Notes under the pieces: generated by a model
Told to the model about the DNA's origin: nothing
Databases searched by the model: none
Seen by the model: the letters and a program-made list of their open reading frames with translations, nothing else
Made by a program: the position numbers and the translations under genes
Source: Chitinophagales bacterium
GTDB taxonomy: Bacteria; Bacteroidota; Bacteroidia; Chitinophagales; Saprospiraceae
DNA length: 61,633 nucleotides
Direction of reading: 5' to 3'
Assembly (NCBI GenBank): GCA_013298955.1
Contig: JAAFJT010000017.1
Location: forward strand, 1-61,633
Part shown: positions 1 to 61,633 of the stretch, piece by piece
Layout: each line of letters starts with the position of its first letter
How positions within the stretch are numbered: the first letter of the stretch is position 1

Positions 1-19
1 CCTTTTGGTAAAAAGGAAA

Positions 20-27
20 CAAAGATA
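20..27 (-). promoter_or_regulatory. possible -7 box for a gene off the left edge
   Basis: Read on the minus strand this is TATCTTTG, a match to the Bacteroidota -7 consensus TAnnTTTG. No TTTG box lies at the normal 19-21 base spacing, so this is weak. Any gene it drives would lie outside the window. Confidence 0.25.
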
Positions 28-107
28 GGCTTTTTTGTCAAAGTAAAGTGTAAAAGAACTTGGATTCTTTGGATTTAAGTAGTTCAATTGAAAGAACCGA
101 TTTAAAA

Positions 108-135
108 GGTCGGCGAGGTTGCAACCTCGCCGACC
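108..135. repeat. palindromic repeat family A, copy 1
   Basis: A 28-base palindrome with arms GGTCGGCGAGG and CCTCGCCGACC around TTGCAA. Conserved flanks (TTGAAAGAACCGA on the left, TTGATTCGATGCGAAT on the right) recur at other copies, so the mobile or duplicated unit is longer than the core. It lies between the left edge and the end of the alpha/beta hydrolase gene. Confidence 0.9.
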
Positions 136-182
136 TTGATTCGATGCGAATGCGCTGATTTTCAACGATTTGCGTTTTGATA

Positions 183-234
183 GCAATCATAAGCATCCTA
201 TTTCGCCCCTTTTCCAAAGCGGAAACGGGTGTAA
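183..234. repeat. partial copy of palindromic repeat family D
   Basis: Contains CAATCATAAGCATCCTATTTC followed by a short TTTCC/GGAAA hairpin. This is one arm of the family D element that is complete at 17865-18116 and 39966-40122. The other arm is missing. Confidence 0.6.
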
Positions 235-238
235 TGAA

Positions 239-1099
239 TTAGTTTTTTAAAAACGGAGCAATATTTGCCCAAGCCGCCTCAAAATTCTCTAAAAAACAGC
301 CATGTCCTGTATTGGCGATGATGCAGATTTGATGTTTCGGAATATATCGAGCTGCACTCACGACTCGTTCCACTGGATTGCCGCCGTCATTGTCACCTGC
401 CATGACTAAAACGGGACATTTCACCGTACTCAATAAATCTTTGCTAACCGTAACTTGATTATAACAATTTGCTACTTGCGTAAACAAATCTTCGACTCGA
501 TTGGGTTCGGGCATGAGTTTTAATTGTTGATTCCAAAAAGGTCTGTCCATTTCCATCGCTTGTTGGGCAGTGAATTTGAATGCCCTGAATCCCGGACGGA
601 GTTCCCCTGCGCCCATTACAACCATTTTTTTGACTCTATCGGGATACATCGCTCCTAATTGGTAAGCCGCATAACCGCCATCACTAAAACCAATGACGAT
701 GACACTATCTTTTGTAACGGCATTGATAACCGCCATCGCATCATTCGCTCTTTGTTCCAGCGTAAGTGGCTCTGTACCCAATTCAGATTTGCCATGCCCC
801 CGTGTAGAAATCGCTATGACTTGATAATTTTTCTTCAATTTTTCAATAAAATCAGTCATTTCGATGGTCGCGCCAAATAATCCACCGTGTAACAATACAA
901 TCGGTTGCCCTTTCCCATAGACTTCATAATATAATTTGGCATCTTTGGCTTTCACATAACGCCCTGCTTTGGGATTATTGCCATAAGGCGTTTTATAAAC
1001 CACATTGGGTGGCTGAAAAGCGCGTCTTAAATTTTCTTGTCCTTGAACACCTGACATGAAAAATAGAGAAATGAATACGAAAAATAATTTTGAATGCAT
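239..1099 (-). CDS. alpha/beta hydrolase, exported
   Basis: A 286-residue alpha/beta-hydrolase-fold protein. A signal peptide covers about residues 1-20. The oxyanion-hole HGG is near residue 71, the nucleophile elbow GFSDGG places the serine near residue 139, the probable acid is in GDNDGG near residue 236, and the catalytic histidine is in NTGHG near residue 266, so the triad is intact. The substrate cannot be read from sequence; esterases and C-C hydrolases share this architecture. It is the last member of a run of minus-strand genes, separated from the SnoaL-like gene by a family A palindrome. A link to the neighbouring organic-acid genes is inferred from position only. Confidence 0.85.
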   Translation of the reverse strand: MHSKLFFVFISLFFMSGVQGQENLRRAFQPPNVVYKTPYGNNPKAGRYVKAKDAKLYYEVYGKGQPIVLLHGGLFGATIEMTDFIEKLKKNYQVIAISTRGHGKSELGTEPLTLEQRANDAMAVINAVTKDSVIVIGFSDGGYAAYQLGAMYPDRVKKMVVMGAGELRPGFRAFKFTAQQAMEMDRPFWNQQLKLMPEPNRVEDLFTQVANCYNQVTVSKDLLSTVKCPVLVMAGDNDGGNPVERVVSAARYIPKHQICIIANTGHGCFLENFEAAWANIAPFLKN

Positions 1100-1161
1100 T
1101 TTGTTTTATTTTAAAATGATGGATAAAAAAATTAAAATCTTATGAAAGAACCGACCCAAAA

Positions 1162-1189
1162 GGTCGGCGAGGTTGCAACCTCGCCGACC
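1162..1189. repeat. palindromic repeat family A, copy 2
   Basis: Same 28-base palindrome as at 108-135, with the same flanks (GAAAGAACCGACC on the left and TTGATTCGATGCGAATT on the right). It fills most of the gap between the hydrolase and SnoaL-like genes. Confidence 0.9.
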
Positions 1190-1234
1190 TTGATTCGATG
1201 CGAATTGGTTGATTATCAATAAATTCCATTTCAA

Positions 1235-1816
1235 CTACTTAGCATTTTCAATGGCACGTTTAAGAATATCCTGCGAATCATTGCTACTAAGAGGTCTAAC
1301 GGTGCGTTGCGAAACTTTCCAGCCCTGCGTAGAACGCACGAGTTGCCACTGGTTCACGGTCAATTGGTAAATTGAAAATCCAGAAGAGACACCCTTACCC
1401 GGAAGTTTCACATGAGAAGCTGCCGTGTCAGGCATCACAATGAGTAAATAGCCCGTAGCAACAGCACTATCACCGTTGAGCCTGATGTGAGGGAGCATCG
1501 CTAAATGAGTCATCCCGAATTGGATAGCCGTTTTTTGGTCAGCACTGCTAACGATTTTTAGGATTTCAGCGCGTCCTTTGTCTTGCCGCCCCTGTCCTCT
1601 GTCAAAAAGGGCATCTTCTGTAAACATTTCTTTCCAATACGCCGCCGATGCCACATCAGAACTGAAAGCCGAACCCGCGAGCAGGTTTAGTATTTCAAGC
1701 CTATCTTCTGCGGCTGTAATCCGTGTAAGCAACTGTTTTTGCTCTAATTTATGGATAGAGCAGTTAGAAAATAGACCTACTGAAAGACCAATCATCAATA
1801 AATAATTCATTTTCAT
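1235..1816 (-). CDS. SnoaL/NTF2-like domain lipoprotein
   Basis: A 193-residue protein with a hydrophobic N-terminus ending in a cysteine near residue 19 (LFSNC), a loose lipobox of the kind tolerated in Bacteroidota. The rest resembles a SnoaL_4-type NTF2 fold: an AAEDRLEILNLL helix, a YWKEMFTEDALFD segment, a G-R-A-EI helix, and strands around MTHLAMLPHIRLNGDSA and QLVRSTQGWKVSQRTV. Such domains serve as small isomerases, dehydratases or ligand-binding proteins, and no catalytic assignment is possible here. It may be cotranscribed with the upstream dehydrogenase gene, although a family A repeat separates them. Confidence 0.7.
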   Translation of the reverse strand: MKMNYLLMIGLSVGLFSNCSIHKLEQKQLLTRITAAEDRLEILNLLAGSAFSSDVASAAYWKEMFTEDALFDRGQGRQDKGRAEILKIVSSADQKTAIQFGMTHLAMLPHIRLNGDSAVATGYLLIVMPDTAASHVKLPGKGVSSGFSIYQLTVNQWQLVRSTQGWKVSQRTVRPLSSNDSQDILKRAIENAK

Positions 1817-1895
1817 TATTTTAAATAAGTAGTTGATTTGAAATAAACTATTAAAACGTAAATAATTGATAATCAGTTTATTCGTATCGAATCAA

Positions 1896-1923
1896 GGTCG
1901 GCGAGGTTGCAACCTCGCCGACC
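1896..1923. repeat. palindromic repeat family A, copy 3
   Basis: Same 28-base core in the opposite flank orientation (TTCGTATCGAATCAA on the left). The left flank also contains AAGTAGTTGATTTGAAA and GATAATCAGT, which recur at 49090-49150, showing that the full element is roughly 100 bases or more. Confidence 0.9.
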
Positions 1924-1948
1924 TCTTAAACTACTTATAAGGATTGAA

Positions 1949-2806
1949 TCATTCATAATCGTAAAACCCTTTTCCGACTTTTTTGCCCCATTCCCCTTTT
2001 GTGAATTTTTCAACAATCGTCGGAGAAGGTCTATCGGCAGGGTCGCCGCTTTCGCGGTATTTTTCCATACCCACATGATAAGCTAAATCCACTCCTGTAA
2101 GGTCTAACAGTTGAAAAGGACCCATTGGATAGCCCAAACCATTTTTTACAGCCGTATCAATATCTTCGTAGGAAGCAACGCCCATATCAAGGAGTTTTAA
2201 GGCTTCCTGCCTTGTCGCTTGCAAAAAACGATTGACCAAAAAGCCATAGATTTCTTTATGCAGCAGCACAGGCGTTTTGCCCATTTTTTGAGCAACTTTC
2301 ATCACGGATTCAACGGTATCCACTGAAACATGCGCTCCTTGCACGACTTCAACCAATTTCATCACTAAGGCTGGATTGAAAAAGTGCATATTACAAACCT
2401 TATCAGGTCGTAAAGTAGCATCGGCAATCTTGGAACTGACGATGTAAGAACTATTCGTCGCCAAAATCGTGTGCGCAGGGCATATTTTGTCTAACTCGGC
2501 AAAAAGCGTGCGTTTGATGTCTAATTTTTCAATAATCGCTTCAATCACAAGGTCTGCATTTTCGGCAGCCTCTTTCATGGAGGCGGTGAAAAGAAGGTTT
2601 TCCCGCGCTTGGTTTGCAGCAACTTCGGTCAATTTACCTTTCTGAACCCTTTCGTTTAAATAATGATCGGCAAACTGAATGGCTTTATTCAGGATGGCTG
2701 CATTGGTATCCGTACAACGTACTTGGAAACCAGCTAAGGCGGCGCACATGGCAATTTGATGTCCCATGTTGCCCGCACCGATGACAGCTATTTTATGTAT
2801 TTCCAT
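1949..2806 (-). CDS. 3-hydroxyacyl-CoA dehydrogenase (3-hydroxybutyryl-CoA type)
   Basis: A 285-residue NAD(P)-dependent enzyme that oxidises an L-3-hydroxyacyl-CoA to the 3-oxoacyl-CoA, or the reverse. The Rossmann motif GAGNMG is at residues 11-16, the NSSYIVSS substrate loop follows, the catalytic histidine is in MHFFNP, and the C-terminal helical domain has GFLVNR, YPMGPFQLLDLTG and GKGFYDYE, typical of the Hbd/PaaH family at its usual single-domain length. It starts 4 bases after the BASS transporter gene, so they are almost certainly cotranscribed. In this cluster it probably acts on the product of the MaoC-type hydratase; this is inference from context. Confidence 0.92.
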   Translation of the reverse strand: MEIHKIAVIGAGNMGHQIAMCAALAGFQVRCTDTNAAILNKAIQFADHYLNERVQKGKLTEVAANQARENLLFTASMKEAAENADLVIEAIIEKLDIKRTLFAELDKICPAHTILATNSSYIVSSKIADATLRPDKVCNMHFFNPALVMKLVEVVQGAHVSVDTVESVMKVAQKMGKTPVLLHKEIYGFLVNRFLQATRQEALKLLDMGVASYEDIDTAVKNGLGYPMGPFQLLDLTGVDLAYHVGMEKYRESGDPADRPSPTIVEKFTKGEWGKKVGKGFYDYE

Positions 2807-2810
2807 CTTT

Positions 2811-3896
2811 TTATTTTTGTTCTTTTAAAGGTTGATGCTGCCACCAGTTTGCTAATAACGAACCCGAAATCGTCATCCATGGCACCGAAATCGCCGAAGC
2901 CAAACCAACCGTTGCAATTTTGCCCATTTGCAAAGCAATACCAGAGGCAAGTCCACCATTTTGCATACCCACTTCCAATGAAATCGTCCGACAAGTCGCT
3001 TCATCAAGTCCCAACCATCGGCTGCTCCAATAGCCCAATAAATAACCTGTGGAGTGGTGAATCATAGAAGCAAGAAAAAGCAACGGACCGATGTTCAACA
3101 AATTATCGCGTCCAGCAGAAACAATGACGATTAACATCATCAAAATGCCTATCATAGAGATTATCGGCATGACCGCTTGTAGCCATTTGACACCATTGCG
3201 AATCAATTTATTGATAACCAAACCAATGACAACTGGTAAAATAATGATTTCAATAACATGTAACATCATTTTCATAAAATCCACTTCTACGAATTGCCCT
3301 GCAAGGATTTTCATCAAAAAAGGAGTCATAATGGGCGATATCAAGGTGGAAAGGGTGGCAATCGTGATAGACAAAGGCAAGTTGGCTTTCGCAATAAACG
3401 CCAAAACATTAGACGATACTCCACTTGGTACGGAGCCAATTAGGATAATGCCTGCGGCTATTTCGGGTGGAAACCCAAATCCTTTGGCTAAGGAAAAACC
3501 AAGTAGGGGCATAATGGTAAAATGACAAACTAAACCAATCAAAACGGCTTTTGGGGTTTTTATCACGCCTTCAAAATCTTTCAAACTCATCTCAGTCCCC
3601 ATCGTAAACATAATCAATTGAATTAATGGAACGATGAGGCTTGTAAATTTGAAATCACCGATTTTTTGAAAATATTGAGGATAAAACATGCCCACTGTCA
3701 CTGCCACAAAGATCCAAATCGTAAAAGCCATTTGCTTTATTTTGGGATTGCCAAGTCCCCCAATTGCCAAACAGACCAGTGAACCAATGACGAATGGTCC
3801 CATTGCACTGATACCCTTTCCAAAAAGCAGCGTTCCGAGGGCTAAAAGCCCTAAAATGGCGGAACTACCAAGTAAGAATTTATATATTTTTTCCAT
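2811..3896 (-). CDS. bile acid:sodium symporter (BASS/SBF) family transporter
   Basis: A 361-residue inner-membrane protein with about nine or ten hydrophobic segments. The SBF-family signatures are a conserved FTMGTEMSLKDFE segment, VGLVCHFTIMPLLGF, and the GSVPSGVSSNVLAFIAKAN stretch that lines the sodium and substrate site. BASS members carry bile acids, pyruvate, pantothenate and other organic anions with sodium; the substrate here is unknown. Its position, immediately upstream of a 3-hydroxyacyl-CoA dehydrogenase and downstream of an IclR regulator, suggests uptake of the organic acid that the island degrades. Confidence 0.9.
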   Translation of the reverse strand: MEKIYKFLLGSSAILGLLALGTLLFGKGISAMGPFVIGSLVCLAIGGLGNPKIKQMAFTIWIFVAVTVGMFYPQYFQKIGDFKFTSLIVPLIQLIMFTMGTEMSLKDFEGVIKTPKAVLIGLVCHFTIMPLLGFSLAKGFGFPPEIAAGIILIGSVPSGVSSNVLAFIAKANLPLSITIATLSTLISPIMTPFLMKILAGQFVEVDFMKMMLHVIEIIILPVVIGLVINKLIRNGVKWLQAVMPIISMIGILMMLIVIVSAGRDNLLNIGPLLFLASMIHHSTGYLLGYWSSRWLGLDEATCRTISLEVGMQNGGLASGIALQMGKIATVGLASAISVPWMTISGSLLANWWQHQPLKEQK

Positions 3897-3938
3897 GATG
3901 CTGTAAAATTGAACCTATTTTTCAAGGCTGCAAATAGG

Positions 3939-4034
3939 AAAGGTCTGAATTAGGCTTTTTAGGCTTTTCAAGATTACTTAGGATTTAAATCCTAAGTAAT
4001 CTTGAAAAGCCTAAAAAACCTAATTCAAAACCTT
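3939..4034. repeat. palindromic repeat family G, copy 1, overlapping a gene end
   Basis: A 96-base near-perfect palindrome with outer arms AAGGTCTGAATTAGG and CCTAATTCAAAACCTT and a centre of CTTAGGATTTAAATCCTAAG. The right arm runs into the IclR gene, supplying its last few codons and its TAG stop. It may also act as a terminator between the regulator and the transporter genes. Confidence 0.85.
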
Positions 4035-4811
4035 GTTTTCTGTCTTTCCAAGCGCACTTTTACGACTCAGTTGTGCTGCACTTTTCCGAAGTTTATCGGT
4101 TACGTCCTGTTGTGTTGCTTGTTGTGTGCCGTCAATGCGGGCTAACATCGGAACGGTCAACGCAGCAACCGCAAACCCATTCATATCAAGAATCGGAAAC
4201 GAAATAGCGTGTAATCCTGCATATTGATTGCTTTGAATGGAAGCAAAACCATGAGCCACAACTTCTTTCAAAACATGCTTAAAATGTTTCATTTCCATTG
4301 CGGATTGGTTCGGCAGGCTTTCCTGAATCCGCAAATCCATGATAACAGGGTCTTGAAACGCTACTAACACCAGACCTGATGCAGACGGTGCAACCGCAAT
4401 TTCAGAACCTACGCGGGTCATAAAACCCAATCCATTCGGCGGTTGAATCGCTGCAATAACTGTTTGAACACCATTATTATACACCCTCAAATCGCAAGGA
4501 AATGAAATCGCTCTGGAGAGTTCCTCCATAATCGGCATTGCCTCCGTCAATAAGCGATAAGTCGGCGGGTGAAAATGCGATAATTGAAACAATTTGGAGG
4601 TCAGGGTATAAACATTCCCATAATGAGCCACATAATTCCTTTGCACCAAACAATTCAACATTCGATAAATTTCACCCAAATTGCGCCCAAGCCGCAAGGC
4701 TATTTCCTGTTGCGTGAGTCCATTTTCACATTGACAAAGGGCTTCTAAAATATCCAAACCTTTGTCCAATGCAGGGGCTGAATACACACTATTTTCTTCT
4801 TTATCTTTCAT
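4020..4811 (-). CDS. IclR family transcriptional regulator
   Basis: A 263-residue regulator. The N-terminal winged helix-turn-helix covers about residues 14-75 (ALDKGLDILEALC, LTQQEIALRLGRN, IYRMLNCLVQRNYV). The C-terminal IclR effector domain includes the conserved GSEIAVAPSASGLVLVAF and an AVAALTVPM strand near the end. IclR proteins bind a small organic acid and control an adjacent catabolic operon. It starts 1 base after the VOC gene stop and probably controls both its own minus-strand run and the divergent MaoC-CaiB-SDR run. The last codons come from a palindromic repeat (3939-4034). Confidence 0.92.
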   Translation of the reverse strand: MKDKEENSVYSAPALDKGLDILEALCQCENGLTQQEIALRLGRNLGEIYRMLNCLVQRNYVAHYGNVYTLTSKLFQLSHFHPPTYRLLTEAMPIMEELSRAISFPCDLRVYNNGVQTVIAAIQPPNGLGFMTRVGSEIAVAPSASGLVLVAFQDPVIMDLRIQESLPNQSAMEMKHFKHVLKEVVAHGFASIQSNQYAGLHAISFPILDMNGFAVAALTVPMLARIDGTQQATQQDVTDKLRKSAAQLSRKSALGKTENKVLN

Positions 4812-4812
4812 C

Positions 4813-5229
4813 TCACATGCCTATCTGATGTACTTCAATGATATTCCCATCTGGGTCGTGAAAGAATATTTGATACCAACCCGCCAATGCCCATTTGCCA
4901 TAATCGGCATAAGGGATGCCTTGCGCTTCAAGGTTCTTTTTAAACCCTTCAATATCATCCGTCCGAAAACAGAAATGACCATTTTTGATTGGATTAATCC
5001 ACTGTTTCATGCGAAAAGCGGTCTCATTGTCTTTCTTCGTGATGTGAAACTCTACTTGACCGTCGCTCAAAAAGGCGACTTGACCATCATACCGATTGAC
5101 GGTTTCCGCGCCTGTCAAACCATGTTCTTCGTCTTGAATGACGTTCAATCCGAAAAGAGATTGATAAAACTGAGATAATCTTGGCACATCTTCGGTGCAA
5201 AGATTCATGTGATGATATTTAAATTTCAT
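4813..5229 (-). CDS. VOC (glyoxalase/dioxygenase superfamily) protein
   Basis: A 138-residue vicinal-oxygen-chelate protein with two beta-alpha-beta-beta-beta modules. The first opens with HHMNLCTEDVPRLSQFYQSLFG and the second with GHFCFRTDDIEGF, ending FFHDPDGNIIEVHQ. Likely metal ligands are the N-terminal histidine, the histidine of GHFCF and the glutamate of IIEVHQ. The family includes glyoxalase I, methylmalonyl-CoA epimerase and extradiol dioxygenases, and the exact reaction cannot be chosen. It is the first gene of the minus-strand run, directly ahead of the IclR gene. Confidence 0.85.
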   Translation of the reverse strand: MKFKYHHMNLCTEDVPRLSQFYQSLFGLNVIQDEEHGLTGAETVNRYDGQVAFLSDGQVEFHITKKDNETAFRMKQWINPIKNGHFCFRTDDIEGFKKNLEAQGIPYADYGKWALAGWYQIFFHDPDGNIIEVHQIGM

Positions 5230-5262
5230 AAGCCGAAATTAGAAAGTTAAAAAATATTTTTG

Positions 5263-5302
5263 CAAATATGAAAATAATATTTCAAATATGAAAACAATAT
5301 TG
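5263..5302. promoter_or_regulatory. tandem 20-bp direct repeats, candidate IclR operator
   Basis: Two adjacent 20-base repeats, CAAATATGAAAATAATATTT (5263-5282) and CAAATATGAAAACAATATTG (5283-5302), differ at two positions. Each carries an inverted half-site pair (AAATAT and ATATTT). They occupy the 98-base divergent intergenic region and end where the -7 box of the rightward gene begins, which fits a repressor or activator site for the IclR protein encoded next door. Binding is inferred. Confidence 0.6.
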
Positions 5303-5310
5303 TAATTTTG
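5303..5310 (+). promoter_or_regulatory. -7 promoter box of the MaoC-CaiB-SDR operon
   Basis: TAATTTTG fits TAnnTTTG exactly, with TTTC at 5280-5283 in the -33 position (19-base spacing). Transcription would start near 5317, just before the ATG at 5328. Confidence 0.55.
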
Positions 5311-5327
5311 TTGAAAATTTTCTTAAT

Positions 5328-6170
5328 ATGCAAGTATCACTGGAAGCATTTCCAACAAAATCGAATGAAGTATGTAGTCTGACTATGGTTCGGCGTGTGG
5401 CAGCTATGTTGGATTTGGATACGCAAACCTACTCGAATGGTGATTTATTGCCAAAAGGTTGGCACTTTTTTATGCTGTCTGGGGCAACGCAAAAATCGGC
5501 ATTGCGGTCTGATGGATTTCCGGGTTTAGGCGTGCCGATTCCAGACCTTGGATTGCCAAGATTGCTTTTAGGCGGCAGAACGGTGTCGTATCATGGGGCT
5601 ATTGAAATCGGTTCGGTCGTGGAACGAACCAGTTTTGTTAAAAATATTACCGAAAAGACGACTTCATCGGGCAGAATGGCTATTGTCATCATTCAACATG
5701 AGTTGCGCCCTATTGCTGCAATCCATCCTGCGATTGTTGAAACGCAAACCTATATTTTATTGAGTGGAAAAAGTGTTCCAACGAAAGCTGAAAAAACGCT
5801 TGCTGAACCGATTCATGGGGGTTCTCAAAAACAATTTGTACCCGATGAAACCCTGCTGTTTCAATATTCTGCCTTAGGATTTAACTCTCATAAAATTCAT
5901 TTGGATAGAGATTATGCCCAAAAGGTGGAAGGATTACCCGATTTGGTCGTGAATGGTGGTTTAGCAACCCTTTTATTAACCGAGTTTATGAGAAACGATT
6001 TAGGTTTGGAAATAACAGCAATAAAAGTAAAACATATTGCGCCGTTATTCTGTGGTCGTAACATGACGCTTTATACGGAGGACGCAACAACGGGGAAATT
6101 CAAAATATTGGATGACAATAAGGTTGTTGCCGTTGAAATGGAAGTCGTTGCTGCTTTGAAAAATTTTTGA
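5328..6170 (+). CDS. MaoC-like hydratase (mesaconyl-C4-/itaconyl-CoA hydratase type)
   Basis: A 280-residue double hot-dog protein. The N-terminal half resembles the FAS1 dehydratase-region domain (YSNGDLLPKGWHFF and the LGGRTVSYHGAIEIG strand). The C-terminal half has the MaoC catalytic signature, an FNSHKIHLDRDYA segment in the pattern N-x-H-x-I-H-x-D, with LPDLVVNGGL after it. This arrangement is known from mesaconyl-C4-CoA hydratase and itaconyl-CoA hydratase, and from fungal Htd2. It hydrates a 2-enoyl-CoA or runs the reverse reaction. Because a CaiB-type CoA transferase follows, a dicarboxylic CoA ester is a reasonable guess, but the substrate is inferred. Confidence 0.8.
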   Translation: MQVSLEAFPTKSNEVCSLTMVRRVAAMLDLDTQTYSNGDLLPKGWHFFMLSGATQKSALRSDGFPGLGVPIPDLGLPRLLLGGRTVSYHGAIEIGSVVERTSFVKNITEKTTSSGRMAIVIIQHELRPIAAIHPAIVETQTYILLSGKSVPTKAEKTLAEPIHGGSQKQFVPDETLLFQYSALGFNSHKIHLDRDYAQKVEGLPDLVVNGGLATLLLTEFMRNDLGLEITAIKVKHIAPLFCGRNMTLYTEDATTGKFKILDDNKVVAVEMEVVAALKNF

Positions 6171-6187
6171 AATTTGTATCGAATCAA

Positions 6188-6215
6188 GGTCGGCGAGGTT
6201 GCAACCTCGCCGACC
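6188..6215. repeat. palindromic repeat family A, copy 4
   Basis: The same 28-base palindrome between the MaoC-like and CaiB genes, inside what should be one transcript. An open frame runs through it into the CaiB gene from 6174, but that N-terminal extension is repeat-derived and not a plausible start. Confidence 0.9.
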
Positions 6216-6269
6216 TTTTGGATAGTACATCCATCCACCCAAACCATTTATAATTTATCATTTCAAATT

Positions 6270-7475
6270 ATGAAATTTGAACCGCTAAAAGGGATTAAGA
6301 TATTAGATTTAACCTCCGTAGTCGTTGGACCCGTAGCTACTTGGCGATTAGGGCAGTATGGGGCTGAAATTATTAAGGTTGAAAATCCTTCGGGCGACCT
6401 CATGCGCGGTCTTGGGGGCAGGTCTCCGACAGGACAACATTCAGGAACGTACCTGCACCTCAATCGTGGAAAGAAAAACATTTGCCTCGACCTCAAAAAG
6501 CAAGGTGGAAAGGAAATCTGTCAAAAATTGGTTGAATGGAGTGATGTCATCGTAGCCAATATGCGTCCTGATGCTTTGGCGCGTTTGGGATTAGATGCCG
6601 ATTCGATTCAAAAACAGTATCCTGATAAAATCTATTGTTTGATAACAGGTTACGGTACGGATGGACCTTATTCGGGATTACCGACTTATGACAGTGTTTT
6701 ACAAGGTGCATCGGGCATTGCAGGTTTGACGATGGCGCGGGACGGTAAGCCAACTTATGTGCCAATGCTTATTTGCGACCATGTAGTGGGCGAAATTACG
6801 GCAGGGGCGGTGATGGCTGCTTTGATGCAGCGTCAAAATACAGGACAAGGGGCAAGCATTGAAATACCGATGTTTGAGACGATGGCGGCTTTTGTCTTGC
6901 AAGAGCATTTAGCGCAACAGAGTTTTGACCCGTCTGTTGGTCCCGCAGGTGATCAACGCCTGTTGAGTCCCCATAACCAACCTGTAAAAACCCAAAATGG
7001 CTTTATTTCGGTCACAATCAATACAGACGCTCAAGTAAAAGCCTTTTTAAAAGTAACGGATAGAGCCGATTTGCTAATGGACACTCGCTTCACAACCATT
7101 GCAAATCGGGCAAAATACGTGAAAGAATGGTTTGAAATTAGAGGTGCGCCCTTAGAAAGTAAAACAACTGAAGCATGGCTGACCCTTTTTAGAACAGCCG
7201 ACCTTCCCGCAATGCCTTGTCATACGCTACAAACCTTAACGGAAGACCCTCATTTAAAAGCCGTTAAGCTCTTAGATTATGAAAATCACCCAACAGAAGG
7301 TCGCATTGCCGTTATCCGTTCTACGATACGCGTTAATGGCGATTATCCGTCGGTTCGCTCCACTGCGGTACCGAATGGTTGGGATACACCAGATTTACTC
7401 CACGATTTGGGTTATTCGACAACTCAAATAGACCATTTCATCACGCAAAATGCAGCCTATTGTTATGAAAAATAA
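6270..7475 (+). CDS. class III CoA transferase (CaiB/BaiF family)
   Basis: A 401-residue acyl-CoA transferase. The N-terminal GIKILDLTSVVVGP and the VENPSGDLMRG region bind CoA, and the catalytic aspartate is near residue 170 in MLICDHVVGEITAG. Family III enzymes transfer CoA between carboxylates (formyl-, succinyl-, mesaconyl-, itaconyl-CoA). The ATG at 6270 begins the family's usual N-terminus (MKFEPLKGIKILDL); the longer open frame upstream reads through repeat A. It lies between the MaoC-like hydratase and an SDR gene that overlaps its 3' end, so it most likely activates the island's acid substrate. Confidence 0.9.
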   Translation: MKFEPLKGIKILDLTSVVVGPVATWRLGQYGAEIIKVENPSGDLMRGLGGRSPTGQHSGTYLHLNRGKKNICLDLKKQGGKEICQKLVEWSDVIVANMRPDALARLGLDADSIQKQYPDKIYCLITGYGTDGPYSGLPTYDSVLQGASGIAGLTMARDGKPTYVPMLICDHVVGEITAGAVMAALMQRQNTGQGASIEIPMFETMAAFVLQEHLAQQSFDPSVGPAGDQRLLSPHNQPVKTQNGFISVTINTDAQVKAFLKVTDRADLLMDTRFTTIANRAKYVKEWFEIRGAPLESKTTEAWLTLFRTADLPAMPCHTLQTLTEDPHLKAVKLLDYENHPTEGRIAVIRSTIRVNGDYPSVRSTAVPNGWDTPDLLHDLGYSTTQIDHFITQNAAYCYEK

Positions 7476-8259
7476 AAAATACAATCTTCGCCTGTTAGAA
7501 AATAAAGTCTGTGTCATTGTTGGTGCAGCATCGGTTCGCAGCATTGGTTATGCGACGGCAGCCCTTTTTGCGGCGCATGGTGCTAAATTAGTCCTACTGG
7601 ATGTAGTGATGAATGAGCAAATTGCAGCTGATTTAACCACTTCCTTAGCCCATGAAATCGGGCATACGCCTGAACTGATTGCTGTAAAATGTGATATTTG
7701 CAGTGCTGCCGATTGCGATAAAGCCATTCAAGCAGCGATTGCTCAATTTGGCACGATTGACTGTTTAGTGAATTGTGCAGGGATTGTCAAATCGAGTGGC
7801 ATGTTGTCTATTACGGAACAGGAATACGATACGATGCTGGACGTAAACCTTAAAGGCACTTTTAATATTTGTAAAAGTGCTTTGAAAATTTTTACAACAA
7901 ATCAATCGGGTGTGATTGTCAATTTGGCATCCTTAGCGGCGCAACGAGGCGGTGGATTGGTCGGTGGGGCTCATTATGCGGCTTCAAAAGGGGGTGTTAT
8001 CAGCCTAACCCGTTCCATAGCCCGAGAATTTGCCCCATTTGGGATTCGGGCGAATGTCATTTGCCCAGCTATGATAGAAACGAATATGTTGGATGGACTT
8101 ACAGCAGCACAATTAAAGGACGTTATTTCAACAATTCCTTTAAAACGGGTGGGTAAAGCAATTGAATTAGCAGGTTCATGCCTCTTTTTGGCTTCAGACC
8201 TTTCTGGTTTCACAACCGGAGCTACGATTGATGTAAATGGCGGGATTCATATTCATTAA
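7465..8259 (+). CDS. short-chain dehydrogenase/reductase (SDR)
   Basis: A 264-residue classical SDR with NAD(P) binding at the N-terminus (GAASVRSIGYATA, a long variant of the TGxxxGIG loop), an NCAGI strand, and catalytic residues S156 (VNLAS), Y171 and K175 (HYAASKGG). The C-terminus has TGATIDVNGG, as in FabG-like enzymes. The ATG at 7465 overlaps the CoA transferase gene by 11 bases; an in-frame ATG at 7450 is less likely because the overlap would be longer. It probably oxidises or reduces a hydroxy intermediate of the pathway; the substrate is not predictable. Confidence 0.88.
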   Translation: MKNKKYNLRLLENKVCVIVGAASVRSIGYATAALFAAHGAKLVLLDVVMNEQIAADLTTSLAHEIGHTPELIAVKCDICSAADCDKAIQAAIAQFGTIDCLVNCAGIVKSSGMLSITEQEYDTMLDVNLKGTFNICKSALKIFTTNQSGVIVNLASLAAQRGGGLVGGAHYAASKGGVISLTRSIAREFAPFGIRANVICPAMIETNMLDGLTAAQLKDVISTIPLKRVGKAIELAGSCLFLASDLSGFTTGATIDVNGGIHIH

Positions 8260-8349
8260 AGCCGTTAAAAAAGCTCCAAAAATTCAAAAATCCACCTTAA
8301 CTTCGCCCCTTTAAATCAAATTATCAATTGACAATCAATTCTTTATCAT

Positions 8350-11052
8350 ATGGCACGTCCGCCGAAAAATAATAGTACTCCAAAACGCTACCCAATTGAA
8401 GAACTGAATACCACTCCACTCATGCGACAATATAATCAGCTGAAAGCCAAACATCCTGATGCGATTATGTTGTTTCGAGTGGGTGATTTTTACGAAACAT
8501 TTGGCGAAGATGCCGTTAAAGCGTCCCGAGTTTTGGGTATCACACTCACTTCGCGCAATAATGGCGGAGTGGATATTGAATTGGCGGGTTTTCCGTACCA
8601 TTCTTTGGATACGTATTTGCCGAAATTAGTGCGCGGCGGCTATCGGGTGGCGATTTGTGAGCAATTGGAAAAGCCTGTGGCGGGCAAAGTCGTCAAACGC
8701 GGCGTTACGGAAGTCATCACGCCCGGCGTGACGACCGATGATAAATTGTTGGATCAAGGCAAAAATAATTACCTCGCCGCACTTGCTGTGGATAAAAAAG
8801 GCAATACAGGGATTGCTTTTTTGGATATTTCGACGGGCGAATTGTTGGTCACAGAGGGCGATTGGCTCTATGCCGATAAAATTTTCCAATCACTCGCGCC
8901 TTCTGAGATTATTTTTGCCAAAGGCATTGCGAAAGAATTTGAAAAACAATTTGCAGACCGTTATTATAGTTACAGCATAGATGATTGGGTTTTTGAATAT
9001 GATTATTGCCGCGATAAACTTTTAACTCAATTTAGTACTAAAAGTTTGAAAGGTTTTGGGGTGGAGGATATGGAATTGGCGCAAATTGCGGCAGGTGCAG
9101 CTTTACATTATTTGGCTGCTACGGAAAATACTAATTTAAAACATATATTAACGATTTCACGCCTACAAGCGGATAAATACGTTTGGTTAGACCGTTTTAC
9201 GATTAAAAACCTTGAATTAAATCAAACGAATCACGATACAGGCACTTCATTGATTCAAGTGTTGGATAAAACGCTGTCGCCTATGGGAGCGCGTTTATTG
9301 AAAAAATGGATTGTTTTGCCTTTGAAAAAACAATCTTTGATAGAGCAACGGTTGAATATTGTGGGTTATTGTATTGATAATCAATCGTTTAAAACGGAGT
9401 TAGAAACCTATATTCGACAAATTGGCGATATGGAACGATTGATTTCCAAAGTGCCTTTGGGCAAAATCAATCCGCGTGAAATTGCACAATTGGGTAAATC
9501 GTTGGGTTTAATCGAACCGATGTGTGCGTTGTTGCGCAACAGTCAATTTCCACCCATGTTGAAACATGCGGACGGTTTGAATCCATGTCAAGAAATGCAA
9601 AAAACCATTGAAAAAACATTGGTTGCTGAACCGCCTGTTAACTTGTCGAAAGGTGGGGTGATTACAGATGGTTGTGATGCGCAGTTAGATGAATTGCGCG
9701 GTATTATTAAAAATGCACAATCATTACTCCTTGATATTCAACAAAGAGAGATTTTAAACACAGGGATTCCGAGTTTGAAAATTGGTTTTAATGGCGTATT
9801 TGGCTACTTTTTGGAAGTGACGAATAAGTATAAAGAACACGATAAAATCCCCAAAGACTGGATTCGCAAGCAAACATTGAGTACCGGGGAACGGTTTATT
9901 ACCGAAGAATTGAAATTATTAGAAGATAAAATTTTGGGTGCGGAGGAGAAGATTTTGGTTTTAGAAGACAGGATTTATCAAGAATTGGTGCAAACGCTCA
10001 TGGGTTATATTCAACCCATTCAACATAATGCGAATGTGATTGCGATTTTAGATTGTTTGCGTTCTTTTGCGGCGGTGGCGCAGAAAAATAATTATTGTCG
10101 CCCGTCTTTGAATGAGGGTTTTGCGATTGAAATTCGGGATGGAAGGCATCCTGTGATTGAACAACAATTGCCTGTTGGCGAAACATATGTTCCGAATGAT
10201 GTTTTATTAGATACGGATAATCAACAACTTATGATGATTACAGGTCCGAATATGGCGGGCAAATCGGCATTATTGCGACAGACCGCCTTGATTTGTTTGA
10301 TGGCGCAAACGGGTTCTTTCGTGCCTGCAAAATCGGCAAATTTGGGTTTATTAGACAAAATTTTTACGCGAGTGGGCGCGAGTGACAATATTAGTTCGGG
10401 CGAATCGACGTTTATGGTTGAGATGAATGAGACGGCGAGCATTATGAATAATATTTCGGAGCGGAGTTTGATTTTGTTGGATGAGATTGGGCGCGGCACG
10501 AGTACGTATGATGGCATTTCGATAGCATGGAGTATTGCAGAATTTTTACATGAAAATCAAGCCCGCCCCAAAACTTTATTTGCTACGCACTATCACGAAT
10601 TGAACGAATTGGCTGAAAAATTAGACCGCGTAAAGAATTTCCACGTAGCGACCAAAGAAGTGGGGCAGAAAGTGATTTTCTTACGCAAACTCACGGAAGG
10701 CGGCAGTCAGCATAGTTTTGGGATTCATGTGGCGCGGATGGCAGGGATGCCGAACACGATTGTCGATAGGGCAAACGAAATTTTGGCACAATTGGAATCC
10801 AAACACATCGAAATCCCCACAACTGAGCAAGATGAACCGCTTCAAACGTCGATAAGTGCGGGTGGCAATGGAAAATTCATTCAAAAAAAGTTAAAAACAT
10901 TGCCTATGGCAACCCAATTAAACTTTTTTGATATTGGTGACCCGCGTTTGCAACGCATCAAAGAGGCTCTTGACCGCATGGATTTGAACGCAACGACTCC
11001 GATAGAATTGATGTTGAAAGTGAGCGAATGGAAAAAAATGTTGGATAATTGA
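8350..11052 (+). CDS. mutS: DNA mismatch repair protein MutS
   Basis: A 900-residue MutS of normal bacterial length. The N-terminal mismatch-binding domain has the conserved F-x-E motif in VGDFYETFGEDA (about residues 45-56). Connector, core and clamp domains follow. The ATPase has a Walker A GPNMAGKS near residue 635, GESTFMVEM, and a Walker B with signature LILLDEIGRGTSTYDG, then the ATHYHEL loop. It recognises mispaired bases as a dimer and recruits MutL. It stands alone here, downstream of the organic-acid operon by 90 bases; a weak TAACTTCG box at 8298-8305 is a possible -7 element. Confidence 0.98.
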   Translation: MARPPKNNSTPKRYPIEELNTTPLMRQYNQLKAKHPDAIMLFRVGDFYETFGEDAVKASRVLGITLTSRNNGGVDIELAGFPYHSLDTYLPKLVRGGYRVAICEQLEKPVAGKVVKRGVTEVITPGVTTDDKLLDQGKNNYLAALAVDKKGNTGIAFLDISTGELLVTEGDWLYADKIFQSLAPSEIIFAKGIAKEFEKQFADRYYSYSIDDWVFEYDYCRDKLLTQFSTKSLKGFGVEDMELAQIAAGAALHYLAATENTNLKHILTISRLQADKYVWLDRFTIKNLELNQTNHDTGTSLIQVLDKTLSPMGARLLKKWIVLPLKKQSLIEQRLNIVGYCIDNQSFKTELETYIRQIGDMERLISKVPLGKINPREIAQLGKSLGLIEPMCALLRNSQFPPMLKHADGLNPCQEMQKTIEKTLVAEPPVNLSKGGVITDGCDAQLDELRGIIKNAQSLLLDIQQREILNTGIPSLKIGFNGVFGYFLEVTNKYKEHDKIPKDWIRKQTLSTGERFITEELKLLEDKILGAEEKILVLEDRIYQELVQTLMGYIQPIQHNANVIAILDCLRSFAAVAQKNNYCRPSLNEGFAIEIRDGRHPVIEQQLPVGETYVPNDVLLDTDNQQLMMITGPNMAGKSALLRQTALICLMAQTGSFVPAKSANLGLLDKIFTRVGASDNISSGESTFMVEMNETASIMNNISERSLILLDEIGRGTSTYDGISIAWSIAEFLHENQARPKTLFATHYHELNELAEKLDRVKNFHVATKEVGQKVIFLRKLTEGGSQHSFGIHVARMAGMPNTIVDRANEILAQLESKHIEIPTTEQDEPLQTSISAGGNGKFIQKKLKTLPMATQLNFFDIGDPRLQRIKEALDRMDLNATTPIELMLKVSEWKKMLDN

Positions 11053-11120
11053 ATCATTTTTGCCACAAATTGCATGAATTTTTAACATAGTTGATGCAAT
11101 TTGTGGTAAAATAAGTCTAT

Positions 11121-11293
11121 ACTTTGCGTCGGGTGGTTTTGGGTACTATTGGAACGCGGATGACACGGATTGGGCGGATTCGCACGGATTTTTTTTGAAA
11201 TTCAGTGCCCAATTCCTGAAAAAATCTGTGAAAATTCGCCCCATCCGCGTTATCCGTGTTCCAATTGGATCGCAAAACCACCCGACGCAAAGT
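11121..11293. repeat. palindromic repeat family B, copy 1
   Basis: A 173-base imperfect palindrome. The outer arms ACTTTGCGTCGGGTGGTTTT and AAAACCACCCGACGCAAAGT are perfect complements; the inner arms contain GGAACGCGGATGACACGGAT and its counterpart ending CCGTGTTCC. It lies between mutS and the AAA-ATPase-like gene. Confidence 0.9.
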
Positions 11294-11328
11294 CTAAACC
11301 ATTTATTTTTAATCAAAAAATAAGAACC

Positions 11329-12933
11329 ATGGCACTCAAAAATCTTCCCCTTAGCGTTCAGACATTCTTAAAAATGAGAACGGATAATTATATCTATGTG
11401 GACAAAACAGAATATGTTCACAAAATTGCATCTGTTAAAGGGGTTTATTTTTTATCCCGTCCGAGACGGTTTGGTAAGTCGCTTTTTATTTCAACTTTAA
11501 AAGAATTATTTGAATCGAATCGTTTGTTATTCAATGATTTGTGGATAGCAGATAAATGGGATTGGTCTCAAAAAAATCCAGTGATTCATATTTCATTTGC
11601 AAGTTTAGATTATCAAAATTTGGGTTTACCGGCTGCAATTACAGAACATTTAGAGGAAATTGCCAGTACGAATGGCATTCAACTTACAAAAAAATCGTTT
11701 AAAGGACAGTTTATTGAATTGATAAAGCAATTATATCATCAAGCGGGGCAAGTTGTAATTTTAATTGATGAATATGATAAACCGATTATAGATTATTTGG
11801 AACAATCGGGCTTAAAGCAAGCGCGAACGAATCAAAAAACGTTGAAAACCTTTTACTCTGTGTTGAAAGATGCGGAACCTTATTTGCGATTGGTATTTAT
11901 TACGGGTGTTTCTAAATTTTCAAAAGTATCCATTTTTTCGGATTTGAATCATTTGGTAGATCTTACACTCGCAAAAGACTATGGTATTCTAACGGGTTAC
12001 ACACAACAGGAGTTAGAATTTTATTTTGATGAATATATAAAAAATGCTATGCAAAGCCTTCATTTGGGTAGAAATGAACTTTTAACATTGATAAAATCAT
12101 GGTATAATGGATTTTGTTGGGATGGTGAGCGCACTTTGTACAATCCTTTTGGTATTTTAAACTTTTTCTTTCATAACGATTTTCGCAATTTTTGGTTTAG
12201 TACTGGTACGCCTACTTTTTTATTCCACATCATGCGACGGCATACCCAATTTACATTTGAAAATGCGTTATCAAGTGGAACGCTTTTAGACAAATATGAT
12301 TTGGATAATTTAGATTTAACAGCACTTTTATTTCAAACAGGATATTTAACGATTCAAAAAAGGAATTTTACAACAGGCGAAATTGTTTTAGATTACCCCA
12401 ATCAGGAGGTTCGGGATAGCATGTATGCCTATTTGATAAACAATTTAGCACCCAGTTTTACCACAAAACCTGCTGAAATCACCGTTCAAGATTTGCAACA
12501 AGCCTTTCGAGCGCATGATTTAGAACGGGTAGAAGACATTGTGAATACGCTTTTTTCGGATGTTCCCTATAATTTGTTTGAAAAACAGGTGCGAAAAGAT
12601 AACGCCGATTTGGATAAATTTATGGATGCTGCATTATTGGCAGAAAATTTCTTTCATGGACTGATTCACCTGATGTTTAAATATTTAGGTGTATTCATTG
12701 ACAGTGAAGTACATACGGCGAAAGGACGCGCAGATAGTGTGGTTCAAACAGATACACATATCTATATTTTTGAATTTAAATTCAATAAGACCGCAGAAGA
12801 GGCGTTTCAACAAATTGAAGATAGAGGCTATGCCCGAAAATACAAATTATCGGGTAAAACGATTATAGGTATTGGTGTTAATTTTAATCGAAAAGAACGA
12901 TTGACAGATGCTTGGATTATCAAAAATCTTTAA
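11329..12933 (+). CDS. AAA-ATPase-like protein with C-terminal PD-(D/E)XK nuclease domain
   Basis: A 534-residue member of the AAA-ATPase_like plus PDDEXK_9 family found in many copies in Bacteroidota. After the family hallmark start (FLKMRTDNYIYVDKTEYV) comes a Walker A-like FLSRPRRFGKS and a Walker B ILIDEYDKP. The C-terminus carries the nuclease motif GRADSVVQ...YIFEFKFN (D, then E-x-K), followed by a QIEDRGYARKY helix. The biological role of the family is not settled; mobility, addiction or defence functions have been suggested. The ATG at 11329 is chosen because the upstream open frame is repeat B. Confidence 0.88.
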   Translation: MALKNLPLSVQTFLKMRTDNYIYVDKTEYVHKIASVKGVYFLSRPRRFGKSLFISTLKELFESNRLLFNDLWIADKWDWSQKNPVIHISFASLDYQNLGLPAAITEHLEEIASTNGIQLTKKSFKGQFIELIKQLYHQAGQVVILIDEYDKPIIDYLEQSGLKQARTNQKTLKTFYSVLKDAEPYLRLVFITGVSKFSKVSIFSDLNHLVDLTLAKDYGILTGYTQQELEFYFDEYIKNAMQSLHLGRNELLTLIKSWYNGFCWDGERTLYNPFGILNFFFHNDFRNFWFSTGTPTFLFHIMRRHTQFTFENALSSGTLLDKYDLDNLDLTALLFQTGYLTIQKRNFTTGEIVLDYPNQEVRDSMYAYLINNLAPSFTTKPAEITVQDLQQAFRAHDLERVEDIVNTLFSDVPYNLFEKQVRKDNADLDKFMDAALLAENFFHGLIHLMFKYLGVFIDSEVHTAKGRADSVVQTDTHIYIFEFKFNKTAEEAFQQIEDRGYARKYKLSGKTIIGIGVNFNRKERLTDAWIIKNL

Positions 12934-12946
12934 AATGAATTGATTC

Positions 12947-12954
12947 TAAATTTG
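12947..12954 (+). promoter_or_regulatory. -7 promoter box of the CAP-domain gene
   Basis: TAAATTTG matches TAnnTTTG and ends where a possible GTG start would begin, so the ATG at 12975 is the sensible start. The -33 box is not clear. Confidence 0.45.
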
Positions 12955-12974
12955 TGATAAAAAATCTATTTTCT

Positions 12975-13466
12975 ATGAAACAAACCATCGTATTATTAGC
13001 CGTATTTTTATTTTCGGCTATGCACAAACCTGTCATAAATCATTCAAAATCAAGGGTTAATGAAGATTTATCTATTTCAATGTTGGCATCCGTCAATGCG
13101 TTGCGCAAAGCGGGTTGTACATGCAGTGGGCGCAAAATGAAACCTGTATCGCCGTTGAAATGGAATCCATTGTTGAAAAATGCAGCACAGGGACATGCGA
13201 ATGACATGTTTGAACAAAAATATTTCAATCATCAAAGTCGAGATGGCAGGTCTTTCGATGAGCGTGTGACGCAAGCGGGTTATAATTGGATGGCGGTGGG
13301 CGAAAATATCGCTTTTGGACAGAAAACATTGGAATCCGTGATGGCAGCTTGGAAAAAAAGCGGTGGTCATTGCCAGCAAATGATGGATAAAAATGTCACC
13401 GAAATGGGCGCGGCGCGAACAGGCAATTATTGGGTGCAGGATTTTGGAAAACCGATGCGCCGATAA
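12975..13466 (+). CDS. CAP/SCP-like (YkwD type) exported protein
   Basis: A 163-residue protein with an N-terminal hydrophobic export segment and a CAP domain. Motifs in order: GHANDMFEQKYFNHQSRDG, GENIAFG, and a C-terminal GHCQQMMDKNVTEMGAART followed by NYWVQDFG. Histidines in the first and third motifs and the glutamate of GEN line the usual CAP pocket. Bacterial CAP proteins are extracellular or periplasmic and their activity is mostly unknown. The ATG at 12975 follows a -7 box by about 20 bases, supporting this start. Confidence 0.88.
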   Translation: MKQTIVLLAVFLFSAMHKPVINHSKSRVNEDLSISMLASVNALRKAGCTCSGRKMKPVSPLKWNPLLKNAAQGHANDMFEQKYFNHQSRDGRSFDERVTQAGYNWMAVGENIAFGQKTLESVMAAWKKSGGHCQQMMDKNVTEMGAARTGNYWVQDFGKPMRR

Positions 13467-13486
13467 ACAATCGCGCCCAATCGGGT

Positions 13487-13515
13487 AGGTGCATAGCACC
13501 GCAACATTTGTAGAA
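13487..13515. repeat. single copy of repeat family C
   Basis: AGGTGCATAGCACCGCAACA followed by TTTGTAGAA. This is one unit of the repeat that is tandemly amplified at 43598-44436. The hairpin GGTGC-ATA-GCACC is intact. Confidence 0.8.
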
Positions 13516-13532
13516 CAATTCATGGAAATCAA

Positions 13533-13561
13533 TTGGGATGTGAAGAATAATCTTATCTTTG
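13533..13561 (+). promoter_or_regulatory. promoter of the restriction-modification operon
   Basis: TTG at 13533-13535 and TATCTTTG at 13554-13561 are separated by 18 bases, close to the Bacteroidota consensus. The predicted start near 13568 precedes the ATG at 13582. Confidence 0.6.
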
Positions 13562-13581
13562 CAACTTAAAATCAATATTAA

Positions 13582-14547
13582 ATGAATTTTTTACAACGAC
13601 TTGAAAAATTTGTCGCAGACATTTTTAAAACAACAACAGAGGTTTTTTTAGAAGCATTGAGATTAAGTCCCAATGCACAAGGTTATGTAAGTGGCTCCAT
13701 TACAGAATTATTATTACGAAAACACCTTGAAAATCAAGATTTTGAAGTCAAACGGATTCGTGAAAAATGGGAAGGCAAGAAACATGCAAATCATTATGGC
13801 GATTTTTATTTCAGAAAAAAAGATGCTGACTGGTTTGTTTTGGAAAGTAAAGGGGTAAAATCGAACTCCGAAAAATGGCATAAACTCTATAATCAGGATA
13901 GATTAGTAAAATTTTTATTTGACCATAGCGAAAAAATTAGTTGGATAAATCAAGAGGAAGCTATTGAGCCTCAAATCGTTAAATGGATTGTAGAGCATTT
14001 GCCGAAGTTTAAAACGGAGTATGCCGATACTATTTATACGTACGAAGAAATTCAGGATCATTTAAAAAATCCATCGAAGCGTAAAACGAAGAAATCTATG
14101 ATTGTTGAATCGTTGCAACATCACTCCCGAGAAACAATAGGCTCAATGATTGATGAACGATTAGCATATGTCATGTCAAAGGTGAAAGTTTTAGAAACGC
14201 ACTTTGTATCTGGTACTTCATCCTCAAACGACAGAACGCAAGCAACGCCGCGTAAAGATGAGTTTAATCTGATTTCAGTAGATATTTTTTTGCGCTATTT
14301 TGAACACAAATTTTTGTTTGCCAATCCAAAACAATTAGAGGCTTCTGGCGCAGATGAAAATCATTTGCAACAAAATTATATTATAGGCTTCATTTTTAGT
14401 CATACAAACAATGTTTTAAAACTGGAATTAACAGATGATTGGTATGAAAATTTAGAAGAAGCATATGAAAGTATTAATCAAGGAAATGCTGTAAATGAAG
14501 TAGATATGCAAGTAGATAATCGAAATGTGTTACCGAAAAAGGATTGA
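13582..14547 (+). CDS. putative restriction endonuclease (PD-(D/E)XK-like), partner of a DNA methylase
   Basis: A 321-residue protein with no family I can name. Residues about 40-90 look like a PD-(D/E)XK nuclease core: a helix with glutamate (GSITELLLRKHLE), an aspartate in YGDFYFRKKDADW near residue 73, then FVLESKGV with E-x-K near residues 86-89. The rest is charged and mostly helical. It has its own promoter and is followed after 47 bases by an N6-adenine methylase with a specificity domain, so it is probably the cleaving subunit of a restriction system. The nuclease call rests on motif spacing and context. Confidence 0.6.
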   Translation: MNFLQRLEKFVADIFKTTTEVFLEALRLSPNAQGYVSGSITELLLRKHLENQDFEVKRIREKWEGKKHANHYGDFYFRKKDADWFVLESKGVKSNSEKWHKLYNQDRLVKFLFDHSEKISWINQEEAIEPQIVKWIVEHLPKFKTEYADTIYTYEEIQDHLKNPSKRKTKKSMIVESLQHHSRETIGSMIDERLAYVMSKVKVLETHFVSGTSSSNDRTQATPRKDEFNLISVDIFLRYFEHKFLFANPKQLEASGADENHLQQNYIIGFIFSHTNNVLKLELTDDWYENLEEAYESINQGNAVNEVDMQVDNRNVLPKKD

Positions 14548-14594
14548 CTTTTTGAATTTACATTTTATTTTACCCTTAAAAAATGTGAGAAAAT

Positions 14595-16574
14595 ATGGAC
14601 TTATTTTATAATTCAACGCTTTCCAAAGAGGATAATTTGTTGAAACGGTTTGAGGAAATTCATGATTATATTTATTCAAATGATGGACTTTCGCCGCAAC
14701 AAACCTTAGAAGAATTTATTAAAATCTTATTTATAAAAATTTGTGCAGAAAATAAGGCGCAAAATGATTTTTCTATCACCGCAACCGAGTGGAACGAGTT
14801 GAACGCAGGACAATCCATTCCTGTTTTTATCGCTCGCATTAGCGCATTATTTGAAGAAACCAAACAATCTTATCCATCTATTTTTGATGCCAATGACCGT
14901 ATTAAATTGTCCTCTTTGTCATTAGGCTTCACAATCAATAAGTTACAAAGTATATCCTTTTTAAATTCGTCCCAAGATGCCAAAGGTTTGGCATTTCAAA
15001 AATTCCTCACACACCGCGAAAAAGATGGTCGAGGGCAATTTTTCACACCTGAACCAGTCATTGATTTTTGTGTCGAAATGATGCAGCCGACTCCTCATGA
15101 TACGATATTGGATCCTGCTTGTGGCAGTGGCGGCTTTTTAATGTCCGCGTTAAAATATTTACAAAAAAACAATGAAAATATTGATAACCAACACGTTATA
15201 GAGCATAAAATTTTTGGAGTCGATATTAATAAAAGCATTGTTAGAATTGCCCAAATGAAATTGTTATTGGAAGCCAATGTCAAAACGAATCTTTTTTGTA
15301 CCAATTCATTGGATGGTTTGGATGCTGTAAAACAGGTTTTAGGGCATCCAAAAGGATTTGATTTGGTGTTTGCGAATCCACCTTTTGGTGCAAAAATCAA
15401 TCATCCAAATACCCTTCAATTATTTGATGTAGGATATAAATGGTTGAATGATAATGGTTTATACCGAAAAGCAAAAACGCTTCACAACAATCAATCTACT
15501 GAAATTTTATTTATTGAACGCTGTTTGGATTTGTTGCGGGAAGGCGGACGGATGGCAATTGTTCTGCCGAATGGCAATTTTGAAAATCCATCTTTGGACT
15601 ATTTGAGGTTTTACATTAAGTTGAAAACCAAGCTCTTAGCGATTATCAATTTGCCACAAGAGACTTTTATTCCTTATGGAACGGGTGTGAAAACGTCCAT
15701 TTTGTTTTTACAAAAAGATACGTTGAATATAGAACGTCAATATCCTATTTTTTTTGGGCGTGTTAAAAAATTAGGGTATCAAGGGAATAAAAATGGAACA
15801 CCGATTTACAAAAAAGATGCCTTTGGACAGTGTTTGAAAAACAGTCAAAATGAAATGCTTTTAGACGAAGATTTTAGCGAAATGGCACAAAAATACCATT
15901 CGTTTTTAAAAGGTCAAAATATCGATACAAGTAATTCATTTTCAATGAATTATAATGAATTAAATGGGCGTTTTGATTATGATTTTTATGCTCCTGAGAA
16001 TCGCCGTTTGTTTGATAAAATCGCCGATAAAAATACGGTTCGACTCGGCACTATTTGTGAAATTGTTCGAGCGAAAAGTAAAAAATTGAAAGAAGCCGAT
16101 GCAACCGTTGAATACATCGAATTGTCTGACATCAATACACACTCTTTTGAAATTATCAATTCGACGACTTATCAAGTACATGAATTGCCCAGTCGGGCGA
16201 GTTACGAATTACAAAAAGATGATATTTTGACCGCGATTGCAGGCAATTCGGTCGGCACACGCAAACATGCCACTGCACTTGTCACGGAATCTTTTGAAGG
16301 AGCCATCTGTACCAATGGATTTAGAATTTTCCGAAATTATAAAATTGATAAACACTTTTTGTTGCATTTTTTGAAATCAGAATCTTTTTTAAAACAAATG
16401 TTCATGTATCGAACGGGTGCCGCGATTCCCAATGTGTCTGATACGGATTTAGCCAATATCATTATCTCGTTGCCGACTGAAGCCCGCCAACAATACATTA
16501 GCCAGAAAGTAAAACGCGCTTTTGAATTGCGTCAAGCCAGCAAAATGGAATTAGAAAGTATTGAAAATGAATAA
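14595..16574 (+). CDS. N6-adenine DNA methyltransferase fused to a type I-like specificity domain
   Basis: A 659-residue fusion. The N-terminal part resembles HsdM_N helices. The catalytic domain has motif I LDPACGSGGF near residue 172 and motif IV NPPFG near residue 261, with the FTPEPVIDFCVEMM helix before motif I. From about residue 480 the C-terminus is one Methylase_S target-recognition half (LGTICEIVRAKSKKL, YELQKDDILTA, RTGAAIPNVSDTDL) and a final helix. One recognition half suggests a dimer reading a bipartite site or a short asymmetric site. With the upstream nuclease-like gene it forms a compact two-gene restriction-modification system without an HsdR translocase. Confidence 0.9.
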   Translation: MDLFYNSTLSKEDNLLKRFEEIHDYIYSNDGLSPQQTLEEFIKILFIKICAENKAQNDFSITATEWNELNAGQSIPVFIARISALFEETKQSYPSIFDANDRIKLSSLSLGFTINKLQSISFLNSSQDAKGLAFQKFLTHREKDGRGQFFTPEPVIDFCVEMMQPTPHDTILDPACGSGGFLMSALKYLQKNNENIDNQHVIEHKIFGVDINKSIVRIAQMKLLLEANVKTNLFCTNSLDGLDAVKQVLGHPKGFDLVFANPPFGAKINHPNTLQLFDVGYKWLNDNGLYRKAKTLHNNQSTEILFIERCLDLLREGGRMAIVLPNGNFENPSLDYLRFYIKLKTKLLAIINLPQETFIPYGTGVKTSILFLQKDTLNIERQYPIFFGRVKKLGYQGNKNGTPIYKKDAFGQCLKNSQNEMLLDEDFSEMAQKYHSFLKGQNIDTSNSFSMNYNELNGRFDYDFYAPENRRLFDKIADKNTVRLGTICEIVRAKSKKLKEADATVEYIELSDINTHSFEIINSTTYQVHELPSRASYELQKDDILTAIAGNSVGTRKHATALVTESFEGAICTNGFRIFRNYKIDKHFLLHFLKSESFLKQMFMYRTGAAIPNVSDTDLANIIISLPTEARQQYISQKVKRAFELRQASKMELESIENE

Positions 16575-16601
16575 CTTAGTGAAAAAAAAGATAGCTATAA
16601 A

Positions 16602-16695
16602 TTGGAACGCGGATGACACGGATTGAGCGAATTTTTCACGGATTTTAAAAAAAATCCGTGAAAAATTCGCCCAATCCGTGTCATCCGCGTTCCAA
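16602..16695. repeat. palindromic repeat family B, copy 2 (short form)
   Basis: A 94-base palindrome with arms TTGGAACGCGGATGACACGG and CCGTGTCATCCGCGTTCCAA; the outer ACTTTGCGTCGG arms seen in other copies are absent. It sits between the convergent methylase and aldolase genes and may help terminate both. Confidence 0.9.
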
Positions 16696-16715
16696 CTTAC
16701 AACACCTATTATCTT

Positions 16716-17786
16716 TTACGCATTGCGATTAATACAATTCAAATCTTCAAAAGCCGCTTTCAACCTATCTGCAAACGTTTTTTCGCCAGCTCTTAACCAT
16801 TTGCGGGGGTCATATGCGTTTTTATTGGGTTTATCCGCCCCTTCAGGATTGCCGATTTGCCCCTGCATATAAGCGCGTTTGCCCTCATAATAATTCCGAA
16901 CACCGTCCCAATACGCCCACTGCATATCGGTATCAATGTTCATTTTGATAGCACCATACTCAATCGCTTCCCGAATTTCCGCCCGACTCGAACCAGAACC
17001 GCCATGAAAAACGAAATTAATCGGTAAATCGCCTGTTTTAAACTTCTCTTTGATGAAATCTTGCGAATTTTTCAAAATAATCGGTTGTAATTTGACATTA
17101 CCGGGTTTATAAACGCCATGAACATTGCCAAATGCCGCCGCAATCGTGAAATTAGGCGAAATCTTGCTCAACTCTTCATACGCATGCGCCACTTCCGAAG
17201 GTTGCGTGTAAAGTTTAGAAGAATCGACATCAGAATTATCAACGCCATCTTCTTCGCCACCTGTTACACCCAATTCAATTTCGAGCGTCATGCCCATTTT
17301 CGCCATCCGTTTCAAATATTTTTTGCAAATTTCAATATTTTCTTCCAAAGGCTCTTCGGACAAATCCAACATATGAGAACTATACAAAGATTGACCGCGC
17401 AATTTGTGAAACGTTTCGCCCGCTTCCAACAAGCCATCCACCCAAGGCAATAATTTTTTCGCACAATGGTCTGTATGCAAAATCACGGTTACACCATACG
17501 CTTTCGCCATCGTATGAACGTGCATTGCACCCGAAATCCCACCCAAAATCGCTGCTTTTTGGTCTTTATTCGACAAACTGCTGCCTGCATTAAACAGCGC
17601 ACCACCATTGGAAAACTGAATAATCACAGGAGAATTAACGGCTTTCGCTGATTCCAACACTGCATTTACGGAGCTTGTGCCAATCACATTGACCGCAGGT
17701 AACGCAAAATTATTGGCATTAGCGTAGTTAAACAAGTCTGTCACTTCTTGTCCATGCAGCACGCCTGCTCTGAATTTAGTAGCCAT
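16716..17786 (-). CDS. fbaA: class II fructose-bisphosphate aldolase
   Basis: A 356-residue zinc aldolase that cleaves fructose 1,6-bisphosphate to dihydroxyacetone phosphate and glyceraldehyde 3-phosphate in glycolysis, and the reverse in gluconeogenesis. The length and sequence match the FbaA (class IIA) subgroup: ALPAVNVIGTSSVNAVLE near the start, the HTDHCAKKLLPWVDG metal and active-site stretch, FGNVHGVYKPGNVKL, and FVFHGGSGSS for phosphate binding. The next gene on the same strand is trxB, 350 bases upstream, with two family D palindromes between, so it is probably a separate transcription unit. Confidence 0.97.
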   Translation of the reverse strand: MATKFRAGVLHGQEVTDLFNYANANNFALPAVNVIGTSSVNAVLESAKAVNSPVIIQFSNGGALFNAGSSLSNKDQKAAILGGISGAMHVHTMAKAYGVTVILHTDHCAKKLLPWVDGLLEAGETFHKLRGQSLYSSHMLDLSEEPLEENIEICKKYLKRMAKMGMTLEIELGVTGGEEDGVDNSDVDSSKLYTQPSEVAHAYEELSKISPNFTIAAAFGNVHGVYKPGNVKLQPIILKNSQDFIKEKFKTGDLPINFVFHGGSGSSRAEIREAIEYGAIKMNIDTDMQWAYWDGVRNYYEGKRAYMQGQIGNPEGADKPNKNAYDPRKWLRAGEKTFADRLKAAFEDLNCINRNA

Positions 17787-17864
17787 AATTTAAATATATT
17801 TTTTTGATAAATAATTGATTGTCAATAGATTAAATTTTTTTTATTGATATTCAAAAATTTTCCA

Positions 17865-17990
17865 TTGGAAATTTTTGAAATAGGATGCTGATGATTGGAA
17901 GGATTTTGGGGATTGAAAAACGTCAATGAGCACTCAAAACATCCTTGCAATCCTTCAAATCATAAGCATCCTATTTCAAAAATTTTCCAA
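17865..17990. repeat. palindromic repeat family D, copy 1
   Basis: A 126-base imperfect palindrome with outer arms TTGGAAATTTTTGAAATAGG and CCTATTTCAAAAATTTTCCAA; the loop holds GAAAAACGTCAATGAGCACT. It fills the gap between fbaA and trxB together with copy 2. Confidence 0.9.
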
Positions 17991-18116
17991 TTGGAAATTT
18001 TTGAAATAGGATGCTTATGATTGGAGGGATTTTGGGGATTGAAAAACGTCAATGAGCACTCAAAACATCCTTGCAATCCTTCAAATCATAAGCATCTTAT
18101 TTCAAAAATTTTCCAA
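17991..18116. repeat. palindromic repeat family D, copy 2, tandem with copy 1
   Basis: Directly abuts copy 1 and is nearly identical to it over 126 bases, including the loop, which suggests recent tandem duplication. The gap between fbaA and trxB holds little else. Confidence 0.9.
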
Positions 18117-18137
18117 TTGATATTGTATTGATAAAAA

Positions 18138-19070
18138 TCAATGGATATTTCGGGATGCTAAGTAGCGTTCTGCATCCAAAGCCGCCATACAACCCGTTCC
18201 CGCAGCCGTCACCGCTTGCCGATACACCTTATCTTGTGCATCGCCCGCCACAAAAACACCTTTAATATTTGTCCGAGTACTGCCCGCTTTTGCTTTCAAA
18301 TACCCCGTTTCATCCATATTTAAAATATTTTTGAACATGCCTGTATTCGGTTCATGCCCAATCGCAACGAAAAAACCACTCGCTGCAATTTCGGAGACGA
18401 CACCCGTTTGATTATTGCGCACTTTTGCGCCCGTAACTTCCTCTGTACCCAAGACTTCCAACGTTTCAGTATGCCAATGCACTTTCAAATTTGGTGTATT
18501 TAAAACCCTTTGTTGCATGATTTTGGAAGCCCGCAACACATCGCGCCGCACCAAAAGATGCACTTCCGTACAAAGTTTTGCCAAATAAGTCGCTTCTTCC
18601 GCCGCCGTATCGCCGCCGCCCACCACAATCACTGGTTTTTTACGGAAAAAGAAACCATCGCAAACTGCACAGGCAGAAACGCCCTTATTCCACAAGCGGT
18701 GTTCGGATTCCAACCCAAGCCATTTCGCACTCGCGCCCGTACACACAATGATTGTATGTGCTTGAATTTCAGTACCTTCTTCATTATAAACTTTGTGTAT
18801 TTTTCCAGAAAAATCCACTCGAACAATCATTTCATAACGGATTTCCGTCCCAAAACGTTCAGCTTGTCGCTTCAAATCTTCCATCAATTGCGGACCCATA
18901 ATCGAATCGGGATAGCCCGGAAAATTTTCAACATCGTTGGTAATCATCAATTGACCACCAGGGTCTTTGCCCGTGTATAACACAGGCTGCATGCCCGCCC
19001 GCGCTGCGTAAATCGCTGCCGTATAACCCGCAGGTCCCGAACCAATAATTAAACATTTCAAAATTTGCAT
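18138..19070 (-). CDS. trxB: thioredoxin-disulfide reductase
   Basis: A 310-residue FAD/NADPH flavoenzyme that reduces thioredoxin. The FAD-binding GSGPAGYTAAIYAARAG is at the N-terminus, the redox-active CAVC is near residue 135 (GVSACAVCDGFFF), the NADPH-binding GGGDTAAEEATYLAKL follows, and the C-terminus has the FAD motif GVFVAGDAQD. Length and layout are those of the low-molecular-weight bacterial TrxB. It is transcribed alone from a promoter near 19134-19141. Confidence 0.97.
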   Translation of the reverse strand: MQILKCLIIGSGPAGYTAAIYAARAGMQPVLYTGKDPGGQLMITNDVENFPGYPDSIMGPQLMEDLKRQAERFGTEIRYEMIVRVDFSGKIHKVYNEEGTEIQAHTIIVCTGASAKWLGLESEHRLWNKGVSACAVCDGFFFRKKPVIVVGGGDTAAEEATYLAKLCTEVHLLVRRDVLRASKIMQQRVLNTPNLKVHWHTETLEVLGTEEVTGAKVRNNQTGVVSEIAASGFFVAIGHEPNTGMFKNILNMDETGYLKAKAGSTRTNIKGVFVAGDAQDKVYRQAVTAAGTGCMAALDAERYLASRNIH

Positions 19071-19502
19071 ATATCAAATCCAATTTTTTGAAAAAATGGG
19101 CGTATTCAACAAGGTGTTGAGCCAAAAAGTGTGCAAAGATAGTATTTATTGATTTATTACACCACATTTTCTTTTGAACTGATAAAAGTTGAATCTTGCT
19201 GTATCCATTTTCCAACTCAAATCGCCGTTAACAGGAATAGTATCCAAATCCAATATCGATTTGGTGCAAACTATAACTGATATCGCCGACTAAAACCGTA
19301 GGTGGCGAATTTTGCCCAAACAATGCAAGTGGATTTAAGCGGATTTGCCAAAGACGTGGCAAGGGAATACATATACGCGCTCGTCATCAATCGCATTTAT
19401 CCGAATCGTATCGTTCCTGAATTTCGGAAGGTAAAATCATTAGTGTAAGATTTAGGCACGAAATGACTTTTTTTATTTTTTTTAAAAAAAAGTGCAAAAA
19501 AA
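19071..19502. other. intergenic stretch with no supported gene
   Basis: The region between trxB and the tRNA-Phe promoter. It contains the trxB -7 box and a 41-codon plus-strand frame at 19324-19449 that has no recognisable family, no promoter and no ribosome-site context. I see no palindromic repeat here, which is unusual for this window. It may be the remnant of a decayed gene. Confidence 0.4.
19134..19141 (-). promoter_or_regulatory. -7 promoter box of trxB
   Basis: Reads TATCTTTG on the minus strand, an exact TAnnTTTG match, 63 bases before the trxB ATG. The -33 element is imperfect (TGTG in place of TTTG). Confidence 0.5.
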
Positions 19503-19535
19503 TTTGCATCTTTCATCAAAAGCATTGTACATTTG
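19503..19535 (+). promoter_or_regulatory. promoter of tRNA-Phe
   Basis: TTTG at 19503-19506, 21 bases, then TACATTTG at 19528-19535. This is a full Bacteroidota-type promoter about 20 bases upstream of the mature tRNA. Confidence 0.75.
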
Positions 19536-19555
19536 CACCGCGATTAGCAACAAGC

Positions 19556-19628
19556 GGTATCTTAGCTCAGTTGGTAGAGCAAAGGACTGAAAATCCTTGT
19601 GTCCGCGGTTCGATTCCGCGAGATACCA
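19556..19628 (+). tRNA. tRNA-Phe (anticodon GAA)
   Basis: A 73-base cloverleaf: acceptor GGTATCT paired with AGATACC, D-arm from GCTC, anticodon loop CTGAAAA between AAGGA and TCCTT, T-arm CGCGG-TTCGATT-CCGCG, discriminator A. CCA is not encoded. Confidence 0.96.
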
Positions 19629-19633
19629 CTCTA

Positions 19634-19668
19634 AATGCCCGTTTTTCAAAACGGGCATTTTTTATTTT
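19634..19668 (+). terminator. intrinsic terminator of tRNA-Phe
   Basis: The hairpin AATGCCCGTTTT-TCA-AAACGGGCATT is followed by a T-rich tail, 6 bases after the tRNA. Confidence 0.85.
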
Positions 19669-19704
19669 TAAAAACTATTTTTTTGGCAAGTTATTGATTT
19701 TAAA

Positions 19705-19770
19705 ATGATTACAAATTTTCAAAAGATACATCATCCTTTTTGTTCGGTCACATCGAGCAAACAGGATTGA
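19705..19770 (+). CDS. hisL: candidate histidine leader peptide
   Basis: A 21-codon frame between the tRNA-Phe terminator and hisG, beginning with ATG at 19705 and ending with TGA. It contains two consecutive histidine codons (CAT CAT, 19729-19734). The codons are placed just ahead of stem segment 1 of the attenuator, so a ribosome stalled on them would cover that segment. Two histidines are fewer than in enterobacterial HisL peptides, and no promoter of consensus form was found upstream, so translation of the peptide is inferred from the RNA folding logic and not proved. Confidence 0.55.
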   Translation: MITNFQKIHHPFCSVTSSKQD

Positions 19771-19846
19771 TATTTGGAAAAAATAGTATTTTTCAATCAT
19801 TATCAAAAGAGGTTTACTCGGGCTACCGATTAAACCTCTTTTTTTT
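19739..19846 (+). promoter_or_regulatory. his operon attenuator with alternative stems
   Basis: Segment 1 (19739-19746, TTTGTTCG) pairs with segment 2 (19754-19761, CGAGCAAA). Segment 2 plus one base (19754-19762, CGAGCAAAC) can instead pair with segment 3 (19812-19820, GTTTACTCG, eight of nine pairs). Segment 3 is part of the terminator stem AAAAGAGGTTTA / TAAACCTCTTTT (19805-19816 with 19831-19842), which is followed by T residues. The terminator ends 27 bases before the hisG ATG, so transcription must be able to read through it. This is the classical 1:2, 2:3, 3:4 layout. Confidence 0.65.
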
Positions 19847-19873
19847 GTTACACCAATTAATTTCATACAAATC

Positions 19874-20737
19874 ATGGCAAAACGATTGCGGATTGCAGTT
19901 CAAAAATCAGGAAGGTTGAGTGAAATCTCTCTCTCGCTCCTTGAAGAATGTGGTATTAAACTCAAAAACAATGGCAAAGGAACGCTTTTAGCGTCGGCTT
20001 CTAATTTTCCATTGGACATTCTCTATCTTAGAGATGACGATATTCCACAATATGTGGAAGACGGAACGGCGGATTTAGGGATTTTAGGCGAAAATGTCGT
20101 TGCGGAGAGTGGGGTAATCGTCAAAACGCTTAAAAAATTGGATTTTGGTCGTTGCCGCCTTTCGTTGGCAGTGCCAAGAAATGTGGATTATCAGGATTTG
20201 AATTGGTTCAATGGAAAAAGGATTGCAACTTCCTACCCCAATCTATTGAAAAAATTTATGGTTGAAAATCATATTAAAGCAGAAGTGCATACGATTAGTG
20301 GTTCGGTGGAAATCGCGCCGAATATTGGTTTGGCGGATGCGATTTGTGATTTGGTGAGTTCGGGCAGCACGTTGTTGAGCAACGGGTTGAAAGAAGTGGA
20401 GATTTTATTTAAATCGGAAGCCGTCATGGTTGCGAATCAAAATATAGATGCAGCGGGTTTGCAAATTTTAAACAAATTGTTGTTTCGATTAGATGCAGTG
20501 ATGACTGCCAAAAACAACAAATACATTATTTTGAACGCGCCAAATGAATCGGTTTCGGGCATTATCAGCGTTCTGCCGGGCATTAAAAGTCCGACAGTTG
20601 TGCCTTTGGCGGCAAAAGGTTGGTCTGCGATACATTCTGTTTTAAATGAAGAACAATTTTGGGACGTGATTGATGACTTGAAAAGCAAAGGCGCACAAGG
20701 CATTTTGGTCATTCCAATCGAAAAAATGATTGTTTAG
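19874..20737 (+). CDS. hisG: ATP phosphoribosyltransferase (long form)
   Basis: A 287-residue HisG_L enzyme that catalyses the first step of histidine synthesis, joining ATP and phosphoribosyl pyrophosphate. It begins with RIAVQKSGRLSEISLSLLEECG, has the LYLRDDDIPQYVEDGTADLGI segment and the PRPP-binding loop near DAICDLVSSGSTLLSNGL, and ends with the regulatory ACT-like domain (SPTVVPLAAKGWSAIHSVL), the site of histidine feedback in long-form enzymes. It is the first gene of a hisGDC run and sits 27 bases after the leader terminator, so it is probably controlled by attenuation as well as by feedback inhibition. Confidence 0.97.
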   Translation: MAKRLRIAVQKSGRLSEISLSLLEECGIKLKNNGKGTLLASASNFPLDILYLRDDDIPQYVEDGTADLGILGENVVAESGVIVKTLKKLDFGRCRLSLAVPRNVDYQDLNWFNGKRIATSYPNLLKKFMVENHIKAEVHTISGSVEIAPNIGLADAICDLVSSGSTLLSNGLKEVEILFKSEAVMVANQNIDAAGLQILNKLLFRLDAVMTAKNNKYIILNAPNESVSGIISVLPGIKSPTVVPLAAKGWSAIHSVLNEEQFWDVIDDLKSKGAQGILVIPIEKMIV

Positions 20738-20740
20738 TTA

Positions 20741-20822
20741 ACACATAGGGCACATAGATTTCATAGAACACATAGACAATACTATACTATGTGTCCTATG
20801 AAGCCTATGTGTCCTATGTGTT
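20741..20822. repeat. palindromic repeat family E, copy 1
   Basis: Arms ACACATAGGGCACATAG and CTATGTGTCCTATGTGT around an AATACTATACTATG centre. It fills the space between hisG and hisD within the operon. Confidence 0.85.
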
Positions 20823-20837
20823 TCAAAATAGATAAAA

Positions 20838-22109
20838 ATGAAAATTTATAAAAAACTTCCTACATCGCTCCAAAGTGTTGTTTTAAAACGACCTATTTTA
20901 GAAACTAAAAATTTAACGGAATCGGTTTCAAAAATTTTAGCTGATATTCAAGTCCATGGCGATACAGCTGTTCAAAAGTATGCTGCCCAATTTGATAAAA
21001 GTCATTTAAGCCATTTTGAGGCAACTGATGTCGAAATAAAAAAGGCTGTCACTGGGTTAGATTCAGCATTAAAATCGGCGATTAACGTTGCATATCAGAA
21101 TATTATGCGGTTTCACCAAACGCAGCAAGCTAAAATTGAATATGTTGAAACCATGCAAGGTGTGATTTGTTATCGAAAATCAGTTGGGATTGAACGGGTG
21201 GGATTGTACATTCCGGGTGGTACGGCTCCACTTTTTTCAACGGTTTTAATGTTAGGGATTCCTGCGGTGATGGCTGGTTGTAAACAAATTGTGTTGTGTA
21301 CGCCGCCTTCTGCGGATGGCACGATTCATCCCGCGATTTTATATGCGGCGCAATTGATTGGTATTACCCAAATTTTTAAAATTGGCGGCGTTCAAGCGAT
21401 TGGCGCAATGGCTTATGGGACGCAAACCGTTCCAAAAGTGTTTAAAATTTTCGGACCGGGCAATCAATACGTGACTTGTGCGAAACAATTTGTTGCAAAT
21501 CAAGGCGTTGCAATTGATATGCCTGCGGGTCCGTCCGAAGTATTAGTGATTGCAGATGATACGGCGCACCCAGATTTTGTTGCCGCAGATTTGCTTTCGC
21601 AAGCAGAACATGGCATGGATAGCCAAGTAGTTTTGGTGACATTGAGCGATGATTGTTTGCAAAAAGTATTACAATCTATTGATAATCAATTAGATAAATT
21701 GCCCCGAAAAGCGATTGCAAAAAAGGCTTTGGAAAATAGCGTTGCGATTGTTGCGGCAAATTATGCCGAAGCGATGGATATTTCTAATGAGTACGCGCCC
21801 GAACATTTGATTTTAGCGACGCAAAATGCGAGTCTTTTGGCGGAACAAGTGGTCAATGCAGGTTCTGTTTTTTTGGGTCATTACTCGCCTGAATCAGTGG
21901 GTGATTACGCTTCTGGGACGAATCATACGTTGCCAACGAATGGTTTTGCGCGCGTTGCAGGCGGCGTTTCATTGGATAGTTTTGTCAAAAAGATTACATT
22001 TCAAGAACTTACGTATAATGGTTTAAAAAATATTGCTCCGACGGTCATTTGTATGGCAGAAGCAGAACAATTACAAGCACATGCTGAAGCGGTTCGCATT
22101 CGACTCTAA
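20838..22109 (+). CDS. hisD: histidinol dehydrogenase
   Basis: A 423-residue zinc enzyme performing the last two oxidations of histidine synthesis, histidinol to histidine, with NAD. Signatures include VGLYIPGGTAPLFSTVLMLGIPA, the GPGNQYVTCAKQFV stretch, and DMPAGPSEVLVIADDTAHPDFVAADLLSQAEHG, which holds zinc and catalytic residues, followed by NEYAPEHL and GDYASGTNHTLPT. Full length. It lies between hisG and hisC; the two flanking gaps are both occupied by family E palindromes. Confidence 0.97.
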   Translation: MKIYKKLPTSLQSVVLKRPILETKNLTESVSKILADIQVHGDTAVQKYAAQFDKSHLSHFEATDVEIKKAVTGLDSALKSAINVAYQNIMRFHQTQQAKIEYVETMQGVICYRKSVGIERVGLYIPGGTAPLFSTVLMLGIPAVMAGCKQIVLCTPPSADGTIHPAILYAAQLIGITQIFKIGGVQAIGAMAYGTQTVPKVFKIFGPGNQYVTCAKQFVANQGVAIDMPAGPSEVLVIADDTAHPDFVAADLLSQAEHGMDSQVVLVTLSDDCLQKVLQSIDNQLDKLPRKAIAKKALENSVAIVAANYAEAMDISNEYAPEHLILATQNASLLAEQVVNAGSVFLGHYSPESVGDYASGTNHTLPTNGFARVAGGVSLDSFVKKITFQELTYNGLKNIAPTVICMAEAEQLQAHAEAVRIRL

Positions 22110-22121
22110 ACTTGGATTGTT

Positions 22122-22279
22122 AAAACACATAGAGTACATAGATTCCATAGGACACATAGGGCAATCTTTTCTATTTTTGTTTATTTAAGATGTAAACAAT
22201 TGAATCAAAAGATTGAAATGAAAGCATGGAATAATCGCCTCTATGTGTCCTATGAAAGCTATGTGTCCTATGTGTTTAA
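22122..22279. repeat. palindromic repeat family E, copy 2
   Basis: Arms AAAACACATAGAGTACATAG and CTATGTGTCCTATGTGTTT enclose a longer, less structured loop of about 90 bases. It separates hisD from hisC. Confidence 0.8.
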
Positions 22280-22308
22280 AAACATAATAATAAAAAAACA
22301 ATTCAAAA

Positions 22309-23343
22309 ATGAATATCAATCAATTAGTTAGAAAAAATATTCTTCATTTAAAACCTTATTCCTCTGCCCGCGATGAATTTAAAGGCGATGCAAGTGTGTT
22401 TTTAGATGCCAATGAAAACCCATATGATAATGGCTTGAATCGCTATCCTGACCCGTTAGCCTTGTCTGTAAAAGCGTTGATTTCAAAACAAAAAAACATT
22501 CCTGTTGAACAAATTTTTACAGGAAATGGGAGTGATGAAGTTATTGATGTCTTGGTTCGTGTGTTTTGTGAACCGCGTATTGACCATATTATCACCTTGC
22601 CGCCAACTTATGGCATGTATGAAGTCAGTGCGGATACCGCAGATGTCACCGTTCATAAAATTGCTTTGAATGCTGATTTTCAACCAAATACCCATGAAAT
22701 ATTGAGTCATATGAATAATCATTCTAAGATTTTATTTATATGTAGTCCCAATAATCCAACAGGTAATTCCATTCATTTGGAAACGATTGTCACTTTGCTC
22801 GAACAATTTACAGGCATTGTAGCGATAGATGAAGCCTATATTGATTTTTCAAATAAAACATCTTGTTTGAAAATGTTGGAGCAATATCCCAATTTGGTCA
22901 TCATGCAGACGTTTTCAAAAGCATGGGGTTTGGCGGGGATTCGGTTGGGGATGGCATTTGCGAGTCGGACGATTATTGATTTGATGAATAAAGTCAAACC
23001 ACCTTACAATATCAATCAATTGACGCAAAAAGTGGCTTTACAAGCCCTTACGCAAGTGGAAAAAACAAATAAGAAAATTCAAGCGATTTTGAAACAACGC
23101 GCTTTTTTGGAAAAACAATTGAACCAAATGGATACCGTTGAAAAAGTATATCCAAGCGATACCAATTTTTTGTTGGTTAAAACCAAAAATGCCAATGAAT
23201 TATATCAATTTTTAGTTAAAAACGGTATTATTGTGCGCAATCGTTCCAATATTTTGCTTTGTGAAGATTGTTTGCGTGTCACTGTTGGCACCGCAATCGA
23301 AAATAAAATATTATTAAAAGCATGGAAATCCTTTAAAAATTAG
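22309..23343 (+). CDS. hisC: histidinol-phosphate aminotransferase
   Basis: A 344-residue fold-type I PLP aminotransferase making histidinol phosphate from imidazole acetol phosphate and glutamate. The N-terminal LDANENPYDN, the ICSPNNPTGN motif, the VAIDEAYIDF strand, and the PLP lysine in QTFSKAWGLAGIRLG are all present, and the late VRNRSNILLCEDCLRVTVGT motif is typical of HisC. It ends the hisGDC run; hisB and the later genes are not in the window, since the next gene is convergent. Confidence 0.96.
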   Translation: MNINQLVRKNILHLKPYSSARDEFKGDASVFLDANENPYDNGLNRYPDPLALSVKALISKQKNIPVEQIFTGNGSDEVIDVLVRVFCEPRIDHIITLPPTYGMYEVSADTADVTVHKIALNADFQPNTHEILSHMNNHSKILFICSPNNPTGNSIHLETIVTLLEQFTGIVAIDEAYIDFSNKTSCLKMLEQYPNLVIMQTFSKAWGLAGIRLGMAFASRTIIDLMNKVKPPYNINQLTQKVALQALTQVEKTNKKIQAILKQRAFLEKQLNQMDTVEKVYPSDTNFLLVKTKNANELYQFLVKNGIIVRNRSNILLCEDCLRVTVGTAIENKILLKAWKSFKN

Positions 23344-23414
23344 TAGTTGGGAAATTTATTTCCCGCAAAATACTAAAAAGAATACGGCTAAAAGGTTGAC
23401 TTTCAAGGTAGTAT

Positions 23415-23447
23415 AACGTTTGGAGGGTTTCAAACCCTCCAAACGTT
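23415..23447. repeat. palindromic repeat family F, copy 1
   Basis: A 33-base palindrome, AACGTTTGGAGGG around TTTCAAA and CCCTCCAAACGTT. It lies between the convergent hisC gene and the 325-residue gene and may terminate either. The flank TAAAAGGTTGACTTTCAAGG also recurs at copy 3 (59756 onward). Just upstream, 23341-23366 resembles half of family H. Confidence 0.9.
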
Positions 23448-23505
23448 GTGGTTGATTATTCAACATTACACTTACTATTGGAACACCATTCACCAAAGTA
23501 GTTCT

Positions 23506-24483
23506 TTAATTTTGTTGCGATTGCTCTGGAAATTTAAAAAGGCGTGCATTTTCTTTGTTCACGACTCTGGCTTTTTTCTCTAAAACGGGCATTTCACGCG
23601 GTGCTTCTTTCATCGGCGTATTAGGCAATTGTTCAATATATTCCCAAACGCCCTTTTTCAACAAAAAGGCTTCATACGTGCCGTCAGGCACTTGCACATA
23701 CGGAATGTCGGGGTTTCGAGAGGTGCCGGGCATCAAATGATCATAAACAATCATCCCCATTTCCTCATCATAATTGAAACGCATCGCCGCTTCGGATGAG
23801 TAAATTTGAATCAATCGTTTCGTAATCGTCTGTTTTTTATGGTCTTGCGGTTTGGTCGTGAAAACAGGCGCACCAAACGTAATTTTATTGCCTTTCAAGG
23901 TCAAAACATCACAAAGTTTCACTTTTTCGTAATCATCTTTGGCATTGAAACCAAATAAAAGATATTTCATTCCATCTTGAGATTTAAATTCTTTTAATTT
24001 GTAATACACACAACCAAACCATTTATCGGGATTTAAAACTTCATTTTCAGCCGTTAACAAAGAGGCAGATTGGTCTTTCAAAACAAAAAACTTTGATTTC
24101 GTTTGATTGTATTGAATGTAACCAAAATATTTAAATTCATTTCTATTTATAAACGTTTGAAACGTAATGATTCGGAACGAATAATCAGAAGGATATTGAA
24201 TCGAAACATTTTGCAATTTTTCAAAACGATAGGCAAAGGAACCATTGGTTTTCAAGGCTTCTGCAAAAACAAGGTTCAATTGTTCGCCTGCATTTCGACG
24301 AATTTCATCTTTGCCTGCGGTGGTGTCCCAAACCGCAATTGCGGCTAATTGCGCCATCGAATCTTCCATGACCGCCAATTTTTCAATATCTTTGGGTTTG
24401 ATAATGGGTAATTGGGGCGTTTTTTGAGCAAAAAGGAGCGAATTTGCCACAAAAAGCCAAGCGAATAGCAGTTTATTTCTCAT
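23506..24483 (-). CDS. exported protein of unknown function
   Basis: A 325-residue protein with a clear signal peptide (MRNKLLFAWLFVANSLLFAQ). The mature part starts with a KLAVMEDSMAQLA helix and continues as mostly beta-type sequence with many aromatic and charged residues (YFGYIQYNQTKSKFFVLKD, FGCVYYKLKEFKSQDGMKYLLFGF, MNFDE-type MRFNYDEEMGMIVYDHL). I do not recognise a named domain. Hydrophobic strands and the signal peptide suggest a periplasmic or outer-membrane location. It is a single gene between two convergent neighbours, with repeats on both sides. Confidence 0.7.
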   Translation of the reverse strand: MRNKLLFAWLFVANSLLFAQKTPQLPIIKPKDIEKLAVMEDSMAQLAAIAVWDTTAGKDEIRRNAGEQLNLVFAEALKTNGSFAYRFEKLQNVSIQYPSDYSFRIITFQTFINRNEFKYFGYIQYNQTKSKFFVLKDQSASLLTAENEVLNPDKWFGCVYYKLKEFKSQDGMKYLLFGFNAKDDYEKVKLCDVLTLKGNKITFGAPVFTTKPQDHKKQTITKRLIQIYSSEAAMRFNYDEEMGMIVYDHLMPGTSRNPDIPYVQVPDGTYEAFLLKKGVWEYIEQLPNTPMKEAPREMPVLEKKARVVNKENARLFKFPEQSQQN

Positions 24484-24588
24484 AATGAATTGGATTTTGA
24501 TGATTCAATTTTTGTGGCAATAACGTTGGAAGTGTGGATTTAGGTATCTTGGAAAGGGTCTTTTTTGTAGCGGCATTTTTAGAATTAG

Positions 24589-24750
24589 GATGTTTAGGAT
24601 TGGAAGCATAAAAAGGATATTTTGAATTTAAAACATCCTTTTTATCCTTCCAATTAGGCGTATAACAAATTTAGTAGTCGGGAAATAAATTTCCCGACTA
24701 CTAAATTTGTTATACACCCTTCTAATCCTAAACATACTCGTTCTAAAAAT
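24589..24750. repeat. family G-like palindrome with a family H palindrome beside it
   Basis: ATTAGGATGTTTAGGATTGG on the left and CTTCTAATCCTAAACATA on the right enclose two hairpins: one built from ATAAAAAGGAT and ATCCTTTTTAT, and the family H palindrome at 24661-24714. The layout looks like one repeat inserted into another. Confidence 0.7.
24661..24714. repeat. palindromic repeat family H
   Basis: A 54-base palindrome with nearly perfect 26-base arms: TATAACAAATTTAGTAGTCG, then GGAAA, and the complement ending ACTAAATTTGTTATA. A degenerate half-copy (TAGTAGTTGGGAAATTTATTTCCC) occurs just after hisC at 23341. Confidence 0.9.
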
Positions 24751-26055
24751 TTAAACTTTCAAGAAAATACCTCGAATATAGAAGATCCAAAGGATGAACC
24801 AAAAGAATAAAACATGGAATATTGCAAATAAAAACGAACTTAATTTTTGTTTTTTTACAAAGGATGCCCATTCATTTGGATTACCTGCTTTGGTCAATTG
24901 CTTGGATTTGGCACTTGCCAATAAAGCATTCGGCGTTGTCAAAGGCGAAAACACCGTTTCATACAATTTTTGATAACCACCAATCCGTTTTGGAACGGTT
25001 TGATTGTCCCATTTTTGGGCAACTGTTTCGACGGCACTATCAAATTTGAATTTACTAATCGTCTTCACATACACACCCGACAACACAAACGCCAAAATAG
25101 AGTTCATGCCCAAAACCAATACAGGTTTTGTCCAACCTTTAAAGCCTTGAATATCAATGAACCATATCAAAATGCCCAAAATAATAATGGCTGTTCCCGC
25201 CGTATTCAATACATAAGTAGGTGTCCACAACGATTTATTAATCGGACATGCCCATTGTCCAAAAAGCGTCGTGTTGCTCAACACCCAAGCCGCCGCCAAA
25301 CCTATCACGCCCCAAATCAACATATTACGAACTAAAAGCATTCTATCACTCGTCGTATCGACCATGCGCCCTGCAAAATAGCCCAAAATCACCGTCACAA
25401 TCGCAGGAATCGTACTCAACAAACCTTCGGGGTCGAAAGCAGTGCCTTTTCCGCGCCAAAGATGGTTTTCACCAAACACTTTTTTATCAATTTCAGTGAC
25501 CAAATTGGTATCCAAATGCTGCATCGAACTCCCATCTGCGCCCACCACTTCCAATCCATAAGGAAATTGCGGGTCGCCGCCAAAAAGCATCATCACATGA
25601 TACCAAACCAATAGCACCACTCCAATAATCCCCACAGTCGCCCGATTGAAACTGACACAAATCATACTTCCAATAATATAACAAATGCCAATGCGTTGCA
25701 AAACGCCCATAATCCGCAAATGCGAATAATCGGCGGCGGATATTAAAAAAGCATTTAAAGCGAGACCAATTAGAAAAATCGTCGCACCGCGCTTTAAAAT
25801 CTTCCAATAAAGGTCAATCGGCGGTTGATTTTCATATTTTTTGAGGGAATACCAAGCCGATATGCCCACTGCAAACAAAAAAAACGGAAAAACCCAGTCG
25901 GTTGGCGTTACGCCATGCCAATAGGCGTGTTCCCAAGGGGCGTATATAAACGACCAAGTACCGGGATTATTGACGATAAACATTAGGGCAATAGTCAATC
26001 CGCGAAAAACATCTAAAGCCACTAAACGATTGGTAGGTAATGCGTTTGCAGTCAT
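24751..26055 (-). CDS. DUF5009/NagX-like membrane acyltransferase
   Basis: A 434-residue polytopic membrane protein of the heparan-alpha-glucosaminide N-acetyltransferase-like family. It begins RLVALDVFRGLTIALMFIVN with the characteristic LDVFRG motif, continues with HGVTPTDWVFPFFLFAVGIS, and has about ten hydrophobic segments. Relatives acetylate sugars across the membrane or are simply named DUF5009. The start at 26055 (MTANALPTNRLVALD) is preferred because the longer open frame to 26313 reads antisense through tRNA-Arg. Long alternating loops carry DPEGLLSTIPAIVTVILG, also family-typical. Confidence 0.82.
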   Translation of the reverse strand: MTANALPTNRLVALDVFRGLTIALMFIVNNPGTWSFIYAPWEHAYWHGVTPTDWVFPFFLFAVGISAWYSLKKYENQPPIDLYWKILKRGATIFLIGLALNAFLISAADYSHLRIMGVLQRIGICYIIGSMICVSFNRATVGIIGVVLLVWYHVMMLFGGDPQFPYGLEVVGADGSSMQHLDTNLVTEIDKKVFGENHLWRGKGTAFDPEGLLSTIPAIVTVILGYFAGRMVDTTSDRMLLVRNMLIWGVIGLAAAWVLSNTTLFGQWACPINKSLWTPTYVLNTAGTAIIILGILIWFIDIQGFKGWTKPVLVLGMNSILAFVLSGVYVKTISKFKFDSAVETVAQKWDNQTVPKRIGGYQKLYETVFSPLTTPNALLASAKSKQLTKAGNPNEWASFVKKQKLSSFLFAIFHVLFFWFILWIFYIRGIFLKV

Positions 26056-26164
26056 AAAGGAACGATTAGGTTGGTTTAAAATAACGTTACAAGATGCTAA
26101 ACTATATACTTTTGGAGACTTATGCAGGATTTTATGTTTTTTTTTTATTTTTTTTGAAAAAAAG

Positions 26165-26195
26165 TTGCATTTTTGGTGAAAATGGCTCAACTTTG
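26165..26195 (+). promoter_or_regulatory. promoter of tRNA-Arg
   Basis: TTG at 26165-26167 and CAACTTTG at 26188-26195 (one mismatch to TAnnTTTG) with 20-base spacing, ending 34 bases before the tRNA. It lies in the 5' flank of the divergent DUF5009 gene. Confidence 0.5.
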
Positions 26196-26229
26196 CGGCG
26201 CGAAATGCAATCAGTCTTAAAAGTAAACT

Positions 26230-26303
26230 GGTTCCGTAGCTCAGCTGGATAGAGCAACTGCCTTCTAAGCAGTAGGTCTTTGGTTCGAATCCAAACGGAA
26301 TCA
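26230..26303 (+). tRNA. tRNA-Arg (anticodon TCT)
   Basis: A 74-base cloverleaf. The acceptor GGTTCCG pairs with CGGAATC (one G-U), the anticodon loop is CTTCTAA between ACTGC and GCAGT, the T-arm is TTTGG-TTCGAAT-CCAAA and the discriminator is A. CCA is not encoded. Confidence 0.95.
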
Positions 26304-26354
26304 CTATTTGCATAACTCATTGATTTTCAATGTATTGCAAAGGTATCAAAAAAA

Positions 26355-26385
26355 GCGTCCATTGTACAATGGACGCTTTTTTTTT
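26355..26385 (+). terminator. intrinsic terminator after tRNA-Arg
   Basis: A palindrome GCGTCCATTGT-ACAATGGACGC followed by nine T residues, about 50 bases after the tRNA. Confidence 0.85.
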
Positions 26386-26423
26386 ATTTTTATCCCAATT
26401 CTTTACCTTAAAATTAGGAGGCT

Positions 26424-26837
26424 ATGTACCAATATGACACGCAAATTCGAGTGCGTTATGGCGAAACAGACCAAATGGGCTATTTATATTATGGCAATTA
26501 TGCACAATATTACGAAGTCGGGCGGGCAGAAGCGATTCGAGCATTAGGCATTAGTTACAAAATGTTGGAAGAAACGCATGGGATTTTAATGCCTGTGATG
26601 AGTTTAGAAATGCGTTTTGTGCGTCCTGCGCTGTATGATGAATTGTTGACCGTGCGCACCATCCTTCGAGAAATGCCTGTGGATACCATTGTTTTCCACA
26701 TGGAAATTTATAATGAGCGCAAAAAATTAGTGAATGGCGGGCGCGTAAAACTATGTTTTGTGGAAGCGAAAACGAATAAAACAATTGTAACACCTCCTTA
26801 TTTAAGTGATAAATTAAAACCCTTTTTTGAAACCTAA
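26424..26837 (+). CDS. acyl-CoA thioesterase (4HBT/YbgC-like)
   Basis: A 137-residue hot-dog thioesterase. The active-site signature is YGETDQMGYLYYGNYAQYYE, with the aspartate near residue 15 as catalytic residue, then GISYKMLEETHGILMPVMS and a beta-rich C-terminal half. Enzymes of this group hydrolyse acyl-CoA or acyl-ACP thioesters as tetramers; the acyl chain is not predictable. The ATG at 26424 follows an AGGAGG stretch (26417-26422), an unusually good Shine-Dalgarno match for this phylum. Confidence 0.9.
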   Translation: MYQYDTQIRVRYGETDQMGYLYYGNYAQYYEVGRAEAIRALGISYKMLEETHGILMPVMSLEMRFVRPALYDELLTVRTILREMPVDTIVFHMEIYNERKKLVNGGRVKLCFVEAKTNKTIVTPPYLSDKLKPFFET

Positions 26838-26860
26838 AATGTTGATTTTCAATAGAGTAT

Positions 26861-26893
26861 AACGTTTAGAGGGTTTGAAACCCTCCAAACGTT
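26861..26893. repeat. palindromic repeat family F, copy 2
   Basis: AACGTTTAGAGGG / CCCTCCAAACGTT around TTTGAAA, with one arm change relative to copy 1. It lies between the thioesterase and Fic genes. Confidence 0.9.
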
Positions 26894-27008
26894 GTTGTCG
26901 ATTATTTACCATTAACCGCTTAAAAGAGAGAAAGTATCGGTAAAGTATCGAGAAATATTTGGTTATTTGAAATAAAAATGCCTCTTTTTCAGCTAAAATA
27001 TCCATATT

Positions 27009-28079
27009 ATGATACAAGATAAATTGCAATTCAATTTTTTAGTCACTCAGCGCATCATTCAAAAAATTGCTCAAATCGACCAATTTAAAGGAGAGTGGAA
27101 ACAGTTAGACAAAGATGAAAATAAATATCTAAAAGAGTTGCGCAAAATTGCAACCTTGCAAAGTATTGGCTCCTCTACCCGAATTGAAGGGAGTTCTATG
27201 ACAGATGCTGAAATTGCAACTCTGATAAAAAATTTAAAGATAGCTAAACTTCAAACCAGAGATGAGCAAGAAGTGGTGGGTTATTACGATACGCTCGAAA
27301 TCCTGATTGAGCAGTATAAAGATATCGATTTAACATTATCGAATCTCCATTCCTTGCACAACTTGCTTTTAAAATACAGCAGCAAAGATGAGCGACACAG
27401 AGGAAGATTGAAAGAATTGACCAATAAAGTGGTTGCAACCTATCCTGACGGGACAACAAGAGTGATTTTTAATACCACAGAACCCTATTTGACCCCGAAA
27501 GAGATGGAAGAACTCTTGCAATGGACGAATCAAGCGTTTTCAGAAGGTGAAATCCATCCATTAATCATTATCGGAACATTTATATATGAATTTTTATCGA
27601 TTCATCCTTATCAAGATGGTAATGGACGCTTATCTCGATTATTAACCAATCTTTTATTACTTAAATCGGATTATAAATTTGTTTTATACGTATCGTTAGA
27701 ACATATCATTGAATCTAAGAAAAAAGAATATTATCAAGCTTTAATGGATGGTCAAAAAGATAGATATAAGGAAACGGAGCGCATTCATCAATGGATGTTA
27801 TTTTTTTTGGATAGTTTGCGAGAATTAACCTTGAAATTAGAACAAAAAGTCAAAGAGTATAGAAAATTAGGTAGCTATTTGAATGAAAGACAAAAAGAAA
27901 TTTTAAAATATGTTCAAGTAAATCAACCTGTAAAAATGGTTCAGGTATCGAACGGATTACCACAATATGCACAAGCAAGTATCAAAAAAGATTTGCAATA
28001 TTTGGTGGCAGCGTTTGAAATTGAAAAAATTGGTGATAATCGAGGCACCATTTACATTATCAAAAAACAAGAATCCTAA
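27009..28079 (+). CDS. Fic domain protein (AMP transferase family) with winged helix
   Basis: A 356-residue Fic protein. The N-terminal part carries the inhibitory helix motif in SSTRIEGSSMT (S/T-x-x-x-E-G, about residues 57-66), which in this class blocks ATP binding. The catalytic Fic motif is IHPYQDGNGRLSR near residues 197-209, complete with catalytic histidine. A C-terminal winged-helix segment (LNERQKEILKYVQ, NGLPQYAQASIKKDLQYLV) suggests DNA binding. Fic enzymes usually transfer AMP to a protein hydroxyl. The target is unknown; the combination with an HTH recalls self-regulating Fic proteins. It stands alone. Confidence 0.92.
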   Translation: MIQDKLQFNFLVTQRIIQKIAQIDQFKGEWKQLDKDENKYLKELRKIATLQSIGSSTRIEGSSMTDAEIATLIKNLKIAKLQTRDEQEVVGYYDTLEILIEQYKDIDLTLSNLHSLHNLLLKYSSKDERHRGRLKELTNKVVATYPDGTTRVIFNTTEPYLTPKEMEELLQWTNQAFSEGEIHPLIIIGTFIYEFLSIHPYQDGNGRLSRLLTNLLLLKSDYKFVLYVSLEHIIESKKKEYYQALMDGQKDRYKETERIHQWMLFFLDSLRELTLKLEQKVKEYRKLGSYLNERQKEILKYVQVNQPVKMVQVSNGLPQYAQASIKKDLQYLVAAFEIEKIGDNRGTIYIIKKQES

Positions 28080-28083
28080 AAAA

Positions 28084-28115
28084 AACTTGCAGCAGGGTTG
28101 CCCCTGTCTGCAAGT
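28084..28115. repeat. hairpin after the Fic gene
   Basis: ACTTGCAG-CAGGGTTGCCCCTG-TCTGCAAGT, a short imperfect palindrome starting 4 bases after the Fic stop codon. It may act as a transcription end. Nothing else is seen between here and 28338. Confidence 0.5.
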
Positions 28116-28338
28116 GTGGCTGTGATGTAGATTACTCGTATTTGTTTTTTGCTCCGTTTGTAAATCATTCCTATCGGAAACGAGATGCTATTTTCATTTG
28201 ATTTTTTACATAAATCTCACAATGGCATAAACTTGTTGCATTCGAAAATAGTTTCCTAATGCGTTGATTTGACGAAAACTTAACTTTTTCTTCCGACTTA
28301 CTTAACAAATTACCCTTTTTTAAAATTTAAATAGAACA

Positions 28339-28830
28339 ATGAGAAGTATTCTAATGGGTTTTACCATTTTCTTGGCTTTGTCTGCGTGTAAAGAGGCAGC
28401 CCCGAAAAAAATAGATAATGGGATGCAAGAAGTGCAGGTGGATCCGAAATTGAATAATGCGGATATTATTCGCAATCCTGTCACGGCGAGTCAGCCGATT
28501 GACACCAATAATGTGGCAAAAATGGCTTTTGAAGTGAATGAAATTGATTTTGGGACGGTTCCAGAAGGGACGCTTGTTAAAAAATCATTTAAATTCACCA
28601 ATAATGGCAAAGTGCCTTTGTTGATTACGAGTGCAACGTCTTCTTGTGGTTGCACCGTTCCGAGTTACAATAAAACAGCGATTGCCATAGGCGCGACAGA
28701 TGTACTTGAAGTGCAATTTGATACCAAAGGCAAACAAAATTTTCAAGAAAAAATGGTAACAATTACGGCAAATACATTGCCTTCGACGATGATGGTGCGT
28801 TTGAAAGGAATAGTAAAGCCAAAATCATAA
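28339..28830 (+). CDS. DUF1573 lipoprotein
   Basis: A 163-residue protein with a lipobox (LALSAC, cysteine near residue 17) and a DUF1573 domain of ASPM/Hydin-like Ig fold: FGTVPEGTLVKKSFKFTN, then ITSATSSCGCTVPSY, the conserved CGC, and VQFDTKGKQNFQEK. Probably anchored in the outer or inner membrane facing the periplasm. DUF1573 proteins are abundant in Bacteroidota; their function is unknown. It is monocistronic, with about 260 bases of gap before it. Confidence 0.9.
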   Translation: MRSILMGFTIFLALSACKEAAPKKIDNGMQEVQVDPKLNNADIIRNPVTASQPIDTNNVAKMAFEVNEIDFGTVPEGTLVKKSFKFTNNGKVPLLITSATSSCGCTVPSYNKTAIAIGATDVLEVQFDTKGKQNFQEKMVTITANTLPSTMMVRLKGIVKPKS

Positions 28831-28868
28831 ATTAACATTTTGTAATATCAAAAAAAAATAAAAAAAAA

Positions 28869-28900
28869 TTTGTTGTTTTCATGTAACTGCATTACTTTCG
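28869..28900 (+). promoter_or_regulatory. promoter of the glycine-rich protein gene
   Basis: TTTG at 28869-28872, 20 bases, TACTTTCG at 28893-28900 (one mismatch to TAnnTTTG). The ATG at 28940 follows about 33 bases after the predicted start. Confidence 0.5.
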
Positions 28901-28939
28901 TAACGTCAAATCTATTGTTTAACCAACTTGATGTAGTTC

Positions 28940-29332
28940 ATGGAGCAAATTTTAAGTGCAGTACTCGGCGGCGGCGGCGGCTGGCTCGCGGGTATTTTGG
29001 GCAAAGGTAGCGATAAAGGACCGCTTGCCAATATTTTAGCAGGCGTTCTTGGCGGCATCGGCGGTGGTGCCGGCGCGGGACAAGTGTTAGGCGGCGCAAC
29101 CGATGCTGCTGCGAACCTGCCGGATGCAGCAGCAGGGAGCAATCCGATGATAGCTTACATCATGTCTTTTGTGATGGGTTCTATCTTGCCTTGGCTGACC
29201 AATTATATTAAAACGTCCCAAGCGGGTGCGGGCGCGGGCGCGACTACGGGAGCCAATGATGGTTCTGGTAGCTCGGGCATTCAGTTGCCACCGCGCAAAC
29301 AGGATAATAATGATAACCCACCATTGGGTTAA
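28940..29332 (+). CDS. small glycine/alanine-rich protein, unknown
   Basis: A 130-residue protein. Residues 9-60 are glycine-rich with GxxxG-type spacing (LGGGGGWLAGILGKG, AGVLGGIGGGAGAGQVLGGA). A hydrophobic segment YIMSFVMGSILPWLTNYI near residues 73-90 could cross a membrane. The C-terminus is disordered and ends in KQDNNDNPPLG. Glycine-zipper segments of this kind occur in pore-forming and outer-membrane-associated peptides, but homology is not claimed. It has a plausible promoter of its own and GC-rich codons in the glycine stretch. Confidence 0.65.
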   Translation: MEQILSAVLGGGGGWLAGILGKGSDKGPLANILAGVLGGIGGGAGAGQVLGGATDAAANLPDAAAGSNPMIAYIMSFVMGSILPWLTNYIKTSQAGAGAGATTGANDGSGSSGIQLPPRKQDNNDNPPLG

Positions 29333-29420
29333 TCGATGTTGAATCAGAAATAGAAAATAAGAGCGCGTTGATTGGAAAAACCAATGGACGCGCTTCTATA
29401 TTTTACGAGCAAAAAATTTT

Positions 29421-29596
29421 TATACTTTGCGCACGATACTTTTGGGATACCATGGGAACACGGATGACGCAGATTGGGCGGATTCGCACGGATTTTTTTA
29501 ATTCAGCTTCAAAATCAAAAAAAATCCGTGCAAATCCGCTGAATCCGCGTCATCCGTGTTCCCATTGTATCCCCAAACCACCCGACACAACGTATA
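29421..29596. repeat. palindromic repeat family B, copy 3
   Basis: A 176-base imperfect palindrome, outer TATACTTTGCGCACGATAC and counterpart, inner GGGAACACGGATGACGCAGA with its complement. More arm mismatches than the other copies. Confidence 0.85.
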
Positions 29597-29663
29597 ATTG
29601 TCATATTTTGGTCAAAATATCAAGCGCGTCCGCAAAATATCGAATCTGAAAATTCAAATACTA

Positions 29664-29693
29664 TTGACAATCCAATTATTTATCCTACATTTG
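29664..29693 (+). promoter_or_regulatory. promoter of the 491-residue lipoprotein gene
   Basis: TTGAC at 29664, 19 bases, TACATTTG at 29686-29693 (exact TAnnTTTG). It puts transcription start near 29700, which argues for the ATG at 29745 over the in-frame ATG at 29703. Confidence 0.65.
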
Positions 29694-29744
29694 ACCCTTT
29701 AAATGACAATCGCTTCTTACCAACTAAAAAAATATTGTCAACAA

Positions 29745-31220
29745 ATGCGTTTAACGAACCATATATTCTTTAAAAGAATTTTTTTACCTGCATTGGCACT
29801 GAGTTTCAATGCGTGTGATTTGTTGAAACCCGCGCAACAGCCAACCATGCCGATTGGACGGGGGACAACTCAAAATCCAACTTCTACGGGTAATCCAACC
29901 GCTACTACGAGTCGGACTACACCCAAAAATCCAACGGGGAGAGTCGATACCGTCATTTGGAGGGATGACAAAAAGGCAAAACCGCCCATTGTCACGGATG
30001 GCGGCAAGGTGACAACAACCAATCCGACCAATCCAACCAATACGGGTTCTGGTACGGTGGTCACTACGCCCACAGGTACAGGTGGGGTGAAACCTGCGCC
30101 CAGTTTGCCCAATGAACCGACGAAAGAATTGAAAACGACCTATGATTTATCCATTCCACTGCCCTTTTTTCGGGATAAATATAATGGTGTGACGGGTGTA
30201 AATTATGATAAATCTCTATTTGCATTGGATTTTTATGCGGGTGTGAAATTGGCGTTGGACTCTTTATCCTATTCCAATATTAATTTAAATGTTAATATTG
30301 TGGATACGAAACCCGATTTTGCTTCGGTTTTGAACCAATATGAAATCTCTAAAACGGATGTCATGTTAGGTCCCGTTGAAAAGGATAATTTGCCTGCGGC
30401 AATTGCTTTTTCCAATGAAAAAAGTAAAACAGTCGTATCGCCTTATTTTCCATCTTTGGAGTTGGAAGGCGAAAATCCGAACTTTGTACAAGTCAAACCG
30501 AGTTTAAAAACGCATTGCGAAGCAATAACAAAGCATACACGCGCTCGTTACAAGCCCGAATTAGTCACTTTGTTGGCGCGTCAACAAGATGGTGAAAATG
30601 CTCGCTTTAAGTATTTTCAAGATATGAATGCAACGATTAGCCGCAGTTCGACCGCTACCAAATTTAAAGAAGCGGTGGTGGATGAAAAAGCGATTGATAT
30701 TAGCAAATTAGTGAGTCCGACGTTGACGACGGTTTTTGTAGTGCCGTCTTGGAATGAGGCTTTTGTCAATGCGTTGTTGAAAAAAATTGATGAACATCCC
30801 AATAAAAAGAATATTGTTGTTTATGGCATGCCGCAATGGATGGATTTTGTGGGTATGAATGATTATTTTGAACGCTTGAAAGTGCGTGTAAGTAGTTCAA
30901 CTTTTGTGGATGTCAATCGCCCCGAAGTACGGATTTTTCGCCAAAGATTTGTTGACAAATTTGGCAAAATGCCGAATAATGATGCGTATTTAGGTTATGA
31001 TTGCGCTTTATATTTTGGAGAAGCGATGAAAAAATATGGTTCTAAATTCTCGTATTTTTTGGATAGAGAACCGCGTAAATTGTTGCATACCAAGTTTTTA
31101 TTTGAACCTGTCTATCGTTCTGTGACCACAGGAACCGATGATTTTGGAAAAGTGATGAAATACGAAAACAAGTATGTTAATATTTTAAAATATAATGGTG
31201 GATTTTCATTAGAAGAATAA
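29745..31220 (+). CDS. lipoprotein with type 1 periplasmic-binding-protein-like fold
   Basis: A 491-residue lipoprotein (LALSFNAC lipobox). A low-complexity Thr/Pro/Asn linker covers about residues 25-115. The folded part starts with LPFFRDKYNG and DFYAGVKLALDSL, and looks like a type 1 periplasmic binding fold: VMLGPVEKDNLPAAIAFSNEKSKTVVSP, then the second lobe IVVYGMPQWMDF and VDKFGKMPNNDAYLGYD. Related proteins include receptor-like ligand-binding and LpoA-like domains. The ligand is unknown. Its start is supported by the promoter at 29664-29693. Confidence 0.75.
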   Translation: MRLTNHIFFKRIFLPALALSFNACDLLKPAQQPTMPIGRGTTQNPTSTGNPTATTSRTTPKNPTGRVDTVIWRDDKKAKPPIVTDGGKVTTTNPTNPTNTGSGTVVTTPTGTGGVKPAPSLPNEPTKELKTTYDLSIPLPFFRDKYNGVTGVNYDKSLFALDFYAGVKLALDSLSYSNINLNVNIVDTKPDFASVLNQYEISKTDVMLGPVEKDNLPAAIAFSNEKSKTVVSPYFPSLELEGENPNFVQVKPSLKTHCEAITKHTRARYKPELVTLLARQQDGENARFKYFQDMNATISRSSTATKFKEAVVDEKAIDISKLVSPTLTTVFVVPSWNEAFVNALLKKIDEHPNKKNIVVYGMPQWMDFVGMNDYFERLKVRVSSSTFVDVNRPEVRIFRQRFVDKFGKMPNNDAYLGYDCALYFGEAMKKYGSKFSYFLDREPRKLLHTKFLFEPVYRSVTTGTDDFGKVMKYENKYVNILKYNGGFSLEE

Positions 31221-31236
31221 ATTAAGCAGCCTTTTT

Positions 31237-31490
31237 GAATTAGGATTTTTAGGATTTATAAGATTTTATACTTCACGCACTATCGTTTTGGGATACAATG
31301 GGAACACGGATGACGCAGATTGGGCGAATGTTCGCGGATTTTTTTGGGATTTTTCACGAATTTTGGACTGAATTCCAAAAAAAAATCCGCGAATATTCGC
31401 CCAATCTGCGTCATCCGCGTTCCAATGGTATCCAAAACCACCCGATGCAAAGTATATTAAGATCCATCCTAAAAATCCTAATTCAAAAAA
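31237..31490. repeat. family G palindrome split by a family B palindrome
   Basis: GAATTAGGATTTTTAGGATT at 31237-31256 and ATCCTAAAAATCCTAATTC at 31468-31486 are the two arms of a family G element. A complete family B element (31267-31456) lies between them. Confidence 0.8.
31267..31456. repeat. palindromic repeat family B, copy 4
   Basis: A 190-base imperfect palindrome, nested inside family G. Its inner arms are GGGAACACGGATGACGCAGA and TCTGCGTCATCCGCGTTCC; the right outer arm has CCACCCGATGCAAAGTAT. Confidence 0.9.
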
Positions 31491-31510
31491 TAGAACGACG
31501 TGTTAAAACA

Positions 31511-32173
31511 ATGATTGAAGCAAGACAACTTGAGAAGTTTTACGGCAAATCACAAGTATTGAAAGGAGTCGATTTGACCATCGAAAAAGGTGAATTTGTC
31601 TCCATTATCGGCAGGTCAGGGGCAGGGAAAAGTACTTTACTGCACATTCTCGGTACGCTCGACGTGCCTGATAAAGGGACTGTTTCCATCAATGGACAAC
31701 AAGTTTCGGGCTTGAATACCCAAGCATTAGCGCGTTTTCGGAATCAAAATATTGGTTTTGTCTTCCAATTCCACCATTTATTGCCCGAATTTACGGCTTT
31801 GGAAAATGTTTGTATGCCTGCGTATATTAATAAAAAATCAGATTCGAGCGTCACCAAACGGGCGATGGAATTATTAGATTATTTAGGATTGGCAGCGCGT
31901 ACGACTCATAAACCGGGGCAATTATCAGGCGGCGAACAACAACGTGTAGCCGTCGCGCGCGCCTTGATGAATCGTCCTGCGGTCGTTTTTGCCGACGAAC
32001 CTTCAGGCAATTTAGATTCGGTTTTGTCGAAAGAATTGCACGAATTATTATTTCAATTGCGCAACGATTTCCAACAAACCTTTGTCATTGTAACGCATAA
32101 TTTAGAATTGGCAGCCATGAGTGACCGATGTTTGGAAATGAATGATGGTTTATTTGTCCCCAAATCACTCTAA
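31511..32173 (+). CDS. lolD: lipoprotein-releasing ABC transporter ATP-binding protein LolD
   Basis: A 220-residue ABC ATPase of the MacB/LolD group. Walker A is GRSGAGKST near residue 37, the LolD-type [19 protein letters not shown]-loop follows, the signature is [15 protein letters not shown], and Walker B is [13 protein letters not shown]. LolD drives lipoprotein release from the inner membrane for transport to the outer membrane, with LolC/E permeases not present here. The ATG at 31511 ([12 protein letters not shown]) is the family start; the upstream open frame is repeat B. Confidence 0.88.
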
Positions 32174-32249
32174 GCATTTTGCGGTGTCACATTCAATAAA
32201 AAGTTGTGTTTCAACGTTTTAGAAGAAAATTTTTTTATAAGGTTTCAAC

Positions 32250-33731
32250 ATGAAAGCATTGATGACAAAATTTTTGTTTTTAATCTCGACTTGCCTTTTA
32301 GGAACGCAGCTGGTTTCAGCACAATCGCTTCCGTCGCAGTCTAAACCGCCGCAAACCAATAATGCAACGCTTGTTGCGGACGGTTATGAAATCAAAATTA
32401 AATTGAACGATTACTTCAAGGATACGCTGTTGCTCGGCTATCCGATGGGTGACAAACAGTACATCAAGGATACCGCGATTTTGAATAAAAAAACGGGTCT
32501 TTTTACCTTCAAAGGCAGTAAAAAATTGGCTGCGGGGATGTATTTGGTCATTTCGCCGCCTGAAAATAATTATTTTCAAATTATTGTTTCCGATACAGAC
32601 CAAAAATTCTCCTTGACGACGAGCAATATTGACCCGTACAAAGAGGTCAAATCTACCAATGCGCCCGATAATGAATTATTTTATAATTACATGAGTTTTC
32701 TCTCTACCAAAAGAACGGAAGCAGAGAAGGCGAATGGCATGAAAAAAGCGGATTCGACCAAAACCGTCGAAGCCAATAAGATTTTGGAGCGTTTGGATAA
32801 GGAAGTTAAGGCATATCAAAAGGATTTGTTTCAAAAAAATGCTAAATCGACGACGATTGCCCTTTTGCGGGCAACGCAGGAAATCGAACCGCCTGCGTTC
32901 ATAGGTGCGGATAAGGATGTAGCGATGTATTATTTTTACAAACAACATTATTTTGATAATTTTGAAATGAGTCATCCTGCGTTTTTGCGCACGCCGATTT
33001 TGTTTGAACGCATCAATTATTATATCACGAAATTGACTCCGCAGCATCCTGATTCGGTCATCGTTTCGGTGGATAGAATCTTGGATTTGGTCAAGGGTAA
33101 TTCAGAAACATTCCAATATTATTATATTCATTTTTTGAATGAGTATGCTAAAAGCAAATTAGTGGGTTTTGATGCGGTTTATGTGCATTTGGCAAAACAA
33201 TATATGGAAAAAGGCTTGGCAGACGCTTTTATTGATAAGGAGCAGCGCGAAAAAATTATGAAAAATGCCAATGCGTTAGAACCTATTTTATTGGGCAAAA
33301 CGGCTCCTGATATTGAAGTTTATTTGGCAGATGGAAAAACGGTGATGTTGTCTAAACTCAAAGCGAAATATGTCGTGTTTTACGTTTGGGACACCGAATG
33401 TGGACATTGTAAAAAATCCATTCCTGCTTTGGTCGCTTTTGCGGAAAAATACAAGGATAAAGAGGTAAAAGTCCTTGCACTTTGTAACAAATTGTCGGAT
33501 AAAGTGGCAGATTGTTGGAAAGAAGTGAAAGAACGGAAAATGGACGGTTTGATTAATGCAGTGGATCCATTTCAAATCAGCCGTTATCGGACTTTGTATC
33601 ATGTCGAAACGACTCCTGCGCTGTTTGTTTTGGATGAAAATAAGAAAATCATTTCCAAAAGTATTGGCGCAGACCAATTAGATGATTTGTTTCAACATTT
33701 ATTGAAAGAAGCAGAAAAAGGCAAAAAATAA
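32250..33731 (+). CDS. exported thioredoxin-like protein (TlpA/ResA type)
   Basis: A 493-residue protein with a signal peptide ending near VSAQ (residue 25). An N-terminal DUF4369-like beta domain (YMGDKQYIKDTAIL, FTFKGSKKLAAGMYLVIS), a helical middle part related to DUF5106, and a C-terminal thioredoxin fold with the active site WDTECGHCKKSIP near residues 376-388 and a cis-proline in VETTPALFVL. It probably acts in periplasmic disulfide reduction or cytochrome maturation. Proteins of this three-part design are common in Bacteroidota. It is followed at once by a long RNA hairpin. Confidence 0.85.
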   Translation: MKALMTKFLFLISTCLLGTQLVSAQSLPSQSKPPQTNNATLVADGYEIKIKLNDYFKDTLLLGYPMGDKQYIKDTAILNKKTGLFTFKGSKKLAAGMYLVISPPENNYFQIIVSDTDQKFSLTTSNIDPYKEVKSTNAPDNELFYNYMSFLSTKRTEAEKANGMKKADSTKTVEANKILERLDKEVKAYQKDLFQKNAKSTTIALLRATQEIEPPAFIGADKDVAMYYFYKQHYFDNFEMSHPAFLRTPILFERINYYITKLTPQHPDSVIVSVDRILDLVKGNSETFQYYYIHFLNEYAKSKLVGFDAVYVHLAKQYMEKGLADAFIDKEQREKIMKNANALEPILLGKTAPDIEVYLADGKTVMLSKLKAKYVVFYVWDTECGHCKKSIPALVAFAEKYKDKEVKVLALCNKLSDKVADCWKEVKERKMDGLINAVDPFQISRYRTLYHVETTPALFVLDENKKIISKSIGADQLDDLFQHLLKEAEKGKK

Positions 33732-33741
33732 TGAATCAAGC

Positions 33742-33945
33742 AAGGTCGGCGAGGTTGTAACCCTATCTATTACCCACAGCATAAAAAAAGGTGCGTAGCA
33801 CCACAACATTGGTAGCAAAACGATGGATAAATCCATTTAGAGGTGCGTAGCACTGCAACATGCACCGTTTTGACCGATATTTCGGTGCTTGCGCACCTTT
33901 TTTGATGTTGTGGGTAATGGATAGGTTTGTGACTTCGCCGACCTT
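33742..33945 (+). repeat. long composite palindrome: family C inside family A
   Basis: Arms of about 60 bases start 11 bases after the preceding stop codon. Outer parts are family A (AAGGTCGGCGAGG and TTCGCCGACCTT), then CCTATCTATTACCCACA with TGTGGGTAATGGATAGG, then family C (AAGGTGCGTAGCACC, GGTGCTTGCGCACCTT). An inner family C unit (33832 onward) is in the loop. In my alignment six arm differences keep G-U pairing on the plus strand. Confidence 0.85.
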
Positions 33946-34104
33946 TTGAACAGATTCTTTCAATTGAACTACCAATACCTATTCAAAGAACTCTTATTTA
34001 GACAACTTTTCACATGCGATATACATAACCGATTTTCAATTTTAAGGCGGATTTACGGCATGTCGGATTCAAAAAACGGTTCTAAATTATTCAATCTTTT
34101 TCCG
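33946..34104. other. gap upstream of the oxidoreductase gene
   Basis: About 160 bases with no supported gene. It begins with TTGAACAGATTCTTTCAATT, the flank of family A, and leads to the -7 box at 34105. Confidence 0.4.
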
Positions 34105-34112
34105 TACTTTTG
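34105..34112 (+). promoter_or_regulatory. -7 promoter box of the oxidoreductase-miaE operon
   Basis: TACTTTTG, an exact TAnnTTTG match, 31 bases before the ATG at 34144. The -33 element is unclear. Confidence 0.5.
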
Positions 34113-34143
34113 AGCCTTTTAAAACCTATCTATTGGAAAAAGA

Positions 34144-35313
34144 ATGAAAAAAGAGCTAAGAAAAATGAGGATGGGCATGGTCGGTGGCGGCTTAGATGCC
34201 TTCATTGGCGCGGTGCATCGGAAAGCGGCTGCCTTAGATGGCGAAATTGAATTGGTCTGTGGGGCATTCAGTTCCGACCCTGAGAAATCGCGGGCAACAG
34301 GACGTGCTTTGTACCTGCCCGAACAACGTGTTTATGAAAGTTATGAACAAATGTTTCGGAGTGAAAAACTATTGCCCGAAGGTGAACGGATGGATTTTGT
34401 GAGCATTGTCACGCCAAATCACGTTCATTTTGCCCCTGCAAAAGCGGCTTTAGAAAATGGTTTTCATGTCATGTTGGATAAACCGTTATCGTTTTCCTTC
34501 AAAGAAGCCAAATTATTGAAGGCTTTGGTCGATAAAACAGGTTTAATGTTTGGTTTGACCCATACTTATACGGGTTATCCGATGATTAAAGAAGCGCGGC
34601 ATTTGGTGCGGACGGGCGCATTGGGCAAGGTGCGTAAAATCTATGTTGAGTATCCACAAGGTTGGCTTTCAACGCCGTTGGAAATGACAGGGCAAAAACA
34701 ATCGGCTTGGCGGACAGACCCTGCGCGGTCGGGCAAAAGTGGATGTATGGGCGATATTGGGACGCATTGTGAAAACTTAGTTGAATTTGTTACGGGCTTG
34801 AAAATCAATGAGTTATGCGCCGATTTGAATACCGTTGTCGAAGGTCGTCAATTGGATGATGATGGTTCGGTCTTGCTTCGATTTGAAGGCGGTGCGACGG
34901 GGATTTTAATGGCAACCCAAGTGGCGGCGGGCGAAATGAATGCGTTGCGTTTGCGCGTTTATGGTGAAAAAGGTGGGTTAGATTGGCATCAAGAATTTCC
35001 GAATCAATTGAAAATCAAGTGGTTAGATAAACCTATGGAGATTTTACAAACGGGTTCCCCTTTTCTGACTTCGACGGCAGCAGCTAAAAATACGCGGTAT
35101 CCTGCGGGGCATCCCGAAGGTTATGGAGAGGCTTTTGCCAATTTATACCGCAATTTTGCGTTGAACCTGCGGGCAAGATTCAACGGCATTGCGCCTGACC
35201 CCGATTTGGCAGATGTGCCGACGGTCGAAGAAGGTTTGAGAGGCATGGCGTTTATTGAAACGTTGATAAAATCCACTGCTTCCAAAAATAAATGGACAAA
35301 AATGATTGAATAA
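34144..35313 (+). CDS. Gfo/Idh/MocA family oxidoreductase
   Basis: A 389-residue NAD(P)-dependent sugar or cyclitol oxidoreductase. The N-terminal Rossmann fold starts MGMVGGGLDAFIGAVHRKAA, and the substrate lysine motif is HVMLDKPLSF (DKP in place of the usual EKP). The C-terminal domain has GDIGTHCENLVEFVTG, with a histidine near residue 205 in the usual catalytic place. The substrate is unknown. The gene is followed after 19 bases by miaE, so they share a transcript; a functional link is not evident. Confidence 0.9.
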   Translation: MKKELRKMRMGMVGGGLDAFIGAVHRKAAALDGEIELVCGAFSSDPEKSRATGRALYLPEQRVYESYEQMFRSEKLLPEGERMDFVSIVTPNHVHFAPAKAALENGFHVMLDKPLSFSFKEAKLLKALVDKTGLMFGLTHTYTGYPMIKEARHLVRTGALGKVRKIYVEYPQGWLSTPLEMTGQKQSAWRTDPARSGKSGCMGDIGTHCENLVEFVTGLKINELCADLNTVVEGRQLDDDGSVLLRFEGGATGILMATQVAAGEMNALRLRVYGEKGGLDWHQEFPNQLKIKWLDKPMEILQTGSPFLTSTAAAKNTRYPAGHPEGYGEAFANLYRNFALNLRARFNGIAPDPDLADVPTVEEGLRGMAFIETLIKSTASKNKWTKMIE

Positions 35314-35332
35314 AGGATTTGAATCAGGTACC

Positions 35333-35950
35333 ATGATAAAATCATACGTGCAAGAGGCACACAAACAGGTTTTGGGTTTACAATTGCCGACCGACCCGCG
35401 CTGGGCGGATTTGGCGCAGATTTCCTTAGAAGCCATCTTGACAGACCATGCGTATTGCGAGCAAAAAGCAGCCACTGCCTGCATTTCTTTGATTCAATCT
35501 TATCCCGATAAGGAGGAATTGGTCAAAGAATTAGCCCCAATCGTCACCGAAGAATGGGGGCATTTTCGGTTGGTTTGGGCGGAATTGCAAAAGCGCGGTT
35601 TGAAACTCGGCAGACAGCGAAAAGATGAATATGTCAACAAATTGTTGCAATTTGAAAACAAAACAGGGGATAGAGATGCCCGTTTGGTTGAAAAACTGTT
35701 GATTTGTGCCTTGATAGAGGCGCGGAGTTGTGAGCGATTTCGTCAATTATCCTTGCATATTGATGATGAACACTTGAAAACCTTTTATCATCAATTCATG
35801 GTTTCCGAAGCAGGACATTACAAATTGTTTATTGAATTGGCAACCTTGTATGGCGATGAAAAGGCAGTTCGCACGCGCTGGAAGGCTTTTTTGGAATACG
35901 AAGCAGAAGTAATGCGCCATATGGAAGTGCGCGGAGACCGAATGCATTAA
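35333..35950 (+). CDS. miaE: tRNA 2-methylthio-N6-isopentenyladenosine hydroxylase
   Basis: A 205-residue di-iron ferritin-like oxygenase that hydroxylates ms2i6A at position 37 of tRNAs, using O2. Iron ligands are visible as SLEAILTDHAYCEQKAA (first glutamate pair), EEWGHF, IEARSCERF and SEAGHYKLF, matching the MiaE pattern of E and E-x-x-H residues. The ATG at 35333 is chosen over an in-frame TTG at 35306 that would overlap the previous gene. It is encoded directly downstream of an unrelated oxidoreductase. Confidence 0.92.
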   Translation: MIKSYVQEAHKQVLGLQLPTDPRWADLAQISLEAILTDHAYCEQKAATACISLIQSYPDKEELVKELAPIVTEEWGHFRLVWAELQKRGLKLGRQRKDEYVNKLLQFENKTGDRDARLVEKLLICALIEARSCERFRQLSLHIDDEHLKTFYHQFMVSEAGHYKLFIELATLYGDEKAVRTRWKAFLEYEAEVMRHMEVRGDRMH

Positions 35951-35972
35951 TTATACAACCTTTCAGTAATTT

Positions 35973-36030
35973 CCGCTTTGGGAAATTTTTGAAATAGGAT
36001 GCTGATGATTGTAAGGATTGCAAGGATTTT
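35973..36030. repeat. left arm of a family D palindrome
   Basis: TTTGGGAAATTTTTGAAATA and GGATGCTGATGATTGTAAGG match the left half of family D. The right half is missing; a family B element follows at once. Confidence 0.75.
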
Positions 36031-36040
36031 TTTTAGTTTC

Positions 36041-36240
36041 TATACTTTGCGTCAGTGGTTTTAGATACAATTGGAACGCGGATGACGCGGATTGGGCGGA
36101 TTTACGCGGATTTTTTGAGTTTTATACAAATTTTTATTTTATTTTGAAAAAGCATTCAAATAAAATAAAAATTTGTATAAAACTCAAAAAATCCGTGAAA
36201 ATTTGCCCAATCCGTGTCATCCGTGTTCCAATTGTATACC
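36041..36240. repeat. palindromic repeat family B, copy 5
   Basis: A 200-base palindrome whose central arms (GGATTTTTTGAGTTTTATAC and beyond) are nearly perfect. Five arm differences, all of the G-U type on the plus strand, occur in the GGAACGCGGATGACGCGGAT part. Located between convergent miaE and M1 peptidase genes. Confidence 0.9.
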
Positions 36241-36273
36241 GTTCCTAAATGAGTTGAAAATAAATTCGAGCGC

Positions 36274-36306
36274 AACTTGCGTCAAGTTTCAAACTTGACG
36301 CAAGTT
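36274..36306. repeat. palindromic repeat family I
   Basis: AACTTGCGTCAAGTTT-C-AAACTTGACGCAAGTT, a 33-base perfect palindrome. The same arms, interrupted, flank the family D element at 39949-40140. Confidence 0.9.
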
Positions 36307-36371
36307 TAGTTTACCAACTGATGTAGGAGAAGTATATCCAGTCCTGAAGCAAAGTATTTCCTAAAAAATCA

Positions 36372-36418
36372 ATCCTATTTGAATCCTAAAAATCTAATAA
36401 ATCCTAATTCAAACCTTG
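36372..36418. repeat. partial family G repeat
   Basis: CTATTTGAATCCTAAAAATC and AAATCCTAATTCAAACCTTG match the right arm of family G, just before the end of the M1 peptidase gene (36425). Confidence 0.6.
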
Positions 36419-36424
36419 AATGGA

Positions 36425-38089
36425 CTAATCTATTTTTTTTGTTTCAATATAAAACAATTCAGTTGCGACTGCAAAATTCGCCGCTTTCAAACCTTTTATA
36501 ACCGTTTTAGACCATTCATTCGTTGCCGAAACCGTTTTATAAGCACTCGCTTGTCCGAATCGAATCGGCATTTCAAAACCTTTCACGTCCGTCTCCCATC
36601 GATACGAAACTTCTAAACCTTGCCACGTTTTTTTGAGTTTATATTGCAAAATAGGCATTTTCACTTGATACAAATATTGTTCAAAAAAGGGCGCGTAATC
36701 TTTTTTCAAATACGTCGAAATAAATTGTATTACTTCCTGTGTCGTGGTGGTTTTGTAAGCAAATTGGTGATACAAGGCTTTAAACATATCAAAAAAAAGT
36801 TTATCATTTCCAATCGCATGACGCAACGTGTGAATCATCCAAGTACCTTTGAAATAAATATCACTTGTTGGACTAAAATTCACATCGGCGGGTCCGATAA
36901 GCGGTTGCAAGCCTTCAATCATCATTTTTTGATTTGCCAAATAACGGAGCGCGTCCTGATAAGACATCGTTTCTTCGACATATAACGATTCTAAATAAGT
37001 TGTAAAGCCTTCATGTATCCACATATCGGTATGATCTTTACAACTCACGGCATTGCCCCAATATTCATGACCGCTTTCATGCACGATGATATAATCCCAA
37101 TTCATATCCGCAGGAATCATCCCACCGAGATAACCGCGCATGTATTGATTGCCATAAGCAATCGCACTTTGATGCTCCATGCCCAAATAAGGCGTTTCCA
37201 CTAAGGCATAACCATCGCGCCAAAACGGATATTTCCCCAAATATTTCTCATAACAAGCCAACATCAGCTTGGTTTGTTGAAATTGACTTGCTGCTTTTGC
37301 TGCATTTTCCTTCAAAACGTAATAATCTAAATTCAATTTGGAACCATCTTTTGCGGTATAAGTATCATCAAAATGGTGATAATCTGCCACATTCAAGGTT
37401 ACATTATAGTTGTTAATCGGGTACGAAACGAACCATTGATATTTTTTATAACCAAATGTATCTTCTGAAATTTGCCGCAGATTCCCATTACAAACCGCCT
37501 TTAAATCATTCGGCACACTGACCGAAATCGACATACTATCGGGTTCATCACTGAGATGATCTTTATTGGGCCACCAAAGGCTTGCGCCAATTCCTTCACA
37601 CGAAACCGCAAACCAGGGCTTTCCAGCAGCGTCTTTTTTCCAAGTAAAACCACCATCCCAAGGCGCGTTTTTAGCAATAATGGGTGTACCATGATATTCG
37701 ATTTTTAATTTTCCAACTGTTTTTTGCGGAACGGTCTTTAAAAAATAAACCCAAAAAGTATTATGTAATCGTTTGAATTTCAATGATTTATTTTCAAAAA
37801 TAATTTTATCAATTTTCATATTTTCAAAAAGGTCTAATTGCAAACTATCAAAAGCATGCACCGCTTGAAACGTCATTTCATTAAAACCTGCAATAGAGCG
37901 TTTCGGAATATCAACGCGAATTTGCAAATCATAAAACGTCACATCGAAACAAGTCCGTGCAGGCGACAACATGCCGCGCAAGGTATCCGACAACGTAAAT
38001 TGTTTTTTGTCTTTGAAAAAATCACGCTGACAATGCGCCGTAGGCAATCCGAAAGCAAAAATTAACAAAATCAACAGTTTGTTTTTCAT
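36425..38089 (-). CDS. M1 family metallopeptidase
   Basis: A 554-residue zinc aminopeptidase-like protein with a signal peptide (MKNKLLILLIFAFGLPTAHC). The catalytic motif HESGH is near residue 336 and the third ligand is the glutamate of WIHEGF about 19 residues later. The GMEHQSAIAYGNQ exopeptidase-type motif precedes the zinc site. Shorter than cytosolic aminopeptidase N because the long C-terminal helical domain is reduced. It removes N-terminal residues from peptides, probably in the periplasm or outside the cell. The start at 38089 is preferred over 38149 because it gives a clean signal peptide. Confidence 0.9.
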   Translation of the reverse strand: MKNKLLILLIFAFGLPTAHCQRDFFKDKKQFTLSDTLRGMLSPARTCFDVTFYDLQIRVDIPKRSIAGFNEMTFQAVHAFDSLQLDLFENMKIDKIIFENKSLKFKRLHNTFWVYFLKTVPQKTVGKLKIEYHGTPIIAKNAPWDGGFTWKKDAAGKPWFAVSCEGIGASLWWPNKDHLSDEPDSMSISVSVPNDLKAVCNGNLRQISEDTFGYKKYQWFVSYPINNYNVTLNVADYHHFDDTYTAKDGSKLNLDYYVLKENAAKAASQFQQTKLMLACYEKYLGKYPFWRDGYALVETPYLGMEHQSAIAYGNQYMRGYLGGMIPADMNWDYIIVHESGHEYWGNAVSCKDHTDMWIHEGFTTYLESLYVEETMSYQDALRYLANQKMMIEGLQPLIGPADVNFSPTSDIYFKGTWMIHTLRHAIGNDKLFFDMFKALYHQFAYKTTTTQEVIQFISTYLKKDYAPFFEQYLYQVKMPILQYKLKKTWQGLEVSYRWETDVKGFEMPIRFGQASAYKTVSATNEWSKTVIKGLKAANFAVATELFYIETKKID

Positions 38090-38172
38090 TTTTTCTTTTT
38101 TGAAACACATAGGAAACAGAGTTGAAATAGAACACGTATTTGACATCATGAATACATGCCCTATTGTAATTG

Positions 38173-38180
38173 CAAATATA
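38173..38180 (-). promoter_or_regulatory. -7 promoter box of the M1 peptidase gene
   Basis: Reads TATATTTG on the minus strand, an exact TAnnTTTG match. No -33 box at standard spacing. Confidence 0.45.
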
Positions 38181-38197
38181 AGTCTTTTTTTGTAAAA

Positions 38198-38228
38198 TTT
38201 GGTTGCACCAAATTTTTAATTAGTTTTG
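38198..38228 (+). promoter_or_regulatory. promoter of the heptose gene pair
   Basis: TTTG at 38198-38201, 19 bases, TAGTTTTG at 38221-38228: a perfect Bacteroidota promoter. Transcription would start near 38235, ruling out an upstream start at 38226. Confidence 0.8.
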
Positions 38229-38285
38229 CAGCCGTTTGACACAAAAATCATCCATTTAAAGTTAAAATTCAAAATTTTTATTAAT

Positions 38286-39308
38286 ATGTTTTTTAGAAGT
38301 AAAGCACCATTGCGCATTGGATTAGCGGGCGGCGGCACCGATGTCAGCCCTTATTGCGACCGATATGGCGGGGCTATTTTGAACGCATCCATTAATATTT
38401 TTGCAAATGTGACGCTGGAACCGTTGGAAACAGGCGAAGTCATTTTGCAATCCATTGACCGACAACAACGGGAAGTGTTAAAAGCGGCTTTGCAATTGGA
38501 AACCGATAGCGGTTTGGTCTTATTGAAAGGCGTTTACAACCGAATTGTGCGCGATTTTGCTCGAAAACCCTTGTCTTGTCGCGTCACGACCCATGTAGAA
38601 GCACCGTTAGGCTCTGGTTTGGGGACTTCTTCGACGCTGGTGGTGGCGATTATTGGCGCGTTTGCCGAATGGTTGCAACTGCCTTTGGGCGAATATGACA
38701 TTGCGCATCTGGCATATCAGGTCGAGCGCGAAGATTTAGGCATGGCAGGCGGAAGGCAAGACCAATATGCCGCAACCTTTGGCGGTTTCAATTTCATGGA
38801 ATTTTATGCCCATGATAAAGTGATTGTCAATCCTTTACGCATTAAACAAGATTATATCCATGAATTAGAATATAATCTTTTATTGTACTATACCGAAACC
38901 AGTCGGCTCTCGCACAGCATCATCGAAACGCAACAAGCCAATATTCAACAATCGCAAACCAAAGCGATTGATGCGACACACAAGGTCAAAGAACAGGCTT
39001 TTTTGATGAAAGAAGCTATTTTGAGGGGCAATTTGCGCGAAATTGGTAAAATTTTGGATTTCGGATGGCAACATAAAAAGGCAATGGCGAAAAATATTTC
39101 GACGGCTCATATTGATGAAATTTATCAAGCGGCAATCAACGCTGGTGCAGACGGCGGCAAAATTTCGGGTGCGGGCGGCGGCGGATTTATGACGTTTTTT
39201 TGTCATGGGATTACGCGGTATCAAGTGATTGATGCGTTGAAAATGGCAGGTGGGCGATTCCAAGGTTTTCAATTTACCTCCGAAGGTTTGGTAACTTGGC
39301 ATTGTTAA
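38286..39308 (+). CDS. hddA: D-glycero-D-manno-heptose 7-phosphate kinase-like GHMP kinase
   Basis: A 340-residue GHMP kinase. The N-terminal APLRIGLAGGGTDVSPYCDRYGG is typical of HddA-type heptose 1-kinases; the phosphate loop is EAPLGSGLGTSSTLVVA near residues 106-122; and the third motif GGKISGAGGGGFMTFFC is near the C-terminus. HddA phosphorylates heptose 7-phosphate at C1 in the GDP-heptose route. The next gene encodes phosphoheptose isomerase, which supplies the substrate, so the assignment is well supported by context. L-fucose kinase-like relatives are the alternative. Confidence 0.85.
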   Translation: MFFRSKAPLRIGLAGGGTDVSPYCDRYGGAILNASINIFANVTLEPLETGEVILQSIDRQQREVLKAALQLETDSGLVLLKGVYNRIVRDFARKPLSCRVTTHVEAPLGSGLGTSSTLVVAIIGAFAEWLQLPLGEYDIAHLAYQVEREDLGMAGGRQDQYAATFGGFNFMEFYAHDKVIVNPLRIKQDYIHELEYNLLLYYTETSRLSHSIIETQQANIQQSQTKAIDATHKVKEQAFLMKEAILRGNLREIGKILDFGWQHKKAMAKNISTAHIDEIYQAAINAGADGGKISGAGGGGFMTFFCHGITRYQVIDALKMAGGRFQGFQFTSEGLVTWHC

Positions 39309-39352
39309 ATTAAAATCTAAATCCTTGATTATTAATTACTTAATACAAATTG

Positions 39353-39928
39353 ATGTCCAATATTAAAAAAATTATTCAAGAATCGATTGATGTTAAAACG
39401 CAATTATTGCGCGATGCTGTTTTAATGGATACGATTGAAAATATTGCGCAAGCGACGGTCCAAGCGTTTAAAGCAGACCATAAAGTTTGGTTTTGTGGCA
39501 ATGGCGGTTCTGCGGCAGATGCACAACACCTTGCGGCGGAACTTTCGGGGCGTTTTTATTATGACCGCGACCCGCTTTTTGCAGAAGCCTTGCATGTAAA
39601 TACATCGTATCTAACCGCAGTCGGCAATGATTATGGTTATGATGAAGTTTATGCGCGATTAATGCGGGCAAAAGGGCGAAAAGGCGATATTTTATTTTGT
39701 ATTTCGACTTCGGGCAATTCGCCGAATATTTTAAAAGCGATTGAAGTAGCGAAAAAAATAGGCGTTTTAGTCGTCGGCATGACGGGAAAAACAGGTGGTC
39801 AAATGGGCGAATCTTGCGATTTTCTGTTGAATGTGCCTTCTAAGGATACGCCGCGCATCCAAGAATGCCACATTTTATTGGGACATATCATTTGTCAATT
39901 GGTGGAAGAACGGATGTTTCCAAGATAA
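39353..39928 (+). CDS. gmhA: phosphoheptose isomerase (sedoheptulose 7-phosphate isomerase)
   Basis: A 191-residue SIS-domain isomerase converting sedoheptulose 7-phosphate to D-glycero-D-manno-heptose 7-phosphate. The FCGNGGSAADAQHLAAELSGRF motif near residues 45-67 is diagnostic, followed by FCISTSGNSPNILKAIEVAK and a late TPRIQECHILLGHIICQLVE with conserved glutamate and histidine. ATG at 39353 is chosen over TTG at 39350. It forms an operon with hddA, 44 bases apart, and contributes to heptose for lipopolysaccharide or glycoprotein glycans. Confidence 0.95.
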   Translation: MSNIKKIIQESIDVKTQLLRDAVLMDTIENIAQATVQAFKADHKVWFCGNGGSAADAQHLAAELSGRFYYDRDPLFAEALHVNTSYLTAVGNDYGYDEVYARLMRAKGRKGDILFCISTSGNSPNILKAIEVAKKIGVLVVGMTGKTGGQMGESCDFLLNVPSKDTPRIQECHILLGHIICQLVEERMFPR

Positions 39929-39948
39929 ATAACTATTTGAACATCAAT

Positions 39949-40140
39949 AACTTGCGTTAAATTTTAGCCGTTTCGCTTTGGAAATTTTTGAAATAGGATG
40001 CTGATGATTTTAAGGATTAGAAGGATCTTTTCGGTTGAAAAACGCAAAGGAGAACTAAAAATATCCTTGTAATCCTTAAAATCATCAGCATCCTATTTCA
40101 AAAATTTCCAAAGCGAAACGGCTGGAATTTGACACAAGTT
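39949..40140. repeat. family I palindrome split by a family D palindrome
   Basis: AACTTGCGTTAAATTTTAG on the left and TGGAATTTGACACAAGTT on the right are family I arms. Between them (39966-40122) is a complete family D element with outer arms GCCGTTTCGCTTTGGAAATT and AATTTCCAAAGCGAAACGGC. It fills the gap between gmhA and the convergent PLD gene. Confidence 0.85.
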
Positions 40141-40158
40141 GGGTTTTGAATTCGTATT

Positions 40159-41868
40159 TTAAAGAGACATGCCCGTAAAAGATTTCACACGTTTATAACG
40201 CAACGTGCCAACAGCATATTTTTTCAACCATTCATCCGTAGATGCCAAAAAGAAGCTGCCTGCTTTTTTGGCATCTGCGTCCAAATTTTTCAAAACCTGT
40301 GCCTGTTGAAATTGATTGAACAATCGATTAAACTCAGTCAAATAAATATCCGCGACTCGTTTATCGCCTCTAATGAGCAACATATTTTCATCATTGTTTA
40401 TCGTCGATTTATTGGTATAATTCGCCGAACCACTGACCACAATCGGGTCTGCGCTCAACGGATCCATCAATAAAATTTTAGTATGAAGAAATTCGACATT
40501 TGAATTTAAACGCGTCCGAGTTGTATTTTCCGTTACAACGCTGTCAACATCCATGCCCCAAGTGACAAAAACATTGTGTTTTTCATTGATAATCAAGTCT
40601 TTAGGTTCGGTATCGAACATCATAAAAACCAATTGACTTTTATCGGTATTATCCAAAAACGGGTCGGTCAATGTTTTATTGATGCCAAAAGGCAGCGTAA
40701 CGCATGAAAGCGTTTTCGCCTTATCCAACAATTCTGCATATAATTTCAACGCAGTCAAATCGCTCATTGGACTGAAAAAAGCGGTCGTCCCAACTGGAAT
40801 TTTCGCTATATCAGTCGGTTTAATCGCAGGTTGAATCGCATCAATGGCTTTTTGATAGGCTTGATGTTTTTGTTTTTGAACCACATCCGTTTCGCCCGCT
40901 AAACCACCCGGATTGGTTTTCAACAAATTCCAATATTCGACATATTTGGCAGCCACTTTTTCATTCCGAAGCCAATGTCCGACGTTACTATGCCCATGAA
41001 TGCCCGCAAATGTAATGTTAGTAGAACCCGTCCAGACCGCTTTCGGCGTTTTGCCGCCTTCGAGGAACACCATAAACTTATTGTGTTGAATATCTTTCGG
41101 GTTTGCAGTGCGTTCAATAATATTCTGAGTCGGAAAATTAGCTTTGTGCATAGCTTCCAAGATTTCCTCACGCGGTTGACTCGGTGGTTTTTCAGATACT
41201 TTCATATCTAAAATAATTTGAACATCAACGCCCTCTTCAATCGCTTTTTTCAAGGCTTGCAACACTGGCACATAGCTAAATTCGTAAAAACAACACCGCA
41301 AAGCATCGCCTTTTTTCGCTTGCGCAATGAATTTGAAGATTGCCTCCGACAAATCCCGACTCAACCAAGCTAAACCTTCCGCTTTTTTCGGTTCTTTCAT
41401 ATTCAACGGATGCGTTTTGCCAAAACGCGCCGTGTATGCCCGACTGTTCGCCGTACCGCGATTGAAAAAAACATCATGTTCTTGGTTGGTGAAAACGGGT
41501 TCGGTCGTGACTTTGATGGCAATCGGTTTCCCTTTTTGGAGTGCGCCGATTGCGCCCGTCATGGGATAGAAAAAATATTCATACGATTGTTCCGCTTTCA
41601 ACGACATATCGTCCCAAACAAAACCTTGCATTGGGTGTTCCAACGTACTCACCTGCGTATCAACAGTTGGTTCGGGGATTAAAGATTGGAAAACTTTGAA
41701 ACCATTTAAAAATTTGCGCTCTTGGGTAACCACATCATGGCGTTCGATGGCAAAGCCAAGCAAACCCGAAGTATTTGCTTTTTCAAAATCAATGGCAAAT
41801 GAAATGGTATTCGTGCCTGTAACGGCATAGACGGTATAACCGTTGGTCATGCTGGATTTAAACCGCAT
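40159..41868 (-). CDS. phospholipase D-like domain protein
   Basis: A 569-residue protein with two PLD HKD half-sites: QHNKFMVFLEGGKTPKAVWTG near residue 262, with STNITFAG after it, and LHTKILLMDPLSADPIVVSG near residue 459, followed by SANYTNKS. Both histidines and lysines are present, so it is likely to be active. There is no signal peptide. An N-terminal beta-rich region (residues 1-140) may be an Ig-like or fibronectin-like extension. PLD-family enzymes cleave phosphodiesters in lipids or nucleic acids; the substrate is unknown. It lies downstream of the MocA-like gene on the same strand. Confidence 0.85.
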   Translation of the reverse strand: MRFKSSMTNGYTVYAVTGTNTISFAIDFEKANTSGLLGFAIERHDVVTQERKFLNGFKVFQSLIPEPTVDTQVSTLEHPMQGFVWDDMSLKAEQSYEYFFYPMTGAIGALQKGKPIAIKVTTEPVFTNQEHDVFFNRGTANSRAYTARFGKTHPLNMKEPKKAEGLAWLSRDLSEAIFKFIAQAKKGDALRCCFYEFSYVPVLQALKKAIEEGVDVQIILDMKVSEKPPSQPREEILEAMHKANFPTQNIIERTANPKDIQHNKFMVFLEGGKTPKAVWTGSTNITFAGIHGHSNVGHWLRNEKVAAKYVEYWNLLKTNPGGLAGETDVVQKQKHQAYQKAIDAIQPAIKPTDIAKIPVGTTAFFSPMSDLTALKLYAELLDKAKTLSCVTLPFGINKTLTDPFLDNTDKSQLVFMMFDTEPKDLIINEKHNVFVTWGMDVDSVVTENTTRTRLNSNVEFLHTKILLMDPLSADPIVVSGSANYTNKSTINNDENMLLIRGDKRVADIYLTEFNRLFNQFQQAQVLKNLDADAKKAGSFFLASTDEWLKKYAVGTLRYKRVKSFTGMSL

Positions 41869-41928
41869 AAAATTTGGAATTTGAGTAAGTTAAGTTGCGA
41901 AGTTTGTTTTTTAACCAAAAATAAAGCG

Positions 41929-41936
41929 CAAAGATA
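41929..41936 (-). promoter_or_regulatory. possible -7 box of the PLD gene
   Basis: Reads TATCTTTG on the minus strand, 61 bases ahead of the PLD ATG; no -33 box at normal spacing. Confidence 0.4.
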
Positions 41937-41945
41937 GTTAAAATG

Positions 41946-42551
41946 TCAAAACATGTTTTTGATTTTTTCATAATCTTCCCAATAATCTATGTCTTGAAAA
42001 ACGCCTTTGGTGGCTAATTCGACCGTCAAAATCGCGTCTGGATGCGCCCTAACAATCTCTTTACAACCATCAAGTGCGTCATGTGCGAGCAATTTTGTTT
42101 TAAAATGATTGGAAAAAAGAATGGGATTCCCGCGTTTGCCCGATAAAACGGGCGCAATGATTAAGGGTTTTTGATTTACAAACCATTGATTTTTAAACTG
42201 TTGTGCCAATAATTGATACATTTCAGGTTTGATAAAGGGCATATCTGAAAGTGCAATCATATACACCTCTGCATCATCATCCACATTTAACAAGCCCGTT
42301 TGAATCGAACCCGTCATACCTGTTGCATAATTGGGATTAAAAACCATTTCAATTGGATAACCTTCCAAAACGGTTTGAACCTGTTCTGCTTGATGCCCTG
42401 TAACAACGATTATTTTGCCAATATTGGCTTGAATCAAATTTTCTACGGTTATTTGAACAATCGTTTTGTTTTTAAATGGTAACAATAATTTATTGACACC
42501 GTTCATGCGGCGCGATACACCTGCGGCGAGGAGAATAATATTTAATTTCAT
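41946..42551 (-). CDS. MocA-like nucleotidyltransferase
   Basis: A 201-residue MobA/MocA-type nucleotidyltransferase. The nucleotide loop LLAAGVSRRMNGVNKLLLPF is at the N-terminus, IALSDMPFIKPEMY carries the metal-binding aspartate, and GKRGNPILFS and DIDYWEDYEKI complete the fold. MocA adds CMP to the molybdenum cofactor; other members use different substrates. Molybdoenzyme genes are not visible nearby, so the role is uncertain. It follows the preceding gene by 9 bases, suggesting cotranscription. Confidence 0.85.
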   Translation of the reverse strand: MKLNIILLAAGVSRRMNGVNKLLLPFKNKTIVQITVENLIQANIGKIIVVTGHQAEQVQTVLEGYPIEMVFNPNYATGMTGSIQTGLLNVDDDAEVYMIALSDMPFIKPEMYQLLAQQFKNQWFVNQKPLIIAPVLSGKRGNPILFSNHFKTKLLAHDALDGCKEIVRAHPDAILTVELATKGVFQDIDYWEDYEKIKNMF

Positions 42552-42560
42552 AAGTTAGGT

Positions 42561-43517
42561 CTAAATGGATAAACACAAAATGTGTTTAAATGCTTTGTAA
42601 ATTTCAATCAATTCATGCGAGACCGAAAAGCCTTTACTGGTGTGGAAATCGAAAATTCCTGTATCATTGCGCCGTAATTCACAAAAATGGAAATTAGACG
42701 CACCCCAAAAGTAACCGCCATAAAGGGATTGAAGGGTTGGAAAATGGTTCATTAAAACAATCATTTTCACCAAAATCACTTGGTCTTCTCGAATTGAAGC
42801 TGGGCGTTTCCAATTTGCTTCAACCGCCATTAATGGTAATTTGACTTCATCTTCGCCAAATCTACTTTTGTGAATCATCCAATCAATGCTGGTTTGAATG
42901 GGTTTGTCCTCAATTGTTGTTTGGATGGTAAAATTATGTGCAGTTGCGTGAATATCGGTTTTGGATGACTGCTTAATTTGGTGAACGATTGGCGCAATGA
43001 ACGAAAAAATGGATTTTTCATCTCGAAAAGCAGCATACATCCGCGTATTGCGACATTCATTTTCCATATTTTTGATAAAATCTTGCTCGGACGCTGATAA
43101 TTCAGCCGCATCATGGAACAACTGTTGAAAAGTCGTTTCCTCACTGCGATACAACCATTCCACTTTTGCCAAGGACTCAAGTTGTTCTTCGGAAATGAAA
43201 TGTGGATTAATGGGTTCATAGCTCTCTATCGAAACATCATTTGGCACTTTGGTTATATCTTTGGTTTGCATTTCAAACCATTGAAATCCATAAGCAGAAT
43301 CGCCATCAATGGACGAATCTTCAATCAATCGGAGCAAAGTTGCTGCGGTTAATTGGTGCGTTTTTTTGCCAAGCGGCAAATAATCTAATAATTCTGCATA
43401 TATTATTTGGTGATTTACAATATATTGTGCAACGGATAATTCGCTTTCGGCTTTGAAATGCCAAAGGTCACTTACGCCTTCGTCTAAGGAAACGGTTAAA
43501 ATGAATATTTTTGCCAT
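42561..43517 (-). CDS. unknown protein, possible PD-(D/E)XK-like C-terminal domain
   Basis: A 318-residue protein with no family I recognise. There is no signal peptide. Residues about 205-245 contain IQTSIDWMIHKSRFG and LPLMAVEANWKRP, an aspartate followed by E-x-N and a lysine, which loosely resembles a nuclease-like core without the canonical E-x-K. The C-terminal FSVSHELIEIYKAFKHIL is helical. It has its own promoter between it and the repeat array, so it is not simply part of the ROCO transcript. A relation to the MocA-like gene 9 bases downstream is possible. Confidence 0.55.
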   Translation of the reverse strand: MAKIFILTVSLDEGVSDLWHFKAESELSVAQYIVNHQIIYAELLDYLPLGKKTHQLTAATLLRLIEDSSIDGDSAYGFQWFEMQTKDITKVPNDVSIESYEPINPHFISEEQLESLAKVEWLYRSEETTFQQLFHDAAELSASEQDFIKNMENECRNTRMYAAFRDEKSIFSFIAPIVHQIKQSSKTDIHATAHNFTIQTTIEDKPIQTSIDWMIHKSRFGEDEVKLPLMAVEANWKRPASIREDQVILVKMIVLMNHFPTLQSLYGGYFWGASNFHFCELRRNDTGIFDFHTSKGFSVSHELIEIYKAFKHILCLSI

Positions 43518-43547
43518 TGGTTATTTTAATTGGTTAAAAGATAGACG

Positions 43548-43579
43548 CAAATTTAAAGCAATTTTCGTGATTTTACAAA
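43548..43579 (-). promoter_or_regulatory. promoter of the unknown gene downstream of the array
   Basis: On the minus strand: TTTG (43576-43579), 20 bases, TAAATTTG (43548-43555). A perfect consensus. It begins transcription after the repeat array, so the array itself is not in this transcript. Confidence 0.65.
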
Positions 43580-43597
43580 AATCAAATCAAATTTCAA

Positions 43598-43824
43598 AGG
43601 TGCGTAGCACCGCAACATTTGTAGAAAATAGATTCAACACACATTATAGGTGCGTAGCACCGCAACATTTGTAGAAAATAGATTCAACACACATTATAGG
43701 TGCGTAGCACCGCAACATTTGTAGAAAATAGATTCAACACACATTATAGGTGCGTAACACCGCAACATTTGTAGAAAATAGATTCAACACACATTACAGG
43801 TGCGTAGCACCGCAACATTTGTAG
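43598..43824 (+). repeat. tandem repeat array, forward block (family C)
   Basis: Five units at a 50-base period (43598, 43648, 43698, 43748, 43798). Each starts AGGTGCGTAGCACC, followed by GCAACATTTGTAGAAAATAG and ATTCAACACACATTAT. Units are almost identical; the fourth has one change in the hairpin (GCGTAACACC). Confidence 0.95.
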
Positions 43825-44436
43825 AAAATTGGGATGTTACGGTGCTACGCACCTTTGAAACGCGGTTTTGAATCGTTTTCTACGAAGATTGCGGTGCTAC
43901 GCACCTTTGAAACGCGGTTTTGAATCGTTTTCTACAAAGATTGCGGTGCTACGCACCTTTGAAACGCGGTGTTGAATCGTTTTCTACAAAGATTGCAGTG
44001 CTACGCACCTTTGAAACGCGGTTTTGAATCGTTTTCTACAAAGATTGCGGTGCTATGCACCTTTGAAACGCGGTTTTGAATCGTTTTCTACAAAGATTGC
44101 GGTGCTACACACCTTTGAAACGCGGTGTTGAATCGTTTTCTACAAAGATTGCGGTGCTACACACCTTTGAAACGCGGTGTTGAATCGTTTTCTACAAAGA
44201 TTGCGGTTCTACGCACCTTTGAAACGCGGTTTTGAATCGTTTTTCTACAAATGTTACGGTGCTACGCACCTTTGAAACGCGGTTTTGAATCGTTTTCTAC
44301 AAAGATTGCGGTGCTACGCACCTTTGAAACGCGGTTTTGAATCGTTTTCTACAAAGATTGCGGTGCTACGCACCTTTGGGAATGTGTTGCAATATTGCGG
44401 TGCTACGCACCTTTGAAACGCGGTTTTGAATCGTTT
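43825..44436 (-). repeat. tandem repeat array, reverse block (family C)
   Basis: Twelve units at a 52-base period in the opposite orientation (43841, 43893, 43945 and on to 44399, with one extra base after 44205 and a shortened last unit). Each contains GGTGCTACGCACC and TTTGAAACGCGGTTTTGAAT, then CGTTTTCTACAAAGATTGC. The block ends right against the stop codon of the ROCO gene. Confidence 0.95.
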
Positions 44437-46983
44437 TTATTCCGAATCACTCCCATCTTGGAGATTTAATAATCGTTTTATAATTTTTTGTTTTTCGGTG
44501 CTATCCTTATCCGTCACGCCCATGATTTTTTCACGGTTTAGGGTTTTCCACTCGCCTGCGATAATTGCAATGACGGTTTTGAGTCCCTTATCATGGTGAA
44601 TTGTTGCCCATTGCTCTATTAATTCAATAGCTTCTTTGATTTTAGTATTTGCCACTTCTTTGAGGACGGATTCCTGCAAATCTTGGAGCGTCATTTTTAA
44701 ATAATTGTTTTTTGCAGCATCTTTATCTGAAAATTGAACATTGGGGTTGGGTTTCTTAAAGATTTCAAATCCCGAAAAGGGAATCAATTGTCCTGTTACG
44801 TCCAGAATCAATTGATTTTCAGACGGATGCGCTTCTACATCTTGTCTGAAACAGTAATTTTCGCCATTAAAACTTACTTTTTCCCGAATATTGACATCCT
44901 TTTGCAATTCATCTAAAAGGTTTCGGATTTTATCCAACAAAACGGTGCCGCCATGCGTAACGCGCACGTAAATCGTTTGTTTAGTGCATTTCACTAAGGC
45001 ATAATGCCCGTTTTCGTGCAGGAAAATCCCTAATTGCCAAATTTCGCGCAATTCTGCCAAATATTGCGTTTTGACGATGAAACTTTGCATGATGCCGTAA
45101 TGCAAAAAAGCATGTTCATACGTCAAATACCAATTATTTGTTTTATTTAAATAACTGTCTTCGATACTTTTAGGCATGTCTTCACACATCATTTGCGGCG
45201 CGATAAAATGCCGTTTTTCAAAAGGCAAATCCCTAATTTGGGCATCGTCTAAATTCGGATGGGCTCTTTGAGTCGTTTCAAAACACAAATGACACGAGAG
45301 CATAAAGTCAACAAACAACTTTTGTTCCGCTTCGGAATAATCATCCCCCCAAATATCGCCCAAATCTTCCCCTGTAAAGCGTCCTTGCGCTTGTTGAATG
45401 TCGTAATAAGTTCGATTGCGTTTACCCTTTTCCGTTTTACGGCGAAAGAGCGTATAGACGGCATGGATTGCCCAAGCTTGGTCTAAAATGACTTTATTGG
45501 AAAAATAGTCTTTTTTGTAATACACAACGCCTGCAAAAACCAACCAATTATTTAAAATATCCAGTGCTTCTTTTGCTTCAAAATCGGTTGCTAAGGTCAA
45601 ATAGTCCTCTAAATCCATTGTTTTTTTGCCTTTTTCTTGCAAATCGCGTAAATTTTGACGCAATTTTGCCCAATGCACTGGAATTTCATTTTTTTGATTG
45701 CCTTTGGATTTGATGGCAGCCCGCATCGCCGATAACACGCAGTTGTACCCACTCATATCCGCGTCTTCGATACTGGAATCAACGGATTTAAACACCAAAT
45801 ATTCAACCGATTGTTTATAATTTTGCGCAATTTTGCCGATTTGGGCTTGTGCGTCTAAGGTATCGGATGTATTCGGGGCGGCTTTGGTTTGAATGACAAT
45901 CATCGGACTCTTTTTGCCTTGACTTTTGGCATAATCCAACCAATACGGGAGTTTATGATTTTCATATTGATGGGTTTGACCATCCTCATCACAACTTGTA
46001 TAATCACTTTTTTCGGTATGTAAATCCCACAGAATCAAGTACAAAGCATTCGATTGTAAAAATAAGCGATGCGTCGCATGATAAATATCTTGTCCGCCAA
46101 AATCCCATAAATTGAAAAGATAGGACTCTTTAAAATGTTCATGTTCAAATCGTTTTAAGGAAATACCATGTGTAGAATCCCACACTTTTTGAAATTGATT
46201 GTGAACCAATCGTTCAACCATGCAGCTTTTGCCGACATTGCCATTGCCAATCAATAACACTTTATATTCGTTGTCCAAAACCGCCCCTTTGTTCAAACCT
46301 GCATAATAATTGCGTATGGATTCTAAACAATTTTTGTCATACGTTTGCACAAAACCTCGAATTGCATTAGGCAAAGGATTATTTGCCAAACGCAATATTT
46401 CAAGGCTGATTTTTGTAAAATCGTGTGAAGTTTGCCGAAATAGATTTCCTACTAAATGCAGCGTTTTCAATGTGTTTAAATTCGATAAATCAATGGTTGT
46501 CAATTGATTATCATTCAAATACAAATAATTTAAATCATTAAAATGACCTTCAAACGCAATGCTTTTTAATTGATTGTTACAAAGGTCAACGAATTGCAAT
46601 TTCGGAAAATTGCCTATAAAACGAATGGACTCCATTTTATTATGGTGCAGATAAATTTGTTCTAAATGGGATTCAGTGCATCGAATGATGACATCACCTG
46701 TTAGATTACAATTGCCCAAATCAGCATATTTTAAATTTGCAAATGATTGAAAATCAATTTTTTGTAATTTTTTAACACCATTTGCATACAAATATTCTAA
46801 ATGGGTTGCTTCTTCATTCAAAACCAAAGTTGTTACAAAACTGCTTTCGGACAGGCTGATAGCGGTAATATATTTTTTTCTGTCGTGTGTACTTTGTGCA
46901 AAACAATCTTTTCGACGGCGCACAAAGTCTTTATCAATCGGTTTACCAAGCGTTTTTGCAAGGCTATTGAGTGTAAATTCCAT
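44437..46983 (-). CDS. ROCO protein (LRR-Roc-COR GTPase)
   Basis: An 848-residue multidomain GTPase. Leucine-rich repeats cover about residues 50-210 (LEYLYANGVKKLQKIDF, LEQIYLHHNKMESI, LNYLYLNDNQLTTIDL, LKTLHLVGN). The Roc domain has P-loop IGNGNVGKSC near residue 246, G3 as LWDFGGQDIYHATHRLF near residue 292 and G4 as IQTKAA. A COR-like region follows (WAIHAVYTLFRRK, then PFEKRHFIAPQM), and a charged helical C-terminus. ROCO proteins dimerise and switch between GTP states; in bacteria their downstream targets are largely unknown. It lies 44 bases after the FGE-fold gene on the same strand. Confidence 0.92.
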   Translation of the reverse strand: MEFTLNSLAKTLGKPIDKDFVRRRKDCFAQSTHDRKKYITAISLSESSFVTTLVLNEEATHLEYLYANGVKKLQKIDFQSFANLKYADLGNCNLTGDVIIRCTESHLEQIYLHHNKMESIRFIGNFPKLQFVDLCNNQLKSIAFEGHFNDLNYLYLNDNQLTTIDLSNLNTLKTLHLVGNLFRQTSHDFTKISLEILRLANNPLPNAIRGFVQTYDKNCLESIRNYYAGLNKGAVLDNEYKVLLIGNGNVGKSCMVERLVHNQFQKVWDSTHGISLKRFEHEHFKESYLFNLWDFGGQDIYHATHRLFLQSNALYLILWDLHTEKSDYTSCDEDGQTHQYENHKLPYWLDYAKSQGKKSPMIVIQTKAAPNTSDTLDAQAQIGKIAQNYKQSVEYLVFKSVDSSIEDADMSGYNCVLSAMRAAIKSKGNQKNEIPVHWAKLRQNLRDLQEKGKKTMDLEDYLTLATDFEAKEALDILNNWLVFAGVVYYKKDYFSNKVILDQAWAIHAVYTLFRRKTEKGKRNRTYYDIQQAQGRFTGEDLGDIWGDDYSEAEQKLFVDFMLSCHLCFETTQRAHPNLDDAQIRDLPFEKRHFIAPQMMCEDMPKSIEDSYLNKTNNWYLTYEHAFLHYGIMQSFIVKTQYLAELREIWQLGIFLHENGHYALVKCTKQTIYVRVTHGGTVLLDKIRNLLDELQKDVNIREKVSFNGENYCFRQDVEAHPSENQLILDVTGQLIPFSGFEIFKKPNPNVQFSDKDAAKNNYLKMTLQDLQESVLKEVANTKIKEAIELIEQWATIHHDKGLKTVIAIIAGEWKTLNREKIMGVTDKDSTEKQKIIKRLLNLQDGSDSE

Positions 46984-47027
46984 ACTTTGAATCGTTTATA
47001 AATATAAAAAAATCGGCGCGACAAGCC

Positions 47028-47798
47028 TTAAACTGAAAAGATAGAAAACAATGACAAGCGGAAACCGATAGCGCGAAGGCTATCCGCAGGCGGATCGTGA
47101 TCGCGGTTGGAGACGCGGCAGTCATGCGCATCAAAGTCCCAGTAACCGCCGCGCACAACACGGCGCGCACCTCCACCTACGGCTTTTTCTACGTCACGCC
47201 TAACACCTTGTAGGTCTCTATCCACAACATCTTTGTAAGGACTATAGAAATCACTACACCATTCAAAGACATTGCCACTCATATCGTAGAGGTCTAATAG
47301 ATTGGGTAACTTCAAACCGACAGGTTTTGTCTCACCATGATTATTTTTGTGATACCAACCAACGTCATCCAATTTGTCACCGCCAGCGTAAATGAATGAC
47401 GGCTTTTGTTCCTGTACGCCGCCGCGAGCCGCATATTCCCATTGTGCCTCGGTCGGTAAGCAAAATTGAGTATCTTTGGGGCGGTCATTTTGGGTTAATT
47501 CATTCAATTGAGGCAAAAAATCATTGACAATAGTATTCCATGATATTTGTTCAACAGGGCGATTATCGCCTTTGAAGTAAGAAGGATTCGCTCCATTCAT
47601 TACTTTTTTCCAAACAGCTTGCGTCACAAGGTGCTGACCCATCCAAAAAGCACCTAATTTGACTTTATGAATTGGTTTTTCATCACGATATTCATCACTG
47701 CCCATGTTAAAAGTGCCGCCCTGTACAGCAATCATCGTGAAAGCCGCGTCCGTGCCTTCAAAAAACGAGCAATTTTTAAAATCAACATTCTTTTTCAT
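47028..47798 (-). CDS. FGE-sulfatase/C-type-lectin-fold protein, candidate DGR variable protein
   Basis: A 256-residue SUMF1/FGE-fold protein without a signal peptide. Fold landmarks are the N-terminal IAVQGGTFNMGSDEYRDEKP, YEVT-like HLVTQAVWKKVM, PVEQISWN, CLPTEAQWEYAARGG, DMSGNVFEWCSDFY and RRVVRGGYWDFDA...CRVSNRD...IGFRL at the end. The formylglycine active-site cysteine pair of true FGE is not seen, so this is a binding or structural version. The last 45 residues match the layout of DGR variable regions: every likely variable residue is an NNY codon and the 3' end is GC-rich. It is the first gene of a two-gene unit with the ROCO GTPase. Confidence 0.88.
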   Translation of the reverse strand: MKKNVDFKNCSFFEGTDAAFTMIAVQGGTFNMGSDEYRDEKPIHKVKLGAFWMGQHLVTQAVWKKVMNGANPSYFKGDNRPVEQISWNTIVNDFLPQLNELTQNDRPKDTQFCLPTEAQWEYAARGGVQEQKPSFIYAGGDKLDDVGWYHKNNHGETKPVGLKLPNLLDLYDMSGNVFEWCSDFYSPYKDVVDRDLQGVRRDVEKAVGGGARRVVRGGYWDFDAHDCRVSNRDHDPPADSLRAIGFRLSLFSIFSV

Positions 47799-47828
47799 GC
47801 TATTGAGAGATTGATTATCAAAGGATTA

Positions 47829-47836
47829 CAAAAGTA
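47829..47836 (-). promoter_or_regulatory. -7 box of the FGE-ROCO unit
   Basis: Reads TACTTTTG on the minus strand (exact TAnnTTTG), 31 bases before the ATG. The nearest TTTG is only 14 bases away, so the -33 box is not clear. Confidence 0.45.
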
Positions 47837-47937
47837 AGATTTTTAGCATTCAAATAAAAATAGTTTTTTAAGTTTTTTTTGAAAATAAATTGCATTTGGA
47901 ATCAAAAAAGGCTTAAATTTGTTTAGGATATTCAAAT

Positions 47938-48074
47938 TATACTTTGCGTCGAGTGGTTTTGGCTACTATTGGAACGTGGATGACGCGGGTGAGCGCGGAT
48001 TTTTTGGAACTCAGTATAAAATTCAAAAAAATCCGTTAAAATTCGACCAATCCGCGTCATTCGTGTTCCAAATA
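47938..48074. repeat. palindromic repeat family B, copy 6
   Basis: A 137-base imperfect palindrome; left arm TATACTTTGCGTCGAGTGGT then GGAACGTGGATGACGCGGG; right arm lacks the outer part and ends TCATTCGTGTTCCA. It abuts the stop codon of the TIM-barrel gene (48077). Confidence 0.85.
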
Positions 48075-48076
48075 TA

Positions 48077-48997
48077 CTAAATATCACAAATTTTAACACA
48101 TTTTTTCAAAGAAGCCCATTTTTCCGCATTGGAAGGCGTTTTTTGGACTTTGCTGGTGGGGATAAATTCTTGTGCGACAAAACCTTTATGCCCTGTATCC
48201 GCAATCGCTTTCATAATCGCAGGATAATACAATTCCTGAGAATCATCAATTTCATTGCGTCCCGGAACGCCACCTGTATGATAATGAGCGATATACGGAT
48301 GATATTGTTTTATATTGCGAATGATGTCCCCTTCCATAATTTGCATATGATAAATATCATATAATAATTTAAATCGCTCTGAACCCGTCGCTTTACACAA
48401 TTCAACGCCCCAAGCGGTATGGTCACATTGATAATCTTTATGGTCCACTTTACTATTCAACAACTCCATGACCACATTGATTTTGTGTTTTTCCGCCAAA
48501 GACATCAATTTTTTCAGCCCTTCTGCGCAATTTTTAACCCCCATTTCATCCGATAAACCGTCCCGATTGCCCGAAAAACAAATAATATTGGGCAAACCCG
48601 CTTTTGCCGCTTTCGGAATCAAGTCTTCATAAAAAGGAATCAGCGTTTCATGGTTTTCAATCCGATTAAAACCTTTGGTAATCCCGAAACCTTTAGGTTG
48701 CGCAAAGCCCATAGAGGAGACCAAACCATATTTTTTCGCCATATCCCATTCGCTTGGTTCGAGCAAATCAATGGCAACCAACCCCAATTTTTTGCCCATT
48801 CGACATAATTCTTCCAATGGAATGGTCGAATAACACCATCTACACGCGGAATGGTTGATTTTACCCGATGCTTTTACGGCATCTAACTGGTTTTCAGCCG
48901 CCGCGATGCGATTGAGCATCGCATCAGAAGCCATTGAAAGCCCTGTTGCCCCTGCCAATGTTTTCAAAACGGAACGCCGAGAGTCGTTTGTAATCAT
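48077..48997 (-). CDS. exported TIM-barrel sugar isomerase-like protein
   Basis: A 306-residue xylose isomerase-like TIM barrel close to hydroxypyruvate isomerase (Hyi). It has a twin-arginine-type leader, RRSVLKTLAGATGLSMAS, so it may be exported folded. Motifs include CRWCYSTIPLEELCRMGKKLG, AIDLLEPSEW, IICFSGNRDGLSD, VVMELLNSKVDHKDYQCD with the metal-binding glutamate, LLYDIYHMQIMEGD and HYHTGGVPGRNEID. The substrate is likely a small hydroxy sugar or keto acid. The gene is single, with repeats on both sides. Confidence 0.85.
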   Translation of the reverse strand: MITNDSRRSVLKTLAGATGLSMASDAMLNRIAAAENQLDAVKASGKINHSACRWCYSTIPLEELCRMGKKLGLVAIDLLEPSEWDMAKKYGLVSSMGFAQPKGFGITKGFNRIENHETLIPFYEDLIPKAAKAGLPNIICFSGNRDGLSDEMGVKNCAEGLKKLMSLAEKHKINVVMELLNSKVDHKDYQCDHTAWGVELCKATGSERFKLLYDIYHMQIMEGDIIRNIKQYHPYIAHYHTGGVPGRNEIDDSQELYYPAIMKAIADTGHKGFVAQEFIPTSKVQKTPSNAEKWASLKKCVKICDI

Positions 48998-49156
48998 TTT
49001 AAAAAAAATTTAATTTTGAATTGTTTTATCTAATAATGCCATCATTTTAACCAATGATAGGTGTATTTTTGTGAAAAATTACATGATAAGTAGTTGATTT
49101 GAAAGAAGCTATCAAAACGTAAACAATTGATAATCAGTGCATTCGTATCGAATCAA

Positions 49157-49184
49157 GGTCGGTGAGGTTGCAACCTCACCGACC
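49157..49184. repeat. palindromic repeat family A, copy 6, compensatory variant
   Basis: GGTCGGTGAGG and CCTCACCGACC: both arms carry the same pair change relative to the other copies (C-G to T-A), so pairing is intact. The long left flank (49087-49150) matches that of copy 3. Confidence 0.9.
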
Positions 49185-49259
49185 TTTTGGATAGGTTCTT
49201 TCAATTGAACTCCTTATCACGGTTATAAAATTCAAAATTAAAAATTTTAATTGATTGGT

Positions 49260-52200
49260 ATGAAAAAATTATTATTATTTTCCCTTTTTTTGATGGGTGC
49301 GCTGACGCAAATGGTCGCACAAGTGCCACAATCTTTATTTTCAACGTTGAAGTGGCGGAATATTGGTCCGTTTAGAGGCGGGCGCAGTTTGGCAGTCGCA
49401 GGACATGCGGAACAACCCTTAACCTATTATTTCGGCGCAGCAGGCGGTGGCGTGTGGAAAACAACAGACGGCGGACAGGCTTGGCACTGCATTTCGGATA
49501 GTACTTTTGGGTCGTCGTCGGTCGGCTGCATTGCGGTCGCGCCTTCCAATCCGAATATCCTCTATGTCGGCATGGGCGAAACGGAGATGCGCGGCAATAT
49601 TAGTTTCGGCGACGGCATGTACAAAAGCAATGATGCGGGCAAAACTTGGAAAAAAATCGGTTTAGAAAAGAGTTTTGCGATTGGGCGGATTGTCGTGCAT
49701 CCTAAAAATCCAGACCTTTTATATGTAACGGTTTTGGGTAAGATTTTTGGTCAAAATCGGGAGCGCGGCGTGTATCGTTCCAAAGATGGGGGCAATTCAT
49801 GGGAACAAGTTTTGTCCAAAGACGATAAAACGGGTGCGATTGACATTGCTTTTGACCCGAATAATCCACTCGTTTTATATGCGTCTTTGTGGCAATGTTT
49901 TCGGAATCATCATATGATGAGCAGTGGCGGGGAAGGTTCCGGCTTGTATAAATCAACCGATGGCGGGGATTCTTGGAAAAACATTTCCCAAAAACCGGGG
50001 TTGCCAGTGGGTATTTTGGGAAAAATTGAGATTTCAGTTGCCCATAAAAACAGCAATCGCGTTTGGGCAATGGTTGAAAATCAAAAAGGAGGTGGATTGT
50101 TTCGTTCCGAAGACGGTGGTGAGCATTGGGCGCAAATCAATACCGATAAAAATTTGCGACAACGCCCTTGGTATTTCAGTGAAATTGCAGTGGATCCGAC
50201 CAATGATGATGCATTATTCGTCTTGAATGTTGGTTTTTGGAAAACGACGGATGCTGGAAAATCGTTTGCGCAAATCCAAGTACAACATGGAGATTGTCAT
50301 GATATTTGGATTAATCCGACAAATGGACAAAATTTTATTTTGGGTGATGACGGTGGTGCTGAAATAACTTATGATGGTGGACGCAATTTCACCAAATTAG
50401 ATTTGCCCACTGCGCAATTTTATCATGTTTCGTTGGACAATGATTTTCCATATCATGCGTACGGGGCGCAACAAGATAATTCGAGTATTCGCATTAAAAC
50501 CCGCAATACAGAAGATTTTACCCTTGACCAAGGCGATTGGGAAGTGGTTTCGGGCGGTGAAAGTGGTTATGTCGTATCCGACCCGACTAATTCAGACATC
50601 GTTTTTGGAGGGAATTATCAAGGAGAAATGGAAAAATGGAATCTAAAAACGGGTCAGCGTCAACAAATTGCGGTCAATCCGATGTTGTATTTGGGTGCGG
50701 GCGCGGAAGCGATGAAATATCGTTTTCAATGGACGTATCCATTGGTTTTTTCGCCACAGGATGCCAAAACGTTATATGCCACTTCTCAATATGTGCATAA
50801 AACGACGAATGGCGGCATGAGTTGGGAAATTATCAGTCCCATTTTGACTCGAAATGACCCTGCAACCTTGATTTCAAGCGGCGGACCCATTACAAAAGAC
50901 AATACAGGAGCAGAAACGTTTAGTACGATATTCACGTTTGCCGAATCTGCGGTGCAAAAAGGCTTGTTTTGGGCAGGTTCGGATGATGGCTGGCTGCATA
51001 TCAGTCAAGATGGCGGCAAAAAATGGGATAAATTGACGGTGCAAGGTTTGCCCGATTGGGCGTTGATGAGCATTTTGGAACCATCGCATTTTGAGGCAGG
51101 AACGGCGTATTTGGCTGCGAATCGCTATAAATTGGATGATACCAAACCTTATTTGTTCAAAACCAATGATTTTGGCAAAACTTGGAAAGCCATTACAACT
51201 GGTTTGCCCAATCAAGCGTATTGCCGTGTCATTCGGGAAGACCCGAATAAAAAAGGTTTATTGTACGCAGGAACGGAAATTGGGATTTTCGTTTCTTTCG
51301 ATGATGGCAATCATTGGCAACCTTTATCCAATAATTTGCCTTTGACTCCGATTCACGATATTGCGGTGCAGGCGCGGGATAAAGATTTGGTGGTGGCGAC
51401 TCATGGGCGTTCTTTTTGGGTGTTAGACCATTTAGAGCCGTTGTATCAAATCGTTGATAATCAAAAGATTGCAGATAAAAAAGCCTATTTATTCAAACCA
51501 GAAGCGGCGTATAAAGTCGGCGGTGGTGCTTTGCGCACGGCGGGCATGCAGGTCGGTGAAAACGCTTTTGGCGGTGCGACGATTCATTATTGGTTGAAAA
51601 ACAAGGTTACGGATGAAATGACAATGACTTTTTTCGATGCCCAAAAAGATACCGTAGCGCGTTTTTCCAATTTGAAGGATAAAAAAGGCAAAGCGATTGA
51701 AATGAATGCAAATTTTTATCAAAAAGACAAAATCGAACGGGCAGGACTTTTGACGGCAAATGCAGGTTTGAATAGTTTTGAATGGGATACGCGGTATGCG
51801 GACGCGACCGATACAGAAGGTACGCCTGCTTTGATGTGGAGTGGTTCGGTAGTCGGTCCGAAAGCGGCACCTGGCATGTATCGGGTGGAATGGGCGATTG
51901 GGAAAGAAGTCGTTGGTTCTGAAACGTTTGAAATCAAAAAAGACCCGCGTTTGAGTGTTGCGGAGGCGGATTTGACCGAAAGTTTGAAATTTCAATTAAA
52001 AGTACGTGATAAAGTGAGTTCGATTCATAAAGGCGTGAATGATTTGCGAGCGATTCGCAAACAAACAGATGATTATTTGAAATCCATTCAAGATACGGTG
52101 TTTAAAAAAGCATTGGAAAAAGTCAGTAAACCCATGTTGGATTCCTTGCAATCCGTTGAAAATCAATTGATTCAACATGAGGCAAAAGCATTTCAAGATT

Positions 52201-52430
52201 TGTTAGCAGTACCGATTCGGTTGAATGACCAAATTGCAGGTTTGGCGGCGGCGGCAGCTTCGGCAGATACGCGTCCGACGCAACAAACGTATGAAGTTTA
52301 TAATACGTTGTCGGGTTTGGCGGATATTCAATTGGAAAAATTGAAGAAAATCTTGGCGGAACAAGTGCCTGCTTTCAATCAATTAACGGAAAGTCGAAAA
52401 GTGCCTATTTTGAATTTAGATAAAAAATAG
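49260..52430 (+). CDS. large exported BNR/VPS10-like beta-propeller protein
   Basis: A 1056-residue protein with a signal peptide (MKKLLLFSLFLMGALTQMVAQ). Repeated BNR/Asp-box motifs mark at least six propeller blades: GGVWKTTDGGQAWH, GMYKSNDAGKTWKKI, GVYRSKDGGNSWEQV, GLYKSTDGGDSWKNI, GLFRSEDGGEHWAQI, LFKTNDFGKTWKAI. The last 300 residues are a separate beta and coiled part (KDPRLSVAEADLTESLKFQLKVRDKVSSIHKG). Proteins of this kind are annotated as glycosyl hydrolase or sortilin-like; enzymatic activity is not established. It lacks a T9SS sorting domain. The ATG at 49260 is preferred over a TTG at 49251. Confidence 0.85.
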   Translation: MKKLLLFSLFLMGALTQMVAQVPQSLFSTLKWRNIGPFRGGRSLAVAGHAEQPLTYYFGAAGGGVWKTTDGGQAWHCISDSTFGSSSVGCIAVAPSNPNILYVGMGETEMRGNISFGDGMYKSNDAGKTWKKIGLEKSFAIGRIVVHPKNPDLLYVTVLGKIFGQNRERGVYRSKDGGNSWEQVLSKDDKTGAIDIAFDPNNPLVLYASLWQCFRNHHMMSSGGEGSGLYKSTDGGDSWKNISQKPGLPVGILGKIEISVAHKNSNRVWAMVENQKGGGLFRSEDGGEHWAQINTDKNLRQRPWYFSEIAVDPTNDDALFVLNVGFWKTTDAGKSFAQIQVQHGDCHDIWINPTNGQNFILGDDGGAEITYDGGRNFTKLDLPTAQFYHVSLDNDFPYHAYGAQQDNSSIRIKTRNTEDFTLDQGDWEVVSGGESGYVVSDPTNSDIVFGGNYQGEMEKWNLKTGQRQQIAVNPMLYLGAGAEAMKYRFQWTYPLVFSPQDAKTLYATSQYVHKTTNGGMSWEIISPILTRNDPATLISSGGPITKDNTGAETFSTIFTFAESAVQKGLFWAGSDDGWLHISQDGGKKWDKLTVQGLPDWALMSILEPSHFEAGTAYLAANRYKLDDTKPYLFKTNDFGKTWKAITTGLPNQAYCRVIREDPNKKGLLYAGTEIGIFVSFDDGNHWQPLSNNLPLTPIHDIAVQARDKDLVVATHGRSFWVLDHLEPLYQIVDNQKIADKKAYLFKPEAAYKVGGGALRTAGMQVGENAFGGATIHYWLKNKVTDEMTMTFFDAQKDTVARFSNLKDKKGKAIEMNANFYQKDKIERAGLLTANAGLNSFEWDTRYADATDTEGTPALMWSGSVVGPKAAPGMYRVEWAIGKEVVGSETFEIKKDPRLSVAEADLTESLKFQLKVRDKVSSIHKGVNDLRAIRKQTDDYLKSIQDTVFKKALEKVSKPMLDSLQSVENQLIQHEAKAFQDLLAVPIRLNDQIAGLAAAAASADTRPTQQTYEVYNTLSGLADIQLEKLKKILAEQVPAFNQLTESRKVPILNLDKK

Positions 52431-52450
52431 GTTTGTGTGCTTTTTTTAGG

Positions 52451-52556
52451 TACCATTGGAACGCGGATGACACGGATTAGACGGATGAGCGCGGATTTTT
52501 TATATAAAAAATCCGCGCTCATCTGCCCAATCCGTGTCATCCGCGTTCCAATGGTA
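52451..52556. repeat. palindromic repeat family B, copy 7 (short form)
   Basis: A 106-base palindrome with arms TACCATTGGAACGCGGATGA and TCATCCGCGTTCCAATGGTA and a hairpin centre GCGCGGATTTTTTATATAAA. It ends 7 bases before the convergent 170-residue gene. Confidence 0.95.
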
Positions 52557-52563
52557 TTTAATT

Positions 52564-53076
52564 TTAAATCAAGCGTTTATGCCAACTTTTGCCCAATGAT
52601 TTCCATCGTTTGGTTTTAAAATCGCCTAAAAGATTCACCATCGTATCCAAAACAAGGGTTTCATCACCAATAATCCCTGTTTGATATAAACGTTTAAACT
52701 CCGTTTTTTCCGCCGTATGCAATGTATCGTGTTGCTGATAAGCGAACATCCAACGATTAAACAACTGCACATCGTATTGATTTTCAAGCTCTTGCAAAAA
52801 ATGAACGGATTTATCAATGGAACACCCACTCGCTCCAGCTTTGCTTTCATCGACCATTAACACCACGATTTGATGGTCTAAAACGCCGCCAAATGCTTGC
52901 AATTGATGGTTGTGCGCCGTCCAATGTTGTGCGAAAGCGTTCAATTGACTATTCAATACGATTCCTTCTTTCGCTGTAAAAGGGCGATTGCTTAGGTAAA
53001 TCCAAACGCGGGTCGTATCTGGTAATTGGTCAGGAATCGGAAAAGAGCGTGTTGCCGTTTCAGAAACGTTCATCAT
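52564..53076 (-). CDS. conserved Bacteroidota protein (often named ABC transporter ATPase)
   Basis: A 170-residue protein resembling a family present in most Bacteroidota. Recognisable segments are TRVWIYLSNRPFTAKE, WTAHNHQLQAFGGVLDHQIVVLMVDE, AGASGCSIDKSVHFLQELE and FNRWMFAYQQHD. No Walker motifs are present, so the common name is misleading. The GASGCSIDKSVHF stretch with one cysteine is the best conserved part. The function is unknown. Single gene. Confidence 0.75.
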   Translation of the reverse strand: MMNVSETATRSFPIPDQLPDTTRVWIYLSNRPFTAKEGIVLNSQLNAFAQHWTAHNHQLQAFGGVLDHQIVVLMVDESKAGASGCSIDKSVHFLQELENQYDVQLFNRWMFAYQQHDTLHTAEKTEFKRLYQTGIIGDETLVLDTMVNLLGDFKTKRWKSLGKSWHKRLI

Positions 53077-53125
53077 AAAAAGTATATTTTAACGAAAAAA
53101 ATCATTTATAAAAAATTGTTTATCA

Positions 53126-53158
53126 AACCTTTGGAGGGTTTAAAACCCTCCAAAGGTT
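53126..53158. repeat. palindromic repeat family F, variant copy
   Basis: AACCTTTGGAGGG / CCCTCCAAAGGTT around TTTAAAA. Relative to the copies at 23415 and 59778 the pair AACG/CGTT is AACC/GGTT: changed in both arms. Confidence 0.9.
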
Positions 53159-53177
53159 GTTATCCAAATGATTATCA

Positions 53178-53210
53178 AACCTTTGGAGGGTTTTAAACCC
53201 TCCAAAGGTT
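53178..53210. repeat. palindromic repeat family F, variant copy, tandem
   Basis: A second 33-base copy 52 bases after the one at 53126, with the same arm variant. Together they fill the gap between the 170-residue gene and the 346-residue gene. Confidence 0.9.
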
Positions 53211-53218
53211 GTTATCAT

Positions 53219-54259
53219 TTACTTGAATAAACTATCATATGAATTGTCATTCGAGGAAGGCGCATTTCCTGAAGATTTTTCTTTGGTTGGCGGAGCTTTT
53301 AATTCCAATTTGTCATCCGCGCTGATTTTGCCGCCCGTCAACATCAAAGAACTTTTCTTTTCCCAATCGTCCAACATTTTCAAACCTTCTTCTTCAAAAA
53401 CGCCATTTTGTAAATCAATGGAATTCATAAAGCCGCTACTCATTTCCATAAAACGCTCCATTTCACCGACTTTCATAGCGACATCATTATTAATATTTTC
53501 CATCGCCATATCAAACATCATCCGTTGGTCAGGACTGCCCGAAAGGATATTCATCGCCGATTTCATGGCAGAATGACTCGTGCGGATGGCTTGACGCTCT
53601 TGTTCTTTCACTTTTACTTGGTCTTTCGTATCTTCCAACAAAATTTCAGAATTTTCATACATTTTACTCAACACTTTTTTGAGTAATTCCATTCTTTTGA
53701 ATAAATTGTTGTATTTTTCGTTGCTTTCTTGCAAACGCGCCGCTTTGCGCGTGTGCAAAACAATTTGAGCTTCATTGTTTTGGATTTTAGCTTGACTCGC
53801 CAATTTCATACTACCATCAATTTCGCGCTTATTGCCCTCCATCAAATTCTGCATACTGCGCATTTGTCCTTGCAAATTGCCAATTTGTTTGCTCATTTTG
53901 CCCAAATTATCTTGCAAACTATCCACATATGTTTTCAAAATACCTACGGGGTCAATCGTTACAAAGATGCCCGTTATCCAACGCATGACACTTTTATACA
54001 TGTACCAAACCAAATTGCGCATTTTCGGGTCAAGTACCATATAGACGATTGCGCCGAGTACGGCTAACATGCCTGCTAAATATAAAGTATTCGCCGCTAA
54101 TGCCACCAATGTTGGCAAAATTTTCATGAACAAATACCCGCCACCGAGTAAAATCGCTGCCATGAAAAGCATTCCTGTAACGCCTTCGGGTTTTTCCCAA
54201 AAGGATTTAATCTTAAAATTAGAAGTATCTGGCTGCTGAATCGGAGTAATGCTACTCAT
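53219..54259 (-). CDS. membrane-anchored coiled-coil protein, PspA-like
   Basis: A 346-residue protein with two hydrophobic segments near residues 27-76 and a long coiled-coil core (about residues 110-290). The core runs PVGILKTYVDSLQDNLGKMSKQIGNLQGQMRSMQNLM and SEKYNNLFKRMELLKKVLSKMYENSEILLEDTKDQ, resembling PspA/IM30-type helical proteins. The C-terminus is disordered. It may support membrane integrity under stress. The next upstream gene on the same strand encodes another coiled-coil protein, so a two-part membrane system is likely. Confidence 0.65.
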   Translation of the reverse strand: MSSITPIQQPDTSNFKIKSFWEKPEGVTGMLFMAAILLGGGYLFMKILPTLVALAANTLYLAGMLAVLGAIVYMVLDPKMRNLVWYMYKSVMRWITGIFVTIDPVGILKTYVDSLQDNLGKMSKQIGNLQGQMRSMQNLMEGNKREIDGSMKLASQAKIQNNEAQIVLHTRKAARLQESNEKYNNLFKRMELLKKVLSKMYENSEILLEDTKDQVKVKEQERQAIRTSHSAMKSAMNILSGSPDQRMMFDMAMENINNDVAMKVGEMERFMEMSSGFMNSIDLQNGVFEEEGLKMLDDWEKKSSLMLTGGKISADDKLELKAPPTKEKSSGNAPSSNDNSYDSLFK

Positions 54260-54299
54260 AATTTTGATTTTTTAAATTTAAATAAAAATTAATATGGTG

Positions 54300-54390
54300 G
54301 TTTGAATTAGGATTTTTAGGATTAATACGATTTTTATAAGATTAAATCCTAAAAAAATCGTATTAATCCTAAAAATCCTAATTCAAACCT
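54300..54390. repeat. palindromic repeat family G, copy 3
   Basis: TTTGAATTAGGATTTTTAGG and CCTAAAAATCCTAATTCAAA are the outer arms; the centre contains AATACGATTTTT and AAAAATCGTATT. It lies between the two coiled-coil genes, ahead of the stop of the second. Confidence 0.9.
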
Positions 54391-54393
54391 TGA

Positions 54394-54933
54394 TTATAAA
54401 TATTTTCCAATACTTTCAATATCCTTATCCATTTGTCTTAACACAATCGCGTGTGTGGACGAAAAACGATGTTTCGTTTCGTTTATTTTTTGAACTTCTT
54501 GTTCAATTTCAAAATCGGCATGATTCGTTGCTGATTTTGCTTGGTCTATTTCAGCTTGTAATTGTTTGATTTTTAATTCATTAGCAGCAATTTGAGCTTT
54601 TAACTCAGACACTTGTTTGAGTTTTCCGCCTACGCGCTGGTCTTGTTGTTTTTGGGATGCGGCTTCAAATTGTAATTTTTCATTGACAATCAACTTGCGA
54701 TAATACTGCACCGTTTCCAATAATTTCTCTTTGGTCAAACCCAAAGTCGATGCGGTCGCAAACGCCGACCGAAAGGCTAAGGCTTCATCCAAATGAAATT
54801 TGGATAAATTGTCAATAGCGCCTTTAAATTCTAAATAATCAAACCCGGGTAAGTTATTTTTTTCAATTACTTTGGTTAAAAATTCAAGGCTCTTGGAGTC
54901 AGCCTCTGGACTTCCGAATAGGTTTTTCATCAT
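54394..54933 (-). CDS. coiled-coil protein, unknown
   Basis: A 179-residue helical protein starting at the MMKNLFGSPE methionine (54933); an upstream ATG at 54990 would add 19 residues. Residues about 95-165 form a coiled coil (KQQDQRVGGKLKQVSELKAQI, then AANELKIKQLQAEIDQAKSAT). The N-terminal LEFLTKVIEKNNLPGFDYLEFKGAI and ALAFRSAFATASTLGLTKEKLLETV are helical. No known domain. Located upstream of and codirectional with the PspA-like gene, so probably works with it. Confidence 0.65.
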   Translation of the reverse strand: MMKNLFGSPEADSKSLEFLTKVIEKNNLPGFDYLEFKGAIDNLSKFHLDEALAFRSAFATASTLGLTKEKLLETVQYYRKLIVNEKLQFEAASQKQQDQRVGGKLKQVSELKAQIAANELKIKQLQAEIDQAKSATNHADFEIEQEVQKINETKHRFSSTHAIVLRQMDKDIESIGKYL

Positions 54934-55237
54934 TGTCTCGATATTTTTTAGATAATTTTGGCGAAATGATATTGTTTTGTTTGAATACAATTACAAAATT
55001 AGGCAATATCTATTTTTAAACCAAAAAAACTTCAAAAACAGTTCCTCTTTTTGATAAAAAATCGTTCAATGGTTCGTTATTCCCGATAAAAACGTCAAAA
55101 AGCCATTTTGGAATAGACCAAAACAGCTTTTCGGAGAAAGTTTCCGTCTTACGGAAACTTGTTTTTAAATTTTGGACTTTGGTTCAAGAACCTTAAACAG
55201 TCTCTTCATTTGGAATGTGCAGCTTGCAAAAGGAATC

Positions 55238-55336
55238 TTAAACAGTTTCTGATTTGCCGGGGCGATTGATGATAATCATCAAAATCAGTAAGTAAATCAT
55301 CAAGTACAAGTTGCTTGGGTCAACAGATGGATTCAT
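55238..55336 (-). CDS. candidate small membrane protein (32 residues)
   Basis: A 32-codon frame encoding a short polar head (MNPSVDPSN), a hydrophobic stretch of about 14 residues (LYLMIYLLILMIII) and a basic tail (NRPGKSETV). The frame is preceded by a perfect minus-strand promoter at 55417-55448, giving a leader of about 75 bases. It could be a membrane-inserted small protein or part of an sRNA. Nothing proves translation; no close Shine-Dalgarno motif is visible, which is normal in this phylum. Confidence 0.5.
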   Translation of the reverse strand: MNPSVDPSNLYLMIYLLILMIIINRPGKSETV

Positions 55337-55416
55337 TGCGTAATTGATACGTTGCGAGGGTGAATTAATAATTTGTTTAAACGCTTTTTTTGTAACACTT
55401 TCTTAAAATACGGGTG

Positions 55417-55448
55417 CAAAGATATACGATTTTTTAATTAATGTCAAA
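55417..55448 (-). promoter_or_regulatory. strong promoter of the small membrane frame
   Basis: On the minus strand TTTG (55445-55448), 20 bases, TATCTTTG (55417-55424): a perfect Bacteroidota promoter. No other gene on that strand begins within 450 bases, so the transcript belongs to the small frame or a non-coding RNA. Confidence 0.7.
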
Positions 55449-55704
55449 TTGCGTGTCACGATTAAAGACCCTTTTTACGAATTATTAACAAAAAGGGTGC
55501 TTTTTTTGCAAAAAAAATAATTTTATAACTCCTTGTTTTATAATACTTTAATTCTATAATAATTATAACATGATATTTTCTAAAAAAAATACTACTTATA
55601 TACAAGTGTTACAAATTAAGACATTAAATATAATTGTAAAAGTTATTTCATATAAGGCTATAACGGTAAAATAAGTTCCCTGTGACATAAAAAAAAATGT
55701 TTTT

Positions 55705-55740
55705 TTCAAAAAAAACGGGCAAAATGTTCATTTTGCCCGT
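55705..55740 (-). terminator. intrinsic terminator of the DUF11/T9SS gene
   Basis: On the minus strand, ACGGGCAAAAT-GAAC-ATTTTGCCCGT followed by eight T residues, about 30 bases after the stop codon. Confidence 0.9.
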
Positions 55741-55773
55741 CTCCTCTTATTAGAGGATGCTTTAAAAAATTGC

Positions 55774-58700
55774 CTAAAATTTAAGATACTTGATAGGCAT
55801 ATTTTTAATGGCATTCATCGTCGTTTGCAAATAATAAACGCCGTTTGCCAAACCTGTTAAATCGAAAAACAAGTGGTTTTCACCTTGATTCACCTCCATT
55901 TTTTGCGTGAGTACGATGCCTGATTGTGGATTATACCATTCAAAAGTCGCTTCTCCTTTGTAATTGGCATGAATCACCACATTTAATTCGCCTTCACTTG
56001 GATTTGGAAAAAGATTATTAATGACAATGGGTATCAATTGCGGGCCCCTTTGCGTGATGCGCGGTGTGTTGCCAATGCCAATGCTTTGAGTCATCACGAC
56101 CGCTGCCTCATCATCTTCAACAGGCACATTCGTCGCATTATTATTAGGTGCAGAATCGGCATCTGCTGGATTTGCCGTTTTGACTTGGGCAAAAGCCGTG
56201 ACCGAACCTGTGTTGTCCAAACAAAATAAAGGCATCGTCATCGTTACACTTTGTCCCGAATTGAGCGTTCCGACCGTCCATACCATCGTAAACGTGTTGT
56301 AAGAAGTCCCCGCAGTAGATGTCGGATTGCCGCCATTGACAAATTTGGTTGGAAATGGAAAATCAACGGTTACATTCGTTGCGGCGGTTCCGCCTGTATT
56401 GCGCAAAGTGAGTGAAAAGTTTTTCGTGACGTATTGGGCGTATGTAGGCGTTGCCGTCATGGTCAATTCCAAATCGCAACCCGCGCCTGTTCCTTGTTTA
56501 AATATCGTTATCATGGCTTCATCATCCTGAGTTGGCACGCCTGTTCCGTTATTGCCGGGTGCAGAATCGGGGTCATTGTTGGGTAAGGCGGTTTGTACTT
56601 GCGCAAAACCAACAATATTGCCCGTAATCGCTCCGACATTATACACAATCGTTAACGTAGCCGTTTCATTAGAAATCAAACTGCCCACTGTCCAAATACC
56701 TGTTGTATTATTGAAAGTTCCTTTTTGAGGCGTAACGGTTCCATAGGTTAAAAGATTGGGAATTAAGTGTTTAACCGAAACATTGGTTGCCGTCATCGCA
56801 CCTGAATTGTCCACCGCAAGCGTAAACGTAACGGTTCCATTCGGTGCAACACTGGATTTATCCGCCGTCAGATTCAAAGCCAAATCCACAAATGGATTGG
56901 ACGCAATAGTTGGAACGGTTAATAATGCCTCATCATCTTCATTCGGTGAATTATTGGTATCGTTGTTTGGAGTCGAATCCAAATCCGTAGGCGATGCCGT
57001 TTTAACTTGTATGAATTGCGTAAGCGTCGTTTGCAACGTGAACATGGTCAAAGTCAATACCGCAGAATCGCCAGGAGCCAGTGTGCCAACTGTCCATAAA
57101 CCACCAAAGGAGTCATAAATGCCTTGTGATGCCACTTGTGAATTGTACGCCATGCCTGCTGGGAATGGATATTTGATGGTCACGCCTGTTGCGGCTGCGG
57201 GTCCGCGATTGACGACAACGGCTCTTAATGGCACATTTTGATAAAGGGGCAAAGCGGTTGTGTAGGGACAAGTTAAGGATAATTCTAAATCGCATTGGTT
57301 CGCGCCTGCGGCAAATAAGTTCACTTTGGCTTCGTCATCTTCGTCTGCGGATTGATTGGTATCATTGCCGGGCGTAGAATCGGGGTCAATCGGCGTACTG
57401 GTTTGCACTTGTGCAAAATTGGCAATCGAATTGGTAATCGCATTCACCGTTACCGCAAGGCTCAACGTGATGGTTGTATTGGGATTCACCGTTCCAATCG
57501 TCCAAATACCCGTTGTGGCGTTATACGTCCCAATCGATGGCGTTGCCGTATTAAAAGTCAAGGATGTCGGTAAAAGGTCTTTCACCGTCACGCCTGTTGC
57601 GGCGGCTAATCCGCGATTGAGTAGGCTTAAATTAAAGGTTACGGCGGTATTGGTCGCTACCGTTGTAGGCGTTGCCGTCATGGATAATTCTAAATCAGCA
57701 TAATTCGTATTACAATTAATTGCATTGAAAGTCAAAGCCGTTTCATCGTCTTCCACAGGAATATTGCTGCTATTATTCCCGACATTGGAATCCACATCTT
57801 GTTGTACCGAAGTTTGGACTTGGGCAAAACTTTTATTCGCCACCGTCCAACAACCTGCGGAACCTTGAATCGTCAACGTCGCCGTAGCTTGATTGGCAAT
57901 ATTGCCAATTGTCCAAACATTTGTTGTCGAATTATACGTACCAACCGAAGGTAATATGGCTAAATTGTTAATATTGGTTGGCAAACTACATTTGACCGTA
58001 ACGCCTGTGGTGGCATTCGGACCGCGATTGAACAAGCCAATGCTGTATCGAATGCTATCACCCGTCACCAGTGGCGTATGCGTTGCATTATGACTCATCT
58101 CCAAATCAGCAAAATTAGTTGTCGTATTTGGAACTACATTGATGATGACAGTCGCTTGGTCATCTTCGGTTGCGACGAAATTGCTCGGGGTAGAATCTAA
58201 ATCTGGGTAATTGCAAGACCGTACTTCACTCGTAAAATTAATAATTCCTAATTGTAATGCTTTGGTTTTCAATCGAATCGAATAAGTAGCACCAGGTGGA
58301 ACCATGAAACCGGGTTTGTTGCCTGTGGCTGGGTCTGGCACATGACTTAATAACCAAACGCCCGTTGTTGGGTCAAATTCGCCAATATCCGCCGTCGAAC
58401 TGATGTACTGCATGCCTGCGGGAATATTGGTTCTCACTTTGGTATTATCGCCGCGAGCGGGACCTACATTTTTCAAGGTCACAATATACGTGACCGTATC
58501 GCCCAATTTGACGGGAAAAGGCGTTATCGCAGAGTCTAAACGCATGAATAATTCCATATCCACCAACATCCCCGTTAGATTTAACTCCGTTTCGTCGTCT
58601 TCATGGGTGGTGGCAGCCGGATTGTAATTATTGGGCGCGGAATCCAAATCCGTTTGAGTGGCTGCAACGACTTGGGCAACATTTTTGAGGGGTCCGCCCT

Positions 58701-59487
58701 GCGTTACTTTGGCAGTCAAGAGCAAGGTGCGCTCATTCCCACCAAACAAGGTACCGACATCCCAAATCCCTGTGGTCGGATTGTACGTACCACCGCCTGC
58801 ATCCGCAACTTGTAACAATAAACCTGCGGGCAAAAGGTCTTTCACTTGAACGCCTGTTGCCGTCAAAAGGCTATTATTTTTGATTTTGACGAGAATCGGC
58901 GCATTGATGTTGAATGGCACTTCTGGATTATTGATGGTGGAGGTTAATTCCAAATCAATTTTATCCGTTGGCGGATTGACAACTGTACCCAAATTACAAT
59001 CTGCCGCAGGTGCTGCTGCACCTAAATTGACCGTCCTTGTAGCGGAGTTGTTGGCAATCACAGGGTCTGTAAAACCTACCGAAGTCGAAGTTACAGAGGC
59101 AGCCGTCACGATACTCGAACCTTCGAGGGTAAATAAAACCGTTTTCAAACGCGCTGAATCTCCTGCGGGAAGGTTGCCAATATTCCAAGTGCCTGCGGCA
59201 TCCCAAGCAAACCAAACGCCCGAAGTAGCACTGCCACAATTGAAAGACACATTGGCAGGTTTTGGAAAGGCAACCGTTACATTGGCGGCATTGACGGTTC
59301 CCAAATTTTTTACCGTGACCGTATAGCCAATCGGTGTGTAATTGGCGAAAGTGGGCGAATTGGGAACAATTTTAATGGATAAATCCGTATTCTGAGCAAC
59401 CAAAACTTGGCTTACACAGGCAGAAAAAAAGAAGAGGGGCATCCATTTTTTGGGATTGCCAAATTGGTAAGGCAGCAATTTGCTCAT
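55774..59487 (-). CDS. DUF11-repeat surface protein with T9SS sorting domain
   Basis: A 1237-residue secreted protein. After a signal peptide (about residues 1-32) come eight DUF11/CARDB-like beta domains, each opening with a DLELS-type strand and closing with a D-x-D-S-x-P-x-N ... EDDEA acidic linker, which may bind calcium. The last 75 residues are a type A T9SS C-terminal sorting domain (LFPNPSEGELNVVI, then ANGVYYLQT and PIKYLKF), which routes the protein through the type IX secretion system to the surface. A role in adhesion or biofilm is inferred. It has its own terminator and a -7 box at 59557-59564. Confidence 0.92.
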   Translation of the reverse strand: MSKLLPYQFGNPKKWMPLFFFSACVSQVLVAQNTDLSIKIVPNSPTFANYTPIGYTVTVKNLGTVNAANVTVAFPKPANVSFNCGSATSGVWFAWDAAGTWNIGNLPAGDSARLKTVLFTLEGSSIVTAASVTSTSVGFTDPVIANNSATRTVNLGAAAPAADCNLGTVVNPPTDKIDLELTSTINNPEVPFNINAPILVKIKNNSLLTATGVQVKDLLPAGLLLQVADAGGGTYNPTTGIWDVGTLFGGNERTLLLTAKVTQGGPLKNVAQVVAATQTDLDSAPNNYNPAATTHEDDETELNLTGMLVDMELFMRLDSAITPFPVKLGDTVTYIVTLKNVGPARGDNTKVRTNIPAGMQYISSTADIGEFDPTTGVWLLSHVPDPATGNKPGFMVPPGATYSIRLKTKALQLGIINFTSEVRSCNYPDLDSTPSNFVATEDDQATVIINVVPNTTTNFADLEMSHNATHTPLVTGDSIRYSIGLFNRGPNATTGVTVKCSLPTNINNLAILPSVGTYNSTTNVWTIGNIANQATATLTIQGSAGCWTVANKSFAQVQTSVQQDVDSNVGNNSSNIPVEDDETALTFNAINCNTNYADLELSMTATPTTVATNTAVTFNLSLLNRGLAAATGVTVKDLLPTSLTFNTATPSIGTYNATTGIWTIGTVNPNTTITLSLAVTVNAITNSIANFAQVQTSTPIDPDSTPGNDTNQSADEDDEAKVNLFAAGANQCDLELSLTCPYTTALPLYQNVPLRAVVVNRGPAAATGVTIKYPFPAGMAYNSQVASQGIYDSFGGLWTVGTLAPGDSAVLTLTMFTLQTTLTQFIQVKTASPTDLDSTPNNDTNNSPNEDDEALLTVPTIASNPFVDLALNLTADKSSVAPNGTVTFTLAVDNSGAMTATNVSVKHLIPNLLTYGTVTPQKGTFNNTTGIWTVGSLISNETATLTIVYNVGAITGNIVGFAQVQTALPNNDPDSAPGNNGTGVPTQDDEAMITIFKQGTGAGCDLELTMTATPTYAQYVTKNFSLTLRNTGGTAATNVTVDFPFPTKFVNGGNPTSTAGTSYNTFTMVWTVGTLNSGQSVTMTMPLFCLDNTGSVTAFAQVKTANPADADSAPNNNATNVPVEDDEAAVVMTQSIGIGNTPRITQRGPQLIPIVINNLFPNPSEGELNVVIHANYKGEATFEWYNPQSGIVLTQKMEVNQGENHLFFDLTGLANGVYYLQTTMNAIKNMPIKYLKF

Positions 59488-59556
59488 AGCTAATACATTG
59501 GATTAGGTTTGTTTGACTAAAATAGAAGCTGTCAAGCCATTTGGAGGAATGACTGA

Positions 59557-59564
59557 CAAATGTA
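59557..59564 (-). promoter_or_regulatory. -7 promoter box of the DUF11/T9SS gene
   Basis: Reads TACATTTG on the minus strand, an exact match to TAnnTTTG, 70 bases before the ATG. The -33 element is not convincing. Confidence 0.45.
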
Positions 59565-59676
59565 GGCGTTTTGAAACCATGGGTTTGTAAAAAAAGGGGA
59601 AAAAGGGAGCGTTTTTATGAAAATATACTGTTAGGATTAGGAAATGATTGGGGGCAAATAGTTATGTTTGTAATGG

Positions 59677-59855
59677 TTTGGATTAGGATTTTTAGGATTA
59701 GAATAAGATTAAGTAGTTGAATTTAAAAAATCGACAAGAAAGAATACGGGCTAAAAGGTTGATTTTCAAGGTAGTATAACGTTTGGAGGGTTTGAAACCC
59801 TCCAAACGTTGTTGTCGCAAATGTTGTTGTCGATTCTTTAACATTAACCACTTAT
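59677..59855. repeat. composite repeat region with families G, A-flank and F
   Basis: GGATTAGGATTTTTAGGATT (family G arm), then AAGTAGTTGAATTTAAAA (family A flank), then the F flank TAAAAGGTTGATTTTCAAGG and the F palindrome at 59778-59810. The right part GTTGTTGTCGATTCTTTAAC is also seen at 26889 onward. Confidence 0.75.
59778..59810. repeat. palindromic repeat family F, copy 3
   Basis: AACGTTTGGAGGG / CCCTCCAAACGTT around TTTGAAA; identical arms to copy 1. Between the dicarboxylate symporter gene and the DUF11 gene. Confidence 0.9.
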
Positions 59856-61154
59856 TTATAAACTTTCTGCTTCTAAAATAGCCGTTTCGCTAAATGCCAA
59901 TTCCATTTTTGCGCGGTCGAACGCATTTTCATTATTCGCAATCCAAATCGTTGCAACGCCATTGCCAATAAAATTGGTAATCGCCCGCGCTTCCGACATA
60001 AAACGGTCAACCCCCAACAATAAGGCTAAACCTTCAATCGGAATGACTTTAATCGCCGTCAACGTAGAGGCTAAAACGATAAATCCACTGCCTGTAACGC
60101 CTGCCGCACCTTTTGACGTGACCATTAAAATACCAATTATCGTCAACATTTGTTCAAAACTCAAGTGTACTTGGAAAACTTGCGCCAAAAAGATGACTGC
60201 CATTGAAAGATAAATCGTCGTTCCATCCAAATTAAACGAGTAACCTGCGGGTACGACCAATCCTACAACGGATTTAGAACACCCCATTTTTTCCAATTTC
60301 TCAATTAACGAAGGCAATGCCGCTTCCGAAGAAGACGTGCCAAGCACAATCAACAATTCTTCGCGGATGTATTTGAGGAATTTCCAAAGGTTGATTTTGT
60401 AATAATTCAAAATAAAATACAACACCACAAACACGAAAATAGCCATCGTTGTATAAACGGTTGCCATTAATTTTGCTAAGGGTAACAACGTTTTGATGCC
60501 GTATTTCGCAATCGTGAACGCCATGCCGCCAAACGCGCCTATCGGGGCTAAATACATGACTTTGTGTAATGCCCAAAAGATTTTTTGTGAAATCGGCGCG
60601 AGAAAATCAATTACTTTTTGTCTGCCACTCCAATTGCTGATGACAATGCCCGAAAGAATGGCTAAAACCAACACCTGTAAGGTTAAATTGTCCCAAAAAA
60701 ACTTCATCCAGCTAAATTCTGCGGCATTTTTGGTGTAAGCGGCAATTTTAGTCATGTCGCCGCCTGCAATCGGCGTTACGCCATCTCCCGGACGGATGAG
60801 GTTTGCCACCAAGATTCCAATAATTAGGGCAACGGTGGTTACAATTTCAAAATAAATCAAGGCTTTCGCGCCCACTTTGCCCACTTTTTTCAAATCACCC
60901 ATCGAAATAATTCCTAATGTAATCGTTAAGAAAATAATCGGATTGATGAATAATTTGACGCTGCTGATGAAAATACTGCTTAAAAATTCGCTCAATGTCG
61001 TTTTTATTTCAAATTCGGAAATAAAAAGATTGATTTTCACCGCTTTGTCAAGTACAGGCGTGAGTGCCGCAGCAGGATTGAAATGTCCCAATAAAATGCC
61101 ACAAATAATGGCTGTTAAAACCCAAAACGTAAGGTTTGTTAAGATTCTTTTCAT
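59856..61154 (-). CDS. dicarboxylate/amino acid:cation symporter (DAACS family)
   Basis: A 432-residue transporter of the GltP/DctA family. Hydrophobic segments match the eight transmembrane helices and two re-entrant hairpins of the family. The first hairpin carries the serine-rich LGTSSSEAALPSLIEKL, the NMDGT-like motif appears as GYSFNLDGTTIYLS, and the second hairpin is TSKGAAGVTGSGFIVLAST. It takes up glutamate, aspartate, succinate or similar anions with Na+ or H+. The substrate cannot be set from sequence; the conserved arginine position for acidic amino acids was not checked. Family A repeat lies upstream. Confidence 0.92.
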   Translation of the reverse strand: MKRILTNLTFWVLTAIICGILLGHFNPAAALTPVLDKAVKINLFISEFEIKTTLSEFLSSIFISSVKLFINPIIFLTITLGIISMGDLKKVGKVGAKALIYFEIVTTVALIIGILVANLIRPGDGVTPIAGGDMTKIAAYTKNAAEFSWMKFFWDNLTLQVLVLAILSGIVISNWSGRQKVIDFLAPISQKIFWALHKVMYLAPIGAFGGMAFTIAKYGIKTLLPLAKLMATVYTTMAIFVFVVLYFILNYYKINLWKFLKYIREELLIVLGTSSSEAALPSLIEKLEKMGCSKSVVGLVVPAGYSFNLDGTTIYLSMAVIFLAQVFQVHLSFEQMLTIIGILMVTSKGAAGVTGSGFIVLASTLTAIKVIPIEGLALLLGVDRFMSEARAITNFIGNGVATIWIANNENAFDRAKMELAFSETAILEAESL

Positions 61155-61183
61155 TGACTTTATTTTTTTTAATGTTGAATCAA

Positions 61184-61211
61184 GGTCGGCGAGGTTGCAA
61201 CCTCGCCGACC
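61184..61211. repeat. palindromic repeat family A, copy 7
   Basis: The 28-base core with the flank TTGGATGCGTTCTTTCAATT on the right, also seen at copies 4 and 6 and after the composite element at 33945. Confidence 0.9.
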
Positions 61212-61265
61212 TTTTGGATGCGTTCTTTCAATTAAACTACTTATATCGGATGATTAACGCTTTCA

Positions 61266-61633
61266 TTACAATAATCCGTAAAATAAGGGCAATAATAACA
61301 ACGATAATGGAATACTAATACTCAACATCTGTGCAATCAAAGGCGGATTCAATCCTTGTCGAATCGCAATAATGCCAATCGTATTCATCGAACCTAAGAC
61401 CGAACCTAAAACGCTGATGTTGGCACTTGCGCCTTTTTGTTTTAAAACAACGATATAAATCATCCAAACGAGTAAAGGTGCGATAATTAATTTATAAAAA
61501 AGTCCTAAGCGTAATGCTTTGATATGTTCGTTGTTAATTGAAAAATCAGCTTGAAATCCGATGCTGAATAAGGCAATCACATTCATCGGACTACCCAATT
61601 TTTGTAAAAAATCAAGCACGATAGGCGAATGAT
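61266..61633 (-). CDS. AEC family transporter, C-terminal part (cut by window edge)
   Basis: The C-terminal 117 or more residues of an auxin-efflux-carrier (AEC) family transporter. The segment SPMNVIALFSIGFQADF and the late hydrophobic helices (LIIAPLLVWMIYIVVL, then LLPLFYGLL) resemble the last four or five membrane segments. The frame stays open to the right edge, so the start is outside the window. Members export or import malate, lactate or other organic acids. Confidence 0.75.
   Translation of the reverse strand, partial: HSPIVLDFLQKLGSPMNVIALFSIGFQADFSINNEHIKALRLGLFYKLIIAPLLVWMIYIVVLKQKGASANISVLGSVLGSMNTIGIIAIRQGLNPPLIAQMLSISIPLSLLLLPLFYGLL

Follow-up and report, generated by a model that had tools for sequence, protein, structure and literature searches.

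Does the GC-rich end of a small FGE-fold gene in this Chitinophagales genome carry the mark of a diversity-generating retroelement (DGR) when no DGR lies beside it? The locus that raises this question sits in a stretch of 61,633 nt, the whole of which was analysed and is called the window here. A preliminary description had read the tail of the gene as a DGR variable region and had stated that neither a reverse transcriptase (RT) nor a template repeat accompanies it; both were sought throughout the window, and neither is there. The likeness to a variable region is also supported, as the DGR mark is directly visible between orthologous copies in a sister genome. We consider it probable that a TvpA-like sensor, paired with a Roc-COR switch, here bears an orphan DGR variable region as its tail, the cassette having been lost, left unassembled or kept in other cells.

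Table 1. Features of the FGE and Roc-COR genes, in window positions
Feature	Position	Strand	Basis
LRR-Roc-COR-EAD11 protein of 848 aa (predicted role: GTP switch)	44437..46983	-	Profile matches
FGE / Roc-COR gap, 44 bp	46984..47027	.	
Single-domain FGE-fold (C-type lectin) protein, putative sensor	47028..47798	-	256 aa, PF03781; model and fold search
3' gene end including stop; probable constant, homing side of the variable region	47028..47057	-	C55 repeat, by analogy
Variable-region-like core, 32 codons R216-R247 (RGGYWDFDAHDCRVSNRDHDPPADSLRAIGFR)	47058..47153	-	Composition and codon tests; copy comparison in relatives

The product of the FGE gene consists of one domain that takes up the whole protein (PF03781 FGE-sulfatase, 132.7 bits in a profile search), and its C-terminal sequence is RGGYWDFDAHDCRVSNRDHDPPADSLRAIGFRLSLFSIFSV. 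The AlphaFold2 model has a mean pLDDT of 89.7. The solved structure nearest to the protein by sequence is that of TvpA, a DGR variable protein (2.9e-25), which is also the first-ranked Foldseek match of the model (VIA Z 32.6, rmsd 2.2, 232 residues). Two other DGR variable proteins, TaqVP (Z 13.6) and Mtd (Z 13.3), match it less closely, and many FGE-type enzymes score higher than these two. The aligned range of TvpA stops at residue 329, which faces residue 252 of the model, and the variable region of TvpA comprises residues 285-329 according to the available part of its description (PMC6328139). By sequence and model, the window protein thus has the C-type lectin (FGE-type) fold with a C-terminal variable region that is found in DGR variable proteins. 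In human FGE, C336 and C341 form what we take to be the active-site cysteine pair near the C-terminus, and mutants of both are named among the structure matches. The last cysteine of the window protein is C227 and none lies beyond it, so that this protein is without the cysteine pair of the formylglycine-generating enzyme. A GldK/PorK identity was considered and rejected, the score being 91.3 bits against a cut-off of 350 bits for NCBIfam TIGR03525.

A DGR reverse transcriptase would copy the adenines of template AAY codons at random, and mutagenic retrohoming would then leave NNY codons within the GC-rich frame of an FGE tail. The 16 codons singled out in the preliminary description are all present, and all of them end in C or T (16/16). 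This count is weak alone, because Y, D, F, H and N have C/T-ending codons only, and these amino acids account for 11 of the 16. The informative codons, TCC, AGC, CTT, CGC and GCT, end in C or T in five of five cases; in the gene body, the rate for amino acids of this kind is 0.64, and the outcome therefore has a chance of about 0.11. The 16 sites were, moreover, chosen post hoc, and CCG at codon 236 was omitted from them though N occurs there in 48% of templates. At the 13 template-N positions, the C/T share of the window tail is 0.92 (12/13). The tail was also described as GC-rich, which is correct—the 96-base core has 64% GC against 42% in the body—even if the G or C count of 59 that was given is more exactly about 61. 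The 66% GC of positions 47071-47170 is reached by 0.05% of the 100-base stretches in the window, and from body to tail the gene rises by 0.21 in GC and by 0.28 in third-position GC (GC3). For this tail, the GC jump says more than the codon count.

Could an ordinary tail of this fold, never targeted by a DGR, look the same? The R, G, W, A, C and P residues of its frame would raise the GC content, and its exposed loops, favouring D, N, H, Y and S, would supply NNY codons. We regard this as unlikely, although the forced codons speak for it, as does a set of 89 FGE-relative tails, drawn from other bacteria of many phyla, with a mean C/T share of 0.82. These relatives come from loci L114-L192, which hold an RT in L163, a 44-aa RT-like piece in L116 and mostly no RT within the flanks. 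With such an average, the composition footprint is common and is not proof; the window tail does have a GC-rich frame with NNY codons where templates have N, but many FGE relatives share this, and it is thus not specific. The forced codons and the relatives' tails together rule out the codon count as sole proof of DGR origin. The same loci suggest, as a separate observation, that DGR-like footprints may be common without a nearby RT.

The control for the ordinary tail is GldK, which belongs to the same fold family, has the same frame residues and has no known DGR history. Tails could be taken from 14 of 15 GldK loci; their mean C/T share is 0.60 at the 13 template-N positions, and the median change is +0.03 for GC and -0.03 for GC3. 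None of the 14 attains the level of the window tail in C/T share, in GC rise or in GC3 rise, whereas 30, 4 and 12 of the 89 relatives' tails do so, respectively. Within the same genome, eight FGE tails were scored, and three genes that did not fit the tail pattern (on contigs C139 and C150, and a second one on C183) were left out. The window tail and those on contigs C55, C42, C25 and C56 have C/T shares of 0.85-1.00. The tails on C200, C4 and C183 keep shares of 0.46-0.62 and GC3 changes of -0.12 to +0.10, which argues against the ordinary tail. The genes on C200 and C4 still gain 0.12-0.15 in GC without the codon pattern, a point in favour of the ordinary tail, and GC rise alone therefore separates less well. 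Overall, the window tail is like the proven target on C55 and the other variable-region-like tails of the genus. Those other tails belong to L067 (C42, in a protein with Sel1-LRR), L068 (C25) and L069 (C56) in this genome, and to L065 (C154) and L066 (C88, in a protein with a caspase part) in G001, the second genome of the genus that was compared; each differs from every template compared by at least 13 non-A mismatches. The genus has more orphan tails than templates.

The idea of a remote target implied two things that can be looked for, namely a DGR RT elsewhere in the genome and a near-copy of the tail rich in AAC or AAT codons. The first exists. Contig C55 (5,938 bases) carries a complete DGR with a caspase-FGE target, an RT (C55:2447-3328) and a template repeat 3' of the RT, the template lying 1,521 bases from the target. 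All 19 differences between template and target in the 111-base core face a template A, as do all 20 in the whole repeat, and the identity of the repeat continues up to the stop codon. The second was not found in the assembly, a draft of 204 contigs rated 97.95% complete. A DNA search with the window tail returned the tail itself and chance matches only (next E 0.167). A query reconstructed as a template, with the presumed variable codons set to AAY, recovered the tail at 86% (E 8.7e-40) and otherwise chance matches (next E 0.158); a template-tail pair was therefore within reach of the search. Because no template was found in the assembly, the defining template test fails in this genome, and the gene, whose template was sought and not found, is not filed as a working DGR target.

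C55 was rejected as the writer of the window tail, as its template, which matches its own target, differs from the tail in 96 bases at no fewer than 18 positions that are not template A. The closest of all templates compared has 18 non-A mismatches to the window tail in 96 bases. That the tail is a remote target of a DGR in its own genome, as had been proposed, is accordingly very improbable: the C55 RT and template exist and action in trans is reported, in the accessible text of PMC10907252, for DGRs 4 and 5 of Thiohalocapsa PB-PSB1, but every template compared mismatches and neither query brought up another one.

The search was also carried beyond the assembly. Template fragments of 48 bases for 17 tails were absent from the loci examined, phage records gave no template match, and seven plasmid records gave matches of 30-32 bases (E 0.4). 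Viral contigs contain 44 loci with FGE relatives, with a best segment identity of at most 44%. No RT remnant was detected in the window or in eleven other loci without a DGR RT (best E 0.81). Two further RTs of this genome were rejected as DGR RTs: for L001 (C131), retron-type models score best, below or near the cut-off, and for L003 (C57), the Drt2 model does, with 344 bits against a cut-off of 390.

Against its orthologs, the window tail differs at 20 of 39 third positions and the body at 114 of 207; since tail and body diverge alike, the between-species comparison alone gives no support. The window gene is a single copy, and the pattern described below was observed in orthologous or related copies of G001, G058 and G125. 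Copies were compared in eight multi-copy loci (G001, G058, G125, G152, L126, G179, G192 and G034).

G001 has two tandem orthologs of the window protein, with 54 and 56% identity to it. Between these two genes, 67 of 203 third positions differ in the body and 0 of 40 in the tail (Fisher 1.6e-5), and the tails have 18 differences at codon positions 1 and 2. A pair on contig C43 of G001, one gene of which encodes an nSTAND1-FGE protein, has the tail in common and hardly the body; 15 of its 16 tail differences are at positions 1 and 2. This is the pattern that retrohoming from one common template would leave. The template for the tandem pair was not found in G001, nor was a DGR RT at the thresholds used; the single RT match (L064, on C108) reads from its sequence as an RT-Cas1-like fusion and was set aside.

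Other loci without an RT agree to differing degrees. In G058, 1 of 42 tail third positions differs (Fisher 5.6e-4), and the tail differences split 14 to 1 between positions 1 and 2 and position 3. The bodies of these copies are close (0.09 at third positions), and positions 1 and 2 rise from 0.03 in the body to 0.17 in the tail; the sign is this rise rather than a third-position contrast. In G125, the tail third positions differ at 2/46, 1/41 and 2/41 (Fisher 2.8e-6, 6.5e-7 and 3.7e-6). The mark is weak in G152, where 12, 9 and 6 of 36 third positions differ, and there is none in L126 (16/36). The RT-bearing loci G179, G192 and G034, whose templates have 0 non-A mismatches, give 0/38, 2/38 and 0/37 (Fisher 5.3e-6, 3.1e-5 and 1.7e-4). 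By a crude clock, the RT-less tails of G001, G058 and G125 would have been written about as recently as those adjacent to an RT. That the closest relatives carry this mark is a further argument against an ordinary tail in the window.

Gene conversion between tails, combined with strong selection for amino-acid change and needing no template, would likewise leave similar tail third positions beside diverged bodies. It would also suit the lack of a template for the RT-less copies of G001 and of G125, a genome of 4 contigs rated 100% complete. There, a DNA search with one tail brought up no template: beyond chance matches, it recovered the three tails and 55 bases in a further lone FGE gene; a DGR RT with its own template lies elsewhere in that genome. 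We nevertheless give gene conversion very little credence. The differences split 18 to 0 in G001 and 14 to 1 in G058 between positions 1 and 2 and position 3, the differing tail codons end in C or T in both copies at 11/13 (G001), 10/11 (G058) and 13/16 (G125a/b) sites, and RT-bearing loci of the same module, with known templates, look alike.

The module in question is the pairing of the FGE gene with the LRR-Roc-COR-EAD11 gene, which follows it in the window. The latter protein matches COR-A (81.4 bits), Roc (80.3), LRR_4 (52) and COR-B (42.3), and EAD11 at 26.1 bits, barely at the cut-off of 26. With EAD11 at the cut-off, the protein shows the features of an AP-GTPase (Roc-COR) conflict system (PMC8195603), namely LRR, Roc and COR plus a variable effector or EAD at the C-terminus. 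In G001, the tandem FGE pair is followed by an LRR-Roc-COR-CHAT gene, and in G093, G024 and G034, an RT lies between the FGE gene and the Roc-COR gene. The window also has repeats: arrays of 50- and 52-base direct repeats (43548-44452) lie immediately downstream of the Roc-COR gene, and paired inverted repeats around GGAACGCGGATGACACGGATTGGGCGGATT are dispersed (e.g., 11137-11298, 29386-29631, 36059-36237, 47957-48077 and 52444-52561), one pair being immediately upstream of the FGE gene. Several GGTCGGCGAGGTTGCAACCTCGCCGACC palindromes also occur in the window.

Across the family, a DGR RT similar to that of C55 was found in 23 of 199 genomes (E 1e-25). Thirty DGR loci (L004, L084-L112) stand for 33 RT places, and in 26 of the 30, an FGE-type template pairs with a variable region at no more than one non-A mismatch in 80 bases; L096, L098, L108 and L110 gave no FGE-type pair. 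The window Roc-COR protein was matched at E 1e-40 in 21 of 199 genomes, with up to four candidates scored per genome. Among the 29 matches so obtained, the seven best, the window included, adjoin an FGE gene; 10 of the remaining 22 were examined and have none alongside, several of the contigs being short. FGE and Roc-COR genes occur together in 12 loci, six of which have an RT (G179, G190, G192, G093, G034 and G024) and six of which have none within the stretch examined (the window, G001, G058, G152, G125 and L126). G027 is a seventh locus with an RT and has a Roc-COR gene, but its contig is short and shows no FGE gene. A tree of 23 Roc-COR proteins carries a long-branch warning that includes the grouping of G027 with G024; in it, a branch (94/92) has the FGE-linked rows together on one side, and 0 of 500 shuffles gave as few changes. 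The window protein falls in an FGE-linked set of eight rows (100/99), of which three have an RT and five lack one, and the RT is therefore patchy within one lineage of the module.

The orphan variable region, which remains our preferred reading, suggests the following mechanism. We infer that a DGR wrote this very tail, which would be a C-terminal ligand face drawn from DGR variants. Binding of a ligand may be relayed to the LRR-Roc-COR protein as a GTP-dependent switch, and the EAD11 adaptor domain (CHAT in G001) would engage an effector. The RT-template cassette, which relatives possess, may have been lost from this lineage, may occur only in other cells of the population or may have remained unassembled. 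A more speculative extension, which we think rather doubtful, is a travelling diversifier: a mobile, episomal or minority-held RT-template cassette would re-write resident sensors, so that fresh variable regions would outnumber or outlast templates.

Of the known systems, TvpA of Treponema denticola (PDB 2Y3C) is the best match in sequence and fold, and its variable region is C-terminal, as is the putative one of the window protein. The DGR of TvpA has a known template, whereas none was found in the assembly for the window tail; furthermore, the window gene is paired with a Roc-COR gene, whereas TvpA was compared as a protein alone. The C55 DGR likewise has an FGE-fold target and a GC-rich NNY tail. 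It differs in its complete cassette, its caspase-FGE fusion target and a template that mismatches the window tail, the window protein being single-domain.

Another known kind is that of FGS (FGE-fold) domains linked to DGRs and to a STAND or AP-GTPase (Roc) switch, for which roles in conflict systems are proposed in the available text of PMC8195603; the counter-invader defence role of AP-GTPase (Roc-COR) systems is a prediction there. Because such roles are already proposed, the kind of system is known. FGS conflict systems with a DGR together with Roc-COR also appear in the accessible part of PMC7159879. In what these sources make available, such systems share with the window an FGE-fold sensor, an LRR-Roc-COR protein with a variable C-terminal domain or EAD and a DGR nearby or elsewhere. 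The sources describe fusions within a single protein and effector genes that adjoin, whereas the window module and its relatives have a separate single-domain sensor gene in one to three copies and a cassette that comes and goes. Among the matches listed and in the available texts of mostly open-access journal papers, no description was found of so loose an arrangement, in which the sensor genes stand apart and the cassette is patchy. In the same literature, a DGR with Roc-COR was found in PMC7159879 only, and a DGR with AP-GTPase, among the matches listed, in PMC7159879 and PMC8195603.

A missing template has a precedent in DGR 7 of Thiohalocapsa PB-PSB1, whose variable regions, as given in the accessible text of PMC10907252, are not matched perfectly anywhere else in the reference genome, and for which long reads revealed cells with intact RT and template. 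The window is known from an assembly alone, and no RT remnant was seen in it.

If the window tail is indeed an orphan variable region, some hypermutated sensors escape surveys that require a nearby RT or template, and such sensors can be detected by combining copy comparison with a codon footprint. The location of the template is directly testable in G125, with its few contigs and its three tails that appear freshly written. Finally, Roc-COR is the domain pair of human LRRK2, and the recurring pair of a putatively hypervariable sensor and a Roc-COR protein would provide a concrete system for addressing what bacterial Roc-COR proteins respond to.
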